Positions 1 through 45,801 of a DNA stretch of 45,801 nucleotides are shown piece by piece. The first letter of the stretch is position 1; each line of letters opens with the position of its first letter. Below the pieces are notes generated by a model. It was not told the DNA's origin. It saw only the letters and a program-made list of their open reading frames with translations, and did no database searches. This stretch comes from Methanoregula sp. (GTDB lineage: Archaea > Halobacteriota > Methanomicrobia > Methanomicrobiales > Methanospirillaceae), in contig NZ_PMZU01000028.1 of the NCBI RefSeq assembly GCF_003170075.1, positions 1-45,801 of the forward strand, given 5' to 3'. The translations under genes were made by a program, and so were the position numbers.

Positions 1-1233
1 GATACTACCAAGTACCTTATTCATATCAGCCTCACCGCAGAGGGGGTGGTCGAGAAACCTGATGTAGTCGGTGCCATTTTCGGGCAGACTGAAGGGTTAC
101 TCGGCGAAGACCTTGACCTGCGGGATCTCCAGAGAACCGGGCGGGTCGGCAGAATTGACGTCCAGATAGCAAGTAAGAAAGGAGAGACGACCGGAGAAAT
201 ACTGATCTCCACTTCCCTCGACCGGGCAGAGACGGCAATTCTTGCTGCATCGCTTGAGACAATTGACCGCGTGGGGCCCTGCGTCGCACACGTGGCAGTG
301 AACACGATCGAAGACATCCGGGTCAGCAAGCGGAAGAAGATTGTCGAGCGTGCAAAGGAGATCCTCATCGAACGATTCGATGACGGGACGATAGACAGTG
401 ACGAACTCCTTGACGATGTCCGCCAGACGATGCGGGTCGAGAAGGTCGGAACGATCGGGGACGAAAAACTGCCGGCCGGTCCCAACGTCCTTGAGTCGGA
501 TGCAATTATTATTGTCGAGGGCCGGGCGGATGTCATCAACCTCCTGCGGTACGGCATCAAGAACGCGGTGGCCGTGGAGGGCACCAACATCCCCAAATCA
601 ATCGTCGACCTCTGCGAGAAGAAAACCACAACCGCGTTCTTCGATGGCGACCGGGGCGGGGAACTGATCCTGCGGGAACTCCTGCAGGTGGCAGACCTCG
701 ATTACGTCGCATTCTCCCCCCGGGGAAAGAGCGTCGAGGATATGACCAAAAAAGAGGTCATCAAGACATTGAGAAACAAGGTGCCGGTCGAGTACGTCCG
801 CGACCAGTACTTCGAGGACGCAGCCGAGCTCCCGGCAGATCTGTCCCGGCCACCCCGTGCGGTACCGGCTCCCGGTGAAGGAAATCGCAGCGACATGGTC
901 GCCCGGTCCGGCACGGGACAGAAGAGAGCAAAAGAGAGCGTGCCCAAAGTCCCGGTGACAATCCGGGATCATATGGAGGACGTGAAAGGCAGGAATGTCG
1001 CCCGGTTCCTGAACGAGGACATGGCGGTAATCAGGGAGATCCGGTCAGAAGAGGTTGAGAAAGCAGTGGAAACACTGGATGCACCGGCGGCCGGCCTCGT
1101 AGTTGACCGCACCGTCGATCAGAAACTGCTCGACCGGCTGGTCTGGAAAGGGTTTGAATATGTCGCAGCAACAGATTTTAAGGGAATTATAAAAAGACCG
1201 TTAAACATCCGGTTGATGAAAATGAGCTCGTAA
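1..1233 (+). CDS. dnaG: DNA primase DnaG, archaeal type (5' end missing)
   Basis: Archaeal DnaG carries a bacterial-type TOPRIM domain; it makes short RNA primers in vitro and is also known as a component of the archaeal exosome. The reading frame is open from base 1 ([15 protein letters not shown]...), so the true start lies a few codons upstream of the window. The TOPRIM signature is visible: the EGRAD glutamate codon at 517-519 and the DGD pair (codons at 643 and 649). An N-terminal alpha-helical region precedes it and a charged linker (about 880-960) precedes the C-terminal domain. The stop is TAA at 1231-1233. The family call is secure; only the first residues are missing. Confidence 0.95.
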
Positions 1234-1296
1234 AACCGGGCTCACACAAATTTATTTATGCAAGTTGCACCCCATGTAACACTTTGGAGTGGCAAT

Positions 1297-1578
1297 ATGC
1301 ACAAGGAAGAACTTATCACCCTTCACAAGATACTCTACGAAATCAAGGACGATTTTGAAGAAGCCAACCCTGATCTGAAGTTTTCCCAGTATAATGCCCT
1401 GAAGATTACACCTTCCCAGTTGCACAAGAGCAAGCTCGAGCACAAGTATGCCATCTTCGTGCTCGGGAACGAAATTGCAAATGCGATGAAAGATGTCGAT
1501 TATACCTCATCATCACGGATCTCGGCACGTATGAAGGACCTGGCGGAAAAGACGCTCAAGGAAATGGAATACGCCTGA
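1297..1578 (+). CDS. UPF0058 family protein
   Basis: A 93-residue protein, MHKEELITLHKILYEIKDDFEE..., matching the small all-helical UPF0058 family of methanogens and haloarchaea. Its function is unknown. An in-frame ATG exists at 1258, but the start at 1297 is chosen because family members begin MHK(D/E)EL and because GGAGTGG (1286-1292) sits a suitable distance upstream as a ribosome site. It follows dnaG by 63 bp with its own A/T-rich stretch (about 1249-1260), so it may have its own promoter. A T-rich tract follows the stop. Confidence 0.85.
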   Translation: MHKEELITLHKILYEIKDDFEEANPDLKFSQYNALKITPSQLHKSKLEHKYAIFVLGNEIANAMKDVDYTSSSRISARMKDLAEKTLKEMEYA

Positions 1579-1598
1579 ATTTTTCTTTGCTTTTTTGA
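1579..1598 (+). terminator. T-rich terminator after UPF0058 gene
   Basis: The stop codon is followed by TTTTTC and GCTTTTTTG runs, typical of archaeal U-tract termination. No strong hairpin is visible. Confidence 0.5.
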
Positions 1599-1766
1599 CC
1601 GTTATTATTGTATAGTGATGGAGGATTCGTGGTTGAATCTATCTGCCGTACAGGCATCTGCTGCACCGGAAATGAACGAACTGCTCTTTTAGGGCGTAAA
1701 ATCTTTTGCGAGGGAATTCCCGCGCGAGAGCATAACGCTAAATCCGAGCAGGTGCATCAATCGTTC

Positions 1767-2702
1767 ATGCGCTACTTCCCTGATCCGGATCAGGGCGTCG
1801 ATATCGGCGACGTTAACCGGGCTGTCGAGGCTGCATTTGCCGATCACGCGAACGGTCTCGTGCAGATGCCGCCCAAAGTCTACATTACCCTTCCGACAGG
1901 GGATTTCCGGACGATGCCGGCGTACCTTCCCTCGCAAAGGATCGCCGGGGTGAAGATCGTCAACGTCCACCCGGACAACCCGAAGGCGGGGCTCCCGACC
2001 GTGATGGCGCTGACGGTCATTCTCGATACGGCAACCGGCATGCCGACTGCCATCCTGAACGCGACCCGGCTCACGGACATGCGGACAGGGGCAGCCGGGG
2101 CAGTCGCCGCAAAATACCTTGCACCAAAAAAGGAGTGCGTGCTCGGGGTCATCGGCACCGGCCGCCAGGCAGAAGCACAGGTACGGGCTACCGCGCGGGA
2201 ACTTTCCCTCACCAGGGTCCGGGTCTGGAGCCGGAATCCTGCCCATGCCGAAGCGATGGCCGCTCGGCTCGCACCCCTTGATGCAGAAAGTGTATCCATA
2301 GAGAGAGCATGCGACTGCGACGTGCTCGTCACAACGACGCCGTCCCGCGCTCCCATCGTTAAAAGCGAATGAATCCACGAGGGCACGCACATCAACGCAA
2401 TTGGCGCAGATGCCCCCGGAAAAGAAGAACTTGACCCGGCAATCCTGCACCGGGCGCGGGTCTTCGTGGACGATCCGGCGCAGGCATTTCACTCGGGGGA
2501 AATAAACGTGCCCATCAGCAAGGGACTCTACCAGCCATGGATGATCGCCGGCACGATTGGCGAGGTTGTGATCGGCAGACGAAAGCGTGAACACCCGGAT
2601 GAGATCACGGTCTTTGACTCCACCGGGCTTGCCATCCAGGATCTTGCGATCGCATCGATCGCAATACGACAGGCAACCGGCATGGAACTGCCATTTTTGT
2701 GA
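1767..2702 (+). pseudogene. Alanine dehydrogenase / ornithine cyclodeaminase family gene with in-frame TGA
   Basis: The family uses NAD(P) in a Rossmann fold to deaminate alanine or ornithine or to reduce ketimines. The first 201 residues (MRYFPDPDQGVDIGDVNRAV...) include the conserved LNATRLTDMRTGAAGAVAAKYLAP segment and the dinucleotide loop GVIGTGRQAEAQ. At 2370-2372 a TGA interrupts VKSE-*-IHEGTHINAIGADAPGKEELDP. The same frame then stays open to TGA at 2700-2702 and encodes the conserved C-terminus (GEINVPISKG, VFDSTGLAIQDLAIAS). Family members usually have Trp here (EW-I-EGTHINAIGADAPG), so TGG to TGA is the simplest explanation. The start is uncertain: ATG 1767 or in-frame GTG 1752. 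It could be a pseudogene, a sequence error, or a read-through gene. Confidence 0.85.
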
Positions 2703-2975
2703 GGATGGGATCTTTCCGCAAGTTCACGTATGGATATTATGTGACCACGGAATATCCGAATGTAGACAAAAGGGAGTCTGAAATCCGGCAGGATTCTAAC
2801 AAACGTGGATCCGCGTTCACCGCATGGGGAGGTGGGGGGTCGCATGCACACAAAAGGTACCCCCCATGGGGGTCTCCTGTAATCTGCGGGTGATCAGCCA
2901 ACCCCTCCCCACTTTGCCTCTCGGGGTACCCCACCCCCCGGTTCCGGAATGTCCGACGTGGGCTGCTGGAGTTTA

Positions 2976-3026
2976 GTTGGATGTACATCCAACAGTCACA
3001 TGTACATCCAACTATCAGATGTACAT
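2976..3026. repeat. Three ATGTACAT sites at 19-bp spacing, the first in an 18-bp perfect palindrome
   Basis: ATGTACAT occurs at 2981-2988, 3000-3007 and 3019-3026, each exactly 19 bp after the last. The first lies inside the perfect palindrome GTTGGATGTACATCCAAC (2976-2993). The second keeps only the right arm (ATGTACATCCAAC, 3000-3012) and the third only the core. This resembles a cooperative operator array or a short tandem repeat. No gene start lies just downstream on either strand, so its target is unclear. Confidence 0.75.
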
Positions 3027-3175
3027 GTTACTCGCGCTTTTCGTGGTTGCAAGCTGCGCGGTCTTCATGGGGGTACCCCTCCAAGGTATGTTTTACACTG
3101 CGTGAGATGTACTGCTGCGCTCGGTACAACACTGCCATGGCAGGCAGGAAATGAAACCGGTAAAATCGTATTAAC

Positions 3176-3204
3176 AAAAATACCCCTAAAAAAGATTTGA
3201 AAAA
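3176..3204 (-). terminator. Poly-T terminator of the radical SAM gene
   Basis: Read on the minus strand, the stop codon at 3205 is followed by three T-runs (TTTTT, TTTTTT, TTTTT) within about 30 nt, a typical archaeal U-tract terminator. Confidence 0.55.
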
Positions 3205-4671
3205 TTACTGTGTCTCTTTTTTCGCGTGTTTCTTCCAGATCTGTTCCCGGTAGACCGGGCCGCTGTTGTAGGTACAGAACGGGATAAGTTTGCCATCCGG
3301 CGTCGCATAGTGGATGCAGCACCGCTGGACACGCTCGATATCGTAGTTGTACCGGTCCATGAAATGCATCGTGCCGATGAAGAGCGCGTTCCAGTGGAAC
3401 TCCCGCAGCGCATCGAAATTCTGGCCAATCAGCGTCTTTCCGATCAGTTTCCAGAACTCGGCCGTACTCCCTTTCTCGCCTTTCTTGAACGATGCGTGGA
3501 GTTCTTTGACACCCTCAAGCAGTGTCGCATACTTGTTGATGGTGCCACCTTTCTTGAGCTTGTTTGACATCTGTTCAATCGCTGCAAAGAGACTCTCCAC
3601 ATCGACCATCCGGGTTACCGGTGTCATCCCGTCCTTGGTTACAAAGACATAGGTTGCCGCCCCGCAGTGCTCGTGAGCCGTAAAGCGCACCTGCGGCCGG
3701 CCGGTATAGGCCTCCACCAGATCAGAAAACGGCAGCACGCAGGGAACCGGGTAAAAGTCGCTCTTCTTTAAGATGCCATTGGTCTGGGTCTCGATATCCC
3801 CGATAAGTTCGGGGATCGTGATCCGTTCCTTCTCGAGATCCTCATCCTTTGCCGCACCGGTGAATGCCACGGGCTGGAAGTTTACGCCTCTCACAATTGA
3901 GATATGATCTGCGGCAAATTTCAGGATCTCTCCAACCTCCTGATTATTTTTCCCCTTGATGATTGTCGGCACGAGCACCACGCCAACCCCGGCCTTATTC
4001 AGATTCTCCAGCGCTTTTAAGTGGATTTTTAAATACGGGTTTGTCGCAGGAGTGACACCATCGAAATGGAGATAGACCGTTGAGAGGCCGGCATCCTTGA
4101 GCTGCTGGGCAAGGACCGGGTTGTTTGCCAGTTTCACACCGTTTGTTGCGATCTGGACCTGAGGAAATCCCAGTTCCTTTGCCTTTTTAACGATATCGAC
4201 AAGGTCGTCCCGCATGGTCGGCTCGCCACCGGAGAACTGCACGGCAGGTGTCGGCACGGGCTTCTCATTTCGGAGCATCTGCATCATACTGACAATCTCG
4301 TCAAAACTCGGTTCGTACACAAACCCGCAGGCACGGGCATTGGCAAAACAGAAACTGCAGTCGAGATTGCACCGGTTGGTCAGGTCAATATTTGCAAGGA
4401 GCGTTCCCGAATGGTGGTTGCTGCACAGGCCACACGCGGTAGGACAATTATCCGAGGTCACCGTGTTCTGGGGATTGCTCACGCCGCGACCGATTACATC
4501 GTAATGTTCGAACCGGTGGTACATTTTAGGATCGGACCAGTAGACGTGCCGGAACTTCCCGTGCTCCGGGCACGTTCTTGCGATCCAGATCTTCCCCTCT
4601 TCTTCTACGATATCCGCTTCCAGGACTGCCCCACAGACAGGGCAAAGGCTGCGTGTTTTTTTGATCAACAT
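3205..4671 (-). CDS. Radical SAM protein, tetraether lipid synthase (Tes/MJ0619) type
   Basis: A 488-residue radical SAM enzyme with the layout of the MJ0619 family. An N-terminal metal-binding region has CPVC (C10, C13) and C34. It is followed by C76/C80/C83, the radical SAM motif CNLDCSFC (C101, C105, C108), the SAM-binding FSGGEPT, and a long C-terminal domain with further cysteines. MJ0619-type enzymes join two archaeol chains through a carbon-carbon bond to make tetraether (GDGT) membrane lipids; older annotation calls them pterin methyltransferases. The call is strengthened by the neighbour carS, transcribed away from a shared upstream region and also a membrane-lipid gene. Start ATG 4671 has GGGTGGA upstream. 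Exact substrate cannot be read from sequence; paralogues of this family exist. Confidence 0.8.
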   Translation of the reverse strand: MLIKKTRSLCPVCGAVLEADIVEEEGKIWIARTCPEHGKFRHVYWSDPKMYHRFEHYDVIGRGVSNPQNTVTSDNCPTACGLCSNHHSGTLLANIDLTNRCNLDCSFCFANARACGFVYEPSFDEIVSMMQMLRNEKPVPTPAVQFSGGEPTMRDDLVDIVKKAKELGFPQVQIATNGVKLANNPVLAQQLKDAGLSTVYLHFDGVTPATNPYLKIHLKALENLNKAGVGVVLVPTIIKGKNNQEVGEILKFAADHISIVRGVNFQPVAFTGAAKDEDLEKERITIPELIGDIETQTNGILKKSDFYPVPCVLPFSDLVEAYTGRPQVRFTAHEHCGAATYVFVTKDGMTPVTRMVDVESLFAAIEQMSNKLKKGGTINKYATLLEGVKELHASFKKGEKGSTAEFWKLIGKTLIGQNFDALREFHWNALFIGTMHFMDRYNYDIERVQRCCIHYATPDGKLIPFCTYNSGPVYREQIWKKHAKKETQ

Positions 4672-4702
4672 ATTGTATCCACCCGATGCAGCAATGACAG
4701 GA

Positions 4703-4735
4703 ATTTTTTTTGGCTATTTTTTTTGGCTATTTTTA
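4703..4735. repeat. 13-bp tandem repeat in the tes/carS divergent promoter
   Basis: ATTTTTTTTGGCT is repeated perfectly at 4703-4715 and 4716-4728, followed by a partial third unit (ATTTTTA). It lies 32 to 64 bp upstream of the tes-like start and inside the region that must hold both promoters. T8 runs make copy number prone to slippage. Confidence 0.8.
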
Positions 4736-4815
4736 GTAACCTTAATCTTTTTATCTGCTCTTTATTAGAGATATTGGAGTGCAACATTATTAGTGCTGAG
4801 TCATTCATAATACCA

Positions 4816-5349
4816 TTGCTCTCGACACTGCTCGCCGCATTCTGGATCATGGTTCCTGCCTATGTCCCAAACCCCGTCGCTGCACTCTGCGGTGGCGGGA
4901 CACCGATAGACTTTAACAAAAACTATTCCGACGGCCGCAGGCTCCTTGGTGACGGCAAGACGTACCGGGGTCTCATATGCGGTGTGATTGCCGGCATCGC
5001 AGTTGGGGCATTGCAGATCTGGCTCGCCGGTACCTATGGCTGGACATTCCTGCCGCAGCACACGGCAGCCTCGATCGTCCTCCTCTCGCTCGGGGCACTC
5101 CTTGGGGACATGGGAAAGAGTTTTATAAAAAGGCGGCTTGGGAAAAACCGGGGAGATTCATGGCTGATCGCCGACCAGTATGACCTGGTTGCCGGTGCCT
5201 TTGCCCTGATGCTTGTCTTTGACCCCTCATGGCTCTTCTCAAACATTACGCTGCCCGTCCTCATTGTTATTCTTATCCTGACACCCATCCTCCACCGTAC
5301 GGTCAACATCATCGGGTATCTGTGCGGTGTCAAGAAGGAACCCTGGTGA
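4816..5349 (+). CDS. carS: CDP-archaeol synthase (CarS)
   Basis: Integral membrane enzyme that transfers CMP from CTP to digeranylgeranylglyceryl phosphate, giving the CDP-activated precursor of archaeal polar lipids. Family features are clear: VPAYVPNPVAALCGGGTPID at the N-terminus, DGRRLLGDGKTYRG, several hydrophobic helices, and GDMGKSFIKRRLGKNRGDSW in the second half, ending in a helix plus short polar tail. The start is uncertain. The helix before VPAYVPN is needed for the family length, and no ATG precedes it in frame, so I use TTG 4816; TTG 4774 and ATG 4849 are alternatives. It is followed after 6 bp by pyrE, suggesting co-transcription. Confidence 0.9.
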   Translation: MLSTLLAAFWIMVPAYVPNPVAALCGGGTPIDFNKNYSDGRRLLGDGKTYRGLICGVIAGIAVGALQIWLAGTYGWTFLPQHTAASIVLLSLGALLGDMGKSFIKRRLGKNRGDSWLIADQYDLVAGAFALMLVFDPSWLFSNITLPVLIVILILTPILHRTVNIIGYLCGVKKEPW

Positions 5350-5355
5350 ACACCC

Positions 5356-5859
5356 ATGAATGCACTCGCAGATCTTCTTATCAAGCACAAGGCCATCGAG
5401 TTCGGTGACTTTACCCTTGCTTCCGGCGCAAAGAGCCGGTACTATGTCGATGTGAAAACCGCGGTGACGCATCCTGAATTTCTTGCGGCGATAGCACAGG
5501 AGATAGTAAAAAGGTACGACTTTGATGTCGTGGCCGGGGTTGCCGTCGGGGGGGTGCCACTGGCGGTCGCAACGGCGCTTGCCGCTCAAAAACCCTTTGC
5601 AATCATACGGGCAGAAGAGAAAGACCATGGCAAGAAGTCGTTGATCATCGGAGATATAAATGGAAAGGATGTCCTCCTTGTTGAGGATGTCACCACGTCG
5701 GGTGGATCGGCCCTCTACGGGATTTCTACGCTGCGGAACGCGGGCGCACGGGCTGACCGTGTTGTCACAGTGGTCGACCGGGAGCAGGGCGCAGCGGCAA
5801 CATTAAAAAAGCAGGCCATCGATCTCTGCCCACTTGTCCGGGTCAGCGAGATTCTCTGA
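5356..5859 (+). CDS. pyrE: Orotate phosphoribosyltransferase
   Basis: Converts orotate and PRPP to OMP, the fifth step of UMP synthesis. The 167-residue length is normal for the archaeal form. The PRPP-binding signature is VLLVEDVTTSGGSA (residues 106-119); the phosphate/orotate loop KSRYYVDVK lies near residue 26; and VVAGVAVGGVPLA contacts pyrophosphate. GGTGA at 5346-5350, overlapping the carS stop, provides the ribosome site, so translation is probably coupled. UMP/CTP supply links logically to CarS, which consumes CTP. Confidence 0.95.
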   Translation: MNALADLLIKHKAIEFGDFTLASGAKSRYYVDVKTAVTHPEFLAAIAQEIVKRYDFDVVAGVAVGGVPLAVATALAAQKPFAIIRAEEKDHGKKSLIIGDINGKDVLLVEDVTTSGGSALYGISTLRNAGARADRVVTVVDREQGAAATLKKQAIDLCPLVRVSEIL

Positions 5860-5880
5860 CTCATACCCCCGAAGCGTAAA

Positions 5881-5890
5881 CCATTTTTAA
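5881..5890 (+). promoter_or_regulatory. TATA box of purD-argF
   Basis: CATTTTTAA (5882-5890) is centred about 26 bp before the ATG at 5912, so the transcript should start at or within a few bases of the purD start codon. Confidence 0.5.
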
Positions 5891-5911
5891 CAACAAGAAC
5901 CCATGTGATGG

Positions 5912-7201
5912 ATGATGAAGATCCTCGTTGTTGGTGGCGGAGGACGGGAACATGCCATAGCATCTGCGCTCTCCCGAAACAGCGAGACTGAAATCTATTC
6001 CGTAATGGCAAGGAAGAACCCTGGTATTGCCCGGATCGCAAAGAAGATCTGCCTCACAAAAGAGACGGATCTCGCCCGGATCGTGGCGTTTTCCAGAGAG
6101 ACCGGGGTCACCCATGCGTTCATCGGCCCCGAAGCCCCGCTTGAGGCCGGCGTGGTTGACCGGCTTTCCGCGGCGGGGGTGGCGTGCGTCGGCCCGACAA
6201 AAGCGGCGGCACGTATCGAAACCGACAAGGCGTTCTGCCGGGACTTAATGACGCACCATCATATCAGCGGCAACCCGGCCTACCGGGTCTTCCACAATGC
6301 GGCTGATGCTATCGCGTTTGTGAAGGACCATAACAGGGATCTGGCGATCAAGCCCATCGGCCTCACCGGGGGGAAAGGTGTCCGGATCATGGGAGAGCAG
6401 GTGGATCTTGCCGGTGCCATCGACTACATTCAACAGATCAAGGGGGAAGTTGTTCTCGAAGAACGACTCAAAGGCGAGGAGTTTACTCTTCAGGCATTTG
6501 TCGACGGGTCTCATATCATCCCCATGCCGCTCGTGCAGGATCACAAAAGGGCCTTTGACGGAGACACCGGGCCCAACACCGGGGGAATGGGGTCGTACAC
6601 GATGCCGGATCATATGCTCCCCTTTGTGAGCAGGAAGGATTACACCGCCGCCCTCTCCATCATGGCCGAGGTCATCACCGCGATGGCAAAAGACGGGTAT
6701 CCCTACAAGGGTGTCCTGTACGGCCAGTTCATGAATACGTCAGAAGGACCCAAGGTAATAGAGTTCAACGCCCGGTTCGGGGATCCTGAAGCAATGAATG
6801 TGCTCACGCTTCTCTCCTCAGATCTCTGCGATGCGGTCACCGGGGTCACGGACGGAACGCTCTCCGCATCGAAAGTCACCTTTGAGCACGCGGCAACGGT
6901 CTGTAAGTACCTTGTGCCCGAGGGCTATCCTGCTGCCCCAAAGGTCGGAAGACCACTTAACCTGGGGGAGACCGGCGGCGCTATCCTCTATTATGCAAAC
7001 GTAGAAGTTCGGGACGGCAGGCTTTTTACGCTCACGTCCCGGACGCTCGCGTTTGTGGGGAAGGCGGGTACCCTTGCCACGGCAGAACGCATCGCGGAGC
7101 AGGCGGCTTCGGCCGTGCAGGGAAGCGTCCACCACCGCCGCGATATCGGGACACAGGCGCTGCTCGACCGGCGGATCGCTCATATGAAGGAGCTGCAATG
7201 A
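5912..7201 (+). CDS. purD: Phosphoribosylamine-glycine ligase
   Basis: ATP-grasp enzyme that joins glycine to phosphoribosylamine (second step of IMP synthesis). The 429-residue protein has the N-terminal [16 protein letters not shown] loop, the ATP-grasp core with [11 protein letters not shown] and [14 protein letters not shown], the signature [14 protein letters not shown], and the metal site [12 protein letters not shown]. Two ATGs are adjacent (5912, 5915); I take the first, and a TATA box about 26 bp upstream fits a near-leaderless message. Its stop overlaps the argF start (ATGA), so the two are one operon. Confidence 0.95.
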
Positions 7202-8109
7202 AGAAAGATTTCCTTTCAATCCTGGATATCACCAAAACGGAACTTGACGAGATCATTTCCGGCGCCGAGCGCCTCAAGCGCCAGAAGCGGGCGGGAGTAC
7301 CCCACGAACTGCTGCGGGGCATGTCCCTTGCAATGATCTTCGAGAAGTCCTCCACCCGGACGCATATCTCGTTCGAAGTAGGCATGCATGAACTTGGCGG
7401 CCATGCGCTCTTCTTAAACGCAAAGGATCTCCAGATAGGAAGGGGTGAGGAGATCCGTGATACTGCACGGGTCGCATCACGTTACGTATCTGCCGTGATG
7501 ATCCGCGCCTACCGGCACAGCACGGTCGAGGAACTGGCGGAAAACGCCACGATCCCGGTTATCAACGGGCTCTCCGACCGCGAGCACCCCTGCCAGATTC
7601 TCGCCGATATCCTGACCATCAGGGAGCATTTCGGGGATATCAGGGATCTCAGCGTCGCATGGGTTGGAGACGGAAATAACGTCTGTAATTCCCTTGTTCT
7701 CTCATCTGCCCTCACCGGCATGGCGGTCACTGTGGCAAGCCCGAAAGGATACGAGGTGGCACCGGAGTTGATAGAAAAGGCACGGAGCCTTGGGGGCAAG
7801 GTAACTACGGCAAAAACTCCCGAGGCGGCCGCAAAAGACGCACACGTAATCGTCACCGACACGTGGATCTCGATGGGAGACGAGGCAGAACGGGAAAAAC
7901 GGCTTGCCGCCTTCCACGGGTTCACGGTAAACGACCAGCTTCTCAGACACGCCGCCCCGGATGTCCGGGTGCTCCACTGCCTGCCCGCTCACCGGGGCGA
8001 GGAGATCACCGGCGATGTGCTCGATGGCCCGCAGAGTCTCGTGTGGGACGAAGCAGAGAACCGGCTCCACGCCCAGAAAGCACTGCTGGTAAAACTCCTC
8101 AAAAAATAA
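7198..8109 (+). CDS. argF: Ornithine carbamoyltransferase
   Basis: Makes citrulline from ornithine and carbamoyl phosphate in arginine synthesis. The 303-residue protein shows the carbamoyl-phosphate motif STRT (residues 52-55), HPCQ for carbamoyl binding, DGNNV and the ornithine loop [10 protein letters not shown] near the C-terminus, which together separate it from aspartate carbamoyltransferase. The start overlaps purD by 4 bp (ATGA). Its substrate is made by carAB in this window, and its product goes to argG. Confidence 0.95.
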
Positions 8110-8143
8110 AATATGATCCCGCGGTATCGGGAGTTAGAGGGGT

Positions 8144-8419
8144 TTATTCCCCGATAAACGTGCGGACTCTTTCGATCATATATTTTTCAATCTGTTCTGC
8201 AACTTCGCGCCGGGCACGGAAGGCCAGAAGTTCCCGTTCATCACCGTCCATATTGGCAAAGCTGAGTTTCTCTTTACGTTCCACCACTTCAACATCGAAC
8301 TTTTTTACCACATCGAAAATCACGGAACGTGGTACTCCCGGGGGTATGATAACGTCAAAGAGCGGTTCTTCCTCTGTCTGTCTGCCATCGTTCTGCTCGT
8401 TACTTATCTTGTCTGACAT
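8144..8419 (-). CDS. Small conserved protein behind methanogenesis marker 14
   Basis: A 91-residue acidic protein, MSDKISNEQNDGRQTEEEPLF..., with a polar N-terminus and a folded part from about residue 20 (DVIIPPGVPRSVIFDVVKKF, then GDERELLAFRARREVAEQIEKYMIERV). I do not recognise the family. ATG 8419 is preferred over in-frame GTG 8428 because AGGA lies about 10 nt before the ATG but only 2 nt before the GTG. It starts 13 bp after the marker 14 stop on the same strand, so the two are almost certainly co-transcribed and may work together. It converges with argF. Confidence 0.75.
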   Translation of the reverse strand: MSDKISNEQNDGRQTEEEPLFDVIIPPGVPRSVIFDVVKKFDVEVVERKEKLSFANMDGDERELLAFRARREVAEQIEKYMIERVRTFIGE

Positions 8420-8432
8420 GGTTGACACATTC

Positions 8433-9932
8433 CTACTTACCTATTTTGATCCGCCGGCTCATAATACAGGGCCCGCCCCGCACTCCTCCGATGGGATTTT
8501 TGGGCTTCCCAAGCGAGTTCATGCACCGCCCCATCAGGGACGCTCCCCGGGCAAGACCGTCATCCACAAAGACGAGGTGGTCGTTTGGATCGTCAAAGAG
8601 GTTGCGCTCAGTGATCCCTTCTAAAATATATTCGGGTTTCCGTCCCGAGATTGCCGCCCGCCCGGTAAAACCGATCGATGCGTTCCGCGGGACAATGTGC
8701 TCTTCCACGGCCACATCAATAAGACGGAGCGCCATCTTCGCGCAGACCCGGTCGACCACTTCGTTGAGAACGGACAGGTTGTAGTTTTTGTGGATCTCGG
8801 CACCGATCTCAAGGAGCTTGTCAAGATCGCTACTGTTAACCCCGCAGTCGCACCCGATCATGGCGATGTGGGATTCCTTTGCAAGTTTTGCGTTGACCGG
8901 CACCCGCCCGAACCGGTTCCGGTCCGGCGGCACGATCCTGATATCGATATACTCATGGCACCGGTTGATGTAATCGTCTACGACCCTTCGGTTGCCGCCC
9001 GAAAAATATCCCCCGCTCACGCTGTTCTCGCCAAAGATATCGAGAGCGGTGCCGGTCCGTTCCTGGACAAGGCCGGTTCCCCGGACAATTGCATCGGGAA
9101 TTGCCCCGGCAAGGCCGCAGAAGTTCCCAATGGTCTTTGCAAACGGATTGGGATCATCAGGGCTGACATCGCTGGTGATCCGCCCGTCAAGCGTCGTCCC
9201 GAAATCTACGGAGACACAGGGATTCCGGAAATCGACCGGTGTCCACTTTGCCCCTTCCTTGATCCCGGCCATCGCGAGCTCTCCTTCCATCTCATTTGCA
9301 ACCATCTCGACTCCGGTCGAGCCCACCGGCGGAATCACACCGGCAACGGCACCAATAAAAACGACCTTGTCGGCAAAACTGAACGGCTGGAGTTTTGCCG
9401 ACTGGTTGGCCTTTGTCATGGGCGGCGTCATCTTCCTGGGCGGGACACCGGCGATCAGGCAGCCGTTTGCAAGAGCGATGACGAAATCCCCGATCTGATC
9501 CGGGGATTCCATCTCGGCCACCACGCCGGTGCTGCGGACAACGAAGTCGAGATCAGTCAGGATGTCAAGACGTGCCTCCTTGTGGCACTGGATCAGCGTG
9601 TCCCGCACCAGTTCGGTCACTGCCTGGCGAGAAAGTTTTGTCCCATCAAGCGTCTCGCCGAAGACCTCCTCACCGGGCTTTGGCGGCCGGATGTCCCGGC
9701 TCATGCTTACGGTCTTGTTGATCACATACGATTTGCCGGTTTCCAGACTTACCCCGGTGAGAATACACTTGGTGGTTGTGTTACCCATCTCAACAGATGC
9801 CACGATAAAATAGGGCTTGTTCTTGTATTCCGGGAACTGCATTCCCGCACCGTGCGCAATCGAGGGGGGAGGAGGACTTTCAACGATATGGGGTCGTGGC
9901 TTTACCCAGCGGCTGAAAAAACTGGCGCACAT
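8433..9932 (-). CDS. Methanogenesis marker 14 protein
   Basis: A 499-residue protein of the methanogenesis marker 14 family, present across methanogens and of unknown function. Recognisable segments are YFIVASVEMGNTTTKCI, NKTVSMSRDIRPPKPGEEVF, GVIPPVGSTGVEMVANEMEG and CVSVDFGTTLDGRI. The MGNTTTKC and VDFGTTLDG segments look like phosphate loops of the ASKHA (actin/sugar kinase/Hsp70) fold, which is inference. Start ATG 9932 (MCASFFSRWVKPRPHIVES) fits a TATA box about 30 bp upstream and no Shine-Dalgarno site, so the message is probably leaderless. The stop is TAG. It leads a two-gene operon with the 91-residue protein. Confidence 0.9.
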   Translation of the reverse strand: MCASFFSRWVKPRPHIVESPPPPSIAHGAGMQFPEYKNKPYFIVASVEMGNTTTKCILTGVSLETGKSYVINKTVSMSRDIRPPKPGEEVFGETLDGTKLSRQAVTELVRDTLIQCHKEARLDILTDLDFVVRSTGVVAEMESPDQIGDFVIALANGCLIAGVPPRKMTPPMTKANQSAKLQPFSFADKVVFIGAVAGVIPPVGSTGVEMVANEMEGELAMAGIKEGAKWTPVDFRNPCVSVDFGTTLDGRITSDVSPDDPNPFAKTIGNFCGLAGAIPDAIVRGTGLVQERTGTALDIFGENSVSGGYFSGGNRRVVDDYINRCHEYIDIRIVPPDRNRFGRVPVNAKLAKESHIAMIGCDCGVNSSDLDKLLEIGAEIHKNYNLSVLNEVVDRVCAKMALRLIDVAVEEHIVPRNASIGFTGRAAISGRKPEYILEGITERNLFDDPNDHLVFVDDGLARGASLMGRCMNSLGKPKNPIGGVRGGPCIMSRRIKIGK

Positions 9933-9956
9933 ACTCTAAACGATCCGGTTGTTACG

Positions 9957-9966
9957 GGATATAGAT
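9957..9966 (-). promoter_or_regulatory. TATA box of the marker 14 operon
   Basis: On the minus strand ATCTATATC lies about 30 nt before ATG 9932. Upstream are two GTGCAC sites (9978-9983 and 10011-10016) in the 99-bp gap to argG; they could be an operator pair or the argG terminator stem. Confidence 0.45.
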
Positions 9967-10031
9967 TTCTTTTTGTGGTGCACGAAACAGAAGAAAAAAG
10001 GGATATTGCCGTGCACACCATACGGCAGGAC

Positions 10032-11234
10032 TTATTTCCGTTGTACCTTTTTCTGTTTCATTGCATGAACCAAGCGTGCCTGTATCCCGAAGTACTGGGA
10101 GACGCCGATCGCATGGCACTGATCGATGGATGCGCTGTCAAAGGAGACAAGATCCCCGGAGTAAATTGCCTGCGGGGAACTGCGGCCAAGCACCCGGACA
10201 CTTCCCTTGTAGAGTTCGAGATCGACGTGGCCGTTTACCCGTTCCTGCGTGGTATCGATAAACGCATTGAGCGCGGCATACAGTGGTTCGTATACAAGTC
10301 CCTTGTACGCCAGTTCCGACCATTTGTCATCCACCATTCTCTTGAACGCCAATTCCTGCCGGGTGAGTACCAAGCTCTCAAGATCATGGTGGGCGGTAAG
10401 GATAACGGTCGCTGCAGGATGTTCGTAATTCTCCCGTGCTTTAAGCCCGAGGATACGATCTTCAATCATATCGTTCCTGCCGACCCCGTGCTTGCCGGCA
10501 AGGATGTTGAGTTTCTGGATCAAGGCATAACCGGAGAATTTTTTCCTGTTTAAGGCGACCGGAACGCCACGGGAAAACGTGAGAGTGATCTTCTCCGGTT
10601 TTGCCGTGGCCTTTTCCGGTGAGACGGTCCAGAGGTAGATCTCTTCTGGCGGGTGGAAGGCCGGGTCCTCGAGCCTGCCGCCTTCGATGCTCCGGCTCCA
10701 GCAGTTCTCGTCCATGCTCCAGGGCTTGCTCTTTTTGACAGGTACAGGTATGCGGTGCTCCTTTGCGTACTCGATCTCCCAGTCACGGGTCAGGTTCTGC
10801 TCCCGGATCGGTGCAACTACTTCGAGCCCGGCGGCGCGGATGATAAAATCGAACCGCAGTTGATCGTTTCCTTTTCCTGTACACCCATGGGCAATTGCGG
10901 TTGCCTTCTCTTTCTTTGCGATCTTTACTACTTCTTCCGCAATCAGGGGCCGGGCAAGAGAAGTCCCCATAGGGTAGCCCTCGTAGGAGCCGTTCGCCTT
11001 GATCGCAGGGATGATATATGCTGCAACAAATTTATCCCGTACATCGATAGTATAGTGGCGATCGGCAAGTTTCTGGCCTTTTTTTGTCGCCACATCGATC
11101 TCCTCATCCCGCTGGCCGACATTGACCGCAACAGTGACCACACGATCATAGTCATACCGTTCCTTTAAGAGGGGGATACAGACGGAGGTATCAAGACCTC
11201 CGGAATATGCAAGTACGATAGTACCTTTTCCCAT
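10032..11234 (-). CDS. argG: Argininosuccinate synthase
   Basis: Condenses citrulline and aspartate with ATP, the penultimate step of arginine synthesis. The 400-residue protein begins with the N-type ATP pyrophosphatase loop YSGGLDTSV (residues 10-18). It keeps [30 protein letters not shown] and the SIEGG/EDP segment for citrulline and aspartate. Length is normal. A GGAAG ribosome site precedes the ATG. It lies downstream of carB on the same strand with a 288-bp gap holding its own TATA box, so it is probably a separate transcript. Confidence 0.95.
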
Positions 11235-11278
11235 GATAGATACTTCCTGTTGTCAGATCATCTGGTTGGACGTCTCAC

Positions 11279-11290
11279 CATATATTTACA
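11279..11290 (-). promoter_or_regulatory. TATA box of argG
   Basis: Minus-strand TGTAAATATATG lies 45-56 bp before the argG start, predicting a 5' leader of about 20-25 nt that would contain the GGAAG ribosome site. Confidence 0.45.
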
Positions 11291-11522
11291 AAGGCTGTCT
11301 TCGGAAATAGAGACGATTGACGGCGCTCTCCAATACCAAAAAATCAAGAACAAAAATGAAATTTTTAGGAGGAGTGTTTCCTGAACACGGGATCTCGCGG
11401 GGTTTTACGACGGTTTTTTCGATAGTCTCCAGCAGGAATACGGTACTGTAATCATAGGAACCTTTTGGTGGAAAAGTCCTCAAACAGACGTAAAAAAGAG
11501 AGAATCGTCAAGCCCGCCGGAA
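11291..11522. other. carB-argG gap, no convincing gene
   Basis: A 65-codon minus-strand frame (11286-11483) exists, but it has no family look, no ribosome site and overlaps the argG promoter, so I do not call it. The region holds A-rich tracts and no clear structured RNA. Confidence 0.5.
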
Positions 11523-14684
<3,162 letters not shown>

Positions 14685-15749
14685 TTACGCCAGCCTCCGG
14701 AAGAGTGCGTCAAAGAAATGTGCCTCAGTATCCCGGGGTCCCCCGTGGGCTTCAGGATGGAACTGCACGGTGGTCAGACGCAGGTCCTCGTTCTCGAACC
14801 CCTCTACCGTGCCGTCATTGACATTCGTATAGGAAACCTGGCATCCTTCCGGCAGGGACCCGGCATCCACCGCAAACCCGTGATTCTGGGTAGTGATAAA
14901 AATCCGGCCGTCTTTGTACCGGACCGGCTGGTTTGCCCCCCGGTGACCGAACTTAAGTTTGTAGGTATCTCCGCCAAGCGCAAGTGCGGAGACCTGGTTA
15001 CCCATGCAGATCCCGAAAATGGGGAGATCTCCGAGGAGGTCTTGTATGCAGCGGATTGCATCCGGGGCCTGCTTGGGGTCGCCCGGGCCGTTACTCACAA
15101 AGAGGGCATCAGGCTTACAGGCCATAATCTGGTCTGATGTGACATTATACGGAAAAATATACAGGTCGCCGTTCCGTTTTGAAAGGCTTGTAAGCATGTT
15201 CTTTTTAATCCCGAGATCGATGACGGCGATCCGTTTTCCGGTACCGGGGATATGGTATGGTTTACTGCAGGAGACCTCAGGGATGGGGATGATATCACTT
15301 ATGGCCAGCGTCTTTTTTGCAAGCGCCACGGCGTATGCACCGTTATCACTTCCCACAACAAGCGCAGCCCGCATCGTACCGTGCACCCGGGCCTTGATGG
15401 TTAGCGCACGGGTATCGACACCGGTCATCCCAAGGAGGTTATTTTCTTCAAAAAAGGTCCTGATGGAAGGCTCATGTTCAGGTTTCTCGCAGATCTCTTT
15501 TGCGATACACCCGAGAGCACAAACGTGCGGGTTCTGGAAATTCTGGGGGTCGACACCATAGTTGCCAATCTGGGGAAAGGTGAACATCAGGATCTGCCCG
15601 AAATAACTCGGATCGGTAAGAGATTCCATGTAACCGGTCATCTGGGTATTAAAGACCAGTTCTCCTGCACATTCGCCTTTCACCCCGAATCCTTCACCGA
15701 CAACAAAGTCCCCGTCTTCGAATCCCAGAACCGCCTTCATGATGTCCAT
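14685..15749 (-). CDS. carA: Carbamoyl-phosphate synthase small (glutaminase) subunit
   Basis: Class I glutamine amidotransferase subunit that supplies ammonia to CarB. The 354-residue protein has the N-terminal CPSase small-chain domain (MKAVLGFEDGDFVVGEGFG) and a C-terminal triad glutaminase with nucleophile loop FGICMGNQ and the HPE triad members in VQFHPEAHGGP. Two ATGs are possible (15749, 15740). A TATA box centred about 23 bp before 15749 and the absence of a ribosome site favour a leaderless start at 15749. It is the first gene of carAB. Confidence 0.95.
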   Translation of the reverse strand: MDIMKAVLGFEDGDFVVGEGFGVKGECAGELVFNTQMTGYMESLTDPSYFGQILMFTFPQIGNYGVDPQNFQNPHVCALGCIAKEICEKPEHEPSIRTFFEENNLLGMTGVDTRALTIKARVHGTMRAALVVGSDNGAYAVALAKKTLAISDIIPIPEVSCSKPYHIPGTGKRIAVIDLGIKKNMLTSLSKRNGDLYIFPYNVTSDQIMACKPDALFVSNGPGDPKQAPDAIRCIQDLLGDLPIFGICMGNQVSALALGGDTYKLKFGHRGANQPVRYKDGRIFITTQNHGFAVDAGSLPEGCQVSYTNVNDGTVEGFENEDLRLTTVQFHPEAHGGPRDTEAHFFDALFRRLA

Positions 15750-15768
15750 ACTTTATGGGCCGGATTAG

Positions 15769-15775
15769 TTATTAA
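15769..15775 (-). promoter_or_regulatory. TATA box of carAB (leaderless message)
   Basis: Minus-strand TTAATAA is centred about 23 bp before ATG 15749, placing the transcription start on or next to the start codon. Confidence 0.55.
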
Positions 15776-15821
15776 CGCTGATGCAAAGGACAGAACGAAC
15801 CCTCTGGTCGACACTCACCTG

Positions 15822-15898
15822 CCTCCTTTGAGCACTGAAGATCCTTCCGCCATGTGCGAACGAACATACCCGACAAACAACCCCAAACCTCCTTTGAG
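15822..15898. repeat. Pair of CCTCCTTTGAG repeats upstream of carA
   Basis: The 11-mer CCTCCTTTGAG occurs at 15822-15832 and again at 15888-15898 (66-bp spacing), about 50 and 115 bp upstream of the carA TATA box. A second short repeat, GAACGAAC, accompanies each copy. These could be regulator sites for carAB; that is inference. Confidence 0.5.
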
Positions 15899-15972
15899 AT
15901 ACAGCTGCAGGTCAGGGTATGGCACAATCTCAAATCTTCACTTCTGAAATATGCTGGCCCGTATCCCCATTG

Positions 15973-15980
15973 TTATATAG
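15973..15980 (+). promoter_or_regulatory. TATA box of the glutaredoxin operon
   Basis: TTATATAG lies about 80 bp before ATG 16059, predicting a transcription start near 16003 and a leader that contains GGGAG just before the ATG. Confidence 0.45.
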
Positions 15981-16058
15981 TACAGGCCTCAATTTTCTTT
16001 CATTAAAAGGTGTTTTACAACGTCGACGCACGTGAACGGGAAAAACAAGGGAGCAGTT

Positions 16059-16298
16059 ATGCTGTACGCGCTCTCGACCTGCCAGTGGTGCCATAAGACG
16101 AAGGTACTGCTGGAGGAACTCGGTATTGCATTCGATTACGATTATGTCGATTTGCTCGAAGGAAAAGAACAGGATGCGGCACTGGACGAGATAGAACGGT
16201 GGAATCGCAGCGGATCGTTTCCTACGCTTGTGATCGATAACAAACGTGCCATCGTGGGATTCCGCGAGCAGGAAATACGGGAGGCGTTTGCAGCATGA
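16059..16298 (+). CDS. Glutaredoxin-like protein
   Basis: A 79-residue thioredoxin-fold disulfide reductase, MLYALSTCQWCHKTKVLLEEL..., with active site CQWC, the cis-proline in SFPTLVI and the GF motif after it. ATG 16059 is preferred because GGGAG lies 5 nt upstream; in-frame GTG 16032 would add nine residues. Its stop overlaps the next start (ATGA), coupling it to an FTR-rubredoxin fusion that is the likely source of electrons for its disulfide. Methanogens generally lack glutathione, so the partner thiol is unknown. Confidence 0.9.
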   Translation: MLYALSTCQWCHKTKVLLEELGIAFDYDYVDLLEGKEQDAALDEIERWNRSGSFPTLVIDNKRAIVGFREQEIREAFAA

Positions 16299-16810
16299 AT
16301 GTCCCTGAAATTACGGAAATGGCCATCGATGCTGCATACCGGACGCTTAAGGCCGATGCCGAAAAAAACGGGTACAGGCTGAACCCTGACGGCGATTTCG
16401 TAAAAAATCTTATCCGGGGCCTGTTAAAAAACGAGCAGCGGTACGGGTACCGTGCCTGCCCCTGCCGCCTTGCCTCCGGAAAAAAAGACGAGGACCTCGA
16501 TATTGTCTGTCCCTGTGATTACCGGGATACTGATATTGAAGAGTACGGCGCCTGCTACTGTGCGCTGTACGTGAACGAGGCAATCTCCACCGGAAAACAG
16601 AAAGTCGCACCCATCCCCGAACGCCGCCCGCCCCGATCTGAACGCGGGAAGACCCGTGTCGTCAAGATTGTTTCAACAACAGCCACGCCCGTTTTTCCGC
16701 TCCCGGTCTGGCGATGTAAAGTCTGCGGGTATCTCTGCGCACGTGAGCAGCCTCCGGGTATCTGCCCGATCTGCAAGGCTACGAAGGAGCGGTTCGAGCG
16801 GTTTGTCTGA
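16295..16810 (+). CDS. Ferredoxin:thioredoxin reductase catalytic subunit fused to rubredoxin
   Basis: The 171-residue protein carries the FTR catalytic-chain pattern CPC (55-57), CPC (72-74) and CYC (87-89), the cysteines that bind a [4Fe-4S] cluster next to a redox-active disulfide. After a basic, proline-rich linker (about 100-137) comes a rubredoxin-like iron site, CKVC (141, 144) and CPIC (157, 160). The FTR variable chain is absent, as in archaeal and bacterial homologues. Coupled to the glutaredoxin by a 4-bp overlap, it probably passes single electrons from ferredoxin or rubredoxin to that protein's disulfide. The direction of flow within the fusion is not known. Confidence 0.92.
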   Translation: MNVPEITEMAIDAAYRTLKADAEKNGYRLNPDGDFVKNLIRGLLKNEQRYGYRACPCRLASGKKDEDLDIVCPCDYRDTDIEEYGACYCALYVNEAISTGKQKVAPIPERRPPRSERGKTRVVKIVSTTATPVFPLPVWRCKVCGYLCAREQPPGICPICKATKERFERFV

Positions 16811-16822
16811 ACTTTTTTTAGA
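16811..16822 (+). terminator. T-tract terminator of the glutaredoxin-FTR operon
   Basis: ACTTTTTTTAG directly follows the stop codon; a second T7 run follows about 35 nt later. Confidence 0.5.
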
Positions 16823-17227
16823 ATATATGCCTCAGGGAAGAGTTCTTTTTTTCTTGAGAGGGAGATGAGGGGATCTGAAACTTCCAACGTCCCAGAACAA
16901 TTAACCATCAATTGCGATCCCTCCCCCTCCTCGCTAACGCTCGGAGTCGCTCGGGCGCCTCGTCGGGCCCTCGCTGGGAGAGTGCAGTTTATTCCTCCCT
17001 GATCCGCCGCGGGGGCGCCCCTTCGGGGACGGCGGGAGTCATCGCACCTGTCCATCGCTCCGTTGAGCGCTCTTTTCTCTCGCAGAGCAGCTCCCGCAGG
17101 CTCTGTCAGGTCTTTGGGCTGGTAGTGACTTCTCTTCGAAGTATCAGATTCCGGGAACTGCCGATAACCGGCCCGAACCTTCTTCTCACCCCATGTACCA
17201 CATAGGAACAACCAACCCCCGGGTGAA
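16823..17227. other. GC-rich gene-free stretch
   Basis: About 400 bp without a credible gene. It contains short inverted and direct GC repeats (CTCGCTAACGCTCGGAG, CCGCGGGGGCGCCCC, CCCCTTCGGGG) of the low-complexity type. The segment CCTGATCCGCCGCGGGGGCG (from 16998) recurs almost exactly near 37535. The long minus-strand frame across this region (16555-17658) is antisense and not believable. Confidence 0.55.
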
Positions 17228-17238
17228 GGTGACAGGTT

Positions 17239-17544
17239 ACGTCGAATACTCTTGAAATCCTGATCGAAAAGCTCTTGGATGATAATGAGGGGACGCGGTG
17301 GAATGGGGCGGAAGCGCTGGGACGGCTGGGAGATCCCCGGGCCGTGGAGTCGTTGATTGATACCCTGTGGGATGACGATGCACGGGTGCGGACAAAAGCT
17401 GCCTGGGCATTGGGCATGCTCGGGGATCCCCGGGCACTGGTTCCCCTGCAGAGACTCTACCGGATCGAGCGGGAGGATGCGAGGGAGACCATCCAGGAAG
17501 CAATGGAGATGATCAAACAGGCGATGGCCGGCAGTCTTAAATGA
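17239..17544 (+). CDS. Small HEAT-repeat (PBS-lyase type) protein with non-standard start
   Basis: About 100 residues made of HEAT-like helical repeats (EALGRLGDPRAVESLIDTLW, WALGMLGDPRALVPLQRLY), a protein-binding scaffold of unknown partner. The first repeat helix (SNTLEILIEKLLDDNEG) lies upstream of the only standard in-frame start, TTG 17275, and would be cut if translation began there. GGTGA (17228-17232) sits exactly 6 nt before ACG 17239, which would encode ACG-SNTLEIL. I therefore place the start there, as a mutated ATG or a genuine ACG start. It resembles the HEAT protein at 26829. Confidence 0.7.
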   Translation, partial: TSNTLEILIEKLLDDNEGTRWNGAEALGRLGDPRAVESLIDTLWDDDARVRTKAAWALGMLGDPRALVPLQRLYRIEREDARETIQEAMEMIKQAMAGSLK

Positions 17545-17570
17545 ACGTGCGTGCATAGGGACCCATCCTT

Positions 17571-17770
17571 GGGGCGGCGGCACTGCCCGCTCATGGGGGT
17601 ATGGGGCGACAGCCCCCATCATCATAACCGGGCCGGACAACCGCCCAAACCCGGACAAGGGGGGAGGGGGGTGATCCCCCTACCCCCCCTCTTCTTTTTT
17701 TCTAAGAGGGGGTCACCCCCCACCCATGTGCCGGCCAGACAGGGGGTACCCCCTCCCCCATACACCCCCA
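17571..17770. repeat. Dispersed G-run/C-run intergenic repeat, copy A
   Basis: Contains GGGGGTATGGGGCGACAG followed by CCCCCAT (from 17595), then CCCCCCTCTTCTTTTTT followed by a G-run and CACCCC (about 17683-17725), and the 12-bp palindrome GGGGGTACCCCC (17742-17753). Each element recurs in other gaps of the window: the first inverted at 45753-45780, the second and third at 37579-37630. It fills the gap between the HEAT gene and the next promoter. Confidence 0.7.
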
Positions 17771-17822
17771 TTTTCCCGGAACCCGGCAACTGGCCGGGCC
17801 GAACAACGCTGCACAATTCCAA

Positions 17823-17833
17823 TACTAAAAATA
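17823..17833 (+). promoter_or_regulatory. TATA-like box of the Cys-rich protein gene
   Basis: TACTAAAAATA is centred about 29 bp before ATG 17857; no ribosome site precedes the ATG, so the message is probably leaderless. Confidence 0.4.
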
Positions 17834-17856
17834 CCGTTCGCGCCAACCTATCGTAC

Positions 17857-18195
17857 ATGAGTGACCCCATCCTTGTCGAAATCGTCGGCCTTGAATATTC
17901 AGAGTGTTCCCCGTTTCCCTGCGATGCAAACCGTACCTGCGGGCTTTCCGAGTGCCACCCCTCGGGCAAACTGACAAAAGCATTCGAAGCGCTCAAGACA
18001 GTCCTTAAAGAGACTTATGGCGACCGGGTTGAACTGAAACTCACCCTTATTGACGACGAAGTACCGGCACACATCCGGGCAATCCTTGAAAAGGACTACC
18101 CTCCCATCCCGATGGTTCTCGTGAACGGCAAGCTCACCCGGATCGGCAGGATCGCGCTCGACAGGATAAAAAACGAGATTGAGCCGTATCTCTGA
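17857..18195 (+). CDS. Cysteine-rich thioredoxin-fold-like protein
   Basis: A 112-residue protein of unknown function. It starts with a beta strand (ILVEIVGLEYSEC), then a cluster of cysteines at positions 17, 22, 28 and 33 (CSPFPC, CGLSEC), a helix (KAFEALKTVLKETYG), a strand (VELKLTLID), and a PPIPMVLVNGKLTRIGRI segment. That last part resembles the cis-proline strand and final helix of thioredoxin-like folds. ATG 17857 is chosen because the upstream in-frame extension is repeat sequence and a TATA-like box fits a leaderless start. Together with the nearby glutaredoxin and FTR genes it suggests a thiol or metal role; this is inference. Confidence 0.8.
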   Translation: MSDPILVEIVGLEYSECSPFPCDANRTCGLSECHPSGKLTKAFEALKTVLKETYGDRVELKLTLIDDEVPAHIRAILEKDYPPIPMVLVNGKLTRIGRIALDRIKNEIEPYL

Positions 18196-18204
18196 TTCTC
18201 TTTT

Positions 18205-18786
18205 TTAACTGACACGGCTCAATGTGCCGGTAGCCAGATCATAATACAACCCGTGAACCTGCACCTTCTGCTCATCCACCGCCTTTTTTAGAAGAGGATA
18301 GGTATGCAGGTGCTCGATCTGGAGCCGGACATTTTCCTGCTCGATGAGCCGGTAGCGCTCGTCCTGTTCCTGCACGGTCTTTGGCGGGGCAATGGTTTTA
18401 TCCACCCGTGTTTTTGCATCGCGGGCATTGTTTAACCAGAGCGGGATATACGCATCCGTGTTCTCGTGGTCCAGTGCCCGGATCGCCCCGCAGTTTGAAT
18501 GCCCGCAGATCACCACATCGTTCACGTGGAGGTGGGAGATCGCATATTCAAGCACGGTTGCAAAGTTCCAGTCATGGATCGGCACGATATTGCCGATATT
18601 GCGCTGGATAAAGAGCTCCCCGGCTTTCGCCTGCGTAATATGGCCGGTCTGCAGCCGCGAATCCGAGCACCCGATCCAGAGTACCGTCGGGTGTTGCGCG
18701 TTAGCCAGTTCGCGGTAGTGGTCGATATTCGGTATAAAGTCAGATTCACGGAACTTGTAATTCCCCAAAAGCAGGTTGTCAATCAT
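18205..18786 (-). CDS. Beta-class carbonic anhydrase
   Basis: Interconverts CO2 and bicarbonate with a zinc ion. The 193-residue protein has the beta-class zinc ligands C40, H96 and C99 (CSDSR and CGHSNCG) and the catalytic Asp-Arg pair D42/R44. ATG 18786 is preferred over TTG 18801 because GGGGAG lies 6-8 nt upstream. Bicarbonate is a direct substrate of CarAB and of autotrophic carbon fixation in methanogens. It converges with the Cys-rich gene, with only 9 bp between the two stops. Confidence 0.93.
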   Translation of the reverse strand: MIDNLLLGNYKFRESDFIPNIDHYRELANAQHPTVLWIGCSDSRLQTGHITQAKAGELFIQRNIGNIVPIHDWNFATVLEYAISHLHVNDVVICGHSNCGAIRALDHENTDAYIPLWLNNARDAKTRVDKTIAPPKTVQEQDERYRLIEQENVRLQIEHLHTYPLLKKAVDEQKVQVHGLYYDLATGTLSRVS

Positions 18787-19041
18787 ACATATGCTCCCCA
18801 AAGTAAAACTGCACGCACCGCAGTATTCATTGTATTTTTTACTCGTTTTGGAAGTGCCTTAAATATTGTTATTTACCTAAATGCAGGATCAGCGGCTGAA
18901 TTTTGTTTTTTTTTTAGAATTTCGACCAGTAATATCGTTTTTTTGTAATACTACCGGCACCAGTCCGACCATGCCTGGTACCTGCGGACAATTCTCTGCG
19001 AGTGAGGAAGGATCTATTCGTATCTCGGCGACCTGACAAGA
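18787..19041. other. Carbonic anhydrase promoter region and gene-free sequence
   Basis: On the minus strand GTAAAAAATACAATG (about 18832-18846) is a likely TATA region for carbonic anhydrase. The rest has T-runs and no believable gene; a 136-codon minus-strand frame (18889-19299) is antisense to the hydrolase promoter and lacks any family look. Confidence 0.45.
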
Positions 19042-19170
19042 ATGCTCGCTGATGTCGCGTTCGCCCTTGGAGTCAGCCAGTTTGCGGTACTGCGCGAGGA
19101 GATGATCCGTGAGAACGAGAGCCTCACCGGGCTGCCTGCCCTCATGCGAACGGCCGGTGAAAAACAATAA
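19042..19170 (+). pseudogene. Possible gene remnant, 42-codon ORF
   Basis: The frame reads MLADVAFALGVSQFAVLREE and continues to GLPALMRTAGEKQ, with an amphipathic, protein-like composition. It is open for several codons upstream (YSYLGDLTR) before meeting a TGA. There is no ribosome site or promoter just ahead. It looks like the C-terminal end of a lost gene, but I cannot name the family; it may also be chance. Confidence 0.3.
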
Positions 19171-19209
19171 ACAATTACCTGCCACGTGTCCCTCTTTCCT
19201 GTACCGGGA

Positions 19210-19220
19210 ATACTTTATAC
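19210..19220 (+). promoter_or_regulatory. TATA box of the alpha/beta hydrolase gene
   Basis: ACTTTATAC is centred about 31 bp before ATG 19246, consistent with a leaderless or near-leaderless message. Confidence 0.45.
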
Positions 19221-19245
19221 TGGAAAGCGGTAACCGGATACCTGT

Positions 19246-20037
19246 ATGAGCCCGGTTCGGAAATGGGGGATAGGTCCCTACCCGGTAGCTGTTGTTCACG
19301 GTGGGCCAGGCGCTCCGGGCGAGATGGTAGCGGTGGCCCGGGAACTCTCCGCAGTCAAAGGGGTACTTGAACCATTCCAGACCGAAACCACTCTTGAAGG
19401 GCAGGTACGGGAACTCCGGTCTGTGCTTGAGAGGGACGGCAGGGTACCGGTTACGCTTGTGGGATTCTCATGGGGAGCGTTTTTATCATGGATAGTTACC
19501 GCCCGGTACCCGGCGCTCGTTGGCAAGTTGATCCTTGTGGGCAGCCCGCCCTTTGAAGATCAGGACGCTGCATTGATAACAAAAACACGGCTCGACAGGC
19601 TTACACCGGAGAACCGCAGGGAAGCGCATGCACTGCTGGAGCAACTGGAGAAACCTGCAGCTGACGGGAAAGAAGGAGATAAGAATGTACTCCTTGCCCG
19701 GTTGGGAGACCTGCTTGCCCGTGCGGATGCCTGTGACCCCCAGACACCGGAAGACAAATCGTTTTACTGCCAGTACGATGTTTTCAAAGGCGTCTGGGAG
19801 GAGGCGTGCGAACTCCGTCGCAAAAAGACACTCCTGTATATGGGGAGGGCGATCACTTGTCCGGTGATTGCAATTCACGGAGATTATGATCCCCACCCGG
19901 CTGCAGGAGTAAATGTCCCGCTCGCGCGGGAACTCAAAAACTTCCGGTTTGTTCTCCTGCAAAAATGCGGCCACCGACCCTGGATCGAGCGGAATGCCGC
20001 TGAAGAGTTTTACCGTATTCTGGTTCAGGAGATCTAA
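19246..20037 (+). CDS. Alpha/beta hydrolase, proline iminopeptidase-like
   Basis: A 263-residue alpha/beta-hydrolase. HGGPG (residues 18-22) is the oxyanion-hole motif of the prolyl iminopeptidase branch; GFSWGA holds nucleophile S75; GDYDPHP offers acid D213 or D215; and CGHRPW offers H243. A helical cap lies around residues 105-190. No signal peptide is seen, so it should be cytoplasmic. The real substrate is unknown: this family includes peptidases and small-molecule hydrolases. Confidence 0.85.
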   Translation: MSPVRKWGIGPYPVAVVHGGPGAPGEMVAVARELSAVKGVLEPFQTETTLEGQVRELRSVLERDGRVPVTLVGFSWGAFLSWIVTARYPALVGKLILVGSPPFEDQDAALITKTRLDRLTPENRREAHALLEQLEKPAADGKEGDKNVLLARLGDLLARADACDPQTPEDKSFYCQYDVFKGVWEEACELRRKKTLLYMGRAITCPVIAIHGDYDPHPAAGVNVPLARELKNFRFVLLQKCGHRPWIERNAAEEFYRILVQEI

Positions 20038-20124
20038 AAACAAGGACTGGTATCAGGACTTGAAGATCATCTTTTATTAAAGTCCATTAGTACCTTGTTC
20101 AGCATTTCAAATACCAGACACGCA

Positions 20125-21459
20125 TCACGCATTCATCTCTTTTTTTCTCAGCCGTTCAAGCACCCGCTTCTTCTTTGCGATGGCTGCTTCCGACGCCCGC
20201 AGGACTTCTTTTTTCATCTTCTCGAAATCCGGGACATTGGTATCGACCACTTTTTTTACCGGGGTATAAGCTGACTCCCGGAACCGGGGCTGGAAATCGT
20301 GTTCTTTCCCGTCGGTCATCAGCACCGATGCCGGTTTTCCCGCTTCCACGTACCCAATCTCGCGGCAGTTTACACCTGTCGATTGGATTACCTGTTTAAT
20401 CGCGTCTGCTGCTGCCTGGGGTGCAACAATTAACAGCGCATCGAGAGAAACACCAAGGAAATCAATTTCAAGCGCCTCAAGCATCTCCCTTACCCGGGGA
20501 TTGACAAGGGATCGTGTATCTTCCTCCCGTACCACCATCCGGCACCGGGCGGTCTCTGTCATCTCGAAAATGTCGCCCCGGAGTCCCCCGTTGGTTATAT
20601 CGGTCATCGCATGGATCTGATCAAAAACCGGGCTTTTGATCAGCGCCTCGCAGGTCACCAGGAAGTTGAGGTTGATGGTCTCTTCCACAACGTCGGGAAA
20701 CCCGGAGTAAATGGCTGCTGTTGCAATCGTCCCGCCTCCCGCACCTTCAGTCATCAGCAGTACATCGCCGGGCTGCGTTGATTTCCGGGCGGTCAGATGG
20801 CGGGCCACACCCACACATCCTACACAGCCGGTCAGCCGGTTTCCAAGTACCATATCCCCTCCGATCCGGAGCGTTGAACCGGTTACCAGCGGCACATCCA
20901 TTGCCTCACCGACAGTCGTGATACCTGCGGTGTAGTCAAATATTTTTGCCACGTCCCCATCATCGGCCACATGGATGTCAGAAAAGAGCATGACCGGCTT
21001 TGCCCCCATCACGTAGAGATCCCGCAGCGTCGCACGGGTCACATGGAATCCGGCAAGATACGGGTAATCCGAGAGCCGTGAGTGCATCCCGTCAACAGTA
21101 CAGACGATGTACTCCCCGCCGGCCCTGACCGCCCCGGCATCGTCCATTTCGTCCACACCGACAGATGCTGTGGTCTTACCGATGATCCGGGCAATTTCCC
21201 GGTGTGCAAAAAAATCACCTTTTCCCCGGGAGCCGACGCCGAACTCCCCCATTTTAACCCGGGCTGGCTCAAACTCAAAAAAGTCACCGGACAGCCCCTG
21301 AGTGTTTTTAACCTCTTCTACAACCGCACGCGCAAAGGCTTCCGTGTACGCGAGGGAAGTATTCTTTATTTCCATTATACGCCCGATGAGGTTTTTTACG
21401 AGAGTGTCTTCATCCTCACCGGCCACGAGATGCATACGGACATATTCCTCAACATCCAT
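20125..21459 (-). CDS. AIR synthase-related protein (PurM/HypE/SelD superfamily)
   Basis: A 444-residue protein with the two-domain AIR-synthase fold. The N-terminal half has GRGKGDFFAHREIARIIG, VGVDEMDDAGAV and CTVDGMHSRL (metal/ATP-binding acidic residues), then LRDLYVMGAKPVMLFSDIHV. The C-terminal half has PGDVLLMTEGAGGGTIA and MTDITNGGLRGDIFE. A helical N-terminal extension (about 60 residues) and a basic coiled tail (KKKRVLERLRKKE) flank the core. It is not PurM itself; related archaeal proteins have no proven reaction. Transcribed alone. Confidence 0.8.
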   Translation of the reverse strand: MDVEEYVRMHLVAGEDEDTLVKNLIGRIMEIKNTSLAYTEAFARAVVEEVKNTQGLSGDFFEFEPARVKMGEFGVGSRGKGDFFAHREIARIIGKTTASVGVDEMDDAGAVRAGGEYIVCTVDGMHSRLSDYPYLAGFHVTRATLRDLYVMGAKPVMLFSDIHVADDGDVAKIFDYTAGITTVGEAMDVPLVTGSTLRIGGDMVLGNRLTGCVGCVGVARHLTARKSTQPGDVLLMTEGAGGGTIATAAIYSGFPDVVEETINLNFLVTCEALIKSPVFDQIHAMTDITNGGLRGDIFEMTETARCRMVVREEDTRSLVNPRVREMLEALEIDFLGVSLDALLIVAPQAAADAIKQVIQSTGVNCREIGYVEAGKPASVLMTDGKEHDFQPRFRESAYTPVKKVVDTNVPDFEKMKKEVLRASEAAIAKKKRVLERLRKKEMNA

Positions 21460-21521
21460 GCATCCGTATTCGTGCCGGTGCCATAAATAAAGCAGGGTAT
21501 TTTATTGACGGTGCCGGGCAC

Positions 21522-22493
21522 TTACCGGAGCAGGATACCCAGCACGTCAGAGAAACAGCGAAGGGCATCGTCAAACTTTTTTGCCTTTAAAAGGAACAGT
21601 CCCTTGACAAACTCTTCCCTGACATCATGAACATCGATGTAATAAGCCTGATCAAATGCCCGGGCCGAATCTTCCAGTCTCCCCAGTGCAAAGCAGGAGT
21701 TGCTCAACACCACCCATGCGTCGGCAATCGTGGCATCGTATGAAAGTGCCCGGTTCAGGCACTGAATGGCTTCATCGTGCAAACCGAGCATAGAAAGGGC
21801 AAGACCTTTCTGGTAATGTGCCCGTGGGTGACGTGGAATAATGACAAGCGCACGATCAAGCGCCGCAAGCGCCTCACGGTACTTTTTCTGGTTGATAAGG
21901 GCAATGCCCCGGTTGAGGAGCGCAGAAAAGTAAAAAGGATATATCTTAAGGGCTCTGTCGTAGCAGAATACCTCCTCGTCATACCTCTTCAGTTTTCCGA
22001 GTGCATAGCCTTTGTTCACCCACGCCGACAGGTACCGACCCCGCAGCTCGAGCGCACGGTCGCAGCACAGGATCTCTACTTCGTACCGTCCCAGCATGCC
22101 AAGGGCAACACCCTTGTTGTTCCATGCGGCTGCGTTCCTAGGATCGAGTGCAAGCGCACGGTCGCAACATGCGACTTTCTCCTCAAACCTGCCAAGTTTT
22201 CCAAGAGCAAATCCCTTGTAATTCCAAGCATCGATACAGGCAGGATCAATACAAAGGGCCTGATCGCAGCACTCGATCTCCTCCTGAAACCGCCCCAGTT
22301 TACCCAGAGCAAAACCTCGTCCTGCCCATGCGGAGGCAAGCGCTGGATTAACGGCAAGTGCAAGAGTGAACGCCGTAAGTGCCTCGTCATGTCGGCCTTC
22401 CCGGCCCCGTACAAGACCTTCCCGGTAATACTCCAGAGCTGACGGTGAACATCTTTCATTTTCCACGGTTGATGTCAGAACCATTTTCCTCAT
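21522..22493 (-). CDS. TPR-repeat protein
   Basis: A 323-residue protein built of about eight tandem tetratricopeptide repeats (for example AWNYKGFALGKLGRFEEKVA, AWNNKGVALGMLGRYEVEIL), forming a superhelical scaffold for protein partners. There is no catalytic domain, signal peptide or membrane segment. ATG 22493 has GGGGA just upstream; ATG 22532 would add 13 residues and is the alternative. Some repeats share near-identical ALGKLGRF/KRY segments, indicating recent internal duplication. The partner is unknown. Confidence 0.85.
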   Translation of the reverse strand: MRKMVLTSTVENERCSPSALEYYREGLVRGREGRHDEALTAFTLALAVNPALASAWAGRGFALGKLGRFQEEIECCDQALCIDPACIDAWNYKGFALGKLGRFEEKVACCDRALALDPRNAAAWNNKGVALGMLGRYEVEILCCDRALELRGRYLSAWVNKGYALGKLKRYDEEVFCYDRALKIYPFYFSALLNRGIALINQKKYREALAALDRALVIIPRHPRAHYQKGLALSMLGLHDEAIQCLNRALSYDATIADAWVVLSNSCFALGRLEDSARAFDQAYYIDVHDVREEFVKGLFLLKAKKFDDALRCFSDVLGILLR

Positions 22494-22805
22494 ACAGTCC
22501 CCGTAATCAGGTTCATGCCACAAATTGCGCATGGGACTCAGGTTTACCAGTACTGACGATCATTATCTTTCTGGTTTTTTAATATGTGCATAAGCATAAA
22601 ACCGGATGTGCTATCCTCAAACGGCGTTTAGGGGCAACCAGATCCGCTCACTGCCCGGCATCAGGATCTCCGGGGGACCCTGCAATATCACATCAATTAT
22701 TACCCGGGTATCACCACTGCCTGTCGGAGTCAGCCCGGCTGATCAGGCATTATGTCCCGGATATCAAAGGATTGTGTAATTCGTTCAAACTCCTTGCTTT
22801 TTGCT
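22494..22805. other. Gap before the YkgJ-type gene, promoter only
   Basis: Holds the TPR-gene promoter (minus-strand CATATTAAAAAACC near 22573-22586) and otherwise nothing I can assign. Confidence 0.4.
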
Positions 22806-23276
22806 TTATTCTACCTGGTACCCATGCGCTGTGAGATACTCCCTACGGCGCTCCTCTGCATCCAAAAGAGATTCCGGGATAATTTTTTCTGCGTGTTCCC
22901 AGATCGTACGCAAAACGGTATCGTCTGAATGCAGGTTGAAGGTCCCGGTCACCGTACCAAGAGGATTTCCTGCAGGATCAGTGATTCGCATGATCACACA
23001 CCGATAGAACTTGCATTGTGCCGGGCTGTCGCCATGGATAGTGCATCGCAGGAGATTCCCATCCGGACGGAGGAACCGGCAGGCATGAGGATGTTCATCC
23101 GGAAATGTATGATCGCAGAAGAGCTCCCGCTTGTCCTCATCAATGCGGGCTACAAACTGCGTACCGGTCGAAACAGATTCACAGGCAAACTCAAACTGGC
23201 CAATCTGGTGATCGATGACAATATAGTCACCAAGGTTCATGCAGCACGTTCCGCATTGTCGGCAGGTAAAAGCCAT
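22806..23276 (-). CDS. YkgJ-type cysteine-cluster protein
   Basis: A 156-residue cytoplasmic protein beginning MAFTCRQCGTCCMNLGDYIV, the CxxCGxCC pattern of the YkgJ/UPF0153 family thought to bind zinc or an iron-sulfur cluster. Further cysteines follow in LFCDHTF, HACRFL, LRCTIHGDSPAQCKFYRC. GGAG lies 7 nt before ATG 23276, better than the 1-nt spacing for ATG 23282. Function in methanogens is unproven. Confidence 0.85.
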   Translation of the reverse strand: MAFTCRQCGTCCMNLGDYIVIDHQIGQFEFACESVSTGTQFVARIDEDKRELFCDHTFPDEHPHACRFLRPDGNLLRCTIHGDSPAQCKFYRCVIMRITDPAGNPLGTVTGTFNLHSDDTVLRTIWEHAEKIIPESLLDAEERRREYLTAHGYQVE

Positions 23277-23372
23277 GCACATTCTCCTTTATAACTCCAG
23301 AAAATATCCGTGGTACCGGAAGACACCATCTGCAGTCTCCCGTGTTCATCTGCCCCTGTACGCAAAGACACC

Positions 23373-24005
23373 TTACTGGATCTTGGCTGTCGCTGTCTGC
23401 GCCAGTTCCTTTAAAGTTTCAAAATCCGTCGTTGTGCCACTCATGGTCAGTTCTTCGTAGACATCCTTGTTGGTAAAGATTATCGAATAGGTGGTGATCG
23501 AAAGGAGATTCTGAGTATCAGATGTGCGGTATGCAAACGTCCGATCTCCCATATTCGGGCAGGGAAGTTCGTAGATCTGTGTCAATGTGGTTTTCTGAGA
23601 GGATATGGCATCCTTTTCGATATCGAATACTTTGTTCATATTTTCCAGAGGATAAAGATCGATAACCTGCCGGATTTCGGTCATGTCGTATTTTTCCTGG
23701 TTCATACGGTAGTATGTAACCACATACCCAGCTTTCCAGCCCAGATCATGTGACATCTGGTCCATCTCCAGGTACGAGAGGTCAGATCGATCCTTGAGAA
23801 TATAGTCTGATGGCATATCTGAAGGTTGGAGGGCCATCTGGGATACCGGAACAGTCGCAACCTGGCTCTCTGTCGTTGGTACTGGGGCCGGTGTCGGGGT
23901 CAGGGTCGGTGCCGGTACGAGATCCGGGAAAATTGCCGAGAGGCAGCCCGCACTGACAAGTACCGTTGCGAGAACTGCACAGAGAATACCAGATCCAATA
24001 TGCAT
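23373..24005 (-). CDS. Predicted secreted lipoprotein
   Basis: A 210-residue protein with an N-terminal hydrophobic segment ending in a lipobox-like VSAGC (cysteine 21), then a Thr/Pro-rich linker (PTLTPTPAPVPTTES) and a 150-residue domain. This suggests a protein anchored on the outer face of the membrane. The domain (DMPSDYILKDRSDLSYLEMD, then YYRMNQEKYDMTEIRQVIDLY) is not one I can name. It is transcribed away from the gene at 24172 across a shared 166-bp promoter region. Confidence 0.8.
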   Translation of the reverse strand: MHIGSGILCAVLATVLVSAGCLSAIFPDLVPAPTLTPTPAPVPTTESQVATVPVSQMALQPSDMPSDYILKDRSDLSYLEMDQMSHDLGWKAGYVVTYYRMNQEKYDMTEIRQVIDLYPLENMNKVFDIEKDAISSQKTTLTQIYELPCPNMGDRTFAYRTSDTQNLLSITTYSIIFTNKDVYEELTMSGTTTDFETLKELAQTATAKIQ

Positions 24006-24171
24006 ATGGTACGATTGACAATATCAGATAAAATGCTTGTCGGAGGATGTCCTTATTACCTGTTATTCATGACAGACAAAGACGTACGTGTTTTTCACGT
24101 ATACTCTCTTTTCCATGCAGGCACAAACACTTTATTTCCAACAGAAGTACCATCCCATACTGAGGATAACT

Positions 24172-24621
24172 ATGCCAGCAGGAAGTATTGCGATGCTTGA
24201 CGTGGATCACCACATCCACTTAATTCCTTCAGGAAGGGTGCTGTTGCTCAGTATCGAACATTCCGCGATCAAAAAAGTAGAAAACGAGCGGTTTGAAATC
24301 TCCTGTCTCATCAGACTTTCTGCGGAAGGAGAATCCCACCAGTTCGAAGATGTAATCCGGTTTTCCTTTGCTGCGGCACGGATGCCTGACCAGCAGATGA
24401 TGACCGAACTGACCTTTGTCCAAAATCACATTATAAAAGATATATTTGACCGGGAATTGTCCGGGGAACCATGCAGCTGTGCCCCAGATGACCCTCTCGC
24501 AAAGGAGTGCGGGGTTTCCTTATCATCTATTGTCATGAAGCGAATGCTTGCATCTAATACGCTCAAAGAAGTACTCTCCCACCACGGTGGGTTGCCGGAT
24601 TCGATGGTCTTTATCCGGTGA
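24172..24621 (+). CDS. Conserved protein of unknown function
   Basis: A 149-residue protein, MPAGSIAMLDVDHHIHLIPSG..., mostly soluble, with a central strand-rich part and a C-terminal CSCAPDDPLAKECGVSLS segment with three cysteines. I do not recognise the family. ATG 24172 is chosen over the longer frame from 24088 because GAGGAT lies 6 nt upstream and a TATA-like CTTTATTT (about 24130) predicts a short leader ending before this ATG. Confidence 0.7.
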   Translation: MPAGSIAMLDVDHHIHLIPSGRVLLLSIEHSAIKKVENERFEISCLIRLSAEGESHQFEDVIRFSFAAARMPDQQMMTELTFVQNHIIKDIFDRELSGEPCSCAPDDPLAKECGVSLSSIVMKRMLASNTLKEVLSHHGGLPDSMVFIR

Positions 24622-24726
24622 GTATAATGTATTCATCATACATACGGATCGGAAGAGAATACAGACAAATATCTTTTTCTCGGCAGACATCCCACTGGTG
24701 ATAGTATTGTGGGAGGGAGTAGTAGT

Positions 24727-26352
24727 ATGGATGATCCAGAATTACATGGTGACGAACAGGTTCTCATACGGACGCAGGGTGTCCATGTAAAATCGATTTC
24801 GTTTGAGGCAATCCTCACCAACAAACGAATTATCCTCGTTGACAGGGCAAAGAACATCATGCCCCCAAAAGAAATCCCGCTTGCTACGATCCAATCCATG
24901 GCATCAGGAGAGAACGCAATCCGGGATCTGGTAATAACTCTGGGGATCATCACCAAGACCGGCGGAACACGACAGATGGTGCTGACCTTCTCCCGTGAAG
25001 GCGGCGGAAACCGGATTAAGGAACGTGACGAATGGGTTCGGCAGATCCGGGCACATCTCACCCCATCGTTTGAGCAGGTGATCCGCAAGGTTATCCCGGG
25101 AATGGAGATCGCGTCGACAGAACAGAATAATATTCTGCCGCTTACCTATGAGACTGTCGGATCTCCGGCAACACTTTCACGACCGACCGGGTTTTCCCCA
25201 GCGGAAAAAAAGATCGTGGAATCTCTCCCGGAATCCAGGCAGCCCCCAGTACCGGCCCCTTCACCAGCATCCGAAGGGCTACTCGGCACCTATTGTACCC
25301 GATGCGGTTCGAAGGTACCGGAGGGTTCCGGTTTCTGCAACACGTGCGGCACACGGATTATATTTCCGGGTGAGACCCCCGAGGCACCGGTTTTGGCGTC
25401 AGCACCATCCACTCCTGTATCCACGGCACCAAAAGAGCGCCCGTTGGATCTAGATATCCAGTCTATCGAACCTCTCATAGAGAAATCCCCCATCAACATC
25501 CCCCGCGATCCGCTCCGCTCCGTCCCACCCGTACCAGAAGTGACACCTCCCGAATCTCCTACACCGGCTGCCACTGAGACACCTGTCACGCCGGAACAAC
25601 CTTCAGCCACCGCAGTACCCTCAGCCGCACCCCCGGTAAAGAAGCGGTTTATGCCCCGGCTCTTCTCTCCAAAAGACCTGCCCCCCACTCCGCTTGTTCC
25701 GTCATCCATGCCCACCGCAGTTCCACCCCGGCCAAAAAAACCTGCAAACAAGAAGAAGATTCTGCTTGCAGCGGGAGTTATCGTAATTATTCTCATCGCT
25801 GTGGTCGCAGTGGTTGTTATCCTGCCTAAAATGGGATTACTTGGGAATATACCCCACGGTTCCAACGGGTCTGCTACAGCCACGACAACTACCCCATCCT
25901 CCAGCAGTGCCAGCACCACGGTTGTGACAGCGACAGAGACGCCGGTTACCATTCCCCAGACCGGGGTCTATTTGTATGTGAACTATATTGGCGGGTGGAA
26001 AGGCACATACGGACCATCGGATAACCAGCTGACAGAAACAAATTCCGGGGAGAGGGTCCGCCCGGTGGAGAATGCAACTGGTGGGGATGCAACAGGTACA
26101 GTGACTGCTTCCTTCCAGAAACTGGACGGCTCCAAGCATGCGATTACAGTATCGATCTACAAGGATGGCAGGGTACTTACCAGCAGCAACACTACCGCCC
26201 CTTACGGCAAAGTGACGCTCTCCGTTGACACGACCACCGGTGTCGTGCAACAGCCGGGGGTTAGTGGAAACAGCGGTACAATAACAGCGGCAACAACGGG
26301 ACCGGCCACGAATACAACGGCAAAGATCACAACGACGGTTGCCACAAAATAA
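24727..26352 (+). CDS. Membrane protein with PH-like domain, zinc ribbon and one transmembrane helix
   Basis: A 541-residue protein with a clear order. Residues 1-112 resemble bacterial/archaeal PH-like domains (EQVLIRTQGVHVKSISFEAI, LTNKRIILVDRAKN). A zinc ribbon follows (CTRC at 190-193, CNTC at 204-207), then a 110-residue Pro/Ser/Thr-rich linker, a basic patch (KKPANKKK), a transmembrane helix (about 345-366), and a Ser/Thr-rich extracellular part with a beta-rich domain. The basic patch before the helix places the N-terminus inside the cell. ATG 24727 follows GGGAGG; GTG 24709 is the alternative. Function unknown; the outer Thr/Asn-rich tail probably carries glycans. Confidence 0.8.
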   Translation: MDDPELHGDEQVLIRTQGVHVKSISFEAILTNKRIILVDRAKNIMPPKEIPLATIQSMASGENAIRDLVITLGIITKTGGTRQMVLTFSREGGGNRIKERDEWVRQIRAHLTPSFEQVIRKVIPGMEIASTEQNNILPLTYETVGSPATLSRPTGFSPAEKKIVESLPESRQPPVPAPSPASEGLLGTYCTRCGSKVPEGSGFCNTCGTRIIFPGETPEAPVLASAPSTPVSTAPKERPLDLDIQSIEPLIEKSPINIPRDPLRSVPPVPEVTPPESPTPAATETPVTPEQPSATAVPSAAPPVKKRFMPRLFSPKDLPPTPLVPSSMPTAVPPRPKKPANKKKILLAAGVIVIILIAVVAVVVILPKMGLLGNIPHGSNGSATATTTTPSSSSASTTVVTATETPVTIPQTGVYLYVNYIGGWKGTYGPSDNQLTETNSGERVRPVENATGGDATGTVTASFQKLDGSKHAITVSIYKDGRVLTSSNTTAPYGKVTLSVDTTTGVVQQPGVSGNSGTITAATTGPATNTTAKITTTVATK

Positions 26353-26446
26353 TTTTTACCTGTCGCTGATTCCTTGAGTCTCCCATAACGGGAGGGATGA
26401 TCAGGAATTGCGACATTTTTTAAATATGACCTTGTGTCAAAAAAAG

Positions 26447-26578
26447 TTATTTTGTCTCTTTGGATTCAGCTGGTACAGCTGTCGGTTTTTTCCCTTTTTT
26501 CCACCGGTAGATCCCGTATACCGCACCATCAATGATAATGAGCGGAAGGAACATGGAGGTGATACCGCAATCCCGCAT
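26447..26578 (-). CDS. Possible small membrane protein
   Basis: A 43-residue frame, MRDCGITSMFLPLIIIDGAVYG..., with one hydrophobic segment followed by a basic tail (RWKKGKKPTAVPAESKETK). It is followed by a T7 tract just after the stop, as for a real minus-strand gene. No ribosome site is visible and the upstream in-frame extension is not convincing, so the start is a guess. It could be chance. Confidence 0.35.
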   Translation of the reverse strand: MRDCGITSMFLPLIIIDGAVYGIYRWKKGKKPTAVPAESKETK

Positions 26579-26828
26579 ACAGGAAAATAATACATTTACA
26601 GGAATCAGATATCCATCAGGATAGCACAATCCTGATCCACAATAAAAAACAACAACATACAGATATCCTGCGGGTGGGGTAAAACCCACCCCGGATCATT
26701 TTTTTATCACGACCCCCCGCACGTGCCCGCGGTCCGAACATTCCCTAAAAGCCGGTTACCACTTAACAGGTGCCGTCACAAGCGTTTTTAATATTTTAAA
26801 AGACCGTAATAGTCCATGAGGATATACC
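26579..26828. other. Gap with promoter of the HEAT gene
   Basis: TTTTTAATATTTTAAAAG (26783-26800) is the likely TATA region for the HEAT gene; GAGGATA sits just before its ATG. The rest holds only a short GC hairpin (GGGTGGGGTAAAACCCACCCC). Confidence 0.45.
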
Positions 26829-27434
26829 ATGGCGGATACAAATGTGCCCCCCCCCGTTCCTGAAGGGGCGGAGGATCTTGCAAAGCGCGGAATCGATGTC
26901 CTGATAAGTACCCTGCACAACAGTGCCGACCCGACCCTCAGGAAACACGCCGCATACCTGCTCGGCAATGCACGAACCACGCAGGCCATACGGCCCTTAA
27001 TCGAAGCGCTTGGGGATCTGGACAAATCCGTACGGGAACAGGCAATGCTCGCGCTGGTCGCCACGGGTAAGGCCGCAACTGAACCACTTGCTGATGCCAT
27101 GAAAGACCCAAGATGGGAGACGAGGTACCGTGCGGTTGAGGCACTCGGGAAACTTGCCGATGAAAAAGCATTAAAGCCGCTCGTTTGGGGTCTCCGGGAC
27201 AATCGCGATCATGTGCGATACATGGCGGCAAAAGGGCTCAGGGATCTGGGAGATTCCACCGCAATCGATCCACTGATCATTCTCTTAAAAGATGAGAACC
27301 GGCTCGTGAGACTGATGACCGTGCGGGCACTCACTGCAATTGGCGGAAAGAAAGTTCAGACAGCCATCAAAGAGGCCCTTGCCACCGAGACCGATGAGAA
27401 GGTCAGAGAAGCAATGAACGAGGCGCTGAAATAA
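26829..27434 (+). CDS. HEAT-repeat (PBS-lyase type) protein
   Basis: A 201-residue soluble protein of about six HEAT-like repeats (RKHAAYLLGNARTTQAIRPL, RYRAVEALGKLADEKALKPL, RYMAAKGLRDLGDSTAIDPL and so on), a helical scaffold for protein partners, related to phycobilin-lyase repeats by shape only. GAGGATATACC precedes the ATG. It precedes the sensor protein at 27696 by 261 bp on the same strand; whether they interact is unknown. It has the same repeat type as the small protein at 17239. Confidence 0.88.
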   Translation: MADTNVPPPVPEGAEDLAKRGIDVLISTLHNSADPTLRKHAAYLLGNARTTQAIRPLIEALGDLDKSVREQAMLALVATGKAATEPLADAMKDPRWETRYRAVEALGKLADEKALKPLVWGLRDNRDHVRYMAAKGLRDLGDSTAIDPLIILLKDENRLVRLMTVRALTAIGGKKVQTAIKEALATETDEKVREAMNEALK

Positions 27435-27566
27435 TCCGGCCCGGCAAAACCCCCCACACCCCGCCGCTACGATGATTATCAGGGGGGAAAACTGCACATG
27501 TACGGTAAGCCGTTTGCCGGGAATCATTGTCCCTGCCGCAGAATTATCAATGCAGGTTAAAAGAGG

Positions 27567-27580
27567 CACTTTTTTTTAAT
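27567..27580 (+). terminator. T-tract downstream of HEAT gene
   Basis: A T9 run within ACTTTTTTTTTAATA, about 130 bp past the HEAT stop, is the nearest candidate terminator. The gap before it contains another C-run/G-run pair. Confidence 0.35.
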
Positions 27581-27695
27581 ACCGGTCTACACGGGCGCCG
27601 GATCAATTACGTACCTTTATGGCGACATATGAGTGAATACAATATTTGAAAGCCATTAACAGGCATTAACCCGTGTACCGGCATGGTGATGACGT

Positions 27696-29846
27696 TTGGG
27701 AACCAATGAACCTCCTTCTGGAAAAAACCGTCCTTTCTCCCATTCACTTTTAATCGCCATGGTTGTTCTTGTCGTCTGTCTTGTCGGTTTCATGACCGTA
27801 TATGATTATATCAATCTCAAAAGCGGTATCGACAATGAATTTTCAAGCCTTCAGAATCAAACTGAAGATAGTATTGCTGCAGCATTACGGCTGGATGATA
27901 CGGCAACCACCATTATGGATGACCAGCTCAACCGGCAGATGATACACGGGTTTAATGTAGTCTTTGCTGAATACAATCGTTCCGGCGGAAATCCCGCGGC
28001 CATGAACCTCGCAAAGGTCAAAGGGATCATTGGTGAGGGGTATGACATCTATGTCATCAACGAGTCAGGTATAATTGTTTATACCACGTATCCCCCGGAA
28101 CAGAACGAGGATTTCCGGAAAATTCCCTATTTTTATGAATACCTGACAAAAGTCAGGCAGTCGCAGGGTTTTTTTCCCGATCGCGTAGTGCATGAGTCAC
28201 TGGACACCGGCAAGTACCGTAAGTACGCCTACCAGGCCACCCCGGATCACCAGTATGTCATGGAGCTTGGCTATGCAAGTCCCTCGTTCAATGAGACCGA
28301 TCTAAAAATGAATGATATGAATAATATTGCTGAATCTGTTTCTTTTAACCCTTATATCGATCAGTACAGCGTTTTTGACATGATGGGGCATAACCCTAGT
28401 GATGACAGCCTGCCGGACAACCGCACAGAATCGTACGTCCTTCAAGTGATCGCCAACCGGCAGACCCTACAAATAGATGATCCCGTGAATCACCGGGAAA
28501 TCCGGTACTTGTTTGTCGATCTGAAAAATCCCCGGTATGGTTCCGATATGAGTCGGATCGTAGAGATCACCTACAATACCGGCCGGGTTCAGGATGCCCT
28601 TAACCATCTCGTGTTCATCCACCTCCTGTTTGGGGGTTGTGCACTCCTGATCGGGTGTATCCTTGCCTACGCATTCTCCCGACAGATGAACCGTCCGATA
28701 GTAAAAATTGCCCATGATGCAGATATTATCGCCAGCGGGGATTTTGAACACCGGATCGGTACGACGCAGGCCCGGGAATTTGTGATCCTTGAAAAGAGCA
28801 TTAATACGATGGTGGATTCGCTCAAGGCCGCAGCTCAGACGCTCAAAGATGAGGAGATCTTCCGCAGGGACCTGATTGACCAGATGCCGGTGGGAATCTT
28901 CCTTAAAAAAATGGATATAGGCAGGTATGTTTTCTGGAACCGGGCAAGCGAGGAGATCTTTGAGCGGCCGGCGACGGATGTAATAGGAAAGTCTGACGAG
29001 GAAATATTCCCTGCAGCAATGGCGGCACAGATAAAAGGAGAGGATGCTGAAGCGCTTGCCTCCCGGGTGGAGATCAAGTATAAGAAGATCACGACAAAAA
29101 TGCACGGGGACCGTGTTATTCATATGATCGTCGTGCCGATCTATGACTCAAAGAGATCCGTGAGGTACATGCTCGGTATCGCAGAAGATGTGACCGATGA
29201 AGCCATGACCCTTAAAAAGGACCTGATATTCAGCATCACCCGAAGTGATATTCTCGATCAGCTTGCCATCATCATGACTTATCTCGAGAGGGCCCAGCTC
29301 AAGACCACTAAAGATGACATTCAGATGTTCTTTGACAAGACCATTGGATCGGTGGAATCCATTAAGAATCAGATTGCCTATGTGGGGGCTCTCCAGGACC
29401 CCTGTTTGATCACACCCGGATGGCAATCAGTACATCAGGCATTTGCCGAAGCAATCCAGATGCTGCCAGAGCACAGTGTCGATATCAGGGCCGATATTGG
29501 AGATACCGAGATCTTTGCTGACCCGTTACTTCCCCGGATCTTTTTTTCCCTTCTGTCCCTGTCATTCCGGCGTGATGGATCGAGACTTTCGAAAATACAA
29601 ATGACCACCCAGAAAAGAGGGGAATCACTCATACTGGTCTACGAGGACGACAGTAGAGGGATCACCACACGTGAAAAAGAGCGGATTTTCGAATTCGGGT
29701 ACCACAACGAAAATATCGTCAGCCTCTTTTTGACCCGCGAACTGCTCGGCTTTACGGGCATCACCATCACTGAAACCGGTGAACCGGGAAGAGGGGCGCG
29801 CTTTGAGATCGTGGTACCGAAAGGACGGTTCAGACCGGGAAAGTAA
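27696..29846 (+). CDS. Membrane sensor of histidine-kinase architecture, phospho-acceptor His missing
   Basis: A 716-residue sensor: transmembrane helix 1 (about 17-36), an extracytoplasmic domain (40-303), helix 2 (about 305-326), HAMP (327-380), PAS (390-500), then a kinase-like core. In methanogen kinases of this type the core starts RHDILNQL; here it reads RSDILDQL, with Ser at 517 (codon AGT 29244-29246). The N-box region (IFFSLLSLSFRRDG) also lacks its asparagine, while G1-like DDSRGI (651-656) and G2-like GEPGRGARFEI remain. It is probably a non-phosphorylating sensor or partner of another kinase. The start TTG 27696 is supported by GGTGAT (27685-27690) five nt upstream. Confidence 0.88.
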   Translation: MGTNEPPSGKNRPFSHSLLIAMVVLVVCLVGFMTVYDYINLKSGIDNEFSSLQNQTEDSIAAALRLDDTATTIMDDQLNRQMIHGFNVVFAEYNRSGGNPAAMNLAKVKGIIGEGYDIYVINESGIIVYTTYPPEQNEDFRKIPYFYEYLTKVRQSQGFFPDRVVHESLDTGKYRKYAYQATPDHQYVMELGYASPSFNETDLKMNDMNNIAESVSFNPYIDQYSVFDMMGHNPSDDSLPDNRTESYVLQVIANRQTLQIDDPVNHREIRYLFVDLKNPRYGSDMSRIVEITYNTGRVQDALNHLVFIHLLFGGCALLIGCILAYAFSRQMNRPIVKIAHDADIIASGDFEHRIGTTQAREFVILEKSINTMVDSLKAAAQTLKDEEIFRRDLIDQMPVGIFLKKMDIGRYVFWNRASEEIFERPATDVIGKSDEEIFPAAMAAQIKGEDAEALASRVEIKYKKITTKMHGDRVIHMIVVPIYDSKRSVRYMLGIAEDVTDEAMTLKKDLIFSITRSDILDQLAIIMTYLERAQLKTTKDDIQMFFDKTIGSVESIKNQIAYVGALQDPCLITPGWQSVHQAFAEAIQMLPEHSVDIRADIGDTEIFADPLLPRIFFSLLSLSFRRDGSRLSKIQMTTQKRGESLILVYEDDSRGITTREKERIFEFGYHNENIVSLFLTRELLGFTGITITETGEPGRGARFEIVVPKGRFRPGK

Positions 29847-30164
29847 CTCATGACAGGTCCATCCCGGCCTTTTACCAGGATCAGATATTACCGTCAGTTA
29901 ACCGTAAGATCATGATTCAAAATGCCGGAAAATACCCGGTCCCGGCATAATACCGGGCGGACGTTCCACGAGAAATGAGATCCCGGAGAAATGATCAAAA
30001 ACGATTAATACGCTCATGGAAGGTTTCAGTCGATACTTCGTGCCTCACTCGCACACGTTGCAGGCGCTCCATAATAAGAGATATTCACTTTTGAAAGCGG
30101 CAGGGTTTTTTTATAAATGACTTATTGAACATTTCACTGCAAAATAAAGAGAAGATCCAAAAAC
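29847..30164. other. Gap after the sensor gene, no gene found
   Basis: About 318 bp between convergent genes. I see a short stem (CCCGGT...ACCGGG, about 29935-29958), a T7 tract at about 30107-30113, and A/T-rich sequence next to metG. No protein or structured RNA can be supported. Confidence 0.5.
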
Positions 30165-32153
30165 CTATCGGATCTTCGTCCCCGGTTCCACCGGCTTCTC
30201 GGGCATGAGGAGCGATGCCGCATCCCCGGCCGCGAGGATCATGCCATTGCTTTCCACACCGAAGATCTTTGCCGGCGCAAGGTTTGTGAGCACAACCACA
30301 TCCTTTCCCACCAGTTCTTCCGGTTTGTAAAACTGTGCGATCCCGCTCACAATCTGCCGTGTTTCTCCCCCGATATCCACCTGTAACTTCAGGAGTTTGC
30401 TTGATTTAGGGATCGCCTCGGCGGCAAGCACTTTCCCGGTCTTCATTTCAACTTTACTGAAATCCTCGATCGAAATCATTGGTATTTTCTCCATTTTTTT
30501 ATTTGCTTCCCGAACGCGCTGCTGGAGCACGGCGTCCAGTTCTGCGATCTGATGCTCTTCGAGCCGACTAAAGAGCGGCGCCGGGGCCTTAAGAGCCCGC
30601 TCCTGGACCGGGCCGGCTGCCTCATCTATCCGGTGGGCTGCCACTGTATCGTCATACCCGAGCTGCGCCCAGCACTCCTGTGCCTTTTCCGGCATCACAG
30701 GCTCAATCAACAGTGCAAGGGCTTTTACGATCTGAACGCTGTTTTTTATCACCTGCCCCGCAGCGGTTCGATCGGTCTTGATCAGTTTCCACGGCGCATT
30801 GGTCTGGATATAGGTATTCCCGAACGCGGCAAGCGCCATGATCGTATCTACCGCGCCTTTGAACTCGTACTCCTGCATCTGCTTGTCCACACTCTCCAGA
30901 CATTTCTCGATTTCGGCGGTGATCGTCAGGTCGACCCCGCCGGCCGGCACCCCACCGTACTCCTTGTGCGCAAAAAAGAGTGTGCGGTACACGAAGTTCC
31001 CCAGAATGTTGACCACTTCATTGTTGATCCGCTCGCCAAATACTTTCCACGAGAAGTTGAGTTCCTTCGTATGGCTCGTGTAAGCAAGCAGATAGTACCG
31101 CAGGTAATCGGCAGGGAGACCCTTGTCGAGATAATCCTCGTTTGTCCAGACCACGTAGCCCCGGGACTTCGAGAACTTATGGTCGTCGACTTTTACCATC
31201 CCGCTTGCAACGACGGCATACGGCTCGCCGTAACCGGCGCCTTTTAAAAGAGCCGGCCAGAAGATGCAGTGGTGGTAGATGATGTCCCCGCCAATGAAAT
31301 GCGTGACCCGGTTTTCCCCGCACCAGTACCGCTTCCAGTCTTTTTTGGCCTTTGCGGCCCACTCTTCGGTAAACGCGATATAGCCGATCGGAGCGTCGAC
31401 CCAGACATAGACCACGAGATCATCGCGGCCGGGGAATTTTACCCCCCATTCGAGCGTGCGGGTGATGCACCAGTCATGCAACTCGTCCTTGATCCAGCCG
31501 ATCGCGTAGTTCTTCGCATTACTCGTGCCATGAAGCCGGTCGAGAAAGGGGAGCAGGTAGTCCCTGAACGCGGACAGTCTGAAGAAATAATGCTCCTGGT
31601 CACGGAACTCCGCCTTTGTTCCGCAGACTTTGCAGACCGGGTCCTTGATCTCACCCGGCTCAAGGTGCTTGCCGCACCCCTGGTCACACTCGTCTCCCCG
31701 TGCCTGCTTGCCGCAATAGGGACAGGTGCCCTCGACGTACCGATCAGGGAGGAAACGCCTGCACTTCGGACAGTACGCCTGGTGGACGATCCGCTTATAA
31801 ACATACCCGTTTTTTACGAGCCTGCTCATGATTTCCTGCGTCCGGTGGTGGTTTACGGGGTCGTCGGTCATACCGAAATAGTCGAAGTTGACCCCGATCC
31901 TCTTGAAGGTCTCATCGAAGTGCCGGTGATACCGCTCGGAGAGCGCCCGGGGAGAGATCCCCTGCTCTTCTGCCGAGACCACGATCGGCGTCCCGTGGTT
32001 ATCCGAGCCCGAGACAAACGCAACCTCTTCCCCCGTCCGCCGCATATAGCGGACGTAGCAATCGGCGGGGACGTACGTTCGCAGATGACCAAGATGGCAG
32101 GGCCCGTTCGTGTACGGGAGCCCGCAGGTAACCAGCAGCGGTGGTTTTGTCAT
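30165..32153 (-). CDS. metG: Methionyl-tRNA synthetase
   Basis: Charges tRNA-Met. The 662-residue protein is full length: HIGH-type motif in [13 protein letters not shown], two zinc knuckles (CPKC, CPYC, CDQGC, CKVC), KMSKS-type KFSKSRG, an anticodon-binding helical domain, and a C-terminal OB-fold tRNA-binding domain from about residue 555 ([20 protein letters not shown]). The OB domain is fused, as in many bacteria and methanogens, not a separate protein. The start at ATG 32153 faces away from the gene at 32197. Confidence 0.97.
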
Positions 32154-32196
32154 TGAAGGTACTTTTTAGCATGTGATACGTAATAATCCCTGTACC

Positions 32197-32988
32197 ATGG
32201 CAAAGATCGTACCACTGGAGACTCAGGCATTTGGTGCGGAACCCGGGGTGCCGGATATCGCCGCGCTTGCCGACTGGGTCGCGGACCACCGGGGGATTGC
32301 CGCAGACCTGCACGCGTACCGGCTCGACCGGTCGCTTGCGCCGCAGCTTGCGGCAGGCATCACCCGGCCCTGTGCCGGTGGCCTCTTTTGCGGGAACAGA
32401 ATACTAGGGAGTCTCTGCGGCCTTTGCGGTGATACGGTCACTGATGAAATAGGAGTGGAAACCGGCACGATACGTGGGGATGCCGGCCTGATCGCGGCAC
32501 AGAAAAAGGGAGTCTGGTGCGCGATCCCCGCGCCACATGAACTGGGAATTGTTGACGGATATTATCACGATGAAGATGAGTGGAACGATGCGCTTGCCGG
32601 GGCCTACCGCACGGTCATGCGGGTAATGCGGGACGCAGGGACCGGGGGGCACGTGCTCCTCTGCGGGAAGATAAACGAAGCCGAGATCTCTCTGCTTTCC
32701 CGGGAGAATGTTTTCTTTTTCCCGACTGCCCCGGACAAGGAAAGCCTCCGGATCCTTATAGAGCACCAGCGCAGGGTCGCGGCGGGTAAAAAAATGCTTG
32801 AGACCGTATTTGATCTTGCAAACGAGTACGATCTCCACCAGCTGATCGTGATGGATCCTGACGAAGAGGCCATCCGGCTCGCGTTGTCGTACCTTGATCC
32901 GGACCAGGTTATGGCCGGGGGCTACTGCACCGATGCGTGCGACGCGTACTGGGGGAAACTCGTGGAGACGGCAGTATACCTGAAATGA
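32197..32988 (+). CDS. Conserved methanogen protein of unknown function
   Basis: A 263-residue soluble protein, MAKIVPLETQAFGAEPGVPD..., with seven or more cysteines (CAGGLFCGNR, LCGLCGDTVTD, YCTDACDAYWG) and a helix-rich C-terminus (EHQRRVAAGKKMLETVFDLA). I do not recognise the family. ATG 32197 has no ribosome site, and a T-rich TTTTTAGC about 30 bp upstream fits a leaderless start; GTG 32173 is the in-frame alternative. It shares a 43-bp divergent promoter gap with metG. Confidence 0.8.
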   Translation: MAKIVPLETQAFGAEPGVPDIAALADWVADHRGIAADLHAYRLDRSLAPQLAAGITRPCAGGLFCGNRILGSLCGLCGDTVTDEIGVETGTIRGDAGLIAAQKKGVWCAIPAPHELGIVDGYYHDEDEWNDALAGAYRTVMRVMRDAGTGGHVLLCGKINEAEISLLSRENVFFFPTAPDKESLRILIEHQRRVAAGKKMLETVFDLANEYDLHQLIVMDPDEEAIRLALSYLDPDQVMAGGYCTDACDAYWGKLVETAVYLK

Positions 32989-33070
32989 GATGCGTCACCC
33001 CATCAGGTAACCCGGTCAGATGTTCCTGCCAGTACGACGCCCGAAGATTCCCGGTATACTACGGATGAGG

Positions 33071-33080
33071 CATTTTTAAG
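33071..33080 (+). promoter_or_regulatory. TATA box of the PKD-protein transcript
   Basis: CATTTTTAAG is centred about 29 bp before ATG 33105, so transcription should start on or near that ATG, giving a 170-nt segment before the PKD gene. Confidence 0.45.
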
Positions 33081-33104
33081 ACGCCCTTTCACCTTTTGTA
33101 TTCC

Positions 33105-33281
33105 ATGAATGCCCCATCTTTCCACGAGACATTGCCGGTTTTACAGGATGTACCGGGGACTCCGGAGCAAACACTAATAACAACAGGTAATATCAATGTT
33201 ACATTAAAAGAGAGGGATAATATGCAGTTCTCTGGTCTCATCGCATCCCCGGAAAAAAAAGCATCGGACGGTTCAGCATGA
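33105..33281 (+). CDS. Possible leaderless 58-residue ORF coupled to the PKD gene
   Basis: The frame MNAPSFHETLPVLQDVPGTP... to KKASDGSA begins where a TATA box predicts the transcript to start and ends overlapping the PKD start by 4 bp (ATGA). There is no signal peptide or recognisable family. The geometry argues for translation, at least as a coupling leader; the composition is unremarkable and it could still be an untranslated leader. Confidence 0.4.
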   Translation: MNAPSFHETLPVLQDVPGTPEQTLITTGNINVTLKERDNMQFSGLIASPEKKASDGSA

Positions 33282-34867
33282 AAACCACACCAGTGTTTTT
33301 GGGATTCCTTGTCCTTATCACCATGGTATTTCTTGTAAGCCCGGTCTCCGCAGATAAACCTGTGGCCTCTTACATTTCAAATGTATCATCAGGATCCATC
33401 CCGCTATCGGTGCAGTTCATGGACTCCTCCTTCAATTCGCCGACTTCATGGACATGGCTGTTTGGCGACAGCGGAACCTCAACCAGCCAGAACCCGGCGC
33501 ATACCTACACAACTGCAGGCACGTATACCGTCACACTCATCGCTACAAACTCAGCAGGCAGTGATACCCTCACCAAGGCCGGGTACATAACCGCAACGAA
33601 AGCAGTATCAGTTCCCGCCGTATCTTTTATTGCTAATGTGACAACAGGATCCGTGCCGTTCTCCGTGCAATTCCTGGATTCCTCGACCAACTCCCCGATG
33701 GCTTGGGTATGGTCATTCGGAGATGGCGGAGCCTCTACGCTCCAGAACCCGGTACATACCTACACAACAGAAGGAACCTATACGGTCACCCTCACTGCCA
33801 CCAACTCTGCCGGCAGTAACACCAGTTCCCAGACCGGATATATCACTGCAAACATGGTGACAGACACTCCTGAACCATTGTTCAAATCGACGGTAACTTC
33901 AGGATATGCCCCCTTAAATGTCCAGTTTGTGGATGCTTCGAGCAATTCCCCGACGGCTTGGGTATGGTCATTCGGGGACGGCAGTACCTCCACGCTCCAG
34001 AACCCGGCACACACTTACACAACTGCCGGTTCATATACGGTCACTCTCACTGCCACCAACTCTGCTGGCAGCAATACCGTTTCCCGGACCGGATACATCA
34101 CCGTAGAAGCTGCGATCCCTGTATCATCATTTACAGCAAACGTGACTTCCGGCGTTAAACCCCTGGCAGTCCAGTTCACCGATACCTCAACCAATGCCCC
34201 GACCGGATGGTACTGGTCCTTTGGGGATGGCGGAACTTCCACACTCCAGAACCCGGTGTACACCTTCAACTCCGTTGGAACGTACGCCGTTTCACTGGGC
34301 TCCTCAAACTCTGCAGGCAGCAACACCACAACCATGTCAGGGTACATCACGGTCACGAACGTCGCACCCTCCCCCGTTGCCTCGTTTACCTCTGACAGAC
34401 AATCAGGATCCGCTCCGCTCACCGTCCAGTTCACGGACACCTCAACAAATTCTCCGACCGGATGGCAGTGGTCGTTTGGTGATGGAATTCTGAATACCGA
34501 GCAGAACCCCTCGCATACCTACATAAAAAGCGGTACCTATACTGTCAGTCTGATGACAGTAAACACGGGAGGTTACACCACCACCACCCAGCCGGGGTAT
34601 ATTACCGTTTCTGAACCGGTCGAAACGGCGACCCCGACTCCCGTTTCCACAACGATCTCCCTCACTCAGAATACCACCACCGTACAGCCGACAGAGACAC
34701 AGACCGCAGCCGAGACAATAGCCCCACAGGGATCTGAAGGATTACCGTCATGGATATTACTCCTGATCGGAGTTGTGATACTGGTACTTGTCATCAGTGC
34801 ACTTGTTCTTCATGCAGGAGGACGGTCCAGGGGCAAAAAGAGGAGATCGCGGGGCCGGGACCTGTAA
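33278..34867 (+). CDS. Cell-surface protein with five PKD domains
   Basis: A 529-residue exported protein: signal peptide (residues 1-27, ending SPVSADK), five PKD repeats of about 82 residues (each with SVQF-D-S, W-WSFGDG, QNP-HTY, GTYTVTL and GYIT), a Thr/Pro-rich stalk (about 445-485), one transmembrane helix (about 490-510) and a basic tail (GRSRGKKRRSRGRDL) that keeps the C-terminus inside. PKD repeats form surface fibres or adhesive layers in methanogens. Many N-glycosylation sequons (NVT, NTT) are present. No PGF-CTERM sorting motif is visible. It may be translated with the small ORF before it. Confidence 0.93.
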   Translation: MKTTPVFLGFLVLITMVFLVSPVSADKPVASYISNVSSGSIPLSVQFMDSSFNSPTSWTWLFGDSGTSTSQNPAHTYTTAGTYTVTLIATNSAGSDTLTKAGYITATKAVSVPAVSFIANVTTGSVPFSVQFLDSSTNSPMAWVWSFGDGGASTLQNPVHTYTTEGTYTVTLTATNSAGSNTSSQTGYITANMVTDTPEPLFKSTVTSGYAPLNVQFVDASSNSPTAWVWSFGDGSTSTLQNPAHTYTTAGSYTVTLTATNSAGSNTVSRTGYITVEAAIPVSSFTANVTSGVKPLAVQFTDTSTNAPTGWYWSFGDGGTSTLQNPVYTFNSVGTYAVSLGSSNSAGSNTTTMSGYITVTNVAPSPVASFTSDRQSGSAPLTVQFTDTSTNSPTGWQWSFGDGILNTEQNPSHTYIKSGTYTVSLMTVNTGGYTTTTQPGYITVSEPVETATPTPVSTTISLTQNTTTVQPTETQTAAETIAPQGSEGLPSWILLLIGVVILVLVISALVLHAGGRSRGKKRRSRGRDL

Positions 34868-34964
34868 GGCAGTTCCTTTGCCACCCCCGGGGTTCGCCTC
34901 CTTTTTATAATAGAGGATGATCGTTTCCGGTTACCAGAAGAAATTTCGGGAATATCCCCTTACA

Positions 34965-36458
34965 TTATGCCATTTTTTCCCGGCTGATGCATTCGAAATC
35001 GATAAACCCGTTATACGGGTCGGTCTTTATAAGCCGGACACGCACTTTCTGGCCGACATTAAGTCCCTGCTCGCCCTTCACGACCCGGCCTTCGGCCGGT
35101 GGTGTAAGCAGCCTGACATAGGTTCCCTTGTCCGCTGCGCCGGTCACAAGGGCGTCGAAGGTCTTGCCGATACTGTCCTCAAGCAGCAGGGCAGCAACGG
35201 ACTTCCGCATGAACCGTTTGACCTTCTTTGACGCTTTCTCCCGGTCGGTCAGCCACAGGGCCTGATCGGAGAGATCTGCTGCTGAATAAGGACCGGGTTT
35301 CCCCATCAGGATCGCTTTTGCCTGGCGCTGGTTGATGATATCCACGTAGCGCCGGTTCGGTGCCGTCGCATGTGTGTAATCGATGACCGCGAGGGCAAAG
35401 TGACCGACCGGCGTAGCACCCGGTTCAAGCATCATGTACTCGCCGGGCCCCATCAGTTTTATCACGGCAAGGGACAGGTCGGGAAAATGAAGAGGATCCG
35501 CGGTTTTTTCCTTTATGAGGAATTTTGCAAGCGCTTTTGCATCTGGCTTCTCCGGCAGGGTCTCCCCGAAGGTGGCAGCAGTAAGGATGATGCCGGCCCA
35601 GTTCCTTGGCGTCTTTACGACTCTCTGGATCATAGGCACACCGGCAGCACCCAACCGGGCGACCATCGTCCCATTTGCCGCGACCATAAACTCCTCAATT
35701 AAGGCCCGGGCCGGGTTCGGTGTCAGGGCAACAAGCCCCCTTACCTCGCCGTTTTCCATGACCACTTCGGGCTCTACGGTATCAAACTCAAGTGCTCCCT
35801 CGTCACGGCGATATTTCCGCAGAATTTGCGCCGCTTCGTTCTGGAGACGGAGCTGCTCTTCGAGTCCCGGGACATCCTGTATGCCCTTCGGGAGGGGGCC
35901 TGTACCCTCCAGCCACTCTCCCACAGTCTCGTACACGAGTTTTGCCTTGTTGCGGACCAGTGCCCGGTATACATCTCCGGGGGAGAAACTCCCGTCAGGG
36001 TGGACTAAAAACTCAATAATAACGGCCAGTCTGTCTTTTCCCTGCAGGAGCGAGGTGATCCCGTGGGAGAGCCGGTCGGGCAGCATGGGAAAGGTGAGGA
36101 CGCCGGTATAGACCGAGGTCCCGTTGTGGGCCGCATACTCATCTGTGGGTGACCGCTTTTGTACATAGGAGTCGACGTCTGCGATGGCGACCTGAACCCG
36201 GATCGTGCCGTCAGGATTGCGCTCGCAGTATTCAAGCTGATCGAGATCCTGTGAATCGTGATTATCAATCGATGACCACAGGAGCGTGCGAAGGTCGCGC
36301 ATGTCCTTTGGTATATCAAAAAAGGTCCGCTCCTGCATCGCGTTGACTTCATCCATCACATTCTGGGGAAACCGTGGTTCAAAACCGTATTTTTCCATCG
36401 CATGCCACGCGATAGTTTTGAGATCGATGTCGTGGAGATGCGGCCGTTGGTTTTTCAT
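34965..36458 (-). CDS. RNB-domain (RNase II/R family) exoribonuclease
   Basis: A 497-residue protein dominated by the RNB catalytic domain, which degrades RNA 3' to 5'. The metal-binding block reads IDNHDSQDLDQLEY: aspartates 65, 71 and 73 match three of the four RNase II aspartates, but the fourth is Gln 74. Further RNB blocks are FPMLPDRLSHGITSLLQGKDR, AANGTMVARLGAAGVPMIQR and YTHATAPNRRYVDIINQRQ. A short C-terminal S1-like segment (RLLTPPAEGRVVKGEQGLNV, then KVRVRLI) follows. It lacks the cold-shock domains of full RNase R. RNB proteins occur in some methanogens alongside the exosome. Confidence 0.9.
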   Translation of the reverse strand: MKNQRPHLHDIDLKTIAWHAMEKYGFEPRFPQNVMDEVNAMQERTFFDIPKDMRDLRTLLWSSIDNHDSQDLDQLEYCERNPDGTIRVQVAIADVDSYVQKRSPTDEYAAHNGTSVYTGVLTFPMLPDRLSHGITSLLQGKDRLAVIIEFLVHPDGSFSPGDVYRALVRNKAKLVYETVGEWLEGTGPLPKGIQDVPGLEEQLRLQNEAAQILRKYRRDEGALEFDTVEPEVVMENGEVRGLVALTPNPARALIEEFMVAANGTMVARLGAAGVPMIQRVVKTPRNWAGIILTAATFGETLPEKPDAKALAKFLIKEKTADPLHFPDLSLAVIKLMGPGEYMMLEPGATPVGHFALAVIDYTHATAPNRRYVDIINQRQAKAILMGKPGPYSAADLSDQALWLTDREKASKKVKRFMRKSVAALLLEDSIGKTFDALVTGAADKGTYVRLLTPPAEGRVVKGEQGLNVGQKVRVRLIKTDPYNGFIDFECISREKMA

Positions 36459-36591
36459 TTCAATCGAGTGTAGTTCTCAGTTAAATGCTTAAAAACTTCT
36501 GGAAGTACCGGTTCACAGGATAGAGCGAATCGTCCGCGCCTGTAATATTGTATGCATACAACGGTGAAAGACACATTTTTTTAATTGATCA

Positions 36592-37257
36592 TTATGAGGG
36601 GGTCACCTCTATACTCTCACCGGGGCTGAGGATCTTTACCGTCAGATCCGTTGTCCGTTCGAGGGCTGTTTTGAACGGCACCGGGTCTGCCGCAATCCGG
36701 TCCCAGGTATTGTAGTGGATCGGTATCACGGTCTTTGCCCCGATAAAATTTGCCGCCATCATCGCTTCCCTTGTCCCCATCGTATATCTCCCACCAATGG
36801 GAAGGAGCGCGATATCGGGATGATACAATTCCCCGATCAGTTTCATATCCGAGAAAAGCGCGGTGTCTCCCGCGTGGTACACTGAAACGCCGTCCATCCG
36901 GATCACGTAACCTGCTGCGGCACCACCGGGAAGGTTGCCTGCGGCCGAGTCGATCCCGGCTGAATGCACTGCAGGAGTCATGGTAAAGGAGACCCCGCCA
37001 ACGGTGATCGTCCCCCCGAGGTTCATCCCTTCGGCTGGGACGCCCCTGGCCTCGAGGTAACGGGCAATCTCACTGATGGCGACCACGGTTTTTCCAAGTG
37101 CCACCACCTCACCAAGATGATCGTGGTGCCCGTGGGTGACCGCAACGATATCCGGGCACGTGGATGCGACACTGCCTTCAGGCACGAAGGGATCGATCAG
37201 GACTTTTTGTGTGCCCGAAAGTAACACGCATGAATGGCCAAGCCAGGTAAGATGCAT
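36592..37257 (-). CDS. UPF0173 metal-dependent hydrolase
   Basis: A 221-residue metallo-beta-lactamase-fold protein with the metal motif HGHHDH (residues 42-47), then SAGID, YHAGDTALFSDM and IPIHYNTW, the full UPF0173 pattern. It starts MHLTWLGHSCVLL as in the family, so ATG 37257 is chosen; the longer frame to 37335 adds an unrelated Cys/His-rich head. Substrate unknown; the fold hydrolyses esters or phosphoesters. Confidence 0.9.
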   Translation of the reverse strand: MHLTWLGHSCVLLSGTQKVLIDPFVPEGSVASTCPDIVAVTHGHHDHLGEVVALGKTVVAISEIARYLEARGVPAEGMNLGGTITVGGVSFTMTPAVHSAGIDSAAGNLPGGAAAGYVIRMDGVSVYHAGDTALFSDMKLIGELYHPDIALLPIGGRYTMGTREAMMAANFIGAKTVIPIHYNTWDRIAADPVPFKTALERTTDLTVKILSPGESIEVTPS

Positions 37258-37735
37258 ATATGCAGATAGAGGCGCCGGGGGATGAAATTTTTTATGCAGG
37301 GAGGGTAACTCCTGGCAGCCGCAACCCAGGTGCACCCTGTCTTTTGCAACGATTCGATAACGTTGATGGAACGTAAACAGCTGAAGAGGGCGCTGCCATG
37401 TTTTTTTAGTGCAAAGTGTAAATTACGGCACCTGTTTTACATCGTAAGAATAGCGATATTGTTTGTTGCATGCATGTGCACATTACTGCAACCAGTGAAA
37501 CTTCTTGTTTCTGTCAGCATTTTTCCCGGTTGTCCTGATCCACCGCGGGGGCGACCCAGCAGTTGAGTCTTTCAAAATGGGGGTACCCCCACCCCCCTCC
37601 CTCTTCTTTTTTCAAGTGGGTCTCACCCCATCCCTTACATAAGAACGAGCGGACCTTGAGGAGGCTAAAAACCCATGAACCCTTGGGGAAAATACTCTGG
37701 AAAAACCTGCCCGAAAAAACTGTGATAAAAAAAGT
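37258..37735. other. Gene-free stretch holding repeat copy B
   Basis: About 480 bp. A 78-codon plus-strand frame (37330-37566) lacks a ribosome site and runs into the repeat, so I do not call it. The second half holds the G-run/C-run repeat described separately. Confidence 0.5.
37533..37635. repeat. Dispersed G-run/C-run intergenic repeat, copy B
   Basis: Begins TCCTGATCCACCGCGGGGGC (near-identical to 16998), then the palindrome GGGGGTACCCCC (37579-37590), then CCCCCCTCCCTCTTCTTTTTT and a G/C-run pair matching copy A at 17683-17725. Combining two motifs that are about 700 bp apart near 17 kb suggests a common, decayed source element. Confidence 0.65.
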
Positions 37736-38842
37736 TCAGAGCCGGACCAGTTTGTAATTGCGGCTGCCCATACCCAGTTCTTCCGCGTACTGCAGCTGGC
37801 GCTTGCCGTCCGTGTTCGGCCGCATCCCGGAAAACTTATCCTCACCCGGGGGGTGATGGGTGGAAAGGAACGACTCCGCATACCCCTGCTGCTGGTTCAC
37901 CAGATCGCAGGCCGCCGCATCAATCGCCACCGGGTCTGTTGAGGCAAGGATACCGATGTCCGGGACGATCGAGGCATCGCTCCACGGAGTGCAGTCGCAG
38001 TCCGGTGTGATCCGGGTGAGGAAACTAAGGTAGCCGACCTTTCCCTCTTTACCCTGCACCGCCCCGTACGCGTACTCAATCAGCCGCTCGGTAAAGAGCG
38101 GGATCTCGGTCTCCCAGTCGATATCGATCGCATGCGACGGGCAGACGGTCATACACTCGAAGCAGCCGATGCAGAGGTTCGGGTCAAAGGTAGATTTTTT
38201 CTTGACAAGTGTGATCGCCGACTTCGGGCAGACCGCAACACACTTTCCGCACCCGATACAGAGTGCCCGGATCGGGAACGGCTTTGCCTGGTGCTGCGCC
38301 CGTTTCCCCGCAGGAGGTGCACATCCCATCGCGAGGTTCTTGAGCGCCCCGCCAAACCCAGCCACCTCGTGCCCCTTGAAATGGGTCATCACGATCATGC
38401 TGTCCGCCGCAACAATGTCGCCGGCGATTGTGACCGTTTTAAAGTGCTTCTTTTTGATGGTGACCCTGGCAACGTTTTTCCCGCAGAGCCCGTCCGCAAT
38501 GATCACCGGCGCCCCGATCACCGCGTAATCGAACCCATGGAGCACCGCAGTTGTGATATGGTCGACCGCATTTGAACGGCTCCCGAGATAGAGCGTGTTC
38601 GTATCCGTCACAAACGGCAGGGCACCCGCCTCTTTTACCTTCTCCACGACCTGCCGGACAAAGACAGGACTGATATATGCATCACTACCCCGCTCCCCGA
38701 AATGTAGCTTAATCGCCGTACGATCCCGCTTATGGATACAGGACGAAAAACCGGCGGCATCAAAAAGCCGCCTGATCTTTGCCTCGGTATTCTCATCATT
38801 CGATCGTGCCCGGAGGCTGGCAAACCAGACTGTGCTTTTCAT
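37736..38842 (-). CDS. DUF362 protein with two [4Fe-4S] ferredoxin motifs
   Basis: A 368-residue protein. The N-terminal and C-terminal parts form a DUF362 domain (KLHFGERGSDAYISP, MTHFKGHEVAGFGGALKNL, ILASTDPVAIDAAACDLV). Between them are two classic cluster motifs, C195/C198/C201/C205 and C224/C227/C230/C234. Such proteins are presumed electron carriers or reductases; the reaction is not known. No signal peptide, so cytoplasmic. Transcribed alone. Confidence 0.9.
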   Translation of the reverse strand: MKSTVWFASLRARSNDENTEAKIRRLFDAAGFSSCIHKRDRTAIKLHFGERGSDAYISPVFVRQVVEKVKEAGALPFVTDTNTLYLGSRSNAVDHITTAVLHGFDYAVIGAPVIIADGLCGKNVARVTIKKKHFKTVTIAGDIVAADSMIVMTHFKGHEVAGFGGALKNLAMGCAPPAGKRAQHQAKPFPIRALCIGCGKCVAVCPKSAITLVKKKSTFDPNLCIGCFECMTVCPSHAIDIDWETEIPLFTERLIEYAYGAVQGKEGKVGYLSFLTRITPDCDCTPWSDASIVPDIGILASTDPVAIDAAACDLVNQQQGYAESFLSTHHPPGEDKFSGMRPNTDGKRQLQYAEELGMGSRNYKLVRL

Positions 38843-38900
38843 TTCCGGATCATCCCCGATCGATTATTGTCACGCACATGTATCTATAATTCGTGTCCGG

Positions 38901-40274
38901 TCAGACTATGGTTTCGAGGTTGCGCTTCCGGACCCGGTCCTTTTTAAACTTCTTGAGGTCCCGCGCCCGATCGAAGTACTGGCGCGCCAGGTCATCCCGG
39001 TTCATCTCCTGTACGCAGATACCCATGTTGTTCCAGGCATCGGCATTCTCCGGGTTCTTCTCCAGCAGCCGGTTGAAGGCGTCCACCGCTGCCGAGAGGA
39101 TTTTGTCATCATTCATGAGGATCCCGATCTTCTGGAGCGTCTCGGCACAGGTAGAGAGGATCTCTTCGTCAGCCGGTGCAAGCTCCAGCGCTTTTGTAAC
39201 GGACGCAAGCGCCTCCTCGTTCCGCTCAAGCGCACGGAGACACACGGCACGGTCGTGCCATGCAAAGGCATGCGAAGGATCGATCTCAAGCGCACGGTCA
39301 AAGGCGGCAATTGCATCCTCGTACCGCCCTTCCCGGTAATAGAGCCGGAGACCTTCCATGTAGTTTGCCTTTGATCTGCCGAGCAAGCGGTCAAACATCT
39401 TTCCCTGTCCCGTGGGAACCCCGGTTTTTTCCGGCCCGGCTCCTTTGGATGCCTGCGGGTTTACCAGGACTGTACCGACAGTATGGGTAATGTCGCGGAT
39501 CGCCCCGATGATGCCAATAAAGATCCCGCGCCCGTCAAAGAGGGGGGTTGCCTTCATCCACAGGATCTGCTCACCGCCATCAGTGCCGGTAGATTTAGTC
39601 CACGCGGTAATCGTTCCCTGCTCCTGCGCAATGATCGAATAATTGTTCTGCCGGATTATCGCGGGGTCTTCAAAGACCATGTCCATAAGCATCGGCATCT
39701 TGCGCCCGAAGAAGGGGACGGCATACTCGTAGTCTTTTTTCCCGATCATGTCCCCGGCACCCACACCGGAGAGAGCCGCCATGCCGTCGTTCCATGCGAT
39801 CACCTTACCATCCCGGTCGATTGCAAATGCCGGCTCGCGGAAGAAGTGGACGGCATCGCTCAAGAGTTTCTGCGTGGTCCCGATGCCCCTCCCGGCCGTT
39901 TTTCCTTCAACAGCCCGCCGGATCATATCCGCCATCTCGCGGAGCTGCGGCTGGATATCCTCACCTTTTTTTAAGTAAAAGTTTGCGCCGTTGTTGAGCG
40001 CCTCGATGGCGGTATATTCCCCCCCCGCCCCGGTAAAAATAATGACCGGCGTCAAGTCACCTTTTGACCGGAGGATCTTTAAAAATTCGATGCCGTTGAT
40101 CTCCGGCATATCGTAATCGACGATGATCGCATCGAATGCCTGGTCGTTTAAGAGGACCAGCGATTCTTTGGTGGATCCGGCGGTCCGGACCTTCATATTC
40201 CCGAACCGTTCCAGGAACAGGCGCGTGACGCTGAGCACTTCCTCCTCATCGTCAATGACAAGGACTGAAAGCAT
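38901..40274 (-). CDS. Response regulator REC-PAS-TPR protein
   Basis: A 457-residue signalling protein. The receiver domain (1-120) has DDE at 8-10, phospho-acceptor D53 (IIVDYDMPEINGIEFL), T81 and the KK pair in YLKKGE. A PAS domain follows (about 140-270, FFREPAFAIDRDGKVIAWND), then three or more TPRs (about 315-440, YYREGRYEDAIAAFDRALEI). There is no DNA-binding or enzymatic output domain, so its output is probably protein contact through the TPRs. No kinase gene adjoins it. The order REC-PAS-TPR in one chain is uncommon. Confidence 0.9.
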   Translation of the reverse strand: MLSVLVIDDEEEVLSVTRLFLERFGNMKVRTAGSTKESLVLLNDQAFDAIIVDYDMPEINGIEFLKILRSKGDLTPVIIFTGAGGEYTAIEALNNGANFYLKKGEDIQPQLREMADMIRRAVEGKTAGRGIGTTQKLLSDAVHFFREPAFAIDRDGKVIAWNDGMAALSGVGAGDMIGKKDYEYAVPFFGRKMPMLMDMVFEDPAIIRQNNYSIIAQEQGTITAWTKSTGTDGGEQILWMKATPLFDGRGIFIGIIGAIRDITHTVGTVLVNPQASKGAGPEKTGVPTGQGKMFDRLLGRSKANYMEGLRLYYREGRYEDAIAAFDRALEIDPSHAFAWHDRAVCLRALERNEEALASVTKALELAPADEEILSTCAETLQKIGILMNDDKILSAAVDAFNRLLEKNPENADAWNNMGICVQEMNRDDLARQYFDRARDLKKFKKDRVRKRNLETIV

Positions 40275-40327
40275 TTCTGACCGTTATTTCGTTTATATGA
40301 CGACAAAAGATAAAAAAGAATGTATCC

Positions 40328-40816
40328 TTATTTTCGTTTTGAAAGTTCGTGATCGAGACAGAAGAGGTGCCCGGGAGTATCGCCGATGGTTTTGATCTTT
40401 TCGCAGATCATGACGGCATTTGCCTCCTCCTCAACCTGTTCCTTCACAAACCACTGGAGCACTTCGAAGGTTGCATGATCTTTTTCCCTTATGGCAATGT
40501 CAACAAGGTTGTTTATCATGCCGGTCACCTTCTGTTCGTGCGCATACACTTCTTCAAAAACCTTGCCGGCCGAGGACCACTTTGCCTTGGGTGCCTCGAT
40601 GGTATCAAGGACGACTTTTCCCTGTCGTGCAATGATATAATCGTAGAACTTCATTGCATGGGCCCGTTCCTCCTTTGCCTGGATCATCATCCAGCCGGCA
40701 AACCCCTTGAGATTGAGCGTCTCAAACCAGGCAGACATGCCAAGGTAAAGGTACGATGAGTAGAGCTCGCGGTTGACCTGCCGGTTCAATGCATCTTCCA
40801 TGGTTTTTGATAACAT
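40328..40816 (-). CDS. Ferritin (non-haem, FtnA-like)
   Basis: Stores iron as a 24-subunit shell. The 162-residue protein keeps the ferroxidase-centre ligands E17, E50, H53, E94 and Q127 (NRELYSSYLYL, KEERAHAMKFYDY, VKEQVEEE) of bacterial-type ferritins, and no haem-binding Met as in bacterioferritin. AGGAGG lies 8 nt upstream of the ATG. The promoter is ATTATTAAAAAAC on the minus strand near 40850-40862. In a methanogen it would protect iron-sulfur enzymes from free iron and peroxide. Confidence 0.95.
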   Translation of the reverse strand: MLSKTMEDALNRQVNRELYSSYLYLGMSAWFETLNLKGFAGWMMIQAKEERAHAMKFYDYIIARQGKVVLDTIEAPKAKWSSAGKVFEEVYAHEQKVTGMINNLVDIAIREKDHATFEVLQWFVKEQVEEEANAVMICEKIKTIGDTPGHLFCLDHELSKRK

Positions 40817-40849
40817 ACGGAAAACCTCCTGTCTGCGATGAGATTGGTT

Positions 40850-40862
40850 TGTTTTTTAATAA
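40850..40862 (-). promoter_or_regulatory. TATA box of the ferritin gene
   Basis: Minus-strand ATTATTAAAAAAC lies 34-46 bp before the ferritin start, leaving room for a short leader with the AGGAGG site. Confidence 0.5.
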
Positions 40863-40982
40863 TGGTTTCGGAGGTGACAAAGGATCACCGGTGTCGTTTT
40901 TTATGGTGTCAGCGAAAAAAAGGAGAGAGAAAACCTCCGGAACAGCGTGATCCCGGTGACAGGCAGCCGGACCTTGATTTTT

Positions 40983-41585
40983 TTATGTTTTTTTCCGCTG
41001 TTTTGCAAGAGTATGTAAAAGCCCGGTGAACGGATTCTGTTTTCTGGGGCGGAAAACTCCCTGGTTGACGTACCGCACATCTTCAATGGAGAAGAATGCA
41101 TCAGGATTCGTCTCCTCGATGTGCCGGGTGATCCGTGGGACATCGTCGCGGTTCACAAGGGAAATGATCATTTTGACGCCTCCACGCGCTCCTTTTGCAT
41201 CAAGACTGGTGGTGCCATAATGTTCAGCCTGTAAAAACCCCGTGATCTCTTCTCCTGTTCCATCAGTAGTGATAATGCGCATGATCACCATGCCGATTGA
41301 GAGCCTCTCTTCAATGACGAGACCCACATACGTGCCCAGCGCAAACCCGAAGGCATAGGCGAAGAAGTTCGCGATGTTGGACAGGTTGCTCATCACACCG
41401 ACGATGGCAAGCAGCCAGATAATGATCTCAAAGAATGCGATAATGGGTGCGAGGTACTTGATCCCCTTGGAGAGAAAGACGATCCGGAGTGTCTCCATGC
41501 AGACGTTTGCTACCTGCGCAAGGAAGATGAGCACCGGCAGGATGACCCAGGCATAGATGTCAGGACTGATTAAGAAAAACGCCAT
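40983..41585 (-). CDS. Membrane protein of the DUF2179 / UPF0316 type
   Basis: A 200-residue protein with three hydrophobic helices (about 12-30, 45-64, 73-90) followed by a cytoplasmic DUF2179-like ligand-sensing domain (GMVIMRIITTDGTGEEITGFLQ, KMIISLVNRDDVPRITRHIEET) and a basic tail. It matches UPF0316 proteins (YebE/YitT relatives), of unknown function. Start ATG 41585. Confidence 0.85.
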   Translation of the reverse strand: MAFFLISPDIYAWVILPVLIFLAQVANVCMETLRIVFLSKGIKYLAPIIAFFEIIIWLLAIVGVMSNLSNIANFFAYAFGFALGTYVGLVIEERLSIGMVIMRIITTDGTGEEITGFLQAEHYGTTSLDAKGARGGVKMIISLVNRDDVPRITRHIEETNPDAFFSIEDVRYVNQGVFRPRKQNPFTGLLHTLAKQRKKT

Positions 41586-41756
41586 GTATTTGCCTCAGTT
41601 CACGTTATCCTATGTAATGCCGGCGATTCAGATACACTAAAGAAAAGTTGCCGTCGTTTGTATATCAAGGTTATTCAATATTCAGTTAAAAAACGGGAAA
41701 ATTGGGAAGATTTACATAATTGCACGGGGGAGTGTGCCCGGTTTCCTCCCGGGTCG

Positions 41757-41897
41757 TCACGCGTATTTCGCGGGATCAGCCTCGAATTTCTTCTTGCAGC
41801 CCGGGGCGCAGAAGTAATATCTCTTTCCTTTGTACTCGCTCGTGAACCTTGCCGTCTTCTCGTCAACGGTCATCTTGCAGATCGGGTCGATTGCCAT
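41757..41897 (-). CDS. YHS-domain protein, 46 residues, overlapping the copper ATPase gene
   Basis: On the minus strand, MAIDPICKMTVDEKTARFTS and following residues form one YHS domain: C7 (DPICKM), then the FC-A-PGCKKKF ligands C30 and C34, ending ADPAKYA. YHS domains bind copper or other soft metals and are often next to or fused with CopA-type ATPases. The gene starts inside the copA coding end (28-bp overlap), with GGTGATG upstream of its ATG inside copA, so the two are translated together. It is too short to appear in a minimum-60-codon frame search. The family call is firm; a role in copper delivery or sensing is inference. Confidence 0.9.
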   Translation of the reverse strand: MAIDPICKMTVDEKTARFTSEYKGKRYYFCAPGCKKKFEADPAKYA

Positions 41898-44344
41898 TCC
41901 TTCATCACCAATTGATCTTTTTTCTTTGCTTCCGGTATATACCCTTTGAGGAGGAGGGAGAGGGTCACGACGGTTACCGAACTTGCAGCCATCGCAAGGG
42001 CGGCAAGTTCAGGCCTGAACACAAAGCCGAAGAACGGGTAGAGGATACCGGCGCCCACCGGGATCAGGACTGCGTTGTAGGCAAATGCCCAGAAAATGTT
42101 CTCTTTGATCCTGCCCATCACTTTTTTAGAGAGTTCGAGCGCCGCCACGGCATCGAGCAGGTCGTCCCGCACAAGGACAATCTCCCCACTTTCGATGGCG
42201 ATATCAGTCCCGCTCCCGATCGCGATCCCCACGTCTGCCTGAGCAAGCGCCGGGGCATCGTTGATCCCGTCGCCGACAAATGCAACACGTTCTCCCCGGT
42301 CCTGCATGGCTTTTACTTCCGCGGCTTTTCCTCCCGGGAGGACTTCGGCTACCACCCTGTCGATCCCGATTGTGCGGGCGATGGCTTCTGCCGTGCGCCG
42401 GTTGTCCCCGGTCACCATGACAACGGCGATCCCGTGGGCTTTTAAGCGCCGGACCGCTTCAGCGCTGGTCTCCTTAAGTGTATCCGCGATTGCGATGATG
42501 CCTGCGGGCTCGTGGCCGATAGCGACGAGGATCGCGGTCTTGCCGTCCTGTTCGAATGTGCGGATCTTTGCGTCCATGCCTTCGGGAAGCGCGATGCCGT
42601 TTTCCTGCATAAGCGTGCGGTTGCCCAAGAGCACCTCTTCGCCGAGCACAAGCGCACGGACTCCTTTGCCGCCCAGGGTGTCAAACTTCTCCACCTCTCC
42701 GATTGCGATACCCTTTGCCTGCGCAGCGTGGACAACAGCCTGAGCGAGCGGGTGGTCCGAGTTCTTCTCGACTGCTGCGGCAAGAGAGAGAAGCGTCTCT
42801 TCAGTGACGCCGGTTGCCGCGATATCGGTCACCTCCGGTTTCCCCCGGGTGAGCGTACCGGTCTTGTCGAAGATCACGGTCGTGACCTTCTCTGCAAGTT
42901 CGAGCGCCTCGCCGTTTTTGATGAGGATCCCAAGTTCCGCCCCCCGGCCAATCCCCACCGTCACTGCCGTCGGCGTAGCAAGGCCGAGCGCACACGGGCA
43001 GGCGACTACGAGCACAGAGATGAGGGCCGTGAGACTAAAGAGCAGGGTCGCATTGAGCACGAAGTACCACACAATGAACGCAGCAGCGGCGATGAGAAGG
43101 ACGGCCGGGATGAAGTACGTGACCGCAACATCCGCGATCCGCTGGACGGGCGGCTTTGACCCTTGCGCATCTTCGACGAGTTTGATGATCTGCGCAAGCA
43201 CGGTCTCTTTCCCGATCTTTGTCGCCCTGACCGAGAGGACACCGTTCGTGCTGACTGTGCCGCCGACCACCCGGCTCCCTTTGGCCTTTAAAGGCGGGAT
43301 CGGTTCCCCGGTGATCATCGCCTCGTCCACGTAACTCTCGCCGGTTACGACCTCGCCGTCCACAGGGATCCTGCTGCCGGGTTTTACGATCACGATGTCA
43401 CCGACTACGAGATCCTCGATGGCAACCTCGATCTCTTTCCCGTCACGGATGATCGTTGCAGTCTTTGCCTGGAGCTTGGCCAGTTTCTTAATTGCATCGG
43501 AGGTCCGGCCCTTTGCCCGCGCTTCAAGGTACCGCCCGAGCATCAGAAAAGCGGCGAGCATGATCGCCGTATCGTAGAACATGTAGTCGCTCGTAAGCAC
43601 GACCGAGAACGTGCCCAGCACGCTTGCGACATATGCAACGCCGGTACCCATTGCGTACATCACATCCATGGAAAGAGTCCTGTTCTTAAGTGTCGTCCAT
43701 GCGGCTTTGAAGATGGGGTATGCAACGTAGAAGAAGACCGGTGTCGAGACGACGAGCATGAAATACCCGAGTGCCTGCATGGAGATCCCAAGCGGCACCC
43801 ACATTGCGATCATGAGCGGAATGCTGACCGCAAACCCGATGGAAAACCGCAGCAGCTTGTCGTGCAGGTCGGCGTCCCGTGCCGCTTTTTCCGCCTCGTC
43901 GCTGACCTGCCCGGCTATGCCGAGGTACTGGTACCCGTCGTCCTCGATTGCCCGTTTCATGTCCTCGACCGAGGCAAGGGACGGGTTGTAGGTGACATAG
44001 GCCTGCTCGTTTCCGAGGTTCACGTTCGCGGCGACGACCCCCGGCAGGGCCCGGAGACCCGCCTCGATGGTCTGGACACAGGTGGCGCACATCATGCCGC
44101 CGACTTTGAGCACCACGTCACGATTGGTTACTTCATAGCCCGCGTCGCGGACAGCTTTTTCGAGATCGGTAATTGAGACTTTAGAAGGATCGAACTCCAC
44201 ACGGGCGGTCTCAGTCCCGAAGTTCACCTGCGCCTTTGTGACGTTTTTTACATTTGCAAGCGCTTCTTCCACGGTAACGGCACAGGTGGCGCAGTGCATA
44301 CCGGTAATTTTCAGGTCCGCTTTTTTCTTCACTGGTTCCGGCAC
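41870..44344 (-). CDS. copA: Copper-translocating P-type ATPase CopA
   Basis: P1B-1 ATPase that exports Cu(I). The 824-residue protein has two N-terminal heavy-metal domains, each with a CATC motif (C18/C21 and C86/C89), eight membrane helices, the transport motif CPC (449-451), phosphorylation site DKTGT (D493), SDHPLAQAV with the HP motif, and GDGINDAPAL. The start is GTG 44344 with GGGAGG 8 nt upstream. It is followed by the overlapping YHS gene, forming a two-gene copper module. Confidence 0.95.
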   Translation of the reverse strand: MPEPVKKKADLKITGMHCATCAVTVEEALANVKNVTKAQVNFGTETARVEFDPSKVSITDLEKAVRDAGYEVTNRDVVLKVGGMMCATCVQTIEAGLRALPGVVAANVNLGNEQAYVTYNPSLASVEDMKRAIEDDGYQYLGIAGQVSDEAEKAARDADLHDKLLRFSIGFAVSIPLMIAMWVPLGISMQALGYFMLVVSTPVFFYVAYPIFKAAWTTLKNRTLSMDVMYAMGTGVAYVASVLGTFSVVLTSDYMFYDTAIMLAAFLMLGRYLEARAKGRTSDAIKKLAKLQAKTATIIRDGKEIEVAIEDLVVGDIVIVKPGSRIPVDGEVVTGESYVDEAMITGEPIPPLKAKGSRVVGGTVSTNGVLSVRATKIGKETVLAQIIKLVEDAQGSKPPVQRIADVAVTYFIPAVLLIAAAAFIVWYFVLNATLLFSLTALISVLVVACPCALGLATPTAVTVGIGRGAELGILIKNGEALELAEKVTTVIFDKTGTLTRGKPEVTDIAATGVTEETLLSLAAAVEKNSDHPLAQAVVHAAQAKGIAIGEVEKFDTLGGKGVRALVLGEEVLLGNRTLMQENGIALPEGMDAKIRTFEQDGKTAILVAIGHEPAGIIAIADTLKETSAEAVRRLKAHGIAVVMVTGDNRRTAEAIARTIGIDRVVAEVLPGGKAAEVKAMQDRGERVAFVGDGINDAPALAQADVGIAIGSGTDIAIESGEIVLVRDDLLDAVAALELSKKVMGRIKENIFWAFAYNAVLIPVGAGILYPFFGFVFRPELAALAMAASSVTVVTLSLLLKGYIPEAKKKDQLVMKEWQSTRSAR

Positions 44345-44494
44345 CGGAAAGACCTCCCTTCAGGACAGGGTTTCTTTGTCCGGCATCTCTCTTTTTGTGC
44401 TTATAACAGTTATGAAGGGGACAGCTTGGTACGGGTGGAATATTTATTGCGCCGGACACCAACATGCAGGAGTGAGTACATTTATGGGGATCAC

Positions 44495-44719
44495 ATGAAG
44501 GTAACGATCGATCGGATGCAGTGCGTAAGCTGCGGTTCGTGCTGGGACACGTGCCCGATACTTTTTGTCCAGAATGCGGAAGATTCGTTCAGCGAGATAG
44601 TTCCCGAGTACCAGGAGAAGGGAGATCCCGCGACCAGCATCATACTTCCCGATACTATCGACTGCGCACGCGATGCCGCCGATCTCTGTCCGGCGGCGAT
44701 CATCACCATCGTGGAGTGA
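44495..44719 (+). CDS. Mono-cluster [4Fe-4S] ferredoxin
   Basis: A 74-residue ferredoxin. The cluster cysteines are C10, C13 and C16 (CVSCGSC) with C65 as fourth ligand in DLCPAAI. C20 and C57 occupy the places where mono-cluster ferredoxins such as that of Thermotoga maritima have a disulfide. ATG 44495 follows GGGGAT. It faces away from copA across a 150-bp gap. It is a possible electron donor for the many Fe-S proteins in the window; the true partner is unknown. Confidence 0.92.
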   Translation: MKVTIDRMQCVSCGSCWDTCPILFVQNAEDSFSEIVPEYQEKGDPATSIILPDTIDCARDAADLCPAAIITIVE

Positions 44720-44754
44720 CCTGCACGGATATGGCAAAAAAAGATCGGCCGTGT

Positions 44755-45090
44755 TCACTCGCGGATCATCGTGAGGATCATCCGGAACCGCTCGTGCGCG
44801 AAGACCGCGTGAGGTTTGTTGGCTGGCATGATGATCATCTCGCCGGTCCCGACCGTGAAGGGCTTTTTATTGATCTGCACTTCGGCACTGCCATCGGTCA
44901 CCATGAGCACCGCGTCGAAGGGAGCCGTATGCTCGGAGAGGCCTTCTCCCGCATCAAAGGAGAAAACCGTGATCGTGCCGGCTTTTTTAAAGACTACCAT
45001 CCGGCTCGCGACGGTGCCGGTCTGGTAGGCGATGAGATCGTTTACGTTGAGCACTTTTTCCTTTAAGTCTTCACGTCCGGTATCGGTCAT
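44755..45090 (-). CDS. Small cupin-domain protein
   Basis: A 111-residue single-domain cupin with the double-stranded beta-helix blocks FSFDAGEGLSEHTAPFDAVL and VGTGEMIIMPANKPHAVFA. The His/Glu metal ligands are partly present (EHT, H in KPHAV). ATG 45090 is preferred over GTG 45105 because GGAG lies 7 nt upstream. Function unknown; such cupins bind metals or small ligands. It is divergent from the MscL-type gene. Confidence 0.85.
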   Translation of the reverse strand: MTDTGREDLKEKVLNVNDLIAYQTGTVASRMVVFKKAGTITVFSFDAGEGLSEHTAPFDAVLMVTDGSAEVQINKKPFTVGTGEMIIMPANKPHAVFAHERFRMILTMIRE

Positions 45091-45174
45091 GACAGGCTCC
45101 TGCACAGTGTTTTTTATGCATACGGATATCTGTGCCCGTCCCGCATAATGCCTTCCTGCCGGGTGAGGGGTGGC

Positions 45175-45186
45175 ATGTCATGACAT
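45175..45186. promoter_or_regulatory. 12-bp perfect palindrome between cupin and mscL
   Basis: ATGTCATGACAT is its own reverse complement and lies in the 191-bp divergent gap, about 35 bp upstream of the A/T-rich mscL promoter (AAATAATAATATG, about 45215-45227). A placement like this is typical of a repressor or activator site for one or both genes. Confidence 0.4.
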
Positions 45187-45281
45187 TTTACATTTTATTG
45201 AAAAACAGGACATACAAATAATAATATGGGTAAACACATCAACAAAATGCAGGGATGTTTGCGTCCCGGATGAGGTATACA

Positions 45282-45659
45282 ATGGACGAAAAGAAGACTG
45301 AGGGGAAAGATAAAGACCTCAAAGGAGGCGTCATGGACCTTCGCAAAGGTGCACAGGGGTTCAGCGCAGAGTTCATGGAATTCCTGAACAAATACCAGGT
45401 CATCGGTCTTGCTGTCGCATTTGTCATCGGCTCGGCAGCATCGACGCTGGTCACGGCACTGGTGAAAGATATTATCATGCCATTTGTCGGGGTTCTTATT
45501 CCTGGCGGGGACTGGCAGAGTGCAGTCCTTCAGTTAGGGCCGATCAAATTTATGCCGGGTGATTTTGCCGGTGCTCTGATAAATTTCATCATCATTGCAC
45601 TGGTGATATTCATGCTCGTGAAATACATGTTGAAAGGAGATGTATCCAAGAAAATATAA
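45282..45659 (+). CDS. MscL-type mechanosensitive channel
   Basis: A 125-residue protein. The charged head (MDEKKTEGKDKDLKGG) precedes FSAEFMEFLNKYQVIGLAVA, the family's N-terminal helix and first transmembrane segment, with the glycine/alanine-rich packing face (AVAFVIGSAASTLVTALVKDIIMP) and the second segment (ALINFIIIALVIFMLVKYML). MscL opens under membrane tension to release solutes on osmotic downshift. It is slightly shorter than bacterial MscL, with a reduced C-terminal bundle. GAGGT lies about 6 nt before ATG 45282. Confidence 0.85.
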   Translation: MDEKKTEGKDKDLKGGVMDLRKGAQGFSAEFMEFLNKYQVIGLAVAFVIGSAASTLVTALVKDIIMPFVGVLIPGGDWQSAVLQLGPIKFMPGDFAGALINFIIIALVIFMLVKYMLKGDVSKKI

Positions 45660-45739
45660 TCTCCTTGGCGAGAAACAACAAATTTCCCTATATTTTTGTA
45701 ACCCTCTTTATTCTGAGAGAAAAAGCCAGGGGTTGAAGG

Positions 45740-45801
45740 GTTTGTGGTTGGAGAGAATGGGGGATGATGTCCCCATACCCCCCGGTTGCGATGCCTCCCG
45801 T
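45740..45801. repeat. Dispersed G-run/C-run intergenic repeat, copy C (inverted, cut by window end)
   Basis: Contains GGGGGATGATGTCCCCATACCCCCC; its reverse complement (GGGGGGTATGGGGACATCAT, then CCCCC) matches copy A at about 17595-17622 (GGGGGTATGGGGCGACAG, then CCCCCAT). The rest of the element is probably beyond the window. Confidence 0.6.

Follow-up and report, generated by a model that had tools for sequence, protein, structure and literature searches.

Regulators of the Csa3 family have been described from Sulfolobus, where Csa3a recognises imperfect palindromes within the promoters of csa1 and cas1 (PMC4333418). The sites known for the family lie, in the accessible parts of the reports, in the promoters of csa1, cas1 and cas4a (PMC4333418, PMC8844856), and Csa3 of S. 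solfataricus is a further described member (PMC8844856). In Methanosarcina mazei, the CARF-winged-helix-turn-helix (wHTH) protein MM_0565 binds a conserved region of the CRISPR leader and activates the cas1-solo of a casposon; no distinct binding motif was identified for it in the available part of the report (PMC7465815). For the dispersed palindromes known as REPINs and their RAYT partner genes, co-evolution of partner and repeat has been proposed (PMC3116915). The open-licence PMC literature, outside which most subscription papers lie, yielded no description of the element reported below.

The window, that is, the whole stretch of DNA analysed, comprised the 45,801 nt of contig NZ_PMZU01000028.1 from a Methanoregula sp. 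(genome G000; 1.92 Mb, 96.8% complete). An earlier reading based on the sequence only had pointed to three ATGTACAT sites at nt 2981, 3000 and 3019, spaced at exactly 19 bp, with the first inside a perfect 18-bp palindrome. Pattern search bore out both statements: these were the sole occurrences of ATGTACAT in the window, and the palindrome, GTTGGATGTACATCCAAC, occupied nt 2976–2993. Shuffled windows contained on average 0.37 matches versus the 3 real ones, and 1 of 100 shuffles reached 3 with spacing ignored. A genome search for spaced pairs, which that reading had proposed, returned the window place only, two ATGTACAT located 8–14 bases apart being present at a single place in the genome and the reversed pattern of pairs at none. 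The exact 18-mer of site 1 had no match in the genome-contig collection, from which records close to its own genome are possibly absent. The real unit exceeded that of the sequence-only reading, for three adjoining 18-bp sites, joined by 1-bp linkers at a period of exactly 19 bp, formed a natural unit of 56 bp (nt 2976–3031) within an element spanning nt 2848–3043. The features are listed below, R1 being a sequence model built from five aligned copies of the element.

Nt 2848–3043, plus strand: whole dispersed element, window copy (R1 match, E 7.7e-40, with the window copy included in building R1)
Nt 2856–2874, no strand: GC-rich palindrome GGTACCCCCCATGGGGGTC, left end of the element
Nt 2923–2932, no strand: GGGGTACCCC palindrome, second copy at nt 3070–3079
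Nt 2952–2961, plus strand: TCCGACGTGG, a TCCGNCGTGA-like motif ending 14 bp before the array
Nt 2976–2993, no strand: array site 1, perfect palindrome (9/9 pairs), half-sites ATCCAAC and ATCCAAC
Nt 2995–3012, no strand: array site 2, imperfect palindrome (6/9 pairs), half-sites ATGTGAC and ATCCAAC
Nt 3014–3031, no strand: array site 3, imperfect palindrome (6/9 pairs), half-sites ATCTGAT and ATGTTAC
Nt 3032–3070, minus strand: possible, weak relic of the 3′ end of a Csa3-like gene, from alignment versus shuffles

A sequence-blind score, which measured the likeness among the six outward half-sites of three 18-bp sites at 19 bp and ignored the letters themselves, was 72 at nt 2976; the next unrelated window position scored 53, and the maximum over 1,829,840 Markov-shuffled positions was 60. 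In group 1, the group of element copies that includes the window copy, 27 of 29 arrays scored 67 to 92, and those of G027 and G009 scored under the null of the detector. Within the genus, the three-site, 19-bp geometry recurred with half-sites that were quite different. A remnant of a tandem repeat, as had been suggested, thus found no support, the same geometry occurring at unrelated places with different sequences.

The exact ATGTACAT pattern, always in threes, was found in three further genus genomes (4 of 39, counting its own), and alignment of the five exact-pattern copies revealed a common element of about 200 bp with the order GC-rich palindromes, TCCGNCGTGA-like motif, 14 bp, and array. 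R1 matched in 22 of the 39 genus genomes (E ≤ 0.01), some matches being to GC repeats only, and 30 copies reaching the array were picked by hand from its table, hairpin-only and reverse-strand rows being excluded. With the window copy left out, an HMM based on 12 others located nt 2862–3041 (E 6.9e-27). The motif lay 14 bp from the array in most group-1 copies and 16 bp in G060b and G013. GC-rich repeats of the GGTACCCCCCATGGGGGTC type showed no specificity for the element and were widespread across the genus, and the GC hairpins were rejected as its core because they recur without arrays in several genus genomes. For the possible relic at nt 3032–3070, the best alignment was that with G034a, equalled by 24 of 1000 shuffles, while for the other four references 138 to 577 of 1000 shuffles were as good.

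Two side observations concern these parts. Clusters of GC-rich GGGGTACCCC-type palindromes were intergenic in several genus genomes (L141–L145 and L149 in G034 and G021; nt 2923–2932 and 3070–3079 in the window), some carried a TCCGTCGTGA-like motif with no array seen, and they are possibly a repeat family of their own. The polarity of the array-side motif was opposite between groups, TCCGGCGTGA in group 1 and TCACGCCGGA in group 2 (L230–L269), at a similar distance.

Twelve of the 30 copies adjoined or overlapped the 3′ end of a gene encoding a protein of about 283 aa, the element edge being at most 20 bp from the gene end in 11 of the 12 and, by its coordinates, 6 bp in the twelfth, G019. 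Since these 12 group-1 genes were selected by presence of the element, the only unbiased count is that of the nine best regulator matches in the 39 genus genomes (E 2.6e-57 or better), all nine of which had a group-1 element at the 3′ end. The three other linked genes (G060, G009 and G019) were partial or broken and ranked among homologues lacking a group-1 element. The regulator consists of a CARF domain and a C-terminal winged helix, and the PADLOC Csa3 profile covered nearly the whole length of all 12 CARF proteins scanned (E 4.2e-26 to 5.4e-54; 1.8e-40 for the G034 protein). The G034 protein also matched PadR weakly, below the PadR cut-off, and a second CARF protein of L047 matched the Csa3 profile and had no strong array. 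A single-sequence AlphaFold2 model of the Csa3-like protein had a pLDDT of 35. Search of solved structures with the single protein gave no match, and the matches of a profile, none better than E 0.018, were mostly wHTH proteins of the PadR/MarR kind. In named records, loci of the protein were found in two Methanomicrobiales MAGs. Four array-side Csa3-like genes were broken by stops or split matches (G032:C67, G008:C150, G009:C247 and G019:C97); the arrays beside them scored 73–79 in three cases and 49 in G009.

Linkage extended beyond group 1. An HMM built from 28 solo copies matched downstream of 25 of 49 other homologues (E < 1e-18), in a single orientation, and upstream, up to 600 bp, of none of the 49. 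The set leaves out rows that split a single gene, together with L181, L189 and L190, where the gene was partial or the contig ended. The L134 match, one of the 25, covered the flank only, with the array outside the match. No strong downstream match was present for the other 24. The downstream match of L136 was weak (3e-9), L178 had an array by the sequence-blind detector with no HMM match, and L183 offered less than 60 bp of downstream sequence to search. The sequence-blind detector scored at least 60 downstream of 9 of the 49; upstream, its maximum was 49 at the 19-bp period and 59 (L173) with the period left free (17–23). Half-sites of these arrays were ATCCAAC, ATCCGTG, ATCCGAT and TACAGTT-like, with three sites and the 19-bp period kept. 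On rereading of ten loci, the array was found 9–77 bp past the predicted stop in nine and 205 bp past it in L194, of which the predicted ORF was short.

The letters of the half-sites were then compared with the parts of the protein. In group 1 (n = 9), the array correlated with the recognition helix (r 0.74, partial 0.71, p 0.0004) and far less with the CARF domain (r 0.33, partial 0.14, p 0.20). In group 2 (n = 8), the partial values were 0.12 for the helix (p 0.27) and 0.76 for the CARF domain (p 0.02), the two being inseparable there. Over all 17, both tracked the array (partial helix 0.24, p 0.017; partial CARF 0.39, p 0.004), the CARF domain at least as well as the helix, and with inner half-sites only the helix value was 0.18 (p 0.055). 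The claim of co-evolution therefore rests on group 1, the group of the window copy, in which, on these correlations, the half-sites co-vary with the recognition helix and not with the CARF domain. Helices of the type NILRTM paired with half-sites ATGCTAC/ATGTGAT/ATGTTAC; SFLNTL, SILNTL and SLLITL with ATTTGAT/ATCTGAT; TFIWTL and TLLHSL with ATCCAAC; and DFMRAL with ATCCGTG. This code was not one-to-one, as G008b (NFLSAL) has the N of the ATGCTAC/ATGTGAT group, yet mostly ATCCAAC.

As the elements often lie just behind the regulator genes and their letters, in group 1, co-vary with the DNA-reading part of the protein, the array family most likely represents landing sites of the Csa3-like protein, spread round the genome. 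The array in the window is probably a DNA operator of a Csa3-like CARF-winged-helix protein, contained in a dispersed intergenic element of about 200 bp. Three Csa3-like dimers would be seated side by side on the 18-bp palindromes at the 19-bp period; the dimers would nearly touch, which suggests cooperative binding, and a CARF ligand may control occupancy of the array, as proposed for Csa3. The element, often just behind the gene of its own regulator, would have spread as solo copies in Methanoregula-like genomes. In the sequence-only reading, the sites had been taken as a cooperative protein-binding array. A protein array remains the best-supported reading, given the geometry, the shared half-sites and the helix co-variation, whereas binding and cooperativity are what we infer from these comparisons.

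That reading had also allowed for an unannotated RNA, and the form considered here was a structured RNA with three hairpins in a 3′ UTR or a small RNA in place of a DNA site, examined by Rfam, fold and covariation. Nt 2700–3204 folded better than shuffles (z -4.15), 77.6% of the hairpin cells were paired with a covariation score of 0.354 versus 0.163 when shuffled, and the element is often behind a gene 3′ end. However, the folded stretch contains GC repeats common in the genus, a row of symmetric protein half-sites yields similar pair counts, sites 2 and 3 of the window pair at only 6/9, and a search of nt 1–6000 against Rfam gave no matches up to E 1. The comparison of arms served to separate the two: in 29 of 31 arrays (G008c, which lacks a site, and G014 being dropped), arms of the same site were identical at 4.91 of 7 positions versus 5.18 for arms of different sites in the same array. 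Arms of the same site are thus no better matched than arms across sites, as expected for repeated protein half-sites and not for hairpins, and the RNA, unsupported also by Rfam, was set aside as highly improbable.

For the distribution of the putative operator, R2, an array model from 34 arrays, was used. It found arrays in 25 of the 39 genus genomes (E ≤ 0.1), with at least 14 places in G005 and at least 10 in G032, and none in the other 14. Across the order, under stricter filters, 22 of 232 genomes matched at E ≤ 1e-4, 21 of them in the same genus and the remaining one in a different genus of the family. Genome G010 has an array and gave no match to the Csa3-like protein. At forty further array places, the nearest predicted gene was Csa3-like in no case, and the neighbours were oriented ++ in 13, -- in 11, +- in 10, -+ in 2 and +? 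in 4; the flanks were alike at most of 37 array places, among the matches listed. More than one half-site class was present within a single genome. In a distance test counting 22 linked arrays and omitting 11 solo arrays of shifted spacing, 42 solo arrays, all in genomes with a counted linked array, lay at a mean distance of 1.71 from the closest such array in their own genome, compared to 2.20 with shuffled labels (3 of 2000 label shuffles as low). By the same test, 19 of the 42 were at a distance of at least 2.25 from all linked arrays counted in their own genome, a number that overstates the orphans because of these omissions. Two tandem elements about 40 bp apart, with differing half-site classes, were observed in L090 (nt 2811–3200, G032).

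The position of the array between convergent genes had been regarded as unusual, a view that the gap counts do not support. Among 59 gaps of at least 250 bp with an array, 34 were tandem, 23 convergent and 2 divergent, versus 30, 9 and 20 among 59 such gaps without one (Fisher, p 2e-5 for divergent and 0.007 for convergent), though these counts are not independent, since gene-linked, solo and some orthologous copies are mixed. The genes were those of our own hexamer predictor, which missed the broken gene to the left of the window array and so mis-typed the gap of the window. With 23 of 59 gaps convergent, such placement is therefore usual for the element family. In tandem gaps, the array was nearer to the end of the upstream gene than to the next start in only 21 of 34, so an effect on the next promoter may occur.

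Chromosome-organising and nucleoid-occlusion sites include parS, matS and the SlmA sites, and a function of this kind, with the wHTH proteins bound at dispersed places, would suit the rarity of divergent gaps and the copies spread, among the matches listed, along the single-contig genomes G062, G017 and G020. It is nevertheless unlikely, since the occurrence is patchy (22 of 232 order genomes at E ≤ 1e-4, 21 in one genus; 14 of 39 genus genomes without a match at E ≤ 0.1), several half-site classes coexist in one genome, and the Csa3-like protein was not found in the genome of the window.

In the window, the array is located in a gap of 502 bp (nt 2703–3204). To its left is the gene at nt 1767–2702, which we take from its translation to be ornithine-cyclodeaminase (OCD)-like, and to its right a minus-strand gene (nt 3205–4671) matching tetraether lipid synthase Tes (NCBIfam NF045702, E 6.5e-224); presumably, again from its translation, the window also contains a DnaG-like gene. 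The OCD-like gene has an in-frame TGA at nt 2370–2372, after which the frame is open to nt 2702, reflecting either a nonsense change or a sequencing error. Relatives carry the OCD-like gene at the same place, with the order OCD-like gene–Tes kept. In 11 of 16 comparable relatives, the interval was 33–107 bp (G010, 76 bp; G032, 107 bp), and in the other five it was about 330 to 1100 bp with different content. None of the 16 relatives having both genes carried an array scoring at least 66 at this locus; thus, the array appears to have been gained in this lineage or lost in the others. Absence from all relatives, together with the lack of a transcript or binding signal, had been named beforehand as favouring a chance repeat; no array was detected at this locus in the 16 relatives, but arrays occur elsewhere in the genus.

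The nearest of the group-1 arrays compared was that of G008b (47 of 56 positions identical), whose linked Csa3-like gene contains a stop. In the 96.8% complete genome of the window, a Csa3-like gene was not found by a single-protein search, nor by a profile of 14 sequences run without a positive control. The window array is a solo copy and, because no such gene was found, most likely an orphaned operator, which probably has little effect on the neighbouring genes.

The manner of spreading bears on a further explanation, which is compatible with an operator because the bound protein could be part of the mobile unit: non-autonomous mobile DNA (MITE/REPIN-like), with the palindromes serving mobility in trans. 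This is possible, though we hold it only tentatively. The element was present or absent at the same locus between genomes, solo copies occurred along with two tandem copies in G032, and the solo copies G005b, G034d and G032c retained about 40–90 bp matching the 3′ end of the gene. Against mobility, the linked gene is by profile a regulator and not a transposase, no transposase was seen, and the array letters follow the recognition helix in group 1. In one close pair, G017 with the array and G020 without it, the flanks were 92% and 83% identical and the difference, 644 bp (L247, nt 2170–2813), exceeded the element; neither a clear target-site duplication nor a clear terminal repeat was detected at this one pair. 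Parts of the two ends of the 644-bp piece recur close together in G020 (nt 485216–485531) with the middle absent, and hence the G017 array may sit inside another mobile piece. Among the relatives of G000, the gap was too diverged for the element ends to be placed.

Foreign origins were also considered. The Csa3-like protein of G034 had no match in plasmids and no relative among viral contigs, in a search that reaches close relatives only, and its element DNA had no match in phages; viral contigs scanned for the exact patterns yielded two loci, neither of which had an element. On these searches, a plasmid or phage origin was rejected.

With an operator of the Csa3-like protein as the preferred reading, the results suggest a readable protein–DNA code in a family of CRISPR-associated regulators found in methanogens; for the methanogen member MM_0565, the accessible part of the report identified no distinct binding motif (PMC7465815). 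The element would also constitute a candidate operator multiplied away from its own regulator gene, and since helices and half-sites occur in natural pairs, gel shifts could test the code directly. More speculatively, and with rather low confidence, the system might be an archaeal REPIN-like partnership, in which signal-sensing Csa3-like paralogues keep a three-dimer operator behind their gene, solo copies act as binding hubs mostly off divergent promoters, and the half-site code has diversified via the recognition helix. If so, cyclic-nucleotide signals arising in infection would load or unload many sites together.

CRISPR arrays are composed of identical repeats and unique spacers of similar length, from which the present arrays differ in their 18-bp sites and 1-bp linkers, three sites per array in the 29 analysed. 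Likeness to Csa3, as represented by Sulfolobus Csa3a, lies in the protein family, as judged by the PADLOC profile, and in palindromic sites, here putative, for a wHTH regulator; unlike the promoter sites in the accessible parts of those reports, the sites here are three at a 19-bp period, located past the end of the regulator gene or at solo positions (PMC4333418, PMC8844856). MM_0565 is likewise a CARF-wHTH protein of a methanogen, whereas the linked array found here has no counterpart in the available part of its description (PMC7465815). The nearest known case of a dispersed palindrome with a partner gene, as far as the source is accessible, is REPIN/RAYT (PMC3116915), with which the present element shares dispersed extragenic palindromes and a copy beside the partner gene. 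It differs in that the partner is by profile a CARF-wHTH protein and not a RAYT tyrosine transposase, and in that the unit consists of three adjoining 18-bp sites with no mobility mechanism seen.
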